A DNA stretch of 41,592 nt from Pseudomonadota bacterium (GTDB taxonomy: Bacteria > Pseudomonadota > Alphaproteobacteria > UBA828): positions 65,269 through 106,860 of the forward strand of contig JAQBTG010000006.1 in the NCBI GenBank assembly GCA_027624955.1, given 5' to 3'. A program made the translations under genes and the position numbers. Each line of letters opens with the position of its first letter. Positions within the stretch are counted from its first letter, which is position 1. The notes beneath the pieces are model-generated. The model saw only the letters and a program-made list of their open reading frames with translations. It made no database searches and was not told the DNA's origin. This document shows, one piece after another, positions 1-41,592 of the stretch.

Positions 1-885
1 AATCTCCTGCGCCGCCTGATCGGCGAGACGATCGAAATGAAGATGATCCATGGCCGCGATGTGGCTTACGTCAAAGCTGATCAGGGACAATTTGAACAGA
101 TCATCATCAATCTCGCGGTGAATGCGCGGGATGCAATGAAGGGCGGTGGCACATTGACCATCCGCACCAGCAATATCGCGCAGGTCGAGTCGGTCCGCAT
201 GGGGCATGATCTCCTGCCGCGTGGAGATTATGTCCTGATCGAGGTGAGTGACACCGGCGTGGGCATCCCAAAGGAGCATGCCGGCAAGATTTTTGAGCCG
301 TTCTATACCACCAAGGAAGGCGGCGCCGGCACTGGCCTTGGCCTCTCCACAGTGTACGGCATCGTCAAACAGTTTGGCGGATATGTGTTCGTCGATAGCG
401 AGCCGGACCAGGGGGCCAATTTCAATATTTTTCTACCGCAACATGCTACCGATCAAGGCAAAAAGCTAACGACGGAGCGGTCAAACGAAACCCCGCGGAT
501 CCAGGACCTAACTGGCCAGGGGACAATTCTTTTGGTGGAAGACGAAGATGCGGTGCGCATGTTCGGCGCTCGTGCGCTTCGCAACAAAGGCTATACCGTG
601 CTCGAAGCAGATAGCGGCGAAACCGCATTGGAGCTCATGGAAGCCTCTGAGCAGCCGATCGACTTGCTGGTCACTGATGTCGTCATGCCGCGCATGGATG
701 GCCCGACGCTGACCAAGGAGGTCGAGGCTCGGCGCCCCAATATCAAGGTTATCTATATCTCCGGCTATGCCGAAGACGCGTTCCGCTCGAAAGTCGACAG
801 CAAGGTCAACTTTCTACCCAAGCCGTTCAGTCTGAGTCAGTTGGCGACCAAGGTGAAGGAAGTAATGCTGGCCGACGAGCACTAA
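1..885 (+). CDS. cckA: CckA-like hybrid histidine kinase, C-terminal part (5' end outside window)
   Basis: The reading frame is open from base 1 and gives 294 residues, so the sensor region and the phospho-accepting His lie upstream of the window. Visible in order: an HATPase_c domain with N-box (NLAVNARDAM, about residues 37-46), G1 box DTGVGIP, F box FEPFYTTK and G2 box GTGLGLSTV (about 110-118), then a receiver domain with acidic pocket VEDED, phospho-acceptor Asp in LVTDVVMP (about residue 226) and the conserved Lys in LPKPF. The wording of both domains, including VIYISGYAEDAF and the KPFSLSQLA tail, is that of alphaproteobacterial CckA. In that class CckA is a membrane kinase/phosphatase that passes phosphate through ChpT to CtrA and controls the cell cycle. 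The stop codon overlaps the stop of the converging livM gene by four bases. Identification is by recalled similarity. Confidence 0.88.
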   Translation, partial: NLLRRLIGETIEMKMIHGRDVAYVKADQGQFEQIIINLAVNARDAMKGGGTLTIRTSNIAQVESVRMGHDLLPRGDYVLIEVSDTGVGIPKEHAGKIFEPFYTTKEGGAGTGLGLSTVYGIVKQFGGYVFVDSEPDQGANFNIFLPQHATDQGKKLTTERSNETPRIQDLTGQGTILLVEDEDAVRMFGARALRNKGYTVLEADSGETALELMEASEQPIDLLVTDVVMPRMDGPTLTKEVEARRPNIKVIYISGYAEDAFRSKVDSKVNFLPKPFSLSQLATKVKEVMLADEH

Positions 886-1907
886 GGCGCGCCGGCGCGG
901 TGGCGTAGGAAAGCGGGCATGGAAAATTCCCACTTGCCCGCGATGCCGTTCGGGCGCACGGCTAAAACCAGCAGCATGAAAGCGGCCAAGCCTAATTCAC
1001 CGAGCCCCGATACGCCGACCGGCTTTTCAATTTGCCTTAAACCCTCGCTGACGAACGAGATGGCGACAACGCCGACCACGGCGCCGGTAAGCGAGCGCAT
1101 GCCGCCGACCAGCAGCATCACGATGGTGATGAAGGTCAGGTTGAGGTAGAGCAAATTGGCCTGGGTGATGGTTGCGGTGAAATGGACATAGAGCACGCCG
1201 CCGATGCCGGTCACGAACGCGCTGACAACAAAGGCGATAAGGCGCTGGAAGGTGATGTTCACGCCGGCCGCCCTGGCTGCGACCATGTCTTCGCGAGAGG
1301 CACGCAGCTGCAGACCGAATTTTGAACGGTCATACGCGAAAGCGATCAACAACGCGCCGGCAACGAAACCGAACGCTGTCCACAGATCGACATAGGTGGG
1401 CAGGCCGATCAGCGTGCTGGCGCCCTTGGTGAATGAATCCCATTGATTGTAAACCACCGTAATGATGGTGAAGACGGCAAACGTGCCGATCGCGGCGGCG
1501 ATGCCGGAGAGGCGCATCAACGGCGCGCCGACAATCAACGCGAGCACGGCGGAAAGTAGCCCTGCCAGCAACGCGCCCGGCAAGACGTGCATCTCCATCA
1601 GGCCGAAGCCTTCCCAGATATTGGGCAGCATAATTTTTTTACGGATCACCGTCATGGTGAGCCAGGCGGACATATAGGCTGAGACGATCATGAAAGTGGA
1701 ATGGCCGAACGACAGCACACCCGAATTGCCAACGAAAATATAGAGACCAACGACCACCGTCATCATGATCAAGGCTTTGGTCACCATGCGTTCGAAGGAG
1801 AGCGGCCCCAAATGCGAGAAGGCGACAATGACAGCGAGAATGAGAATCAGCGAGAGCACCGGCCAAAGCTGAGCCAATGCGCCGGTGCCGCGTTGGCCAT
1901 GCGTCAT
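882..1907 (-). CDS. livM: Branched-chain amino acid-type ABC transporter permease LivM
   Basis: The 341-residue protein is almost entirely hydrophobic, with about eight to ten membrane segments. It has the LivM-family core, including SGVLSFGHSTFM near the N-terminus and the cytoplasmic loop containing ASREDMVAARAAGVN. LivM pairs with LivH in the inner membrane to form the channel of HAAT-family importers, which carry branched-chain amino acids, amides, urea or aromatic acids. I chose ATG at 1907, where the start shares one base with the livH stop (TGATG). A TTG one codon earlier is possible. The gene is the last of a minus-strand run containing livH, a binding protein, an imidase-like enzyme and an amidase, which suggests that the cargo is an amide or cyclic ureide/imide rather than leucine. 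No LivG or LivF ATPase follows; the next gene is cckA on the other strand. Confidence 0.9.
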   Translation of the reverse strand: MTHGQRGTGALAQLWPVLSLILILAVIVAFSHLGPLSFERMVTKALIMMTVVVGLYIFVGNSGVLSFGHSTFMIVSAYMSAWLTMTVIRKKIMLPNIWEGFGLMEMHVLPGALLAGLLSAVLALIVGAPLMRLSGIAAAIGTFAVFTIITVVYNQWDSFTKGASTLIGLPTYVDLWTAFGFVAGALLIAFAYDRSKFGLQLRASREDMVAARAAGVNITFQRLIAFVVSAFVTGIGGVLYVHFTATITQANLLYLNLTFITIVMLLVGGMRSLTGAVVGVVAISFVSEGLRQIEKPVGVSGLGELGLAAFMLLVLAVRPNGIAGKWEFSMPAFLRHRAGAP

Positions 1908-2788
1908 CAAACGCGTTCCTGAAGTGCGGCGACCTTGATGATGCCGCCGGGGCGGTACATCAGGAACAGCAGCACCACGGCAAAAATGAAGGCTTCACGG
2001 TAGTTAAGCAGTGCCAGTGGCAACAGTCCGCCCAACACCACTTCCAATATGCCCACGGCGTATCCGCCAATTACCGCGCCGGTCAGGCTACCCATGCCAC
2101 CGCACACCGTGGCGACAAAAGCGACCAAAGTTAAGCGCAACCCCATCGCCGGCAGCACGAGGCCGGTTTTGCCGAGCACCACGATCGCCGCCGCGCCGGC
2201 CAACAGGCCGCTGATAGCAAACGCCGCGGCAATCACCAGATTGACCCGCACCCCCATCATCCGTGCCATACGGACATCTTCGGAGGCGGCGCGCATGTTC
2301 ACGCCGATCTTTGTGCGCTTCAGGAACAGCGTGAGCGCCGCCATGAGCACGAAGGAAAGCCCAATTGTAAAAAGGTTGAGCAGCGAAATGCTGAGCGTCC
2401 CCCAGACAATATGGTGATTGAGTACGGGCACGATATCGACGCCCAGCGCGCGCCCGCCCATCACCATCAAAACGAAATTTTGCAGGAAAAAGCTCACCGC
2501 AAAGGATGCCGCGAGCAACACGGACGGATCCGCCGTGCGCAACGGTCGAAAGGCGATTCTCTCAGTGGCCAGGGCGACCAGGATAGCGATAACGACACCG
2601 CCGAGGATGGTGAGCGGCCACGCTGCGGCGGCCAACATGAACATCGCATAGGCGCCCATCATCAAAAGATCGCCATGGGCGAAATTGACCAGCCGCATGA
2701 TGCCGAAGATGAGGCCGATGCCGAGCGCCGCGAGGGCATAAAGCCCGCCGACGCTCAGCGCATCGATCACATATTGAAGGATTATCAA
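1907..2788 (-). CDS. livH: Branched-chain amino acid-type ABC transporter permease LivH
   Basis: This 293-residue membrane protein carries the LivH signature near its N-terminus (GGLYALAALGIGLIFGIMRL, followed by VNFAHGDLLMMGAY) and the loop around ASEDVRMARMMGV. It should form a heterodimeric channel with LivM. The start is a TTG at 2788: an in-frame TAG lies four codons upstream and no ATG occurs near the N-terminus. A GTG six codons downstream is the only close alternative. The Shine-Dalgarno sequence is weak. A 98-base gap containing a hairpin separates it from the binding-protein gene, while its 3' end overlaps the livM start, so the two permeases are probably translationally coupled. 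Confidence 0.9.
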   Translation of the reverse strand: MIILQYVIDALSVGGLYALAALGIGLIFGIMRLVNFAHGDLLMMGAYAMFMLAAAAWPLTILGGVVIAILVALATERIAFRPLRTADPSVLLAASFAVSFFLQNFVLMVMGGRALGVDIVPVLNHHIVWGTLSISLLNLFTIGLSFVLMAALTLFLKRTKIGVNMRAASEDVRMARMMGVRVNLVIAAAFAISGLLAGAAAIVVLGKTGLVLPAMGLRLTLVAFVATVCGGMGSLTGAVIGGYAVGILEVVLGGLLPLALLNYREAFIFAVVLLFLMYRPGGIIKVAALQERV

Positions 2789-2817
2789 GTTCGGGACCTA
2801 CAGCGTGCAGATAAGTA

Positions 2818-2861
2818 AAGGCCCCCGCAGCGTGCGTGATGACACACCACGAGGGCCCCTT
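2818..2861 (-). terminator. Hairpin between binding-protein gene and livH (attenuator or mRNA stabiliser)
   Basis: Interrupted inverted repeat: outer arms AAGG/CCTT, a 2x2 internal loop, CCC/GGG, then an inner stem CGTG-C-GTG closed by an ATGA loop against CAC-AC-CACG. Read on the minus strand it follows the binding-protein stop by about 25 bases and precedes livH. No long T tract follows on that strand (CCTTTACTTAT), so it is a weak terminator at best. Such hairpins often let the binding protein be made in excess over its permeases. Confidence 0.45.
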
Positions 2862-2886
2862 GAATTAGCACCGATATGTTCCCGTA

Positions 2887-4077
2887 TCAGAACGTAATCG
2901 GCGGTACTTTCTCGGCGGTGTAGCGCGTGATCGGCGCATGTTTGCCGTTCTGCACTTCCATAATCTGTAAACCACGATAGAGGTTGATATGCAGGTCCGG
3001 CGAGAAGCTTGTCGCACCGATCAGCAAGTTTTCATTGCTGAATTTGTCGAGCTCCTGGCGGATCGCATCGGGATCGAGCGAGCCGGCCCGTTCCGCCGCC
3101 ATCGCCCAGGCCTCGATCAGGCTATAGCCGGTCAGCGAATGCGCAGTAATCGGCGCCGCGCCATGCATCGCCGTAAAGTCAGCGACATATTTATTAATCT
3201 TCGGGTCCGGATCGTTGCCGAACATGGAACCGTAGACGCCGAGATAGAATTCGCTCAAATTCGGCACCGCTTCCAGCCAAAACGCGCCGTCCATGGATTC
3301 GGAGGCGAGGATGGGCGTGTTGACGCCGGCCGCGCGGGCCTGCTTGATCAGCGCCGGGCCGTCGAATGTTGCGGCGCAGAGGAACACGAAGTCTGCGGTG
3401 TCGCTGGCCTTCATGCGGGTGACCTGGCCCTCGAAGGTTTTAACCTCGGCGAAGTTATAAACGTCCTCGCCGACGATCTCGCCGCCGAGCTCTTCCCAAC
3501 GAACTTTGAAATTGGCACAGAGCGATTTGAAATATTCGACCATCGAATCCATTTCGACATAGACCTTGCGCCAGCCTTTTTCCTTAAACGCCCATTCCGC
3601 GAGCGTGGCGCCCTGCGCCGGGGTGCCGAGCGCCATGGTATAGGCCAGCGGGCCGATGCCTTGGACGCCGAATTTCGGATCACCCGCACAAGACGAGAAC
3701 GTGACTTTGCCCATCGCCGAAGCCTGCAATGCCGCGGCCGCGCCGAAATCGAAATCGCAAGTCACGATGACCATTTCAGCGCCTTGCTCCAGCACTTCGA
3801 TGGCGGCATTTGTGCCTTGCGCCGGATCGGATTTGGTGTCGGCGGTGACGATGGAAAGCTGCCGGCCCAACACGCCGCCCTTGGCGTTGATATCGGCGAT
3901 GGCGAGCTGCGCACCCTTGAGCGGGCCGTCGTCATAGGGCTGAACGAAGCCACTGAGCGCGATCGCGGCGCCGATAACAATTGGGTCTTCCGCGCGGGCT
4001 TGGTCGGACGAGCCCGCCAACCCGGCAATGCCGAGCGCAAGCAGCCCGGCCATGGCCAAAGATGTGAGTCTCTTCAT
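2887..4077 (-). CDS. ABC transporter substrate-binding protein, Liv/HAAT type
   Basis: The 396-residue protein starts with a Sec signal peptide (MKRLTSLAMAGLLALGIAGL, cleavage probably after the AEDP-preceding Ala near residue 29). It continues with a type I periplasmic-binding fold typical of the LivJ/LivK/amide-binding family: VIGAAIALSGFVQPYDDGPLKG, then ADINAKGGVLGR, both diagnostic of this group. It should deliver ligand to LivHM. ATG at 4077 was chosen over an in-frame codon 23 positions upstream because GGGAGAA lies just before it and the signal peptide starts there. It is transcribed with livHM and lies downstream of imidase-like and amidase genes. The ligand cannot be read from the sequence; the neighbours favour an amide, ureide or cyclic imide. 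Confidence 0.88.
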   Translation of the reverse strand: MKRLTSLAMAGLLALGIAGLAGSSDQARAEDPIVIGAAIALSGFVQPYDDGPLKGAQLAIADINAKGGVLGRQLSIVTADTKSDPAQGTNAAIEVLEQGAEMVIVTCDFDFGAAAALQASAMGKVTFSSCAGDPKFGVQGIGPLAYTMALGTPAQGATLAEWAFKEKGWRKVYVEMDSMVEYFKSLCANFKVRWEELGGEIVGEDVYNFAEVKTFEGQVTRMKASDTADFVFLCAATFDGPALIKQARAAGVNTPILASESMDGAFWLEAVPNLSEFYLGVYGSMFGNDPDPKINKYVADFTAMHGAAPITAHSLTGYSLIEAWAMAAERAGSLDPDAIRQELDKFSNENLLIGATSFSPDLHINLYRGLQIMEVQNGKHAPITRYTAEKVPPITF

Positions 4078-4217
4078 GATAGTTCTCCCTATTATTGTTT
4101 GACTCGAATTTCGTTTATTGCGTGTCGGAATTTTTCTCCGTTCCACGTTTCTATCTCAACTGTAGTATCGCACACCCTCTCAGGCCAGACCCAAAGCGGT
4201 TGCCGGTGTCTGCTCAC

Positions 4218-5117
4218 CTACCCATGCATCTCCAACCACTCCCTCGCGATTTCCTCGCGGGTGGCGAACCACACGTCGTCATGGCTCTTGGCGTAGTCGA
4301 TGAAGCGAGAGAGGCCGGCGATCTTGCCGGGGCGGCCGATGATGCGGGGGTGGAGGCCGATTGACATCATGCGCGGGTAGTTCGCTGCCTCGGCATAGAG
4401 GGTGTCGAAGCTGTCGCGCAAATAAGTGTCGAAATCGCCCGCCGTGACGAAGCCGGGCGCCAGCCAAAAGTTGAAATCATTGGCGTCTGAGACATATGGC
4501 ACGACCAGATGGCGGGTGCCGTCGACGTCGACGAAATAGGGCGAATCGTCGTTATAGGCGTCGGAATCATAGATAAAGCCGCCCTCTTCGACCACCAGCC
4601 GGCGTGTGCGCACGCTCGGGCCATAGCGGCAATACCAGCCCACCGGGCGTTTGCCGCAGGTGCGCTCGAAGGATTCGATCGCCATGCGCATATGCTCGCG
4701 CTCTTCCTCTTCACTAAGCGTGAACACTTCCTCCCAGCGGTTGCCATGGCTGCAAATCTCATGGCCTCCGACGACCGCCGCCTTGGCGACGTCAGGATTA
4801 TGCTCGAAGGCGACAGCGCAGGCGAAGAAGGTTGATTTCACCTCGGCCGCCTGGAGCACGTCGAGTATCCGCCAAACGCCGACCCGCGCGCCATATTCGG
4901 CCACCGATTCCGCCGCCAGATTGCGAATTTCCGGCGGCGTTGGATAGGCACCCCAGTCGAACATCGTATCCTGGCGGTTGTCGCCCATGGCGTGGGAATA
5001 TTCCGACCCCTCCTCGTAATTGACGACGATGGAGACGGCGAGCCGGGCGCCGTTTGAGAAAGGTTTGGTCGGCGGCTTACCGCCATAGCCTACGAGATCG
5101 CGTTTGATTTCCGTCAT
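4218..5117 (-). CDS. PuuE-like allantoinase / cyclic-imide hydrolase (polysaccharide deacetylase superfamily)
   Basis: This is a 299-residue cytoplasmic enzyme without a signal peptide. It has a NodB-type polysaccharide-deacetylase fold in the PuuE subgroup, shown by VVNYEEGSE near residue 32, STFFACAVAFE (strand 1), GGHEICSHGNRWEE (the His-rich active-site segment) and a C-terminal GLHPRIIGRPGKI. Members of this group hydrolyse cyclic amides: PuuE opens allantoin to allantoate and relatives open cyclic imides such as succinimide. The next gene upstream in the operon, 22 bases away, is an amidase, and downstream lies a Liv-type importer. A plausible sequence is therefore uptake of a cyclic imide or ureide, ring opening here, and hydrolysis of the half-amide by the amidase. 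The exact substrate is inference. Confidence 0.8.
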   Translation of the reverse strand: MTEIKRDLVGYGGKPPTKPFSNGARLAVSIVVNYEEGSEYSHAMGDNRQDTMFDWGAYPTPPEIRNLAAESVAEYGARVGVWRILDVLQAAEVKSTFFACAVAFEHNPDVAKAAVVGGHEICSHGNRWEEVFTLSEEEEREHMRMAIESFERTCGKRPVGWYCRYGPSVRTRRLVVEEGGFIYDSDAYNDDSPYFVDVDGTRHLVVPYVSDANDFNFWLAPGFVTAGDFDTYLRDSFDTLYAEAANYPRMMSIGLHPRIIGRPGKIAGLSRFIDYAKSHDDVWFATREEIAREWLEMHG

Positions 5118-5139
5118 CGTCTTTCCTTTGTTTGAGAAT

Positions 5140-6585
5140 TTATCCGGCGTAGCAAACCGGTGGCCGCCGGGCCGCCCAGGGTTGCGCTTCTTCGAGCTGC
5201 GCCGCGAGGCGTATCAGAGTGGCCTCATCATTCATGCGCCCGGCGAACTGCATACCGACCGGCAAGCCGCCTGTCGTCCAATGCAGCGGCAGCGAGACAG
5301 CCGGGTGTCCGGTGGAATTGAACAGCGGCGTAAACGCACACCATTCGAAGACGCGGCGTGTCCATTCCGCGCTGTCCACGCCCTTGGCATTTTGATCGAG
5401 AGTGCCAAGCTTGATCGGAGGCTGAGCGAGAGTCGGCGACAGCAGCACATCATATTTTTCAAACGGCGCTGACGCCGCACGGTTGGCCTGGTTGAAAGCG
5501 GCCTGGGCGGCGAGAAACTCGGTCGCTGAGATGCTCAGACCATGGCGATAAATCGCTTCGGTGACGTGTTGCAAATTGTCCGGGCCGGGAACGCGATTCA
5601 TGATTTTTCCCATGAGATCGATTGCCCAGGCGAGATTGGCCGACCAGATCACCACCAGCGCGTCGAAATAGCTTGGCCAATCGATCACCGGTGCATCTTC
5701 AACCAGTTCATGACCGAGCGATTCTAGAAGGCTGACGCATTTGTCCAAGCCGGCTATCACTTCCGCGTCCACTGGTGCGCTATTTATCGCCTTGGCGCTC
5801 CAGGCGATTTTTAGGCGCCCGGGTGGCAAAGAGCTTTCGTCGAGAAACGGGCGGGCCGGCGCGGCGATCACATTTGGCGCGCCGACATCGGCGCCCGCCA
5901 CCGCGTCCAGCAGCGCGGCGCTGTCGCGCACACTGCGGCTGACGCAAAGCTCGATCGCCAGGCCGCTCAGCGGCTCCCCCGAAACCGGCCCGGCAGGCAC
6001 GCGGCCTCGTGTCGGTTTCAGGCCAACCAGGCCGCAGGCCGCGGCTGGGATGCGGATCGAGCCACCGCCGTCGTTGGCGTGCGCCATCGGTAAGATGCGC
6101 GCCGCCACACTGGCCGCGGCGCCGCCGCTGGAGCCGCCCGGGCTCCGCGTCAGATCCCAGGGATTATGCGTCGGACCGTGAAAGGAGGATTCGCAGGTCG
6201 GATTGAAGCCGAATTCGGGCGTCGGTGTGGTTCCGATGGTCAGCAGGCCAGCAAGGCGAAAGCGCCGCATCAGTTCGGTATCGGCTTGCGGCACGAAGCC
6301 GTCGCAAAGTTTGCTGCCCATGCGAAATGGCGAGCCCGCAGCCTGTACGCCGATCTCTTTAATCAAGAACGGCACGCCGGTGAACGGTCCGCTCGGCAGG
6401 CCGGCAGTGAGGGCGCTCTCGGCCTGTGCGGAGAGATCGCCGACGACGCAGTTGAGTTCGGGGTTCAGTTGCGCGATGGCGCCGAGCGCATCTTCCATCA
6501 GCTCGCTCGGCTTGATGTCGCGTTTGCGCACCAGCTCCGCCAGCCCGAGTGCGTCATAGTCTCCGTAATTGGCTAGATTGGCCAT
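5140..6585 (-). CDS. Amidase (amidase-signature family)
   Basis: The 481-residue length fits the amidase-signature family. The Ser-cisSer-Lys machinery is present: Lys76 in PFLIKE, the cis-Ser in GGSSGGAA (residues 150-157) and the nucleophile Ser176 in DGGGSIRIPA. Such enzymes hydrolyse a carboxamide to acid and ammonia. The start at 6585 was preferred over an in-frame codon 17 positions upstream because GGGGAG lies ten bases before this ATG. The gene sits directly before the imidase/allantoinase-like gene on the same strand, which fits a two-step cyclic imide to half-amide to diacid pathway. GatA is a paralogue, but gatB and gatC are not nearby, so a catabolic role is more likely. Confidence 0.88.
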   Translation of the reverse strand: MANLANYGDYDALGLAELVRKRDIKPSELMEDALGAIAQLNPELNCVVGDLSAQAESALTAGLPSGPFTGVPFLIKEIGVQAAGSPFRMGSKLCDGFVPQADTELMRRFRLAGLLTIGTTPTPEFGFNPTCESSFHGPTHNPWDLTRSPGGSSGGAAASVAARILPMAHANDGGGSIRIPAAACGLVGLKPTRGRVPAGPVSGEPLSGLAIELCVSRSVRDSAALLDAVAGADVGAPNVIAAPARPFLDESSLPPGRLKIAWSAKAINSAPVDAEVIAGLDKCVSLLESLGHELVEDAPVIDWPSYFDALVVIWSANLAWAIDLMGKIMNRVPGPDNLQHVTEAIYRHGLSISATEFLAAQAAFNQANRAASAPFEKYDVLLSPTLAQPPIKLGTLDQNAKGVDSAEWTRRVFEWCAFTPLFNSTGHPAVSLPLHWTTGGLPVGMQFAGRMNDEATLIRLAAQLEEAQPWAARRPPVCYAG

Positions 6586-6750
6586 GCCCAATTTCTCCCC
6601 TTTATTATGCCTCGGAGCATAGTTCAGATTGTCCAAGGTTGCTGGCGAGAATACACCACACTCGGGTTATTGTTCCGCTTTGAATTTGCGGAGGCCAAAA
6701 CGAGAAGCAGCGAGAAAACCGGGCGCCTGGCCATTCGATCCGCCGAACGT

Positions 6751-7614
6751 CTAACCGCCGTATTTTTCGTCGAGCGCCACGACTTTCTCGAGATCCATCA
6801 ACTCATTGAACTCGTCGAACGGCAGCATGCGATCGGCATAGCCGAGATAGGTACCGCTTTGCTTGATCTCGCCGTAGAGCTCGATCAGGGTTTTCGAAAC
6901 CGCGTAGAGGGCATCTGTAAAGAGTATGAACTTGTAACCCATCTCGGCGACCCGGTCGGCTGGCAGCAGGGGAGATTTGCCGCCGTAGCACCAGTTGTAG
7001 AGCGCCGGCCGCGCTACCGCGCGCGGCACGGCAGCGGCCTGTTGCTCGCTTTCGGGGGCCTCTACAAAGACCACATCTGCGCCGGCTTCGGCGTAGATAT
7101 TGGCGCGCTCGATCGCCTGCTCGAAGCCCTCAACGGCGATGGCGTCGGTTCTGGCGATGATGACGAAATCGCCGTCGCGCCGCGCATCCACCGCAGCTTT
7201 GATTTTCTGTTCGAACGCCGCGGCGGCAACCAGACGTTTGCCCGCCATATGGCCGCAGCGTTTGGGAAACACCTGGTCCTCGATATGCACCCCGGCAAGG
7301 CCAGCGCGCTCTAATTCAGCGATCAAACGACCGACATTGAGATGATTGCCATAGCCGTCATCGCCGTCGGCGATCACCGGGAGCTGGGTGTTGGCGGCAA
7401 TGCGCCCGGCCAAATCCACCGTTTCGCTGAGCGTTAAATAGCCAACATCCGGCAGTCCGAGATGAGAGGCCGACAGGTTATAGCCGCCGACATGCATCAC
7501 CTCGAAACCGGCGCGCTCGACGAGGCGCGCGGAGAGTGCATCATAGGCGCCGACGATCGGCACCAGCCCATCGCGGGCGATCAGCGCGCGAAGTTTTTTT
7601 GTTACTATGCTCAC
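6751..7614 (-). CDS. Isocitrate lyase / PEP mutase family enzyme
   Basis: This 287-residue TIM-barrel enzyme belongs to the ICL/PEPM superfamily. Metal-site segment DGDDGYG (83-89), the EDQV strand (112-115) and the catalytic loop PKRCGH with Cys120 are all present, so it should be a C-C lyase of the 2-methylisocitrate or dimethylmalate lyase type and not a phosphonate mutase, which lacks KRCGH. The open frame extends ten codons further upstream, but that extension contains an excellent ribosome site (AGAGGGA, 7623-7629) eight bases before a GTG at 7614, so I place the start there. It is the first gene of the minus-strand set leading to the amidase and Liv transporter, with a 165-base gap before the amidase. 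A short-chain dehydrogenase is transcribed divergently 86 bases away. Confidence 0.82.
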   Translation of the reverse strand: MSIVTKKLRALIARDGLVPIVGAYDALSARLVERAGFEVMHVGGYNLSASHLGLPDVGYLTLSETVDLAGRIAANTQLPVIADGDDGYGNHLNVGRLIAELERAGLAGVHIEDQVFPKRCGHMAGKRLVAAAAFEQKIKAAVDARRDGDFVIIARTDAIAVEGFEQAIERANIYAEAGADVVFVEAPESEQQAAAVPRAVARPALYNWCYGGKSPLLPADRVAEMGYKFILFTDALYAVSKTLIELYGEIKQSGTYLGYADRMLPFDEFNELMDLEKVVALDEKYGG

Positions 7615-7622
7615 ACTTGAAT

Positions 7623-7629
7623 TCCCTCT
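7623..7629 (-). promoter_or_regulatory. Ribosome-binding site that fixes the GTG start of the ICL-family gene
   Basis: AGAGGGA on the minus strand, eight bases before the GTG at 7614. A longer in-frame start at 7644 would place this site inside the coding region. Confidence 0.6.
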
Positions 7630-7700
7630 TTTTCCGCGGGCCACGCGAGCTTAGCATCGGCGGCGCGCTGAGACGAAACTGAACGGATCGGATTGCAGTT

Positions 7701-8468
7701 ATGGATTTTGCCGGAAGGGTCGCGCTGGTGACCGGCGGCGCCAGCGGTATCGGGCGTGAGGTGGCGCGGCAATTAGCGGCCAGGGGTGCCGCTGTGGCAG
7801 TGGCTGACATCAACATGGAGGGCGCTGAGGCGGTCGCCACCGAGCTGGTTTCGGCAGGCGCTAAAGCCATCGCCATTGCGTTTGATGTGGTAGACGCCGC
7901 GTCGGTCAACGCAGCGGTGGCCAAAACAAACAGCGAACTCGGCGGCCTGCACGTCTTGGTGCACAGCGCAGGGATCGGCGTCGAGCGTGGTTTCCTCGAC
8001 ACGACGGAGGCGGAATGGCGGCGCATCATCGATGTAGACCTGACCGGCACTTTCTTGTGTGGCCAGGCGGCGGCGCGCGAGATGGTCAAGGGCGGCTATG
8101 GCCGCATCGTCAACTTGTCCTCGACCGCGGCGATGCGCGGCGGTACCGGGCGCGCCGCGTACGGCGCTGCCAAAGGCGGCGTGGTGACGCTGACGCGGGT
8201 GATGGCGGTCGAATTGGCAAGTCATGGTGTGACCGTAAACGCATTGGCGCCGGGCGCGATCGATACCGAATTGGTCGCCAAGATGCATTCCGCCAAGACG
8301 CGTGAAGTCTACACCCGGGCGATCCCCGAAGACCGATACGGCACGCCCGCGGAGGTCGCCTCAGCGGCGCTTTATCTGGCGAGCGAAGAGGCACGCTACA
8401 TCACCGGCCATATCATGGCGGTTGATGGCGGCTTTCTCGCCGCCGGACTCATGCTCGACAAAGACTAG
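7701..8468 (+). CDS. Short-chain dehydrogenase/reductase (FabG-like)
   Basis: A classical SDR of 255 residues. It has the NAD(P)-binding TGGASGIG (11-18), an Asp at the end of strand 2 (VADIN) that suggests NAD(H) preference, an NNAG variant reading HSAG (88-91), catalytic Ser140/141, and Tyr154-x3-Lys158 in YGAAK. The C-terminal motif VDGGF is also typical. It should oxidise a hydroxy group or reduce a keto group on a small metabolite or CoA ester. It is the first gene of a plus-strand set with an FAD hydroxyacid dehydrogenase and a CitE-like lyase. The substrate is unknown. Confidence 0.88.
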   Translation: MDFAGRVALVTGGASGIGREVARQLAARGAAVAVADINMEGAEAVATELVSAGAKAIAIAFDVVDAASVNAAVAKTNSELGGLHVLVHSAGIGVERGFLDTTEAEWRRIIDVDLTGTFLCGQAAAREMVKGGYGRIVNLSSTAAMRGGTGRAAYGAAKGGVVTLTRVMAVELASHGVTVNALAPGAIDTELVAKMHSAKTREVYTRAIPEDRYGTPAEVASAALYLASEEARYITGHIMAVDGGFLAAGLMLDKD

Positions 8469-8540
8469 CTAGGCAATTACCAACCGGCCCTGTTGGTGTA
8501 TGATCGGAAATTAGCAGCCGCAACCTAACGGAAACAAATC

Positions 8541-9929
8541 ATGGCAACTCAGTCCCTGCCGCGTGAAAACGCCATCAGTGAGCTTTCGCAATTGCTCGGT
8601 GACCGCCTGACCACCTCAGCCGCCGTGCGCGATCAGCACGCCAACGGCGAATGCGGCGTCTATACGCCGCAGCCACCGGACGCCGTGGCGTTTCCGCACA
8701 GCACCGAGGAAGTGTCCGCAATCGTCAGCATTTGTGCGGCCCACGCCGTGCCGATGGTGCCATACGGCGTTGGCACATCGGTGGAGGGCAATGTCACCGC
8801 GCCTTATGGTGGTGTATGCATCGATCTCAGCCAGATGAACGAAGTCGTGTGCGTGAACGAAGCGGATTTGGACTGTACCGTCCAGGCCGGCGTGACGCGC
8901 AAACAGCTCAACCAGTACCTCAAGGATACCGGCCTGTTCTTCCCGATCGACCCCGGCGCTGACGCGACCTTGGGCGGCATGGCGGCGACGCGCGCCTCGG
9001 GCACCAATGCGGTGCGTTACGGCACGCTGCGCGAGAACGTGCTTGGCCTGACCGTGGTTCTGCCTGACGGCAAAATCATCAAGACTGGCGGCCGGGCGCG
9101 CAAATCCGCCGCCGGCTATGATCTGACGCGCCTCATGGTCGGCTCGGAAGGCACCCTCGGCGTGATTACCGAAGTGACGCTCCGGCTATACGGAATTCCT
9201 GAGGCGATTTCGGCGGCGATGTGCTCATTCCCGACCCTGGAAGGCGCCGTTAACACCGTCATGCTGACCATCCAGTCAGGCATTCCGGTGGCGCGCATGG
9301 AATTACTCGACGATGTGCAGATGGATGCCTGTATGCGCTATTCGAAGCTCGATTACGCGCCTGACCACACGCTGCTGTTTGAATTTCACGGCACCGAGCG
9401 CGGCGTCGAGGAGCAAGCCCAAATGGTTGGCGAGATCGCAGCGGACTACGGCGGCTCTGATTTTCGCTGGACAACAACCACCGAGGAACGCAACGCCCTC
9501 TGGCAATCGCGCCATGACGTGCTTTATGCCTGCTTTGCGCTCCGGCCCGGCTGCATGGTCTGGGCAACCGATGTTTGCGTGCCGATCTCGCGGCTCGCCG
9601 AATGCCTGCTCGAGACCAAGCGCGAAATCGAAGAAAGCGATCTGATGGCGCCCATCGTCGGCCATGCCGGAGACGGCAATTTTCATGTCGGGTTCCTGCT
9701 TGAGCCGGGCAATGAAGACGAACTCGATCGGGCCAAGCGGGTCAACGACAATATGGTCGCTCGCGCGCTCGCCATGGGCGGCACCTGCACCGGCGAGCAC
9801 GGTATCGGCGTCGGCAAGATCCGCTACATGGAAGCCGAACACGGCGATTCGGTGGACGTGATGCGCTTGATCAAGCGCTCGATGGATCCGCAAAACCTGA
9901 TGAATCCGGGCAAGGTGCTGGCACTGTGA
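8541..9929 (+). CDS. FAD-linked oxidase, GlcD / D-lactate dehydrogenase (cytochrome) type
   Basis: This is a 462-residue flavoprotein with an N-terminal PCMH-type FAD domain (PYGVGTSVEGN near 76-86, IDPGADATLGGMAATRASG near 140) and a C-terminal domain with the metal/substrate motifs GHAGDGNFH and CTGEHGIGVGK, ending in the usual DPQNLMNPGKVL. These enzymes oxidise D-2-hydroxyacids to 2-ketoacids and pass electrons to the respiratory chain. The length fits single-subunit D-lactate dehydrogenase; there is no glcE or glcF beside it. Its stop overlaps the GTG start of the next gene, so the two are probably translationally coupled, linking 2-hydroxyacid oxidation to CoA-ester cleavage. Confidence 0.87.
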   Translation: MATQSLPRENAISELSQLLGDRLTTSAAVRDQHANGECGVYTPQPPDAVAFPHSTEEVSAIVSICAAHAVPMVPYGVGTSVEGNVTAPYGGVCIDLSQMNEVVCVNEADLDCTVQAGVTRKQLNQYLKDTGLFFPIDPGADATLGGMAATRASGTNAVRYGTLRENVLGLTVVLPDGKIIKTGGRARKSAAGYDLTRLMVGSEGTLGVITEVTLRLYGIPEAISAAMCSFPTLEGAVNTVMLTIQSGIPVARMELLDDVQMDACMRYSKLDYAPDHTLLFEFHGTERGVEEQAQMVGEIAADYGGSDFRWTTTTEERNALWQSRHDVLYACFALRPGCMVWATDVCVPISRLAECLLETKREIEESDLMAPIVGHAGDGNFHVGFLLEPGNEDELDRAKRVNDNMVARALAMGGTCTGEHGIGVGKIRYMEAEHGDSVDVMRLIKRSMDPQNLMNPGKVLAL

Positions 9930-10792
9930 CGGCGGATGGTTCGGTTCAGCCGCGCCGCAGCCTGATTTTCACGCCGGGCAACCGGCCGGATATGTTTCCG
10001 AAGGCGCTCCGCACCGGCGCCGATATCGTCACTGTTGATCTCGAAGACGCAATCGCGCCGCAACACAAGGATGAAGCGCGCGATAAGACCCTGGCCCTGT
10101 TCGCGGATTTGCCGGAGATCGGCGGCGTAGAATGTGTGGTGCGCGTTAATACGCTGCGCAGCGCCGATGGCCTCATGGATTTGAGCGCGATCATTGCCGC
10201 CGATGTGCCGCCGCTGGCGATCATGTTGCCCAAGGTCAAATCGGCGGAAGAAATAGAGCTACTCGACGAACTACTGATCGGAAAGTGCGCTGCCATCCGT
10301 TTTCACGTCATCATCGAAACCAATGACGGGCTCGACCGCTGTTACGACATCGCCAAATCCAGCCCGCGCATCGATTCTCTCCTGTTCGGCGCCGTCGACA
10401 TGGCCGCCGAATTGCGCGTCGCGCCGGTGTGGGAGCCGTTATTCCGCGCCCGCTCCCAATTGGTGCACGCAGCGGCGGGGGCCGGCCTGGACTTAATCGA
10501 TGTGCCGTTCCTCGATCTTGAAGACATGGCGGGATTGCGCGTGGAGGCAGAGCGCTGTGCTGCCCTCGGCTTCACGGGTAAGGGCGCTATCCACCCCAAG
10601 CAAATCGCCACCCTGAACGAGGCCTTCAGCCCCACTGAAGCGCAGATCGATTATGCCCGCCGCGTTATCAAAGCGTTCGAAGAAGGCGATTCCGGCCTGG
10701 TGCTCATCGACAACAAACTGATCGAAAAGCCGGTGCTGCGCTCGATGTACCGCATCCTCGCGGTCGCCGAGGCGGCACAGGCACGACGCTAG
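9926..10792 (+). CDS. CitE-like CoA-ester lyase (HpcH/HpaI aldolase/citrate lyase beta family)
   Basis: The 288-residue protein begins with the family signature RRSLIFTPGNRPDMFPKAL and TVDLEDAIAP (the Mg/acid site), has PKVKSAEEIE and VIIETNDGL in mid-barrel and ends with GKGAIHPKQI. Free-standing CitE homologues such as malyl-CoA, citramalyl-CoA and beta-methylmalyl-CoA lyases split a 3-hydroxyacyl-CoA to acetyl- or propionyl-CoA and a 2-oxoacid. No citrate-lyase alpha or gamma subunits are nearby, so this is a free-standing lyase. The start is a GTG overlapping the previous stop (GTGA). It ends the plus-strand set and converges on an SDR gene 56 bases away. Confidence 0.86.
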   Translation: MTADGSVQPRRSLIFTPGNRPDMFPKALRTGADIVTVDLEDAIAPQHKDEARDKTLALFADLPEIGGVECVVRVNTLRSADGLMDLSAIIAADVPPLAIMLPKVKSAEEIELLDELLIGKCAAIRFHVIIETNDGLDRCYDIAKSSPRIDSLLFGAVDMAAELRVAPVWEPLFRARSQLVHAAAGAGLDLIDVPFLDLEDMAGLRVEAERCAALGFTGKGAIHPKQIATLNEAFSPTEAQIDYARRVIKAFEEGDSGLVLIDNKLIEKPVLRSMYRILAVAEAAQARR

Positions 10793-10848
10793 CGGGCCGC
10801 TGAAAAAGTCACTATCTGCGCTAGTAGAATTGCTCGCCCTCAACGTTT

Positions 10849-11589
10849 TCAAACATGTTGACCACCATTGATATGAATTTCAGCGCCATTGATGTAGGCC
10901 GATTCAGGCGAACACAGGAATTTGATCGTTTCCGCGACCTCCATGGGATCGCCAAGGCGGCCCATCGGAATTCTCCGCTCGACAAGTTCCTCGGTGCCCG
11001 CTGAAAGGATCGAGGTTTTAATCTCGCCCGGCGCAATGGCGTTCACCCGGACACCGAACTCTCCGAAATCCTTCGCGAGTTCGCGTGTCAGTGCCGCCAG
11101 CCCGGCTTTGGAACAGGCATAGGCGACCCCGGCAAACGGATGTACCCGAGAGCCAACGATGGACGTGACATTGACAATGGTGCCGCCCGAGATTTTCAGC
11201 TTAGGGAATAGCCCGCGCGCCAGCATGGCGATGGAGACAAGATTGACGTTGAGTACATCGATCCACATTTGATGGTCGCAATCAAGCACGCCCAGGCGAC
11301 CGCCGTCCGGCTTTTTGGGCGATATGCCGGCATTGTTTACCAATGCGTCAAGCCCATGGTCGCCAATGCGGGAGGACAGCTCTGCGATCAACTGTGGATA
11401 GGATTCGGGATCGGCGAGGTCGGCTCGCACGTGATTCTCCGCGCCGCCTGGCCATGGACAATTCAAATCGAAAGGGTTGCGGGAAATTGTCAACACACGC
11501 CAGCCGTGCTCATGAAACAGCTTTACCGTGGCGTGTCCAATGCCCCGGCTGGCGCCGGTCAACAGCATCGTCTTCTGATTTACGGTCAT
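10849..11589 (-). CDS. Short-chain dehydrogenase/reductase
   Basis: The second SDR in the window has 246 residues. It shows TGASRGIG (11-18), NNAG (85-88), catalytic Ser143, Tyr157-x3-Lys161 (YACSK) and the C-terminal INGAEIHINGGQHV. An Arg after strand 2 (ISRNP) suggests NADP(H). GGAG lies nine bases before the ATG. It follows the CoxE-like gene on the same strand after 65 bases, so it may belong to the coxD-coxE transcript. It is only distantly similar to the SDR at 7701, so the two are unlikely to be a recent duplication. Confidence 0.87.
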   Translation of the reverse strand: MTVNQKTMLLTGASRGIGHATVKLFHEHGWRVLTISRNPFDLNCPWPGGAENHVRADLADPESYPQLIAELSSRIGDHGLDALVNNAGISPKKPDGGRLGVLDCDHQMWIDVLNVNLVSIAMLARGLFPKLKISGGTIVNVTSIVGSRVHPFAGVAYACSKAGLAALTRELAKDFGEFGVRVNAIAPGEIKTSILSAGTEELVERRIPMGRLGDPMEVAETIKFLCSPESAYINGAEIHINGGQHV

Positions 11590-11654
11590 TACGCCGGTCT
11601 CCGTCTGGTCAATTGGTGTTGCTCAAAATCGAGATTTATTCGCACCGGGACAGC

Positions 11655-12836
11655 CTATTTTCCAAGCTCGCGCATGGCCGATTCAAGGCCATTCAGGGTG
11701 AGCGGATACATGCGGTTTCCCATCAATTCCTGGATCATATTTATGGATTGGCTGGAGTGCCACCCGCGCTGCCGCAGCGGATTGAGCCAAACCGCATTGG
11801 GATAGGCGCGCAGCATCTGCTTTAGCCACAGCTCGCCGGGTTCTTCATTGAAATGCTCGACGCTGGCGCCGGGATAGACAATTTCATAAGGGCTCATGAA
11901 GGCGTCACCGACGAACACCACTTTATATTCCGAATCGTAGCTGTTGATCAGCTCCCAGGTATCGATTTGCTCGGTCCGGCGGCGGCGATTGTCGCGCCAC
12001 ACGCTTTCGTACAGACAATTGTGAAAGTAATAATATTCGAGATGCTTGAACTCGCTGCGCGCCGCCGAGAACAGCTGCTCGCAGCCCTGTACATGGGCGT
12101 TCATCGAGCCACCAACGTCGAGCAGGAGGAGGACTTTCGCCGCATTGTGGCGCTCTGGCACCATGCGGAGATCGAGCCAGCCGCCGTTGCGCGCGGTGGA
12201 TTTTATCGTGTCGTCGATGTCGAGTTCGCTGAGCGCGCCTTCGCGGGCGAAACGGCGGAGACGCCGAAGAGCAATTTTCATGCCGCGCGTGCCGAGCTCG
12301 ACCTCGCCGTCGAGATCGCGGAATTCGCGCTTGTCCCAAACTTTGACCGCGCGTCCCTGCCGGCCCTCGCGCTGGCCGATGCGCACGCCTTCCGGATTGT
12401 AGCCATAGGCGCCAAACGGCGAAGTGCCGGCGGTGCCGATCCATTTGCTGCCGCCCTGATGGCGTTCGTCCTGTTCGGCTAGGCGTTCGCGCAGCGTTTC
12501 CATCAGTTTTTCCCAGCCACCCAGCGCCTCGATCTTGGCCATTTCCTCTTCGCTCAAATTGAGCTCCGCCAGGCGCTTCAGCCATTCCGCCGGGATTTCT
12601 ACTTCTTCATCATCCGCCGAGACGCGCTCGAGGCCCTTGAACACTTGGCCGAACACCTGGTCAAAGCGGTCGAGATGGCGCTCGTCCTTCACCAGAAGTG
12701 CGCGCGACAGATAATAGAATTGATCGACGCTGTAATCAGCAAGGCCCTTGTCCATCGCCGCCATCAGGTCGAGATATTCCGGCAGCGTAACCGGCACCCG
12801 CACCCGTTTCAGCTCACGGAAAAGATTTTGGAACAA
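11655..12836 (-). CDS. coxE: CoxE-like VWA-domain protein
   Basis: The 393-residue protein has the layout of the CoxE family: an N-terminal helical part starting FRELKRVRVPVTLPEYLDL, a conserved mid-region with GGSKWIGTAGTSPFGAYGYNP (about 128-148), then a von Willebrand A domain whose MIDAS motif is DVGGSM (Asp240, Ser244). In carbon monoxide dehydrogenase clusters CoxE works with the CoxD AAA+ ATPase in post-translational activation of the Mo enzyme, but similar MoxR/VWA pairs occur with other targets. The start is a TTG with GAGG eight bases upstream, and no better start exists in frame. It lies 10 bases after coxD, consistent with one transcript. Confidence 0.82.
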   Translation of the reverse strand: MFQNLFRELKRVRVPVTLPEYLDLMAAMDKGLADYSVDQFYYLSRALLVKDERHLDRFDQVFGQVFKGLERVSADDEEVEIPAEWLKRLAELNLSEEEMAKIEALGGWEKLMETLRERLAEQDERHQGGSKWIGTAGTSPFGAYGYNPEGVRIGQREGRQGRAVKVWDKREFRDLDGEVELGTRGMKIALRRLRRFAREGALSELDIDDTIKSTARNGGWLDLRMVPERHNAAKVLLLLDVGGSMNAHVQGCEQLFSAARSEFKHLEYYYFHNCLYESVWRDNRRRRTEQIDTWELINSYDSEYKVVFVGDAFMSPYEIVYPGASVEHFNEEPGELWLKQMLRAYPNAVWLNPLRQRGWHSSQSINMIQELMGNRMYPLTLNGLESAMRELGK

Positions 12837-12846
12837 GGCGCTGACC

Positions 12847-13692
12847 TCAGCGTTGTTCGCGCCGGTTGAGGAAGGCCAGTCGCTCGAACAGTTGCACGTC
12901 CTGTTCCGATTTCAGCAACGCGCCATAGAGCGGCGGAATGATTTGCGCCGAATCTGTGGCGCGCAAATCTTCCGGCGAAATATCTTCGGCCATCAGCAGC
13001 TTCAACCAATCCAGCAGTTCGGACGTCGACGGTTTTTTCTTCAGCCCCGGCGCCTCGCGGATATCGTAAAACAGTCCGAGTGCCGCGCTGACCAGACGTT
13101 TCTTGATGTCGGGGTGGTGCACGGCGACGATGCGCTCCATAGTTTCCCGGTCCGGAAAGCGGATGTAATGGAAGAAGCAGCGCCGGAGAAAGGCGTCCGG
13201 CAGCTCTTTTTCATTGTTGGAGGTGATGATGATCACAGGGCGATGCACCGCGCGGATCGTCTCCTTGGTCTCATAGACATGGAATTCCATGCGGTCGAGT
13301 TCGAGCAGAAGATCGTTGGGAAATTCAATGTCCGCCTTGTCGATCTCATCAATCAAGAGGACCGGCCGTTGATCGAGCGCAAACGCCTCCCACAATTTAC
13401 CTGGCAAAATATAGTTGGAAATCTGCTTCACCCGCTCATCGCCAAGCTGGCCGTCGCGCAAGCGCGCCACCGCGTCATACTCATAAAGGCCGTGCTGTGC
13501 CTTGGTAGTCGATTTCACATGCCACTCGATAAGCGGCGCGTTCAGCGCCGCGGCGATCTCGGCGGCGAGGATGGTCTTGCCGGTGCCCGGCTCGCCCTTG
13601 ACCAGCAGCGGCCGCTGTAATGTGATCGCGGCGTTGACGCCGGCGTTCAATTCCTCGGTAGTGACGTAAGTTTTGGTTCCTTTGAAGCGCAA
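12847..13692 (-). CDS. coxD: CoxD/MoxR-type AAA+ ATPase
   Basis: This is a 281-residue AAA+ chaperone of the MoxR/CoxD group. Walker A GEPGTGKT is at 33-40, Walker B VLLIDE at 111-116, sensor-1 is IIITSNNEKELPDAFLRRC, and the lid domain lies C-terminal. The N-terminus RFKGTKTYVTTEEL is typical of CoxD-like proteins. The start is placed at a TTG (13692) because GGGAGAG stands five bases upstream; the 22-codon extension to 13758 would bury that site and adds a Cys-rich stretch unlike the family. In carboxydotrophs CoxD helps sulfurate the active site of CO dehydrogenase. Here the Mo hydroxylase genes are 5.6 kb away on the other strand, so a shared role is likely but not proven. Confidence 0.85.
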   Translation of the reverse strand: MRFKGTKTYVTTEELNAGVNAAITLQRPLLVKGEPGTGKTILAAEIAAALNAPLIEWHVKSTTKAQHGLYEYDAVARLRDGQLGDERVKQISNYILPGKLWEAFALDQRPVLLIDEIDKADIEFPNDLLLELDRMEFHVYETKETIRAVHRPVIIITSNNEKELPDAFLRRCFFHYIRFPDRETMERIVAVHHPDIKKRLVSAALGLFYDIREAPGLKKKPSTSELLDWLKLLMAEDISPEDLRATDSAQIIPPLYGALLKSEQDVQLFERLAFLNRREQR

Positions 13693-13697
13693 GGGTT

Positions 13698-13704
13698 CTC
13701 TCCC
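13698..13704 (-). promoter_or_regulatory. Ribosome-binding site that fixes the TTG start of coxD
   Basis: GGGAGAG on the minus strand, five bases before TTG at 13692. It is the strongest Shine-Dalgarno match in this divergent region and argues against the longer in-frame start. Confidence 0.55.
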
Positions 13705-13724
13705 ATGATACAGATTTGTGCAGC

Positions 13725-13753
13725 AGCATAGGATTGGTGAAGGTCTATAACAA
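13725..13753 (-). promoter_or_regulatory. Candidate sigma-70-like promoter for coxD-coxE
   Basis: On the minus strand TTGTTA is followed after 17 bases by TATGCT (four of six matches in each box). The predicted start would be about 26 bases before the TTG of coxD, leaving room for its ribosome site. The -35 box reaches the first base of the divergent flavoprotein gene. This is a pattern match only. Confidence 0.3.
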
Positions 13754-15147
13754 TGCATGTGAAACCGGCTGAGGGCGAAACGTTTGAGACGGAATTTCCG
13801 GTCGTCATCATCGGCGGTGGCGCCTGCGGACTGACCGCGGCACTGACTCTGCGGGATGCTGGCGTTGGCGTGCTGGTGCTAGAGCGCGACACGCCGCCGG
13901 CTGGCTCCACGGCGCTTTCCTCTGGCTTTATTCCGGCCTGCACGACGCGCTGGCAGGCCGAACGCGGCGTCAAAGACAGTGTGGAGCTCATGGCCGGCGA
14001 CATCCAGGCGCAAGCCAGAAACTTAGCCGACCCCGCGATCATCGATCTCTGTTGCCGACGCTCAGGCCCGACCCTCGAATGGTTGGCCGCGACGCACGGC
14101 ATTCCTTTCGTCCTGATCGAAGGCTTCCTCTACACCGGCCAGCGGCGGGCGCGTATGCATGCGGTGCCGGAGCGCACCGGCGCGGCCTTGATGGCGCGCC
14201 TCTTGGCCGCTGCCGGGGCAGCGGAAATCGATATCCTGTGCGGCGCCGAAGTGCAGGAAATATATGCCGACGCGGATGGCCGGGTGCGCGGCGTTGGCTT
14301 TCGCCGGCCCGACGGCAGCGCCGAGCGAGTGGGGTGCCAGGCGCTAATCCTGGCGTGCAGCGGCTTCGGCGGAAACCGTGACATGGTGCGCCGCTATATC
14401 CCCGAAATGGCCGGCGCGGGATATTTCGGCCATGCCGGAAATCGCGGTGATGCGGTTCTATGGGGGGAACAGCTCGGTGCCGAAATTCGCCATATGGGCG
14501 CCTATCAGGGCCACGCCTCAGTGGCGGTGCCGCACGGCATCCTGATTACCTGGGCGGTGATGCGCGAAGGTGGAATTCAGGTCAATAGCGCGGGCAAGCG
14601 TTTCGCCGATGAGAGCCGGGGTTATTCCGAACATTCGATCGATGTCCTCGGCCAGCCTGGCGGGGCAGTGTGGGATATCTATGATTCATGCATCCATGCC
14701 CTGGCGATGGAATTCGAGGACTATCGTCAAGCCGACGCGGCGGGCGCGGTAAAAACTGCAATGAGCGGGGCGGCACTTGCTGCCAATCTCGGATTGCCTG
14801 AAGCCGCGCTTACAGAGACATTGGCGGAGACGCAGCGCCACGCAGAAATTGAAGGGCGCGATCTTTTTGGCCGGCACTTCGAAGGTAAACCGGCGCTGGC
14901 GCCACCTTATTACGCGGTGCGGGTCGGGGCCTCGCTTTTTCATACCCAGGGCGGACTCGCTATCGACACATTGGCGCGGGTGCTGCGCCGGGACGGGAAC
15001 GCATTGCCCAATCTCTTTGCCGGCGGCGGCGCGGCTTGCGGTGTCTCCGGTCCCGAGGTATGGGGCTATTCCTCCGGCAATGGTTTGCTGACGGCGGTGA
15101 TGCTGGGCCGCGTCGCGGGTGAGAGCGCGGCAGCTCTGGTATCTTGA
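13753..15147 (+). CDS. FAD-dependent oxidoreductase, fumarate reductase/flavocytochrome c flavoprotein family
   Basis: The 464-residue protein has an N-terminal dinucleotide-binding fold (VVIIGGGACGLTAAL, GxGxxG at 21-26, then an acidic residue in VLERD) and mid-chain QVNSAGKRFADES, a hallmark of the FrdA/SdhA/ketosteroid-dehydrogenase family. The C-terminal FAD-binding segment is NLFAGGGAACGVSG then GYSSGNGLLTAVMLGRVAG. These soluble flavoproteins reduce or introduce a C=C double bond next to a carbonyl. No heme or iron-sulfur segment is fused to it. The ribosome site GAAGGT precedes ATG at 13753. It begins a four-gene plus-strand set, and the next gene starts within 30 bases of its stop. 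Confidence 0.83.
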   Translation: MHVKPAEGETFETEFPVVIIGGGACGLTAALTLRDAGVGVLVLERDTPPAGSTALSSGFIPACTTRWQAERGVKDSVELMAGDIQAQARNLADPAIIDLCCRRSGPTLEWLAATHGIPFVLIEGFLYTGQRRARMHAVPERTGAALMARLLAAAGAAEIDILCGAEVQEIYADADGRVRGVGFRRPDGSAERVGCQALILACSGFGGNRDMVRRYIPEMAGAGYFGHAGNRGDAVLWGEQLGAEIRHMGAYQGHASVAVPHGILITWAVMREGGIQVNSAGKRFADESRGYSEHSIDVLGQPGGAVWDIYDSCIHALAMEFEDYRQADAAGAVKTAMSGAALAANLGLPEAALTETLAETQRHAEIEGRDLFGRHFEGKPALAPPYYAVRVGASLFHTQGGLAIDTLARVLRRDGNALPNLFAGGGAACGVSGPEVWGYSSGNGLLTAVMLGRVAGESAAALVS

Positions 15148-15176
15148 AAATTGGACATTCACATGAGGGCACAAGT

Positions 15177-16133
15177 ATGAATTTGGTGAAACCAGACGCG
15201 GTCGAGCGCGTCGCGATCCTCGGCGCCGGCACCATCGGCGCTTCCTGGGCGGCGCATTTCATGGCGCATGGCTTGGCCGTCAATGTGTGGGACCCGGCGC
15301 CCGGCTTCGAGGCGCGTTGCCGCGCCTTCATCGCTGCCGCCTGGCCCGCCCTTATCCGGCTCGGAGCGCCCGCCCTAGTGGATGAAAGCCGCATGGCGTT
15401 TTTCGATGATCCGGCGGAAGCGGTGCGCGACTGCCAGTTTGTTCAGGAAAGCGGCCCCGAGAACAAAGATATCAAGATCGAGCTCTATGGCCGCCTCGAT
15501 GCTGTACTTCCTGACGATGTAATTATGGCGTCGAGCTCGTCTGGCCTCTTAATCAGCGAGCTTCAGGCGGGGCGCAAGGCGGCGGCGCGCTATGTCATCG
15601 GCCATCCCTTCAACCCGCCGCACCTCGTGCCCCTGGTTGAGGTTGTCGGCGGAGACGAAACCGATGCCGCTGCTGTCGAATGGGCGCTCGCCTTCTATAA
15701 CGGCTGTGGCAAAAAGGCGATCCGCATCAACCGCGAAGTGCCCGGCCATCTTGCCAACCGGTTGCAAGCGGCAATGTGGCGTGAAGCGGTGCATCTGGTA
15801 GATAGCGGCGTGGCGAGCGTCGAGGATGTTGATATCGCCGTCTCCTACGGTCCCGGTTTGCGTTGGGCACTGATGGGGCCAAACCTCATCCTGCATCTCG
15901 CCGGCGGCGATGGTGGCGTCCGCCACGCGATTGAACATTTCGGTCCCGCGCTCGAATCCTGGTGGGCGGATCTTGGCCGCGAGCCCAAAATCTCTGACGC
16001 CGCGGCGGAGAAATTAATTGCCGGTGTGACCGCCGAAGCGGCGGGCCGCTCGCTCGACGAGCTAACCCGGGAGCGCGATCATTTGCTGATTTCGCTGTTG
16101 GAAATGCTCGCGCGCGAGCGCGGCAGGAGCTAG
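15177..16133 (+). CDS. 3-hydroxyacyl-CoA dehydrogenase-like NAD enzyme (carnitine / hydroxyacid dehydrogenase subgroup)
   Basis: The 318-residue protein has an N-terminal Rossmann fold (ILGAGTIGASWAAHF, GxGxxG at 16-21, acidic end of strand 2 in VWDPAPG) and the family block VIGHPFNPPHLVPLVEVVGG near 140-159, which holds the catalytic His and Glu, then an Asn in GHLANRLQ. It is the short, single-domain form seen in L-carnitine dehydrogenase, L-gulonate dehydrogenase (lambda-crystallin) and related enzymes, not the large FadB type. Start: GAGGG eight bases before ATG at 15177 beats a TTG overlapping the previous stop. It should oxidise a 3-hydroxy acid or its CoA ester with NAD. Confidence 0.82.
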   Translation: MNLVKPDAVERVAILGAGTIGASWAAHFMAHGLAVNVWDPAPGFEARCRAFIAAAWPALIRLGAPALVDESRMAFFDDPAEAVRDCQFVQESGPENKDIKIELYGRLDAVLPDDVIMASSSSGLLISELQAGRKAAARYVIGHPFNPPHLVPLVEVVGGDETDAAAVEWALAFYNGCGKKAIRINREVPGHLANRLQAAMWREAVHLVDSGVASVEDVDIAVSYGPGLRWALMGPNLILHLAGGDGGVRHAIEHFGPALESWWADLGREPKISDAAAEKLIAGVTAEAAGRSLDELTRERDHLLISLLEMLARERGRS

Positions 16134-16135
16134 CC

Positions 16136-17257
16136 ATGGCAAATCTCCAAAAGACAGACGTCACCGTCCCGGCCGATGTTCTCAGCCGGCTCGTCAGCGA
16201 TACATTCGCTGCCGCCGGCTGTTCGGCCGACGAGGCGGGGCGCATCGGCCGGTATCTGACCTCGTCAAACCTTTCCGGCCATGAGAGCCACGGCGTCCTT
16301 CGCGTGCCGCGCTATCTCCATTGGCTGAAGGAAGGCTACGTCTCGCGCGATCAGGAAGTTTCTATCGTCAGCGAAAATGATGTGCTGGCCGTGGTCGACG
16401 GCAAGTTTGGGTTCGGCCAAACGGTCGGGCCACAGGCGGTGCGCCTCGGCATGGCGAAGGCCACCAAGTGCGGCCTCTCGTTGGTTGCGCTGCGCAATTC
16501 CGGCCATCTCGGACGCATCGGCGATTGGGCCGAGATGGCGGCGGCGGACGGCGTGATCTCAATACATTTCGTCAACACGTCCGGTCTTGGTTTGCTCGTG
16601 GCACCGTTCGGCGGGACGGAGCGCCGCATGTCGACCAATCCAGTGTGCATCGGTATTCCGTCGAAGGACGAACCATCTCTGGTGCTCGATTTCGCGACCT
16701 CAATCGTTGCCGAAGGCAAGGTGTTGAACGCGCTCGGCGGCGGCAAGCCACTGCCGGCGGACGCTTTGATCGATGGCGACGGCACGCTCTCTACCGATCC
16801 AGTGCTGATATATGGCGTCAGCGACAGCTCCCAGCCTTTGGATGTTCGCACCGGCTCGGGCGCGATCCGCGCGATGGGTGAGCATAAGGGCTCGGGCCTC
16901 TCCTTCATGTGCGAGATCCTGGCCGGCGCCCTGACCGGCTCGGGCTGCTCTACGCCGGGCAAGCAGCAATTGGCGAACGGCATGCTATCGATCTACATCG
17001 TGCCGGAATTTCTCACCACGTCGGATGGTTTTGCCGCCGAACTGCGCCAATATGTGGAATTTTTCCGCTCGGCGCGCCCGGCCGAAGCGGGCGGCGAGGT
17101 GCTTTGTCCGGGCGACGCGGAAACGCGCAACCGAGCACAGCGGCGGGCCGACGGCGTGCCCCTGCCGGGCTCAACCTGGCAGAGTTTGCTGGATGCGGCT
17201 AAGGATGCCGGAATGCCGGCCGCTGAAATTGAGGTCGCACGCGGCGCAGCGCTGTAA
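16136..17257 (+). CDS. Ldh-family oxidoreductase (LDH2/malate-sulfolactate dehydrogenase type)
   Basis: The 373-residue sequence fits the LDH2/MDH2 family, which is unrelated to classical LDH. Typical segments are SGHESHGVLRVPRY (about 43-57, NAD-site and catalytic His), RNSGHLGRIGDWAEMA (about 120), VAPFGGTERRMSTNP and GEHKGSGLSFMCEILAGAL. Members reduce or oxidise 2-oxo/2-hydroxy acids with NAD(P) (malate, ureidoglycolate, sulfolactate, 2,3-diketogulonate). The ureidoglycolate dehydrogenase branch is interesting given the allantoinase-like gene at 4218, but that is only a suggestion. GGAG overlaps the preceding stop region, two bases separate the genes, and they are surely co-transcribed. 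Confidence 0.86.
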   Translation: MANLQKTDVTVPADVLSRLVSDTFAAAGCSADEAGRIGRYLTSSNLSGHESHGVLRVPRYLHWLKEGYVSRDQEVSIVSENDVLAVVDGKFGFGQTVGPQAVRLGMAKATKCGLSLVALRNSGHLGRIGDWAEMAAADGVISIHFVNTSGLGLLVAPFGGTERRMSTNPVCIGIPSKDEPSLVLDFATSIVAEGKVLNALGGGKPLPADALIDGDGTLSTDPVLIYGVSDSSQPLDVRTGSGAIRAMGEHKGSGLSFMCEILAGALTGSGCSTPGKQQLANGMLSIYIVPEFLTTSDGFAAELRQYVEFFRSARPAEAGGEVLCPGDAETRNRAQRRADGVPLPGSTWQSLLDAAKDAGMPAAEIEVARGAAL

Positions 17258-17356
17258 AACTGACGAATTCATGACATCGGCGCAGCGCGACGGGCTGGCA
17301 ACCAGGGTTGAGATGCCGTTACAGTCGGCAGTATTCAGTCAGCAGGGGAGCGAACA

Positions 17357-18454
17357 GTGACAAAATTGCGTCTTGGAACTTATGTCGAATTTCAATGCCC
17401 GCCGGGGCGCGATCATGCCGAGCTAATCAACGATGTGATCCGATGCGCCGAGCATTCGGATCAGCGCGGATTCAACGTGTTCACCACGCTGGAGCATCCG
17501 TTTTTCGAGAAATTCGCCATCAATTGCGCGCCGCTGCCGCTCTTTACCAAGCTTGCCGAGCGCACGCGCAATCTGCGCTTTCGCACCCTCTGCCACACCC
17601 TGCCGCTGCACAATCCGATGGTTCTCTGCGGCCAGATCGCCGAGGCCGATATTCTTACCGGTGGGCGTATCGAAGTCGGCATCGGGCGTGGTCATGGTTG
17701 GCTGCAGGAGCCCGCAAATGTCGCCTATGAGGAAAGCCTTGAGCGCTTTCACGAATGCATCGAAATTCTCATTAAGGGCTGGACCGAAGAGCGCTTCTCG
17801 TTCCACGGCAAATATTACACCTGCGAAAATCTCTCGATCGTGCCGAAGCCGATCCAAAAACCGCATCCGCCGATCTTCCAGGTCGGTACCAGCTCCAAGA
17901 CGTTCACCCAGGCGGGCGAGCGCGGCTGGAGCGTGGTGCTGGGCGCACCGACGCCGGACGATATCTTCATTGAGCCGCACAACATCTATCAGGAAGCCTG
18001 TGCCCGCGCCGGCACCACGCCGCATGTATCCTTCCTGAAAGCATTATACCTCGACGAAGATCAGCAGCGCGCCGAGCGCGACGCCGAGGAATATGCGATG
18101 CGGTTCATCGAATATAATGTGTCGCCGCTGAAGGAGATGAACCGCACCGAGGAGGTCAAAGCCCGGATGCGCGCCGGCGGATTCGATTTTTACGCCGGCG
18201 ACGATTTCCTTCGTCTCGGCGATGTCTCCTATCAGGATATCGTCGATCTCGGCATCGTCTATATCGGCACGCCCGAGAAGGTCGCCAATCAACTGCTCAC
18301 GCTATACGACAAGGTGCCCTTCGAGGAATTTATCCTGGTCAGCCATTATGGCGGCATTCCCGCGCATAAGGCGATCCAGACCCAGGAATTATTCGCCAAA
18401 CAGGTATTGCCAATTGTCGAACGCGGCATCGCCGAGCGGCGTCACGCGGTTTAG
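17357..18454 (+). CDS. LLM-class flavin-dependent oxidoreductase (luciferase-like)
   Basis: A 365-residue TIM-barrel protein of the bacterial luciferase-like superfamily. Seen are LRLGTYVEFQ at the start, GGRIEVGIGRGHG (about 105-117, FMN phosphate region), ERFHECIEILIKGW, FHGKYYTCENLSIVPKPIQKPHPPIF and a C-terminal GTPEKVANQLL. Such enzymes use reduced FMN or F420 for monooxygenation or desulfonation. The start is GTG at 17357 with AGGGGAG upstream. It closes the plus-strand set after a 99-base gap and converges on the Nudix gene six bases away. No flavin reductase is adjacent. The substrate is unknown. Confidence 0.85.
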   Translation: MTKLRLGTYVEFQCPPGRDHAELINDVIRCAEHSDQRGFNVFTTLEHPFFEKFAINCAPLPLFTKLAERTRNLRFRTLCHTLPLHNPMVLCGQIAEADILTGGRIEVGIGRGHGWLQEPANVAYEESLERFHECIEILIKGWTEERFSFHGKYYTCENLSIVPKPIQKPHPPIFQVGTSSKTFTQAGERGWSVVLGAPTPDDIFIEPHNIYQEACARAGTTPHVSFLKALYLDEDQQRAERDAEEYAMRFIEYNVSPLKEMNRTEEVKARMRAGGFDFYAGDDFLRLGDVSYQDIVDLGIVYIGTPEKVANQLLTLYDKVPFEEFILVSHYGGIPAHKAIQTQELFAKQVLPIVERGIAERRHAV

Positions 18455-18460
18455 AGCCCG

Positions 18461-19135
18461 CTACTCCATATTCAAAATATACTTTTCGCCAACGCGGCGG
18501 AAGAATGGGGTGGCTTCCACTTTGTCGCGCGGCGCCGGGTCCTGTAGCAGGCGGTCAATTTCGCGCAGTACCACGCCCGTGATGCGCGGGATCGGCATTT
18601 TCAGCGCCTCCGCTATCGGCACCCAGGCGATATCGTGAAGTTCGCCGTTGCCGGTGATTTGGCCGTGTAAGTCCTCCGCAAAGGCCATAAAGAATCGTGC
18701 GTTGAATCGGCGTGGCGATCCTGGTGGCGTTACGGCGCGGAAGATGTAATCGAGTTTGTCGAGCGACGGCGCCAGGTTGCGCTCCTGAAAACCGCGCCAT
18801 TCGGTTCGCACCTTGTGGTGGGGCGGGGCGCTGGGGGCTGCCAACATGAGGCCTGTCTCTTCGAAGGTTTCGCGGATTGCGGCGGCAGCGAGAGAGCGCG
18901 CCCGCGCTAATGTGCAGGAACGCGCCAAGCGCTGTGCCACGCCTTCGCGCAATTCGCCCGCCGGTCGCACATAGCGGTCGCAAGCTTCCACGCCGCCGCC
19001 GGGAAAGACATAGCGCTCGGGCATGAACACTTGCTCCTTGCCGCGTTGGCCCATGAGTACCAAGGCGGTCCCGCCGTCCCGGCGTATAAGAGCGAGGGTG
19101 GCAGCGTCCTTGGGGCGAATCGCGGGGTTTTTCAT
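18461..19135 (-). CDS. Nudix hydrolase with long insertion in the Nudix box (NUDT19-like)
   Basis: This is a 224-residue Nudix protein. The usual box G-x5-E-x7-REUxEExGU is split: YVFPGGGVEACDRY (about 42-55) and AAIRETFEETGL (86-97) are both there, but about 40 residues separate the glycine from the RE motif, where 13 is normal. The same architecture, with FPGG...DAADR before the insertion, is known in NUDT19/RP2-type CoA diphosphohydrolases. It may therefore hydrolyse CoA or acyl-CoA, which would suit a region full of CoA chemistry. The Shine-Dalgarno sequence is poor. It is divergent from the coxG-like operon. Confidence 0.82.
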   Translation of the reverse strand: MKNPAIRPKDAATLALIRRDGGTALVLMGQRGKEQVFMPERYVFPGGGVEACDRYVRPAGELREGVAQRLARSCTLARARSLAAAAIRETFEETGLMLAAPSAPPHHKVRTEWRGFQERNLAPSLDKLDYIFRAVTPPGSPRRFNARFFMAFAEDLHGQITGNGELHDIAWVPIAEALKMPIPRITGVVLREIDRLLQDPAPRDKVEATPFFRRVGEKYILNME

Positions 19136-19214
19136 GGCGCCGCGAAAGTAACCGATTTACGCCCGTTTGCCACGGTCCTTAAGACGCGAATTTTTTTCCG
19201 GTTTTGCGCGCCGA

Positions 19215-19243
19215 TTGACAGGGCTGGGCGCGGGCCATAACAA
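19215..19243 (+). promoter_or_regulatory. Candidate promoter of the coxG-Mo hydroxylase operon
   Basis: A perfect -35 hexamer TTGACA (19215-19220) is followed by an AT-rich -10-like stretch CATAACAA (CATAAC at 15-base or TAACAA at 17-base spacing). The predicted start is about 20 bases before the GTG of the coxG-like gene, leaving just the ribosome site GGGGAAG. It lies in the 132-base divergent gap with the Nudix gene. Confidence 0.42.
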
Positions 19244-19267
19244 CGAAGCAAGAGCAAGTGGGGAAGC

Positions 19268-19741
19268 GTGATCATCGAGGAAAACTTTACCGTGGCGGCG
19301 CCGCTCGAGCATGTCTGGGACTGCATCCGCGATCCCGCCTTCATGGCGCCTTGCGTGCCCGGCTGCCACGACGTCGAGGATATCGGCGATGGCGCCTATC
19401 GGGCGGCTGTTAAAGTCGGTATCGGGCCGATCAAGACGGTATTCAAACTCGATATCCAGGTAGCTGAGGAACGGCCGCCCAGTTTTGCTCGGGTCGAGAC
19501 GCGCGGCCAAGAAGGCACCAATGCCAGCCGCCTGACGGCAAAGAGCGAATTGACTTTGAGCGCGTCCGGCGCGGACGCCACCAATGTGCATTACCAATCC
19601 GATGTTCAGGTCACAGGGCGCTTGGTAAAATTCGGCCTCGGCATCATGAAAAAGAAGGCGGCGGCGCTGGGCGCTGAGTTCGCCGAGAACTTTCGCGCCG
19701 CCGCAGAGGCGAAATTGTCGGAACCTGTTGTCGGCGTCTGA
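19268..19741 (+). CDS. coxG: CoxG-like SRPBCC-family protein
   Basis: The 157-residue protein matches the carbon monoxide dehydrogenase subunit G family within the START/SRPBCC fold: MIIEENFTVAAPLEHVWDCI, PCVPGCHDVEDIGDGAY and VKVGIGPIKTVFK are all family-typical. The length is that of the hydrophobic-pocket domain alone, without the C-terminal membrane anchor of full-length CoxG. In CO oxidisers CoxG recruits the dehydrogenase to the membrane; for other Mo hydroxylases its role is uncertain. The start is GTG with GGGGAAG upstream. It leads an operon with the three hydroxylase subunit genes, the next starting 10 bases after its stop. Confidence 0.82.
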   Translation: MIIEENFTVAAPLEHVWDCIRDPAFMAPCVPGCHDVEDIGDGAYRAAVKVGIGPIKTVFKLDIQVAEERPPSFARVETRGQEGTNASRLTAKSELTLSASGADATNVHYQSDVQVTGRLVKFGLGIMKKKAAALGAEFAENFRAAAEAKLSEPVVGV

Positions 19742-19751
19742 GGCGAAGCCC

Positions 19752-20609
19752 ATGGAATTTCATCAGCCCACAAGCCTCGACGCAGCCCTAGCCCTGCTCG
19801 CCGCCGACCCGGAAGCGCTGCTTTTGGCTGGCGGCGCGACATTGGTGGCGATGATGAATGCCGATCTGGTCGCGCCTTCTGCTCTGATTAGCCTGCGCGC
19901 CGTTACCGAGCTGCAGACAATCGAGGCGGCGGCAGATGGTGGCCTCCGTATCGGCGCCATGTTGAGCCACACCGCCCTGGCCGCTGAAGCACGGCTTACC
20001 GGCGGCAACGCCGTTGTCCGCGACGCGGCGGCGCAGATTGCCCACCCCTCCGTGCGCAATATCGGCACGCTCGGCGGCGCCGTGGCGCATGGCGATCCCA
20101 GTTCCGATCTGCCAGCGGCGTTGGTGGCGGCAAACGCGGTGATCGAAACTGCGGGCCCGGCGGGCAAACGTGAAATCTCCGCCGAGGATTTCTTCGAGGA
20201 TTATCTCACCACGGCGCTGCAGGCGGGCGAGATGGTCGCAGCCGTCCGGCTGCCGGCGCCACCTGAAGGCGCGATGGGGCATTACGAAAAATTCGCCCGG
20301 GTGCACGGCGATTACGCCACATTGTCCGTCGCTCTGGTGCTCGCCATGGAGGGCGGCGAATGCAGCTTCGCGCGGATCGCGCTCGGCGCCGCTGGAGCCA
20401 CGCCGGTGCGCGTGGCGGAAGCCGAAGCGTGTTTGATTGGCGCGGCGATGGATTCGGATGCGATCGAGGCCGCTGCCGCTAAACTGGTCGAGGCCAGCGA
20501 TCCCGTGGACGATGTACGTGGCAGCGCCGAATACCGCTTGATGTTGGTGCCGCGTCTTCTGGGGCGCGCTCTCTCAGCCGCGCGGGCTAAGTTGGAATCT
20601 CAGTCATGA
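19752..20609 (+). CDS. Molybdenum hydroxylase FAD-binding (medium) subunit, CoxM/XdhB-like
   Basis: The 285-residue subunit carries both FAD pyrophosphate motifs of the xanthine-oxidase family medium subunit: LLAGGATLVAMM (near 33) and HPSVRNIGTLGGAVAHGDPSSDLP (near 105-128). The C-terminal CODH_FAD_C domain follows. It passes electrons from the 2Fe-2S subunit to the acceptor. I chose ATG at 19752 because GAGG stands before it and the family begins with MEFHQPTSLDEA-like wording. An upstream in-frame start would overlap coxG. Its last four bases overlap the next start (ATGA). Confidence 0.9.
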   Translation: MEFHQPTSLDAALALLAADPEALLLAGGATLVAMMNADLVAPSALISLRAVTELQTIEAAADGGLRIGAMLSHTALAAEARLTGGNAVVRDAAAQIAHPSVRNIGTLGGAVAHGDPSSDLPAALVAANAVIETAGPAGKREISAEDFFEDYLTTALQAGEMVAAVRLPAPPEGAMGHYEKFARVHGDYATLSVALVLAMEGGECSFARIALGAAGATPVRVAEAEACLIGAAMDSDAIEAAAAKLVEASDPVDDVRGSAEYRLMLVPRLLGRALSAARAKLESQS

Positions 20610-21100
20610 GCGATAAATTGGATATCACCCTCCAGGTAAATGGTGAGGAACGCGCGCTTCGCGTCCCGCCGTCGCGCACGCTGCTCGATGCGCTGCGTGG
20701 TGAACTGGCGCTGACCGGCTCGAAAAATGCCTGCAATCAAGGTGTTTGCGGCGCCTGTACCGTGTTGATCAACGGCCTGCCGATGAACGCTTGCCTGCTT
20801 CTCGCCGTTAACGTCACCGGGCGCGACATCATCAGCGTTGAGGGTTTCGGCGAATACGACGAGTTGTCCGTCATGCAGCAGGCCTTCGTTGATGCCGGAG
20901 CGATACAATGCGGCTTTTGCATGAGCGGCATGATCGTGAGTGCGACGGCATTACTGGCCGACAATCCGGCGCCCACGCGCGAGGAAATCCGCAACGCACT
21001 TTCGGGCAATCTCTGCCGCTGCTCCGGCTATGTTCGGGTCATCGACGCCGTTCAACTGGCCGCAAAGAGGCTTGGTCAAGCCGGAGGGCCCGGCACATGA
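20606..21100 (+). CDS. Molybdenum hydroxylase 2Fe-2S (small) subunit, CoxS-like
   Basis: The 164-residue protein has the two iron-sulfur domains of this family. The plant-ferredoxin type cluster uses Cys43, 48, 51 and 63 (NACNQGVCGACTVL...NAC), and the four-helix cluster uses Cys102, 105, 137 and 139 (QCGFC ... CRCSGY). All eight ligands are present. It conducts electrons from the Mo centre to FAD. Both ends overlap neighbours by ATGA, so the M-S-L subunits are translationally coupled. The subunit order FAD, FeS, Mo is that of CO dehydrogenase-type operons (coxMSL). Confidence 0.93.
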   Translation: MSDKLDITLQVNGEERALRVPPSRTLLDALRGELALTGSKNACNQGVCGACTVLINGLPMNACLLLAVNVTGRDIISVEGFGEYDELSVMQQAFVDAGAIQCGFCMSGMIVSATALLADNPAPTREEIRNALSGNLCRCSGYVRVIDAVQLAAKRLGQAGGPGT

Positions 21101-23409
21101 GCGATATCGAAAGCGCAATCGGTAAAAGCCCGCCACGCCTGGACGCGGCGGAAAAGGCCGGCGGCAAGGCAATCTTCACGGGCGATATGCTGCTGCCCGG
21201 CATGTTGCACGGCGCGCTTCTCACCAGCCCCTATGCGCATGCGCGCATTCTCTCCTACGATGCCTCAGCGGCGCTGGCGCTGCCCGGGGTTAAGGCGGTT
21301 GTCACAGGCGAAGACATCACCGGCGGCCGGGTTGGCCTGGTGGTCAAGGATGAGTACGCCCTGGCGCTCGGCAAGGTGCGCTATATCGGCGATCCCGTGG
21401 CTGCGGTCGCGGCCATAGATGAAGCGACGGCACGCTTGGCGGCGCGTTTGATCGAGATCGATTATGAAGAGCTGCCCGCTGTCACGACGGTGGCGGAAGC
21501 AATGGCCGACGGCGCGCCGGTGTTGCATGAGAGTTTTGCTGAATACGCAAAAATTTATCAGGCGCCCGAGAATGCGGGCAATTTACTTGCCCGTGCCGAG
21601 GCCGTCATGGGCCGCGGGCTGGACGGCTTTGATGAGGCCGATATCATCGTTGAGGGCACCTACGAAGTGGGCGCGCAATATCATGCATATATGGAGCCGG
21701 TATCAGCGCTTGCCGCCTTCGGGCCGGACGGCCGGCTGACGGTCTGGTCGTCCACCCAGAGCATATTCCGCACCCAGGCCAATCTGCATGAGGGCCTCGG
21801 CATCCCAATGGGAAAAATTCGCTGCATCGCGCCGCGCGTCGGCGGCGGCTTCGGCGCCAAGGCGGAGGCCTCGGGCCAGCTCGTCGCCGCGATGCTAGCG
21901 CGAAAAGCCCGGGCGCCGGTCCGTCTCATCCTAAATCGCGATGAAGACATGACCACCATGCGCGCCCGCCATCCGGGCACCATCCGTGTGCGCACCGGCG
22001 CCAAGGCGGACGGCACCCTGGTGGCGCGTGAGATGGAACTTTGGTTCGACGCCGGTGCCTATGCCGATGACAGCCCGGCGGTGATGAATCTGGCGCTGTT
22101 TTACGCGCGTGGCCCCTACAGCATCCCGCACGTGCACGCCCTCGGTCATGCGGTCTATACCAACAAGCTTCGCTTTGGAGCGTTTCGCGGCTTCGGCAAT
22201 CCGCAAGCCTCGTTTGCCTGTGAATCGCAATTGGATGAGATCGCTGAGGCGCTCGGTATCGATGCGATTGATCTCCGCATCAAGAACGCGATCAAAGCGG
22301 GCGAGCCGTGGCTTGGCGGGCAGAAGATTGCATCCTGCGCCCTGGTCGAATCTTTAGAGGCAGTGCGCGACGCGTCGGACTGGAGGCGCCCGCGCGAGGC
22401 GCCACCTGGAAAGAAGCGCGGGCTCGGTGTGGTTGGTTTGGCGCACACCTCGGCCTTTCTCTCAGCCGGCGCGATCGTGCGCCTTCAGGGCGATGGCACG
22501 ATCATCCTCAATGTCGGCGCGGTAGATATCGGCCAGGGCTCAGATACCGTGCTCAGCCAGATGTGCGCCGCCGCCCTCGGCCTCGACATCGAGCAAGTGA
22601 GTTTTGCCCCGCCCGATACCGATTCTGCGCCCTATAACTTCGGCACCAATGCCAGCCGCGTGACTTACACAGTGGGTCAGGCCGTGCATCGGGCGGCGAT
22701 GCAGGTGCGCACGCAATTGCTCGAACATGCCGCAGATATGTTGGAATGCCCGCCTGAGGAACTAGAGCTTCGCCCTGGCGGGCGCATCGGCGTGAACATC
22801 GAGCCGCCGGGCAACGCCGAGGTCAGTTTCGCCGATATCGCCGGGCGCTCGTTATGGGCAGTCGGCGGGCCGATCACCGGTTCCGGCAGCTTCATCCCCA
22901 ACGATCCTCCAGACCCGGAGCACACTCAGATGACCGGCTTTCTCGGCTTGGATGCGCTGTCGGTCATCACCTTCGGCGCGCAAGTGGTTGAGGTTGAAGT
23001 CGATGAAACCACCGGCCAAGTGCAGGTGCTCGAAGCCTGGTGCGCCCATGATGTCGGCCGCGCCATCAATCCGGGCCTGGTGGAAAGCCAGATTGAAGGC
23101 GGCTTCGTGCAGGGCCTTGGCTATGCGCTATGCGAAGAAATGCTGTGGGAGGATGGCCGCCTGGTGAACCCGAGCTTTATGGATTACAAATTCCCCGGCA
23201 CCATGGAAGCGCCCGATAAGATTCACACCATCGTCCTGGAAACACCGGAACCGAGTCACCCCTTTAGCGTCAAGGGCGTCGGCGAGCCGCCCCTGGTCGG
23301 CGCCGCCCCGGCCATCAACAACGCCATCTCGGCGGCCACGGGCCTCCGCCTCAAACAAATTCCCCTCACTCCGGAACGGGTGCTCAGAGGCCTACTCGCC
23401 AAGAGCTAG
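21097..23409 (+). CDS. Molybdenum hydroxylase large subunit (xanthine dehydrogenase family, CoxL-like but not CO dehydrogenase)
   Basis: The 770-residue catalytic subunit binds molybdopterin cytosine dinucleotide. Key sites are GGGFGAK (249-255), FGAFRGFGNPQ (360-370) and the catalytic Glu730 in KGVGEPPLVG. True CO dehydrogenase has AYRCSFR at the second position, with the Cys that binds copper; here it is GAFRGFGN, so this is a hydroxylase of an organic, probably aromatic or N-heterocyclic, substrate (like nicotinate, isoquinoline or furoyl-CoA dehydrogenases). The ATG at 21097 overlaps the coxS-like stop; the longer open frame from 20908 is just a shadow of the small-subunit gene. The gene converges on an HpaB-like gene 12 bases away. 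Confidence 0.9.
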   Translation: MSDIESAIGKSPPRLDAAEKAGGKAIFTGDMLLPGMLHGALLTSPYAHARILSYDASAALALPGVKAVVTGEDITGGRVGLVVKDEYALALGKVRYIGDPVAAVAAIDEATARLAARLIEIDYEELPAVTTVAEAMADGAPVLHESFAEYAKIYQAPENAGNLLARAEAVMGRGLDGFDEADIIVEGTYEVGAQYHAYMEPVSALAAFGPDGRLTVWSSTQSIFRTQANLHEGLGIPMGKIRCIAPRVGGGFGAKAEASGQLVAAMLARKARAPVRLILNRDEDMTTMRARHPGTIRVRTGAKADGTLVAREMELWFDAGAYADDSPAVMNLALFYARGPYSIPHVHALGHAVYTNKLRFGAFRGFGNPQASFACESQLDEIAEALGIDAIDLRIKNAIKAGEPWLGGQKIASCALVESLEAVRDASDWRRPREAPPGKKRGLGVVGLAHTSAFLSAGAIVRLQGDGTIILNVGAVDIGQGSDTVLSQMCAAALGLDIEQVSFAPPDTDSAPYNFGTNASRVTYTVGQAVHRAAMQVRTQLLEHAADMLECPPEELELRPGGRIGVNIEPPGNAEVSFADIAGRSLWAVGGPITGSGSFIPNDPPDPEHTQMTGFLGLDALSVITFGAQVVEVEVDETTGQVQVLEAWCAHDVGRAINPGLVESQIEGGFVQGLGYALCEEMLWEDGRLVNPSFMDYKFPGTMEAPDKIHTIVLETPEPSHPFSVKGVGEPPLVGAAPAINNAISAATGLRLKQIPLTPERVLRGLLAKS

Positions 23410-23421
23410 GCAATCGGGCGT

Positions 23422-24885
23422 CTAGCGCTTGTCTCCCGGCGCACCATAACTCGCCAGCAAACTATCGGTAAAATCTTCGATTTCGGCCCAGTCTGTTTCT
23501 CGCCCCACATGTTCGCGGACGATAAAAGCCGGGCCCATATAGAAGCGCTCATACTGTGAGTGGCGGCCGGCGAAATCGGTGCCGAGGATGTCCCAGGCGA
23601 GCTTGAACAGTTTCATTTTGTCGGCGGCGTCCCATTTCTCGGTCGACCAGCACATATCAAAGATGCGCTTGGTTTCTTCATCGTCCATCACCGACACGTC
23701 GGCCGGCATCTGCAACACGCCGCCGCCGGTCAACTCGCGGATGCGGGCCAGGATCTTGTCGTAATTCTGTGTCGCAAAGTAGATCGACGCATACATGTAA
23801 CGCCGGTTGTAGCAGGCATAGCCGCCGGGCAGTGTCTCGTGATCCTGGATCTGGCCGGCGATCATCGCCGAAATCGTGGCGTGCATGGCGGACAGGTGAT
23901 TGATCGTATCGGCCACCGCCGGCACTTTGTCGGTGCCCATCGATTCGGTAATACGTTTCGCGATGCCGAGCAGCAGTTTTAATTTTGAGCGATAGCGCAC
24001 CGCCGCCTGATGATTGGAAAGCGTATGCGCCGAGGTGTCGAAATAGATATTTCGCGACCACGGAATATCGCCGAGCGTGAGGACACGCTCCCACGGCACC
24101 TTCACGTCACGGCAGATCACCACGCAATCGGATTCGTCGTAATGATAGGCGAGGGGATTGTCGTATTCGCTTTGGGCGAAGCTCGCATAGGGCTTGCGTG
24201 ACCACAGTTCGAGGCCCGGCGAATTCACCGGGATGACGCAGGTCACGGCTTCCGCTTCGCGGCCGGGCGCCAGTGGCAGGATATTGCCGATCCATATTTC
24301 GTGCGAAAACGCCGCCGCCGTGGCCAGCAATTTGACGCCATTGATCACCAGTCCATCGTCGCCTTCTGAGGTGACCGAAAGGGTGGGGACGAACGACGAT
24401 GAGCGGCCGTAATGTTCGGGGTCGCGCGTGCCTTGCGGCGGCGCCACGGCGTGGGAGAGAAAAATATCATTGGCGCGGCAATGCTTGTAATAGGCGGTCA
24501 TATTGCCGGAAAAATCATGTGCGTCGGTTTTGAACATCTCCGGCTGCATGGCAGCGCCGGTGACATAGCCGCCGACGAAGTCCGGCGAGCGCCCCATCAT
24601 GCCGTAGGACAGGTCGGCAATCGCCGTGGCCGAGCGTGTGCGCTGCTCCAAATCGGCGCGGCTCTTGGGCATCAAATAGTAGGCCGGGAAGCGCTCGCCG
24701 TCTTCTTCAACGCAAAGATCGTCGGCATATTCCGCACTGTGGCGGGCGTCCCAAATGCGCGCAAAAGAGCGCGCCGCATTGCGGAAAGCCGGATGGCTGG
24801 TGACATCGTTCACCGTCTCGCTGCCGATCCGGATGGTGCGCCCGTCGCGCAAAGATTCGAGATATTCGGCGCCGTTCATCAGCAT
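23422..24885 (-). CDS. HpaB-type FADH2-dependent monooxygenase (4-hydroxyphenylacetate 3-hydroxylase family)
   Basis: The 487-residue protein starts MLMNGAEYLESLRDGRTI, the usual opening of the HpaB family, followed by a beta-barrel with RDPEHYG..SSFVPTLSV-like wording and the acyl-CoA-dehydrogenase-like helical domain (RSKLKLLLGIAKRITESMG). The large components of this family hydroxylate phenols, or ring carbons of pyrroles and chlorophenols, using FADH2 supplied by a separate flavin reductase. No HpaC-like reductase is in the window. AGGGA precedes ATG at 24885; a second ATG two codons on is less well placed. It is a stand-alone gene on this strand, convergent with the Mo hydroxylase and divergent from the OsmC-family gene. 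Confidence 0.85.
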   Translation of the reverse strand: MLMNGAEYLESLRDGRTIRIGSETVNDVTSHPAFRNAARSFARIWDARHSAEYADDLCVEEDGERFPAYYLMPKSRADLEQRTRSATAIADLSYGMMGRSPDFVGGYVTGAAMQPEMFKTDAHDFSGNMTAYYKHCRANDIFLSHAVAPPQGTRDPEHYGRSSSFVPTLSVTSEGDDGLVINGVKLLATAAAFSHEIWIGNILPLAPGREAEAVTCVIPVNSPGLELWSRKPYASFAQSEYDNPLAYHYDESDCVVICRDVKVPWERVLTLGDIPWSRNIYFDTSAHTLSNHQAAVRYRSKLKLLLGIAKRITESMGTDKVPAVADTINHLSAMHATISAMIAGQIQDHETLPGGYACYNRRYMYASIYFATQNYDKILARIRELTGGGVLQMPADVSVMDDEETKRIFDMCWSTEKWDAADKMKLFKLAWDILGTDFAGRHSQYERFYMGPAFIVREHVGRETDWAEIEDFTDSLLASYGAPGDKR

Positions 24886-24994
24886 ATGTGTGTTCCCTGA
24901 GTATCTTCACCGAGCCTAGCATGATGCAGCCGCTTGGCTGTCGGCTCGTTGCATGGTTTCATGCGCGCCATCAAAGCACAGGAGAAAGAGCGTT

Positions 24995-25456
24995 ATGACA
25001 TTCGATATGCCAGCCAGGCATCATTTCAAAATCAAGGCGGAATGCCCAACCCATTCGCGCACCGACGCCAGCGTGCGCCACCACCAGGTGGTGATCGACG
25101 AGCCCGAGATACGCGGCGGCACCGACGCGGCGGCGTCACCGCTCGAGACCATGCTGTCGTCCTATCTCGCTTGCCTCAACGTCATCTCGCATCTTATTGC
25201 CGGTGAAATGGGGATTCGCCTCGACGATATGTCGATGGCCCTTGATGCGGAATTCGATACCAACGGTATCTCGACCCAGACGCCGACCATCCTGCCGTTT
25301 CCCAACCTGACATTGACGGTCAACGTATCGAGCGACGCCAATGACACCCAACTCGCCCAATTGAAATCAGATCTTTACGCGCGCTGTCCGGTGACGGTAA
25401 TTTTCACCCAGGCGGGCTCAAAGATCGATTCAACCTGGAACGTGACGCGGATCTAA
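24995..25456 (+). CDS. OsmC/Ohr-family protein
   Basis: The 153-residue protein has the OsmC fold with both redox cysteines: Cys60 in the central helix (SPLETMLSSYLACLNVIS) and Cys131 in the C-terminal part (RCPVTVIF). Members are thiol peroxidases that detoxify organic hydroperoxides, though many catabolic-cluster copies have no proven role. ATG at 24995 was chosen with GGAG upstream; the frame extends 14 codons further without a good ribosome site. Its stop overlaps the stop of the converging hyuB by three bases. It may protect against by-products of the flavin monooxygenase next door; that is inference. Confidence 0.85.
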   Translation: MTFDMPARHHFKIKAECPTHSRTDASVRHHQVVIDEPEIRGGTDAAASPLETMLSSYLACLNVISHLIAGEMGIRLDDMSMALDAEFDTNGISTQTPTILPFPNLTLTVNVSSDANDTQLAQLKSDLYARCPVTVIFTQAGSKIDSTWNVTRI

Positions 25457-27252
25457 GCGCCGGCGCGGGCCGCTTCTGTCGCCGTCTGATCTATGGCGAG
25501 ATCATCATTGTCGAGGCTGCCGGTCAGCACCACGCCATAGATATCGCGCGCGCGCTCGACGGTTTCCCAGCGCCGTTCAACATCCTTTAGAACACGCTCG
25601 GCTGCGCGCTCATACGGGCTGCCATAGCCACCGCCGCCGGCCTCCCGGCCGCGCACGAACTCACCCGCCTGCAATTCGAGCTGCACCAAGTTCGGCAACA
25701 AGGTCTCGTCGCCATTGGCGCTCACTTTCCATTGCGCCGCCAGTTCGCCGTTCAGCCCGCCGCGCACACCGTGCGCCGGATTGATCTGGCAGTCGGACGG
25801 AATGACGATGGTCATCGGGTCCTGGCGCGGGCCGTAGACGACTTCAGCTGCCGGTCCGCCGCGAAACCGCCCGGCGCCGCCGCTGGCAGGAAGAAGGCGC
25901 ATGCTGTCGAAATGAACCGGGTGTTTGATTTCGTCCAACTCGATGCTGTCGCGGTACATCAGGCCGGCAACGACCGGCAAGCCGTACGTCACCCAGCCAT
26001 CGGCCTGCGGACTGGCCGGCCCGCCATTCACGGCGGTCGTGAGTTGGTTGATATAAGGCTCACCGCCGCGGCGGAAATCATTGCCTGAAACGACCGCGAA
26101 GCCGGCTGCCATCGCACTGCCGCCCTCGGCCAACCCGTGACCATCTCCCAACTGCGCGAAGGCTGATTGGGTCAAATTTACCAGGCGGTCGGCGACGTTG
26201 GTGGTCGCCATGGAGGAGCTGTGCGGAAAGCTCGGCCGGCCGACCACGCAGCCATCGCGCAGATGCACGATAATGCGGCGGAACGAGCCGGCATTATGCG
26301 GCAGGTCGCCCTCCAAGCTATGAAACACGCCGGCTACCACATTGTTGATCGCGCAGGCCTCGGATTGATTGAGCCCGCAATCGACACAATCGATATTGTC
26401 GCGCAAATCGATCTCGATGATGGCGTTGTCGGGATCGAGGGTCAGTTCAACTTTGATTGGAATACCGTCCGGCAGCATCGGCTCAAACGGATCATGTGCC
26501 CCTTCGTTGACGATCTTTGCCTTCGGCAGCGCACGGATCGTCTGGACCATGACGCGTTCGGAATAATCGAACCATTCTTCAATGAACTGCTTGATCTGAT
26601 CTTTGCCGTATTTGGCACAGAGTTCCTTCAGTCGGCGCTCGGCGATGCGCGCCGAACCAAGCGCGGCGAGGAAATCGCCATACCATTGCTCCGGCACGCG
26701 AATGCGCCTGCGGCACATGCGGATGATATCGTCGTTCATCACGTAGTCGGTCTGCACGCGTACGCAGGGGAAGATGATTGCGCCTTCCTCATACACATCG
26801 CGCGCGCCAGCGTGATAGGTGGACGGAATTGAATTGCCGATGTCGGCCTGATGCGCCTTGGCGCAAGCGGTAAACATATGCTCGCCATCGATGAACACAG
26901 GCACCAGAACGGTCAAATCCGCCGAATGCGTATTGCCGAGATAGGCATCATTGTGGAGGAAGGCGTCGCCTTCGGCGAGATCGTCATGCAGGTCGCACAT
27001 GGATTGAGTTTGCAAATGCGAGCCGAAGATATGGACCGGCAGACCCTCGGCGGCGCAGAGCAGACGGTTGTCGGCGGTACAAATCGCGCAGGAAAAATCG
27101 CGCGCCGCGGCAATCACCGCCGAGCGCGCCGCGCGCAGCAGCGTGTTGGACATTTCCCGCACGATGCCATCCATGCGGTTGGCGAGGATGGAAATCAATA
27201 CCGAATTGAGCTGTTGCGTCGCTTCGCCATTGCCTTTGGTGCCTTTGGTCAT
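25453..27252 (-). CDS. hyuB: Hydantoinase B / oxoprolinase family subunit (HyuB-like)
   Basis: The 599-residue sequence is the usual size for HyuB. Typical wording includes LISILANRMDGIVREMSNTLLRAARS at the start, ISPDFSC-like RDFSCAICTADNRLLCAAEGLPVH, EGDAFLHNDAYLGNTHSADL and HQADIGNS. HyuA and HyuB together form ATP-dependent N-methylhydantoinase, 5-oxoprolinase or acetone/acetophenone carboxylase-type enzymes. ATG at 27252 with AGAGGAC upstream was chosen; a longer open frame overlaps hyuA. It is the last gene of the minus-strand box/hyu set, 13 bases after hyuA. Confidence 0.88.
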   Translation of the reverse strand: MTKGTKGNGEATQQLNSVLISILANRMDGIVREMSNTLLRAARSAVIAAARDFSCAICTADNRLLCAAEGLPVHIFGSHLQTQSMCDLHDDLAEGDAFLHNDAYLGNTHSADLTVLVPVFIDGEHMFTACAKAHQADIGNSIPSTYHAGARDVYEEGAIIFPCVRVQTDYVMNDDIIRMCRRRIRVPEQWYGDFLAALGSARIAERRLKELCAKYGKDQIKQFIEEWFDYSERVMVQTIRALPKAKIVNEGAHDPFEPMLPDGIPIKVELTLDPDNAIIEIDLRDNIDCVDCGLNQSEACAINNVVAGVFHSLEGDLPHNAGSFRRIIVHLRDGCVVGRPSFPHSSSMATTNVADRLVNLTQSAFAQLGDGHGLAEGGSAMAAGFAVVSGNDFRRGGEPYINQLTTAVNGGPASPQADGWVTYGLPVVAGLMYRDSIELDEIKHPVHFDSMRLLPASGGAGRFRGGPAAEVVYGPRQDPMTIVIPSDCQINPAHGVRGGLNGELAAQWKVSANGDETLLPNLVQLELQAGEFVRGREAGGGGYGSPYERAAERVLKDVERRWETVERARDIYGVVLTGSLDNDDLAIDQTATEAARAGA

Positions 27253-27265
27253 CTTCTTTGTCCTC

Positions 27266-29347
27266 TCACCCGGTTCCGGTCTCAAGCAGGTAATTATCGG
27301 CTTCGCTGAGGCGGGCCGACATGCCGGGATAAACCACCAGTGTCGTGGTCGGTTCCTCGATGATCGCCGGGCCGACAATATGCGCACCGCGGCGCAAAGC
27401 ATTGCCATGATAAATTGGTGTCTCGACGCGTCCGACGGCGCCGAAATAGGCTGAGCGGTGCGCCACCGGGGCGTTGTCTCCTGCCGTTTCAGCCGCTGGG
27501 ATTATTTCCGGCGGATGCGGCAGCCGCACCCGCGCCCGGCCTTTCCAGTTGAGGCACTCAACCTGGCTATCCTCATCGCGCACGGCGAAGACGCGTTCAT
27601 GCACATCATGAAACGCCGCGACCAAGGCATCCACATCCTGCTGGCCACGAAAGCGTTGAATGCTGATCGGCACGTCGAGCTCCCACACTTGGAACAGGTA
27701 GCGCGCCTCAAGGAAATACTCGATGCTCGAATCGGCCAACCCGCGGCTTTCGAGCGTTTTGACGAAGCGCCCCAACTCGTCATCGATTGACTGCAGCGCC
27801 TGGTTCACACCGTCATAGTTGAAATTGCCGGTCAGCGTCACTTTGCTGGCGCTGTGCTCGGCGATGATGTCGGAGAATTGCATGCCGCAGGCCGAGAGCG
27901 CGCTGGCAGTCTTCGGCAGAATGACGCGCGTGCAACCCAGTTCGGCGGCGATCGGCATGATGTTGAGACCGGCCGCGCCGCCGCCGGCGACAAGCGCGCT
28001 TTCCGCCGGGTTGATGCCTTCTGTCACGGTAATATCGTGGATCGCCTTGATCATGTATTCGCTGGCCAAATTCATGATCGCGTCGGCGGCCTCCTCGATA
28101 CTTCCGCCGATGCCCTTGGCGATGGTTTCGATCACCCGGTGTGCCGCCGCCGTGTCGAGCGTCATGCGCCCGCCGAGAAAATATTCTGCGTCGAGATAAC
28201 CGAGCACCATCGCGGCGTCCGTCACCGTCGGCAGGTCGCCGCCGTTGCCGTAACAGGCCGGTCCCGGCACCGCGCCGGCGCTGTGCGGGCCGATGCGCAA
28301 CAGGCCGCCCGGATCGATCCAAGCGATTGAGCCGCCGCCGGCGCCGATACTGCGCACATCAACAGAGGAAATCGCCAATATGTCTCCGGTCCATTGCGGG
28401 CCGATCCAGGTTTCGCGGGTGAACTTGACCTCGCCGTCGCGCACCAGTCCGACATCGAATGTCGTGCCGCCGGTATCGCAGATGATGACATCACTGCCAA
28501 AACCTTCGATACGGGCATAATTGAGACCCGCCACCGGTGCCATAGCCGGCCCGGACTTGACCGTGTGAATCGGCCGCTGGGCCAGTTCCTCGACATGCAT
28601 GCAGCCGCCGATGGCGGTCGATACCAGGATTTCGCCTTTATACCCGGCGCCGCGCAAATCGCTTTCCATCTGGCGCAAATGCTCCTGCATAAGCGGCTTC
28701 AGCGAAGCATCGATGGCGGTGGCGGAGGCGCGGCGATATTCGCGGATGATCGGCACCAGCTGATGCGACAATGTGAACGGCACACCGGGCAAAATTTCTT
28801 TGATCATTCGGCCGATGGCCTGCTCATGAGCGGGATTCATGATCGACCACAGAAGGCAAACAGCAATGGCCTCGAATTCATGCGCCTTGAGGCGAGTGAG
28901 AATTTTACGGGCTGTAGTGGAGTCGAGCGGTTTGCGCACGCCGCCCTCGGAATCGATCCGTTCGGGAATCTCGAAAGTGTATTTCTGCGGAATGTAGGGA
29001 TCGGGATAATCTTGAGTAAAATCATGCGGCCCGTGTTTGCCGCCTTCCTTCAGCACCAGCGTGTCAGGGAAGCCCTCGGTGGTGAGGAAAGCAGTCTTGG
29101 CCACTTTGCCCTGAACGATGGCGTTGGTTGCCCGAGTCGTGCCGTAGATCAGAACGCTCGCTTCCGCCAGCAACTGTTCGGGCGTCACGCCGAGTTCGCC
29201 GGCCGCCGATTCGAGCGCGCCCTTCATGCCATTGAAAATGCGCTCAGGCGTGGTCGGCGCCTTGCCGATCACCTGCCGGCCGCTATCGCTCGCCACCACC
29301 ATGTCGGTGAAGGTACCGCCGGTATCGACCGTAATGCGGTAGCTCAT
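27266..29347 (-). CDS. hyuA: Hydantoinase A / oxoprolinase family ATPase subunit (HyuA-like)
   Basis: This 693-residue protein of the HyuA family has an ASKHA-type nucleotide-binding fold. DTGGTFTD (8-15) opens it, YGTTRATNAI follows (about 69-78), and the second phosphate loop is ICDTGGTTFDVGLV near 290. The C-terminal part carries the usual small domain (LEARYLFQVWELDVPI). It should phosphorylate the substrate amide or enolate with ATP; HyuB then completes ring opening or carboxylation. Start: GGGAGAGC before ATG. Placement directly behind boxC-boxB and a flavoenzyme gene is unusual. Which of the family reactions it performs cannot be read from the sequence. Confidence 0.88.
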   Translation of the reverse strand: MSYRITVDTGGTFTDMVVASDSGRQVIGKAPTTPERIFNGMKGALESAAGELGVTPEQLLAEASVLIYGTTRATNAIVQGKVAKTAFLTTEGFPDTLVLKEGGKHGPHDFTQDYPDPYIPQKYTFEIPERIDSEGGVRKPLDSTTARKILTRLKAHEFEAIAVCLLWSIMNPAHEQAIGRMIKEILPGVPFTLSHQLVPIIREYRRASATAIDASLKPLMQEHLRQMESDLRGAGYKGEILVSTAIGGCMHVEELAQRPIHTVKSGPAMAPVAGLNYARIEGFGSDVIICDTGGTTFDVGLVRDGEVKFTRETWIGPQWTGDILAISSVDVRSIGAGGGSIAWIDPGGLLRIGPHSAGAVPGPACYGNGGDLPTVTDAAMVLGYLDAEYFLGGRMTLDTAAAHRVIETIAKGIGGSIEEAADAIMNLASEYMIKAIHDITVTEGINPAESALVAGGGAAGLNIMPIAAELGCTRVILPKTASALSACGMQFSDIIAEHSASKVTLTGNFNYDGVNQALQSIDDELGRFVKTLESRGLADSSIEYFLEARYLFQVWELDVPISIQRFRGQQDVDALVAAFHDVHERVFAVRDEDSQVECLNWKGRARVRLPHPPEIIPAAETAGDNAPVAHRSAYFGAVGRVETPIYHGNALRRGAHIVGPAIIEEPTTTLVVYPGMSARLSEADNYLLETGTG

Positions 29348-29439
29348 AAAGCTCTCCCAGTTTTTGTTTTATTGCTTCTGCCCAAGGTGAAAGCCGCGGG
29401 TTGTGCTGTCAAGCAAGCGGCCCCCCTGCGCCGTTCAAA

Positions 29440-31482
29440 TCACAGTTTGCGTGCCTGGCGATGGCCCTCATAGACGGCCTCATAGGTCGAGCGCGGCGCA
29501 GTTGCGTCGCCGATGGCTTCAAAGCTAACGCCGCTTTTCTTGAGCGGCGCCATCAGAGCGTTCTCTGAGCGCCGTCCCGTTGCCATGACGATCCAATCAG
29601 CGGCAAGGGTGCTTTCTTCTTTTTCGTGATGAACGTTAAAGATGTGTAGCTTGTCGCCGTCGATGCGCCGCACGAACCGGTCGCACATCATTTTCACACC
29701 GCTTTGGTAGATCTTGGGTAGGATCCAATCGAGATAGACGTCGAGGATGGTCTCCATGCCAATCATCGGCCAGCGCGTTAGCAGGGTCACGGAATTAGCG
29801 CCGGCTTGGCTCATGGCGACGGCGGTGAGCGGCGCTATCACATCGCACATATCGTCGATCACCACGACATCGCCGGGAAACGACACGCCGGCAGCGCGCG
29901 TGCCGGCCGTCAACACCTCGTCCCAACCCAGGCAATTGCCACTCTCCCAGCCGGGCAGGGACTCGCCGGTCCATCCCTGAAAGCCGTCAACGCAAACGCT
30001 CGAGCCTGTGGCCACGACCACATGGTCGGGCCGCTCGGCTGCGAGGAGGGCGTCAAGGCCGGCTTCCGAGACCGGTGAATCGGTGCGCAGCTCGGCGCCG
30101 TTTTTAGTCGCCTGATGCGCCAACCAGCGACCGATCTCGCCAAATTCCTTGCGGCTCGGCAGCAGTGATTGCAGGCGCACGTGACCGCCCAATTCGCTCC
30201 CGCTTTCGAGAAGCGTGACGGCGTGACCCCGCGCCGCGGCAACGCGGGCATATTCCAACCCGGCCGGGCCGCCGCCGAACACCAGTACTTTTTTAGGTGT
30301 CTTGGATTTCCTCAATGTGCCCTCACCCCATGCGGCTTCGCGCCCAATGGTGGGATTGTAGACGCATTGGATGCGCGCCCCCCGGCTGACGCTCTTCCAG
30401 CAGAAATTGGCGGCGACGCAGGTGCGGATATCGTCAGCCTGGCCGTCTTCCGCCTTCTTCGCCCAATAGGGATCGGTAAATAGCTGGCGCGCGAGACAAA
30501 TGGCGTCGGCATCGCCGGCCTCGAGCAATGATTCGGCTAGATCCGGTGTGGTGATACGTCCGACCGCGAGCACCGGCTTGTTGGACACTTCGCGAATTTG
30601 GCGGGCATAGCCGCGCTCCCAGCCGCCTTCGAACTCCATCGGTGTGTGAATGAAAGAGTGATGAACGCCCGCCGAAACGTCGACATAGTCGATATCCGCG
30701 CCTTTCTCGATATCCGGCACGATCTTCTTCACATCTTCGATCTCAAGATCGCCGGGCCAGAACGAGGTCGAGTTAATGCGGTATCCGACGAACTTCTCGT
30801 CGCCGACCGCCTGGCGCATCGAGTGCAAAACTTCGAGCGGGAAGCGCAGGCGGTTCTCGTAGGAACCGCCCCACTTGTCGGTGCGCTTGTTGTACAGCGG
30901 CGAGAGAAATTGCCAGGGTAGATAGCCGTGGCTGAGATGCAGTTCGACCCCGTCGAGACCGGCTGCCATAGCGCGGGCAGCGGCCGACCCATAGGCCGCG
31001 ATCAATTCCTGAATTTCTTCTTCGTCGAGTTCCTTGGGTGTCGAGGCGCCGGGGAATTCGCCGAGCGGCACTTGGCTCGGTGACACCGTGTACCAAGTAG
31101 CATCCGGATCGTAGCCCGGTGCTTGCTTGACGGCAGGATGGCCGCGCACACCCGAATGCCACAGCTGGATCGCCAGTTTGCAGCCATGCTTGTGTACCGC
31201 TTTGGCGATCTTGGAAAGCGGCTCGATCTGGCGGTCATCAAACAGCTGCGGCATCAATAACGGCGCCATGATCGAGCTCGGATGGACATGGGTGCCACCA
31301 ATGATGATGAGGCCGACGCCGCCCTTGGCGCGCTCTTCGTAATAGTCGGTGGCCATGTCGATAAAGAGGCCGTTCCACGGGTCCGACACCCAGGTTGGGC
31401 AGGTCGGCGGGAACACCACCCGGTTCTTGATTTTGCAATTGCGGATGGACCATTCAGAAAATAATAACGGATAGTGCGCCAT
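29440..31482 (-). CDS. Old-yellow-enzyme/FAD fusion oxidoreductase (2,4-dienoyl-CoA reductase / trimethylamine dehydrogenase family)
   Basis: The 680-residue protein has three parts: an FMN-binding OYE barrel (residues 1 to about 345, with HLSHGYLP as the His-containing active-site loop and KWGGSYENR), an iron-sulfur linker, and a FAD/NAD(P)H domain beginning VLVFGGGPAGLEYARVAA. The linker reads C355-VAANF-C361 ... C373. Family members normally carry four Cys here; the second position is Ala358, so a standard [4Fe-4S] ligand set is incomplete. In FadH such enzymes reduce dienoyl-CoA; in the box context a ring-opened unsaturated CoA ester is a natural guess. It lies 28 bases after boxB and 92 bases before hyuA. 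Confidence 0.86.
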   Translation of the reverse strand: MAHYPLLFSEWSIRNCKIKNRVVFPPTCPTWVSDPWNGLFIDMATDYYEERAKGGVGLIIIGGTHVHPSSIMAPLLMPQLFDDRQIEPLSKIAKAVHKHGCKLAIQLWHSGVRGHPAVKQAPGYDPDATWYTVSPSQVPLGEFPGASTPKELDEEEIQELIAAYGSAAARAMAAGLDGVELHLSHGYLPWQFLSPLYNKRTDKWGGSYENRLRFPLEVLHSMRQAVGDEKFVGYRINSTSFWPGDLEIEDVKKIVPDIEKGADIDYVDVSAGVHHSFIHTPMEFEGGWERGYARQIREVSNKPVLAVGRITTPDLAESLLEAGDADAICLARQLFTDPYWAKKAEDGQADDIRTCVAANFCWKSVSRGARIQCVYNPTIGREAAWGEGTLRKSKTPKKVLVFGGGPAGLEYARVAAARGHAVTLLESGSELGGHVRLQSLLPSRKEFGEIGRWLAHQATKNGAELRTDSPVSEAGLDALLAAERPDHVVVATGSSVCVDGFQGWTGESLPGWESGNCLGWDEVLTAGTRAAGVSFPGDVVVIDDMCDVIAPLTAVAMSQAGANSVTLLTRWPMIGMETILDVYLDWILPKIYQSGVKMMCDRFVRRIDGDKLHIFNVHHEKEESTLAADWIVMATGRRSENALMAPLKKSGVSFEAIGDATAPRSTYEAVYEGHRQARKL

Positions 31483-31510
31483 TTATTTCTCCCGCGACTG
31501 GGTCGTGTTT

Positions 31511-32926
31511 TCAGATTAGATTCACATAGTCGAAATCAAGCGGCTGACCGTTGATGCCGCGCCGTGGTGGTGCGATCCAGCCGGCGAACTTGCCCGGCTC
31601 GACAACGCGCTGCATGAGCGAAATGACATGTGCGCGTTCGGCTTCGCTGGGCAGCCATTGGTCTTTGCCGGCAGTCCATTCGGCTTCGCTGAGGGGGGTG
31701 CCGGCGGGCGTAAAATGCGTCTCGCGATACTGTCCGATGGCGCGCTGAAACGCGCGATGCGGCAGGCTGAGCGTATGCTCGACATTGTTTTCCCGAATGG
31801 TGCGGTTCCAGCGCGCAATGCCTTTCTCGCAATCCTCGATATAGTCATCGCGCAGGCGCTCGTTGATCACGGTGAGCGCCGCTTGCTGGCTCTCGGCAAT
31901 GACACCTCCGTCGAGCTTGGGCACCGAATAAAGCGCATCAGCCAGCACATGATCGTCGTCGATCTGCTCTTCCTTGTAGCGGCCCTTCAGGCCAGCGGTG
32001 AAATAGTTAGCGGCATTAGTCGAAAATTCCGATCCGAACAGATCGATGGAAACGGCAAAGTGGAAGTTGAGGTAGCGCTGGATGGTGTCGAGGTTGACGC
32101 CGCCATGGGGCGCGACATCTTCCGAGTCATGCGCCTTCATCAGTTCGCAGGTCCGCTGGACGACGCGCTGAATACCTGTATCGCCGACGAACATATGGTG
32201 GGCTTCTTCGGTCAGCATGAAACGGCAAGTGCGCGCCAGCGGGTCGAAAGCCGATTCGGCGAGGGAGGCCAATTGATATTTGCCGTCGCGGTCGGTGAAG
32301 AAGGTGAACATGAAATAGGATAGCCAGTCTGGCGTGCGTTCGTTGAAGGCGCCCAGAATGCGCGGCCGGTCGACGTCGCCCGAGCGCCGTTCCAGCAGCC
32401 CCTCGGCTTCTTCACGTCCGTCGCGGCCAAAATGCGCGTGCAGCAGATAGGCCATCGCCCACAGATGCCGGCCCTCCTCGATGTTGACCTGAAAGAGGTT
32501 GCGCAGGTCGTACAGCGACGGGCAGGTGAGGCCGAGCAGGCGCTGTTGCTCGACGCTCGCCGGTTCGGTGTCGCCTTGTGTCACAATCAGGCGGCGTAGG
32601 GTTGCGCGGTGCTCGCCCGGTACGTCCTGCCAGACAGCCTCGCCCTTGTGCGCACCGAACGCGATGCGCCGGTCAGGCTCGGGCTTGGCGAGGAAAATAC
32701 CCCAGCGATATTCCGGCATTTTGACATAGCCAAAATTCGCCCAGCCATCCGTTTCTACCGAAACAGCCGTGCGCAAATAGACATCCGCTTGGCCAGACTC
32801 CGTCGGCCCCATTTCATTCCACCAATCAAGAAAGCCGGGCTGCCACGCCTCAAGGGCACGCTTGAGGCGTCGATTGTCGGCCAAACCCACATTGTTGGGA
32901 ATGCGCTCATTGTAATCGATCGCCAC
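31511..32926 (-). CDS. boxB: Benzoyl-CoA 2,3-epoxidase subunit BoxB
   Basis: The 471-residue protein has the expected length and sequence of BoxB, the di-iron oxygenase that inserts one O2-derived oxygen into benzoyl-CoA to form the 2,3-epoxide. By position the metal ligands correspond to Glu121, Glu151, His154 (IEEGRHLWAM), Asp212 (FFTDRDGKYQL), Glu241 and His244 (LTEEAHHMF), all present. The N-terminus IDYNERIPNNVGL is also typical. Its partner reductase BoxA (FAD and ferredoxin domains) is not in this window. The gene starts three bases after boxC ends, in the conserved boxC-boxB order. Substrate could be benzoyl-CoA or a substituted or hetero-analogue. Confidence 0.93.
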   Translation of the reverse strand: MAIDYNERIPNNVGLADNRRLKRALEAWQPGFLDWWNEMGPTESGQADVYLRTAVSVETDGWANFGYVKMPEYRWGIFLAKPEPDRRIAFGAHKGEAVWQDVPGEHRATLRRLIVTQGDTEPASVEQQRLLGLTCPSLYDLRNLFQVNIEEGRHLWAMAYLLHAHFGRDGREEAEGLLERRSGDVDRPRILGAFNERTPDWLSYFMFTFFTDRDGKYQLASLAESAFDPLARTCRFMLTEEAHHMFVGDTGIQRVVQRTCELMKAHDSEDVAPHGGVNLDTIQRYLNFHFAVSIDLFGSEFSTNAANYFTAGLKGRYKEEQIDDDHVLADALYSVPKLDGGVIAESQQAALTVINERLRDDYIEDCEKGIARWNRTIRENNVEHTLSLPHRAFQRAIGQYRETHFTPAGTPLSEAEWTAGKDQWLPSEAERAHVISLMQRVVEPGKFAGWIAPPRRGINGQPLDFDYVNLI

Positions 32927-32929
32927 GTC

Positions 32930-34585
32930 TCAAACCCGTTCTCTGTCAAAGCGCGGCCGCTGGCCGCTGCCGTAAAGTTTGAGCGTGCCTTCGGCGCCGA
33001 CCGCATTGGGGCGCTGGAATATCCAGTTCTGCCAAGCGCTGAGGCGGCTGAAGATTTTACTTTCCATGGTCTCCGGTCCTGCAAATCGGAGCGACGCCTC
33101 CATGCCCGTCAAGGCATCGGGCGAGAAGGCGGCGCGCTCTTCAACGGCAATACGCGTCTCGTCCTGCCAGTCTATATCGTCGGGCGCAAAGGTGACGAGG
33201 CCTAGTCGTTCCGCCGCAATCGCGTTGAGCGCCCGGCCGGTCTCTGGTTCGACCTGGGCGAGCGCTGCCGGGTCGCCAAAAAAACGGCTTTCCAATCTGC
33301 TGAGTCCGTTGGCCATGGGGTAGGAGCCGAAATTTGCCGGCGTCATGCGGATGGTGGCGGGCGGGCGATTGTCGCCGTCGAAGGCGCCGTCCAGCATGTA
33401 AATACGGTCGGCGGCCAGAGCCAATTCGAGCAACGTGCCGGTGAAACAACTGCCAGGTTCGATGAATGCGAAGATTGAGCGGGCCGACAGATCGAGGCGT
33501 TTCAGTGTGCGCTTTATATAAAGTGTGATCTCGCGCACCAGCCAATCACTAGCGTGGGTGGCCAAGACCGCGTCTGCGGCCGCAACATATTCGCTCTCGC
33601 CCTCGGTGCGCATCAGCCAGGTGCCGATTTCACATTCGTTGAAACGCAAATGAAAGATCAAATCTTCCAATTCGCGCGCCACGGCAAGCGGCCAGAATGC
33701 CGCACCTTCGCTATGGATCGCGGCGATCTCGGTCGGCGGCGTCGCGGCCGGCGCGCGGACGGTGATATGCGCCGCCATCAGCTCGCGGTCGATCACGCAG
33801 GCAAGGTGGGAATATTCGATACGCTCGCCTTCGATGGTTCGCTTGAGCGGCGAAAGCTCGATGCCTGCGGCGCCCGCCGGACGATCCGAAGCCGCCGCCA
33901 TCGCGCCGGCGCGCGCCATGACTGCGTCCTGCCATTTGGAACGCGGCACGATTTCATCCACCAAATTCCATTCGAGCGCGCGTTTGCCGCGTACGCCCTC
34001 CTCGACAGTGCAGAAAAAATCTGCTCGGTCGCGCCGGACGCTGCGTTTATCGACCAGCCGGGTGAGGCCGCCGGTGCCGGGCAGCACCGCCAGCAGCGGG
34101 ATCTCCGGCAAGGACACGGACGATGCTCCATCGTCGATCAAAATGAGATGGTCGGCGGCAAGCGCCAATTCATAGCCGCCGCCAGCGCAGGGGCCGTTGA
34201 TCGCACATATATATGTCTGCCTCGAATGTGCGCTGGCATCTTCCAGGGCCAGCCGGGTTTCGTTAGTGAATTTGCAGAAATTGACTTTGTGCGCATGGCT
34301 GGAGGCGCTCAACATACCGATATTGGCGCCGGCGCAGAACACCCGTTCGTTGGCCGAGGTAAGAATCACTGCGCCGACCTCGGGATGCTCGAATCGCAGC
34401 CGTTGGACAGCGTCGTTCAATTCGATATCGACGCCGAGATCGTAGGAATTCAGCTTCAGCTCATAGCCCGGGTTGATGCCGCCTTCAGGGTCGACATCGA
34501 GCGCCAAGGTGGCGACGGCGCCGTTCAGCGTAAGCCGCCAATGACGGTAGCGCTCAGGTGCGGTGCGAAAGTCGATCACGCTCAC
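32930..34585 (-). CDS. boxC: Benzoyl-CoA-dihydrodiol lyase BoxC (2,3-epoxybenzoyl-CoA dihydrolase)
   Basis: The 551-residue protein is a double-length crotonase-family member, the size of BoxC. First half: ANERVFCAGANIGMLSASSHAHKVNFCKFTNE (oxyanion-hole region) and AINGPCAGGGYELALAADHLILIDD; then VSLPEIPLLAVLPGTGGLTR. Second half: ALAADRIYMLDGAF and a C-terminal helical end. BoxC opens the epoxide ring hydrolytically, giving 3,4-dehydroadipyl-CoA semialdehyde and formate. Start at ATG 34585 (MSVIDFRTAPERYRHW). It is 22 bases after the crotonase gene and directly before boxB. BoxD, which would oxidise the semialdehyde, is not in the window. Confidence 0.93.
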   Translation of the reverse strand: MSVIDFRTAPERYRHWRLTLNGAVATLALDVDPEGGINPGYELKLNSYDLGVDIELNDAVQRLRFEHPEVGAVILTSANERVFCAGANIGMLSASSHAHKVNFCKFTNETRLALEDASAHSRQTYICAINGPCAGGGYELALAADHLILIDDGASSVSLPEIPLLAVLPGTGGLTRLVDKRSVRRDRADFFCTVEEGVRGKRALEWNLVDEIVPRSKWQDAVMARAGAMAAASDRPAGAAGIELSPLKRTIEGERIEYSHLACVIDRELMAAHITVRAPAATPPTEIAAIHSEGAAFWPLAVARELEDLIFHLRFNECEIGTWLMRTEGESEYVAAADAVLATHASDWLVREITLYIKRTLKRLDLSARSIFAFIEPGSCFTGTLLELALAADRIYMLDGAFDGDNRPPATIRMTPANFGSYPMANGLSRLESRFFGDPAALAQVEPETGRALNAIAAERLGLVTFAPDDIDWQDETRIAVEERAAFSPDALTGMEASLRFAGPETMESKIFSRLSAWQNWIFQRPNAVGAEGTLKLYGSGQRPRFDRERV

Positions 34586-34607
34586 GGTTTTCGTGCCTTA
34601 AACTTTC

Positions 34608-35378
34608 TTAAGACCAGTTCGGCGGCCGCTTTTCGCGGTAGGCGGTCATCGCTTCGCGAAAATCGTCTGAGCTGGTGGCTTCGGTCTGGCATTCTTTATA
34701 CAGAGAGAAGAAGCTTTCGAAATCGAGATCGAAACAATTCTCCAGCAATTTCTTGGAGAGACGACAGCCCTCCGAATTCGCGGCACTGACGCGCTCGACG
34801 ATATCTTCGAATTCCGCCGCCGCGTTGTCTTCCGCAACGAGATAGTCGATCAGGCCGATACGCTCGCCTTCGGTCGCGTCGATCATGTCACCGGTGATGA
34901 TCATCCGCTTCGCCCGGCCCAAGCCGATATAGCGTGCCAGACGCAAGGTGCCGAGGCCGGGAATAAGGCCTTCCTTAATGGCCGGCAGGCCGAGCTTGGC
35001 GGATGGCGTGGACACGCGGATATCGGCGGCGAGGGCGAGCTGCAATCCGCCGCCCAAGGCGTAGCCATGGATCAAGCAGATCACCAGCTTGTCCATGGTC
35101 TCGAATCGGCGAAGCGCACAGTCCCAGAGGTCGAAATAGCTGTGGTCGATCAAGCCTGCAGCGAGGTCTTTGAGGTCAATGCCTGTGGAAAAGGCGCGCC
35201 CAGCGCCGGCGATGGTGACGATACGGATGTCTTTATCATTTGAGATTTCGGCCGCCAGCCTGTCGAATTCGCGCGCGCCACGCATGGCGACAGCGTTTAA
35301 GATATGCGGACGGTTGAATGTTATCCGCGCCCGCCGACCTTCCTTTTGGTAAATCATCGTTTCGCAATCGCCGGTCAT
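34608..35378 (-). CDS. Enoyl-CoA hydratase/isomerase (crotonase) family protein without the classical catalytic Glu pair
   Basis: The 256-residue sequence has the crotonase fold: FNRPHILNAV, oxyanion-hole AFSTGIDLKDL and HGYALGGGLQLALAADIR. The two glutamates that act in true enoyl-CoA hydratases are replaced: GGGCE becomes GGGLQ, and PEI.LG becomes LPAIKEG. It therefore probably does another crotonase reaction (isomerase, hydrolase, C-C lyase). ATG at 35378 with GGGAG eight bases upstream was chosen over a start 20 codons earlier. It heads the minus-strand box/hyu set, so its substrate is likely a product or precursor of the BoxBC steps. It is transcribed divergently from the orphan permease gene 94 bases away. 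Confidence 0.87.
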   Translation of the reverse strand: MTGDCETMIYQKEGRRARITFNRPHILNAVAMRGAREFDRLAAEISNDKDIRIVTIAGAGRAFSTGIDLKDLAAGLIDHSYFDLWDCALRRFETMDKLVICLIHGYALGGGLQLALAADIRVSTPSAKLGLPAIKEGLIPGLGTLRLARYIGLGRAKRMIITGDMIDATEGERIGLIDYLVAEDNAAAEFEDIVERVSAANSEGCRLSKKLLENCFDLDFESFFSLYKECQTEATSSDDFREAMTAYREKRPPNWS

Positions 35379-35472
35379 GGCGCGCACTCCCGAATTCGTT
35401 TTATTCGCATGCTCCGCCACTCTATGCTGCCGCCGCACTGACCGACAATGACAACCGCGAAAGCATCGACTA

Positions 35473-36309
35473 ATGCCTCACCGACCCTTTCGCTGGTACA
35501 ATACCATTGGTCTTGTCGTCGGCCTTGTATTCGCGCTTTTCCCTATATTCTGGATGGTTTCGACCTCGTTCAAGCCGACCCATGAGTGGGCAGCGACGCC
35601 GGCGGTGTGGATTACCAGCAACGCGACCTGGGACAATTACGCTCCGCTCTTTTTCGATGTTAAAGGAATGTACATCGCCGGCAACGGCGCCTCGTGGGTG
35701 GCGATGATGCATTCATTTATCGTTTCAAGCGCGGCCACCTTCTTCTCACTCTTGATCGGCGGGATGGCGGCAATCGGATTTTCGCGCTACCGCGCCGGCG
35801 GCCACGCCTTGGCAATAGCCATTTTGTCGGTGCGCGGTATTCCGACAGTGGTCATCGCCATCCCGTTTCTGATTTTATTTGGCTGGCTCGGCCTGCGCGA
35901 CACCCATATTGGCTTAACTCTGGCCTATGTCGTTTTCACGGCGCCGTTTGCGTTTTGGATGTTGAAGAGTTTCATCGATGAAATTCCGGCGGAGATCGAA
36001 GAGGCTGCCATGATGGATGGCATGACGCGTTTGGAGGCGCATTTTCGCGTCACCCTGCCGCTGATCAGGGGCGGCGTGATCGCCACTGCGCTATTTATCT
36101 TCATATTGAACTGGAGCGAATTTCTGTTGGCTGCGGTGCTCACCGAAAAAACCGTGATCACTGTGCCGGTCAATATGAATTTATATGGCGGGGCGATCGG
36201 CGTGCAGGCGGCGCTAGCCACCGTCGCCGCCCTGCCGATGGTTATCATGGGGCTGATGATTCACAAACATTTGGCGCGTGGCTTCACGCTCGGAGCCATA
36301 AAACGCTGA
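35473..36309 (+). CDS. Orphan MalG/UgpE-type ABC transporter permease
   Basis: The 278-residue protein has six predicted membrane segments and the BPD_transp_1 EAA loop EEAAMMDGMTRLEAHFRVTLP. It is a close paralogue of the permease at 39253: both start with a GLVFALFPIFWMVSTSFK-like segment and end LTLGAIKR or its near twin. The present copy lacks a periplasmic stretch of about 40 residues found in the other. It stands alone, with no partner permease, binding protein or ATPase directly attached; the next gene is 309 bases downstream. The ribosome site is weak. It may substitute for the other permease to change specificity, or be left over from a duplicated operon. Confidence 0.85.
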   Translation: MPHRPFRWYNTIGLVVGLVFALFPIFWMVSTSFKPTHEWAATPAVWITSNATWDNYAPLFFDVKGMYIAGNGASWVAMMHSFIVSSAATFFSLLIGGMAAIGFSRYRAGGHALAIAILSVRGIPTVVIAIPFLILFGWLGLRDTHIGLTLAYVVFTAPFAFWMLKSFIDEIPAEIEEAAMMDGMTRLEAHFRVTLPLIRGGVIATALFIFILNWSEFLLAAVLTEKTVITVPVNMNLYGGAIGVQAALATVAALPMVIMGLMIHKHLARGFTLGAIKR

Positions 36310-36443
36310 ACCGCGGGGAGGCGTGGTTAGCCAAACCGCAAGATGCGCCCGGGTCTCGATTTTCGAGGGCTGAGTTGGCTTTTGAACGAAATGTTTGCGC
36401 CCGTGCTGAGAAATATCAATTTGTCGCTAATTTCTTACTTTAC

Positions 36444-36478
36444 GACGCCTGAGGTCGCCGCTATGGTCCCTCGGCGTC
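36444..36478. repeat. Inverted repeat upstream of the ABC importer operon (possible operator)
   Basis: Arms GACGCC-t-GAGG and CCTC-GGCGTC pair over 10 bp with one bulged T; the spacer is 14 bases. It sits about 80-110 bases before the predicted promoter, so it could bind a dimeric regulator, or form a hairpin if transcription starts further upstream. Confidence 0.4.
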
Positions 36479-36554
36479 TGGAGAATTTTGATCATCGTTA
36501 CGCAGTCTGTATTATGGGTTGGCTGCGGAACGTCTATGCTAATGACTAATGTTT

Positions 36555-36582
36555 TTGACTGCGGTTCGGATGCAAATAAGAA
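36555..36582 (+). promoter_or_regulatory. Candidate promoter for the ABC importer operon
   Basis: TTGACT (five of six to the -35 consensus) and TAAGAA (four of six to -10) with 16 bases between. It would give a leader of about 30 bases containing the AGGGAG ribosome site. Pattern match only. Confidence 0.32.
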
Positions 36583-36618
36583 GCGGCTCGGGCCGCCCAG
36601 CTTTAGGGAGCGATGAAC

Positions 36619-38226
36619 ATGTCACATACGGATGATAAGAAAGAACGTTTCAAAAAAGAGCTTTACCGTCTTTGGGGTATGCACTTTTCGGGCGATCACA
36701 AAGTTTCACGCCGCGATCTGATGAAAGGCATGATGGGCCTTGGCCTGAGCGCCACTGCCATCTCCATGATCATGCGCAAAGCGCCGTTCAGCGTGAAGCA
36801 GGCTTGGGCGGCAGAGGGCGGCACACCAGAAGACCGCGCCGTTAAAGCGGCAAAAGCGCTTTATGCCAACTCGCCGAAGAAGACCATCGCGATCATGCAT
36901 CCGTCGGGTTCAGGCGGCAACATGTCGCCGTTCACCGCCGAATGGAAAGCGCTGACCGGTTTTGACGTCGAGCTTATCGAAGTGCCGGTGACGCAGACTC
37001 ATCAAAAGGGCATGCAGGAAGCAGTCGCGCAGACTGGCCGGTATGACCTTTTGCTGCCCGCGCCGCTGAGCCTTCCTGACTTCGCCGAATCGGGCCTCGC
37101 GCACGATCTCACGGGGTGGGTCGATCAATACAATCCGGAGCTTTTCGAGGGTCCCAACAAGCTGGAATTCCCAGTTTCGGATTTCGGTCAGAAATACAAA
37201 GGCAAGATGTATGGCCTCTACTGCGATGGTGACTGGTGGCTGTTGAACTATCGTAAGGATGTTTTGGCTGCGGCCGGCAAATCGCCGAAGTCAGCACGTG
37301 TCGTCGTCGATACCTGGGAAGAGTATGACGCACTCGCTGCGGAGATGACCGATACGTCCAAAGATTTCTGGGGCGCGTTGGAATATCGCTCACCTTTCTG
37401 GAACAAATTCCATTGGATGATGCGCTTCCAGTCGAAAGGTAAGCTCTATTTCGACAAGGACATGAAATCCATGGCCGGCAGCCCGGAGAGCATCAAGACC
37501 GTTACGGACTTGGTGAACATCCAGAAATATATGCCGCAGGAGCAGTTCAGTTACGGCTTCACGGAAAACTATGCGCAATATTATGCGGCCGGCCGCGGCT
37601 TCTTCGAGTTCGGTTGGCCGTCCCTGTGGCGTTATAGCCATGACGCGGCTGGCGCGCAGTCGATCATCGCGGGCAAAGACGCCAATGGCCCGACGCAGAC
37701 CGGCATCTCTTTGGTGCCGGGCGATATGGTTAATGGCGAATTGATCCGTGCTGATGTCATGCCGTTTGCATGGGATTTCGTGGTCAACCAGCATTCGCAA
37801 ATTCCAGAAGCGTCCTATCTCTATGCGCAATGGCTCACGGGCCCGACCATGTCGATGCGTTCGATTCCGAACGAAGGCGGGTATTTCGATCCGTGGCGCA
37901 ACAATCACTTTCTCACACCGTCACCGGAATTCCTTGCCGCCTATCCCGGCGATTTCCTGGGAACGGCCTACGAGTCAGTGGTCAACGTTGTGCCGGAGAT
38001 CATCCTGCGCGGTGGTTCGGAATATCACGATGCCTTGGATCGTAATCTGCAGGCCGCGTACAACAAGCAAAAGACCCCCGCAGAGGCAATGGCCGATACC
38101 GCGAAAGAGCAAGACCGTATCACGCGCCGTCTGGGCAAAGACACGCAGGTCGAAGCGTGGCGCGCCCTTGCCGCCATGTATCCTTCGGCGCTTCAGAAGG
38201 CGTCCGGCGCGGACAAGTGGAGCTAA
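36619..38226 (+). CDS. ABC transporter substrate-binding protein with Tat signal (sugar/polyol type)
   Basis: The 535-residue protein has an N-terminal twin-arginine signal: SRRDLMKGMMGLGL then a hydrophobic stretch and AWAA as probable cleavage site (around residue 68 counted from this start). The mature part is a large type II extracellular binding protein (bacterial solute-binding family 1), with PSGSGGNMSPFTAEWKALTG and YGLYCDGDWWLLNYRKDVL recognisable as its ligand-domain segments. I chose ATG at 36619: AGGGAG is eight bases before it, but only two bases before the ATG at 36613. Tat export means it folds in the cytoplasm, which is uncommon for this family. It heads the operon with two permeases and two ATPases. 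Confidence 0.86.
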   Translation: MSHTDDKKERFKKELYRLWGMHFSGDHKVSRRDLMKGMMGLGLSATAISMIMRKAPFSVKQAWAAEGGTPEDRAVKAAKALYANSPKKTIAIMHPSGSGGNMSPFTAEWKALTGFDVELIEVPVTQTHQKGMQEAVAQTGRYDLLLPAPLSLPDFAESGLAHDLTGWVDQYNPELFEGPNKLEFPVSDFGQKYKGKMYGLYCDGDWWLLNYRKDVLAAAGKSPKSARVVVDTWEEYDALAAEMTDTSKDFWGALEYRSPFWNKFHWMMRFQSKGKLYFDKDMKSMAGSPESIKTVTDLVNIQKYMPQEQFSYGFTENYAQYYAAGRGFFEFGWPSLWRYSHDAAGAQSIIAGKDANGPTQTGISLVPGDMVNGELIRADVMPFAWDFVVNQHSQIPEASYLYAQWLTGPTMSMRSIPNEGGYFDPWRNNHFLTPSPEFLAAYPGDFLGTAYESVVNVVPEIILRGGSEYHDALDRNLQAAYNKQKTPAEAMADTAKEQDRITRRLGKDTQVEAWRALAAMYPSALQKASGADKWS

Positions 38227-38275
38227 TAGTTTGACCACGCAACAATTCGTCAACGACAACACATAAGAAAAGACC

Positions 38276-39250
38276 GTGGTTGCAAATACTTCTAATGGCG
38301 GGGTTTCCTCTGCACGTTCGAGGAAACCCCGCCGATTTGACCCGAATGACAAAAGGTTCATTCCCGGCCTTCTGATCACGCCCGTGCAGATATTGCTGTG
38401 CGTGATGCTGATTTTCCCGTTTGTTCTGGAATTCGTCATCAGCATGACAGAATGGCAGCCGATTTACGGTGATTTCTGGGATTCCTTCGCCAGCGTTTTC
38501 ACGCAGAAAATCAATCAAGGTATTGGCTACAATTACCTGATAACCGACGAGCCTCGCTATTTGCAGGCGCTCGGTCGCACCGTGATCATTTCAGTGATCA
38601 GTCTCTGTTTGGAATTCTTGATCGGCCTCGCGTTGGCCACTCTATTCCTAAAGAAATTTTGGGGTAAGCGTCTGTGGTTTACGGCGCTGCTCTCGCCCAT
38701 GATGATAATGCCGGTTGTGGTGGGCTACACCTGGTTCATGCTGTTTCAGTATAACGGACCGATAAACCAATTCTTTTCCTGGATCGCGTTTAGCGAAGTC
38801 AACCTGACATGGCTTAACGACGGGACCTTGGCCTTTATCGCCGTGATCACGACCGAAGTGTGGCATTGGACGCCGCTCTTCTTCTTGATCATGCTGTCTG
38901 GCCTTAATGCGGTGCCTGAAAATCCAATTCGCGCTGCGACCGTGTTGGGCGCCAGCAACTTCAAAATATTCTGGACGATTATCCTGCCGAATATGAAGGC
39001 CGTGATTATCATTGCCTTCGTGATTCGCGGCATGGAAGTGGTCAAGCTGTTCGACGAAATTTACATTTTGACACGCGGCGGCCCAGGCACGGCGACCGAA
39101 ACCATCAGCCTTTATCTCTATAAATTGGCGTTCGAGGATTTCCGGCTGGCTTATGCGGGCTCTGCCGCATTCATCGTCCTGATTATCACCGTTGTTCTGA
39201 TAAACATGATGCTGAAGCCGATCCGCTATCAGCTGGTTGAGGGGCGCTGA
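38276..39250 (+). CDS. MalF/UgpA-type ABC transporter permease
   Basis: The 324-residue protein has a cytoplasmic N-terminus of about 30 residues, six to seven membrane segments beginning FIPGLLITPVQILLCVMLIF, and the EAA loop near ENPIRAATVLGASNFKIFWTIILP. It pairs with the permease at 39253. The only plausible start is the GTG at 38276, with a poor ribosome site; the next in-frame start lies inside the first membrane helix. Just 21 bases into the gene is a perfect 14-bp hairpin (38297-38333), so the start region is likely structured. Low translation relative to the binding protein would suit the stoichiometry. Confidence 0.86.
   Translation: MVANTSNGGVSSARSRKPRRFDPNDKRFIPGLLITPVQILLCVMLIFPFVLEFVISMTEWQPIYGDFWDSFASVFTQKINQGIGYNYLITDEPRYLQALGRTVIISVISLCLEFLIGLALATLFLKKFWGKRLWFTALLSPMMIMPVVVGYTWFMLFQYNGPINQFFSWIAFSEVNLTWLNDGTLAFIAVITTEVWHWTPLFFLIMLSGLNAVPENPIRAATVLGASNFKIFWTIILPNMKAVIIIAFVIRGMEVVKLFDEIYILTRGGPGTATETISLYLYKLAFEDFRLAYAGSAAFIVLIITVVLINMMLKPIRYQLVEGR
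38297..38333 (+). repeat. Perfect 14-bp hairpin inside the 5' coding end of the MalF-type permease
   Basis: Arms GGCGGGGTTTCCTC (38297-38310) and GAGGAAACCCCGCC (38320-38333) with a 9-base loop TGCACGTTC. A G.U pair can extend it by one. No T tract follows, so it is not a standard intrinsic terminator. It starts 21 bases after the GTG, where it could stall or protect against ribosomes, exonucleases or RNA polymerase, and so separate expression of the binding protein from the membrane subunits. Confidence 0.75.
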
Positions 39251-39252
39251 TC

Positions 39253-40203
39253 ATGCCGGAAAGCAAATTTACGCCATTCAATTTCCTCGGCCTTGTCGCC
39301 GGACTGCTGTTTGCGGTGTTTCCAATCTTTTGGATGGTTTCGACGTCCTTTAAGGTACGCAGCGAGTGGGTTACGAGCCCGCCAACCTGGATTTCTGCCA
39401 AGCCCACAGTGGATAATTATCTTACCGTCTTGGCGCCGCACATATTGTTGGAACGGCGCGGCGGCACGCAGCAGTACACCGAAGCCGGCGAGTTAATCAT
39501 AAACGAAAATAAGAACGAAGAAGCAGCGGCTGGCGGCGCTATCGCAGACTTTTTGAACCGCTCTGCCTGGCCCGGCATCAAGGGCACGGTCATCATCTCG
39601 GTATCAGCGACTATATTGTCCATTGTGGTCGGCCTTATGGCCGCAATCAGCATTTCGCGATATCGATTCGGCGGGAATTTCACGCCATTCTTCATATTGT
39701 CGGGACGAATGTTTCCGCCTATTGCGATCGCGATTCCGTTCGTCATCATGTTTGGACCCAAAGTGTTCGACATGACCGACACCTATTTCGGCTTGATCGT
39801 GGCCTATGCGGCGGTAACCGTGCCGTTCTCTACTTGGATGTTAAAGAGTTTTGTCGATGACTTGCCTCACGAGATCGAGGAGGCGTCGATGATGGATGGA
39901 TATTCGCGTTGGGGAGCCCATCTCAAGGTGACGGTACCGCTCATAAAAGGCGGAATCATCGCAACCGCTCTGTTTATTCTTATCTTGAATTGGAGCGAAT
40001 TCCTATTTGCCTTAATCTTGACCTATACCAATGTGCAGACAATCCCGGTCCAGCTCGCTAAGTATTTTTCGGCGACCGAGGGCACGCTCTATGGCGTACA
40101 GGCGGCGTTGGCCATGGTCTCCATAGTTCCGTTGGTGATTATCGGCTTCTTCATTCAAAAACATCTCGTGCGCGGGCTTACGCTCGGCGCCATCAAGCGG
40201 TGA
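39253..40203 (+). CDS. MalG/UgpE-type ABC transporter permease
   Basis: The 316-residue protein has six membrane segments, the EAA loop EEASMMDGYSRWGAHLKVTVP and the C-terminal HLVRGLTLGAIKR. Between the first and second helices it carries a hydrophilic periplasmic stretch (about residues 58-110, including ERRGGTQQYTEAGE) which is absent from the paralogue at 35473. GAGGGGCG overlaps the end of the previous gene, and only two bases lie between them. It forms the channel with the MalF-type subunit. Confidence 0.9.
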   Translation: MPESKFTPFNFLGLVAGLLFAVFPIFWMVSTSFKVRSEWVTSPPTWISAKPTVDNYLTVLAPHILLERRGGTQQYTEAGELIINENKNEEAAAGGAIADFLNRSAWPGIKGTVIISVSATILSIVVGLMAAISISRYRFGGNFTPFFILSGRMFPPIAIAIPFVIMFGPKVFDMTDTYFGLIVAYAAVTVPFSTWMLKSFVDDLPHEIEEASMMDGYSRWGAHLKVTVPLIKGGIIATALFILILNWSEFLFALILTYTNVQTIPVQLAKYFSATEGTLYGVQAALAMVSIVPLVIIGFFIQKHLVRGLTLGAIKR

Positions 40204-40210
40204 TCAGTTA

Positions 40211-41317
40211 ATGGCTAACATCAAGCTGGAACTGGTTAATCTGCGTAAGGAATTCGGCGCTCTCAACGCTGTCGATAATGTCTCGATCGCTATCGAAGAA
40301 AGCGAAACAATGGCCCTGTTGGGCCCGTCCGGCTGCGGAAAAACGACGATCCTCAACATGATCGTCGGGCTGGAAAAGCCAAGCAGCGGCGATATTCTGA
40401 TCGATGGAAAATCAGTGCTGAATGTGCCGCCGGGAAAGCGCAGCGTCGGGCTGGTGTTTCAGGACTACGCCGTTTTTACTCATATGACCGTGCGCCAAAA
40501 TTTGGCCTACGGCCTAAAGATTCGCAAAATGAAGCAGCCGGAGATCGACAGAGAGATCTCCAAGGTGTCAGAATTTTTGTCGCTCAGCCATCAACTTGAA
40601 CGCAAACCTTCGGAGTTGGGCGCGAGCGAATTGCAACGCGTTGCGATTGGCCGGACGCTGGTGACGAATCCCGAGATTCTCCTGCTCGATGAACCTTTGA
40701 GCAATCTGGAGGCTTCGATGCGCAACCAGATGCGGCGCGAATTGCGGCGTATTCAGGGCGAAACTGGGCAGACCATCATTTATGTTACCCATGATCAGAT
40801 CGAAGCGTTGTCGCTGGCGCACCAAATCGCGGTGATGAATTTCGGTGTTTTGCAACAATATGACACTGCTCATAACGTCTACGAATATCCCGCCAATCGT
40901 TTTGTCGGCAGTTTTCTTGGCAATCCACCGATGAATTTCATCAAAGGAAAACTGGCGGATGAGAGCGGTCAACGCGTCGTGTCTTCGGGAAAATCGACAA
41001 TGCCATTGCCAGCGGGGATCGTTGGCGTGGATGTGGCGATTGGTACGGATGTCGTCGTTGGCGTGCGGCCGGAAACATTGAACATTGCCCCAGTCGGTAA
41101 TCCAGGCAGCTTTACCGCAGAGGTGCTCGCGGTGGAGCCGCAGGGACCTGAGACCGTGGTGACTGCGTCTTTCGGGGAAGCGTCTTTTAAAGTCATTGTC
41201 CCTGCTGGAACGGAAGCTGAGACAGGTGGTGCTATTACTCTCGCGCCACAAAACGATCTTGTGGCTCTGTTCGACGCCGAGACCGGCGTTCGCTTGATGA
41301 ATAGCGGGGGCGCCTGA
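40211..41317 (+). CDS. ABC transporter ATPase 1 (MalK/UgpC-like) with altered signature motif
   Basis: The 368-residue protein has Walker A GPSGCGKT (38-45), Q-loop Gln in LVFQDYAVF, Walker B ILLLDEP (Asp160, Glu161), D-loop SNLEA, H-loop His in VTHDQIEA and a C-terminal TOBE/MalK-type regulatory domain. The signature that normally reads LSGGQ is LGASE (136-140), so this subunit probably cannot provide a standard signature to the partner's ATP site. The ribosome site is weak. The stop shares a base with the ATG of a second ATPase (TGATG), so the importer likely uses an ATPase heterodimer, as in GlpST-type glycerol importers. Confidence 0.88.
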   Translation: MANIKLELVNLRKEFGALNAVDNVSIAIEESETMALLGPSGCGKTTILNMIVGLEKPSSGDILIDGKSVLNVPPGKRSVGLVFQDYAVFTHMTVRQNLAYGLKIRKMKQPEIDREISKVSEFLSLSHQLERKPSELGASELQRVAIGRTLVTNPEILLLDEPLSNLEASMRNQMRRELRRIQGETGQTIIYVTHDQIEALSLAHQIAVMNFGVLQQYDTAHNVYEYPANRFVGSFLGNPPMNFIKGKLADESGQRVVSSGKSTMPLPAGIVGVDVAIGTDVVVGVRPETLNIAPVGNPGSFTAEVLAVEPQGPETVVTASFGEASFKVIVPAGTEAETGGAITLAPQNDLVALFDAETGVRLMNSGGA

Positions 41318-41592
41318 TGTCTGAGCCGATTCTAGAGCTACGCTCAATTTCGAAAAATTTTGGCGAAACCCAGGCGCTCGATGACATCAACTTGGCGGTG
41401 GAGCAGGGCTCGCTGATCGTTTTGTTAGGTCCGGCAGGGGCCGGCAAGACGACCACCTTGCGTATTATCGCCGGATTGGAAGCGCCAAGTTCGGGACAGG
41501 TTTTTATAGAGGGTGCGGATTTTACAAAACATCAACCGAATCAGCGCGATATCGCGATGATCTTCGATAACCTTGCGCTCTATCCCAATAAG
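41317..41592 (+). CDS. ABC transporter ATPase 2 (MalK/UgpC-like), N-terminal part; runs off the window
   Basis: Only the first 92 residues are visible: ILELRSISKNFGETQALDDI, Walker A GPAGAGKT (38-45) and the Q-loop region. The Q-loop Gln found in nearly all ABC ATPases is Asp84 here (MIFDNLALYP). The start ATG overlaps the previous stop. The pairing of two non-identical ATPases, each with a different altered motif, indicates a heterodimer. The signature, Walker B and H-loop lie beyond the right edge. Confidence 0.85.
   Translation, partial: MSEPILELRSISKNFGETQALDDINLAVEQGSLIVLLGPAGAGKTTTLRIIAGLEAPSSGQVFIEGADFTKHQPNQRDIAMIFDNLALYPNK

Follow-up and report, generated by a model that had tools for sequence, protein, structure and literature searches.

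The closest described systems are the protective mRNA hairpins of E. coli, where a hairpin directly precedes the end in 26 of 34 upstream-stabilised pairs; 17 of these 26 are located within the coding sequence of the downstream gene, at a mean of 107 +/- 56 nt into it (Dar and Sorek, 2018; PMC5927463). As described in the available text of that study, they are strong, lack a U tract and follow a gene needed in excess (binding-protein genes included), properties shared by the hairpin analyzed here; they are also often located in the downstream coding sequence, conserved in relatives and marked by raised wobble conservation. The same text places a hairpin at the malE-malF boundary, which is the same binding-protein/MalF-type permease junction with the same expected excess of binding protein, but the E. 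coli version is intergenic, whereas ours is within the permease coding sequence and has a single-copy arm word. In cellulolytic Clostridia, internal terminators of ABC importer operons likewise consist of a stem-loop after the binding-protein gene and set stoichiometry; as presented in the available part of that report (PMC9045158), these are intergenic, carry a U-rich tract and act by transcription termination, whereas the hairpin here is coding and has no T tract.

This kind of hairpin is, then, already known from E. coli, where 3' ends and half-lives were measured (PMC5927463, available text); the one described here was characterized by sequence comparison. Three features of the E. coli type are found at our locus: a strong fold at the gene boundary, no uridine tract and conservation in relatives. 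Its end at +58 of the permease gene is also within one standard deviation of the mean E. coli depth given in the text of PMC5927463. Unlike the E. coli set as that text presents it, the hairpin here starts between +21 and +26 across three genera, its arms have been replaced in a compensatory manner and, in a sister genus, its counterpart is intergenic. Sequence comparison adds in-gene compensatory change, a spacing from the start codon that hardly varies and a placement that is coding or intergenic in sister genera. Our searches, which covered open-licence papers, turned up no account of a hairpin of this type evolving by compensatory change within a permease gene, nor of one being coding in some genera and intergenic in a sister genus, and the main text of PMC5927463 contains no words beginning "covari" or "compensatory".

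The stretch of DNA analyzed (the window) is 41,592 nucleotides long and carries the following features around the hairpin, where g1 denotes the genus of the window:

36613..38226, + strand: extracellular solute-binding protein gene (537 aa, PF01547), upstream neighbour of the permease gene
38276..39250, + strand: MalF-type permease gene (324 aa, PF00528, GTG start), with the hairpin in codons 8-20
38297..38310, + strand: hairpin left arm, 14 nt, GGCGGGGTTTCCTC, assigned by exact pairing and fold
38311..38319, + strand: hairpin loop, 9 nt, variable at 7 of 9 positions among four g1 genomes
38320..38333, + strand: hairpin right arm, 14 nt, GAGGAAACCCCGCC, assigned by pairing and fold, a putative block to 3'-5' decay
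39253..40203, + strand: MalG-type permease gene; the boundary between it and the MalF-type gene served as a control and has no strong hairpin (best 45-nt fold -13.0)
40211..41317, + strand: MalK/UgpC-type ATPase gene of the same operon

The original prediction described a perfect 14-bp stem with a 9-base loop, starting 21 bases after the GTG, encoding part of the permease N terminus and followed by no T tract, and the sequence bore this description out. The two arms (38297-38310 and 38320-38333) pair at 14/14 positions with 100% complementarity and are separated by 9 nt. The first Watson-Crick pair is 21 nt past the G of the GTG at 38276 (position +22), and the stem ends at +58. The segment corresponds to codons 8-20 and encodes GGVSSARSRKPR; GATTTGACCC is directly 3' of the stem, with three T in the next 8 nt and no T tract. 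The hairpin proper occupies 38297-38333, and the span first assigned to it, 38276-38333, also takes in the start codon. Folded alone, it has an energy of -29.7 kcal/mol (z -7.0), which was equalled by none of 200 shuffles. No other perfect stem of at least 11 bp (loop 3-12) is present in the 41.6-kb window, and the next best is 10 bp. First-order Markov sequences of the same length (n = 40) contained on average 0.025 stems of at least 12 bp, and none of the 40 had one of at least 13 bp. In the host genome (84 contigs, 98% complete, 3.58 Mb), the arm word GAGGAAACCCCG has no exact site beyond the two arms, and its one-mismatch sites are scattered single words. Rfam gave no match in the window at the gathering score.

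The binding-protein stop codon and the permease start are separated by a 49-nt gap without a strong hairpin of its own. A Shine-Dalgarno-like AGGGAG precedes the binding-protein start; a simple scan of four g1 genomes found no Shine-Dalgarno match at the permease start. We considered whether the true permease start could be located further downstream, which would make the hairpin intergenic, and rejected this for the window because no in-frame ATG, GTG or TTG separates 38276 from the TPVQ motif in the first membrane segment. The N-terminal stretch of the permease is free of indels in the four g1 genomes, with the reading frame kept, and third positions account for 14 of 18 variable sites after the stem and 159 of 212 in the rest of the gene. 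For the orthologs, the start codons used are those that align with the family; in-frame start candidates do occur within the hairpin in two genomes (G001 and G002) and in genus g6, and within the intergenic hairpin of one genome of the sister genus g2 (G006). A lone MalG-type permease gene, additional to the one in the operon, is located at 35473-36309, approximately 300 nt upstream of the binding-protein gene.

Of 21 genomes sampled from the family, 13 encode the permease at E <= 1e-90, and the junction is fully readable in 11. Nine of these 11 orthologs, from genera g1, g5 and g6, have the hairpin inside the gene. Their first paired base is at +21 to +26, a range set by the counting of outer G-U pairs: +22 in g1 (Watson-Crick) and +23 in g5, while in g6 two genomes have it at +25 and a third at +22 with G-U pairs or +26 without them. 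Two contigs (G005 and G015) start inside the hairpin, and the right arm and part of the matching left arm are visible in both. The two genomes of the sister genus g2 (G006 and G011) have no in-gene hairpin and instead carry intergenic stems of -34.7 and -34.5 kcal/mol, which end 35-37 nt upstream of the assigned permease start codon. Two loci come from assemblies titled "Gammaproteobacteria bacterium" (L046) and "Rhizobium sp. Q54" (L047); these titles do not fit the family placement, and the assemblies are possibly mislabelled.

To assess the constraint on pairing, each gene's own codons were reshuffled 1000 times without altering the encoded protein. The observed fold was reached by 0/1000 shuffles in seven of the nine genes (window included), by 5/1000 in G003 and by 4/1000 in G002. 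The same stretch of the two g2 genes served as a negative control, and there 773/1000 and 391/1000 shuffles did as well. Comparison of g1 with g6 stems showed that 5-8 of 13 pairs had changed on both sides with pairing kept. These between-genus counts are structural and not strictly column-homologous, with the left-arm register shifted by one codon between g1 and g6; the MAFFT DNA alignment broke the stem register and was left unused, and pairs were counted by script in the structural register. Within g1, one pair changes from T-A to C-G, and G003 has a C-A mismatch; within g6 (four genomes), one pair is T-A, T-G or C-G. Third positions vary at 2 of 9 sites in the arms of the four g1 genomes versus 159 of 283 elsewhere in the gene. 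Comparison of wobble pairs on the two strands gave 6 G-T pairs versus 3 A-C mismatches, which is no clear excess and, by itself, does not prove the RNA strand.

The original prediction had proposed compensatory changes in the arms as a check and had named lack of conserved pairing in close relatives, together with equal transcript levels on both sides, as the outcome that would speak against it. Compensatory changes were found both across and within genera: each stem's own arms pair at 11-13 of 13 positions, and arms swapped between g1 and g6 pair at 6-9 of 13. Pairing is kept in the relatives. As judged from these comparisons, the hairpin is under selection as a paired structure and is kept by base pairing across genera.

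A scan of contigs for related operons gave 51 loci, of which 44 were usable, and these together with the window locus (L009) made 45 operons. Loci were left out because the contig starts in the hairpin (L040 and L044), because the upstream sequence is short (L061, L065 and L081) or because the matches are far weaker (L086 and L087). The upstream genes of the 45 operons were taken as binding proteins from their length and C-terminal likeness. Past the stop codon of the binding-protein gene, the best 45-nt fold averaged -28.1 kcal/mol versus -15.7 at the F-G junction and was the stronger of the two in 43/45 operons; the operons are related by descent, and Wilcoxon values for these comparisons are not independent-sample probabilities. 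The binding-protein/permease junction was also stronger than the gene body (mean -18.4) in 40/45 operons, with the gene body better in 5/45. In the 44 operons with a readable G-K junction, it averaged -28.2 versus -19.6 and was stronger in 36/44, with G-K better in 8/44. The strongest fold starts at most 60 nt from the binding-protein stop in 28 of 34 distant operons, a few of which may have it past the permease start.

Seven candidate in-gene hairpins in the distant relatives were assessed by codon shuffling, with start codons of our choosing, and two stood out: L078 (3/800), the most convincing, and L055 (9/800). In L049, L062, L066, L067 and L072, the in-gene folds were not exceptional, with 55-205 of 800 codon shuffles as good. 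In the L078 hairpin, from a Desulfovibrio sp. UBA6079 bin, 14 bp pair without a mismatch around a 6-nt loop at approximately 3491-3524, within the permease coding sequence. Its location in the gene is apparently an independent case. A search for relatives of L049 at E <= 1e-115 in 394 genomes of its family, with at most six candidates scored per listed genome, returned only L049 itself.

The host genome was surveyed in 25 stretches, and the scan took in 14 junctions that precede ABC transporter genes; the remaining stretches had no same-strand upstream gene within them or were left out (for example, L147-L149). A strong intergenic hairpin (z -4 or below) follows 8 of 10 other Pfam-confirmed binding-protein genes. 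The binding-protein genes at L127 (z -2.5) and L146 (z -2.2) have short gaps and no strong hairpin. Two proteins with sub-threshold matches to Tat signals also have a hairpin, at z -7.3 in L143 and, more weakly, at z -3.0 in L141. Neither of the two non-binding-protein junctions was strong at the z -4 cut-off (L132, methyltransferase, z -3.0 and -22.4 kcal/mol; L134, porin, z -1.5). The surveyed loci, chosen for their transporter or binding-protein genes, total 185,251 bases and contain two perfect stems of at least 12 bp, at junctions L128 and L143. Strong intergenic hairpins were recorded at L125, L126, L128, L131, L133, L135, L137, L143 and L144, some with T-rich tails and others with none. 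At least five T occur in the next 10 nt at 5 of 10 intergenic hairpins after genes for binding proteins or similar exported proteins, so part of this intergenic class may terminate transcription. Two sub-types of post-binding-protein hairpin may coexist: T-tailed ones, which are possible leaky terminators, and tail-less ones.

We interpret the element as the usual post-binding-protein hairpin, placed within codons 1-20 of the permease gene, where it probably blocks 3'-to-5' decay. A strong stem without a T tract after a gene needed in excess is the decay-block pattern of E. coli, and decay blocking is therefore proposed here. The original prediction had offered attenuation or mRNA-end protection moved into the coding region, possibly with folding governed by ribosome occupancy. 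The move into the coding region is well supported by the pairing, the codon constraint, the intergenic version in the sister genus and the distinct junction; mRNA-end protection fits better than attenuation because there is no T tract after the stem. Its premise that such hairpins normally lie between genes was right only in part: in E. coli, 17/26 are in the downstream coding sequence (PMC5927463, available text).

An alternative is that the hairpin sets permease output at the level of translation and not of decay, either by lying just in front of the initiating ribosome and slowing the first elongation steps or by aiding selection of the weak GTG start. This would suit the near-constant distance from the start codon in 9/9 in-gene hairpins, the lack of a Shine-Dalgarno match at the permease start (simple scan, four g1 genomes) and a weak second stem over the start codon in the same four genomes. 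However, the g2 hairpin is 35-37 nt upstream of the assigned start, where such a mechanism would fail, and the strongest folds within 60 nt of the binding-protein stop in 28/34 distant operons are mostly at unsuited positions; we consider an effect on translation unlikely. We find it still more doubtful that the hairpin lowers transcription into the permease genes as a partial terminator or pause site, intrinsic or Rho-assisted. The first 8 nt past the stem hold three T in the window and three to four in the other coding-hairpin orthologs, and none has a T tract, although a short TTT or TTTT follows soon past the stem in most of these orthologs, half of the intergenic hairpins of the genome (5/10) have at least five T in the next 10 nt, and the position after a binding-protein gene is the same as that of the internal terminators in Clostridia ABC operons (PMC9045158, available text). 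Our terminator scan covered loops of 3-8 nt, and the hairpin, with its 9-nt loop outside this range, was not among its results. As a candidate, an intrinsic terminator or attenuator was rejected for want of a T-rich tract, with three T in the 8 nt past the stem.

A role at the DNA level, as an operator, cruciform or mobile repeat, seems very unlikely. A perfect palindrome would serve equally well there, and the wobble counts (6 G-T versus 3 A-C) are not decisive; however, an exact copy of the arm word is found nowhere else in the genome, the arms differ in sequence from genus to genus although a site bound by a protein would be conserved, and the place relative to the gene varies between genera while the junction is constant. 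A REP-like dispersed repeat or mobile palindrome was not supported, as the exact arm word occurs only in the arms of this site. GGC and GGG are naturally complementary to CCC and CGC codons, and Gly-rich and Arg/Pro-rich codons might pair by chance or through codon bias in a GC-rich genome, but an origin of this kind is hardly credible given that 0/1000 codon shuffles matched the fold, that no 13-bp stem arose in 40 Markov windows and that pairing is conserved. As far as these nulls reach, the Markov, codon-shuffle and conservation results refute it.

Under the decay-block interpretation, RNase E would cut the transcript in its permease part, where translation would be poor, and 3'-5' exonucleases (PNPase and others) would degrade back to the hairpin and halt at about +60 of the permease gene, giving an expected RNA 3' end a few nucleotides beyond 38333. 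Genes for PNPase, an RNase E/G-family enzyme and tmRNA are encoded in the genome. A stable binding-protein mRNA would be left over and would outlive the permease mRNA, which would put the binding protein in excess over the permease, as in malEFG. The footprint of an initiating ribosome would not reach +22. The stem would thus start just past the mRNA held by that ribosome, so that the start would stay usable and the stem would be melted in passing only.

A counterpoint is that translating ribosomes would repeatedly melt an in-gene hairpin. This may be turned into a regulatory proposal, in which the hairpin lies at a fixed distance past the initiating ribosome and permease translation gates the protection: entering ribosomes would melt the stem and let decay enter the binding-protein mRNA, and idle starts would keep it protected. 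We offer this tentatively and think it rather unlikely. If it were true, a translation-sensing 3' end would determine the ratio of binding protein to permease; mRNA trimmed in this way would have a start without a stop codon, and tmRNA rescue may be part of the cost.

The gap and the permease start can also form a weak second stem:

38233..38239, + strand: left arm of the weak second stem, just past the binding-protein stop codon, pairing with the permease start region
38275..38281, + strand: right arm of the same stem, overlapping the GTG start codon

This start-covering stem was found in all four g1 genomes. Relative to shuffles, its z-scores were 0.11 in the window, 0.03 in G003, -0.8 in G009 and -1.9 to -2.8 in five others, a set that leaves out G012, G006 and G011. 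In the g6 version (L041, L042 and L043), the stop-codon region pairs with a stretch just before the start, at z -2.3 to -2.8. In the window and G003 the stem is no better than shuffles, and it is suggestive only; it could link the start of permease translation with the completion of binding-protein translation.

These data indicate that hairpins after binding-protein genes are common, both in the genome of this organism and in the related operons from other Alphaproteobacteria and from Desulfovibrio-type bacteria. They also indicate that, at this junction, selection on base pairing shapes the choice of amino acids and codons within a coding sequence. The same operon, with the hairpin inside the next gene in some genera and outside it in a sister genus, would provide a natural comparison for the role of the coding location.
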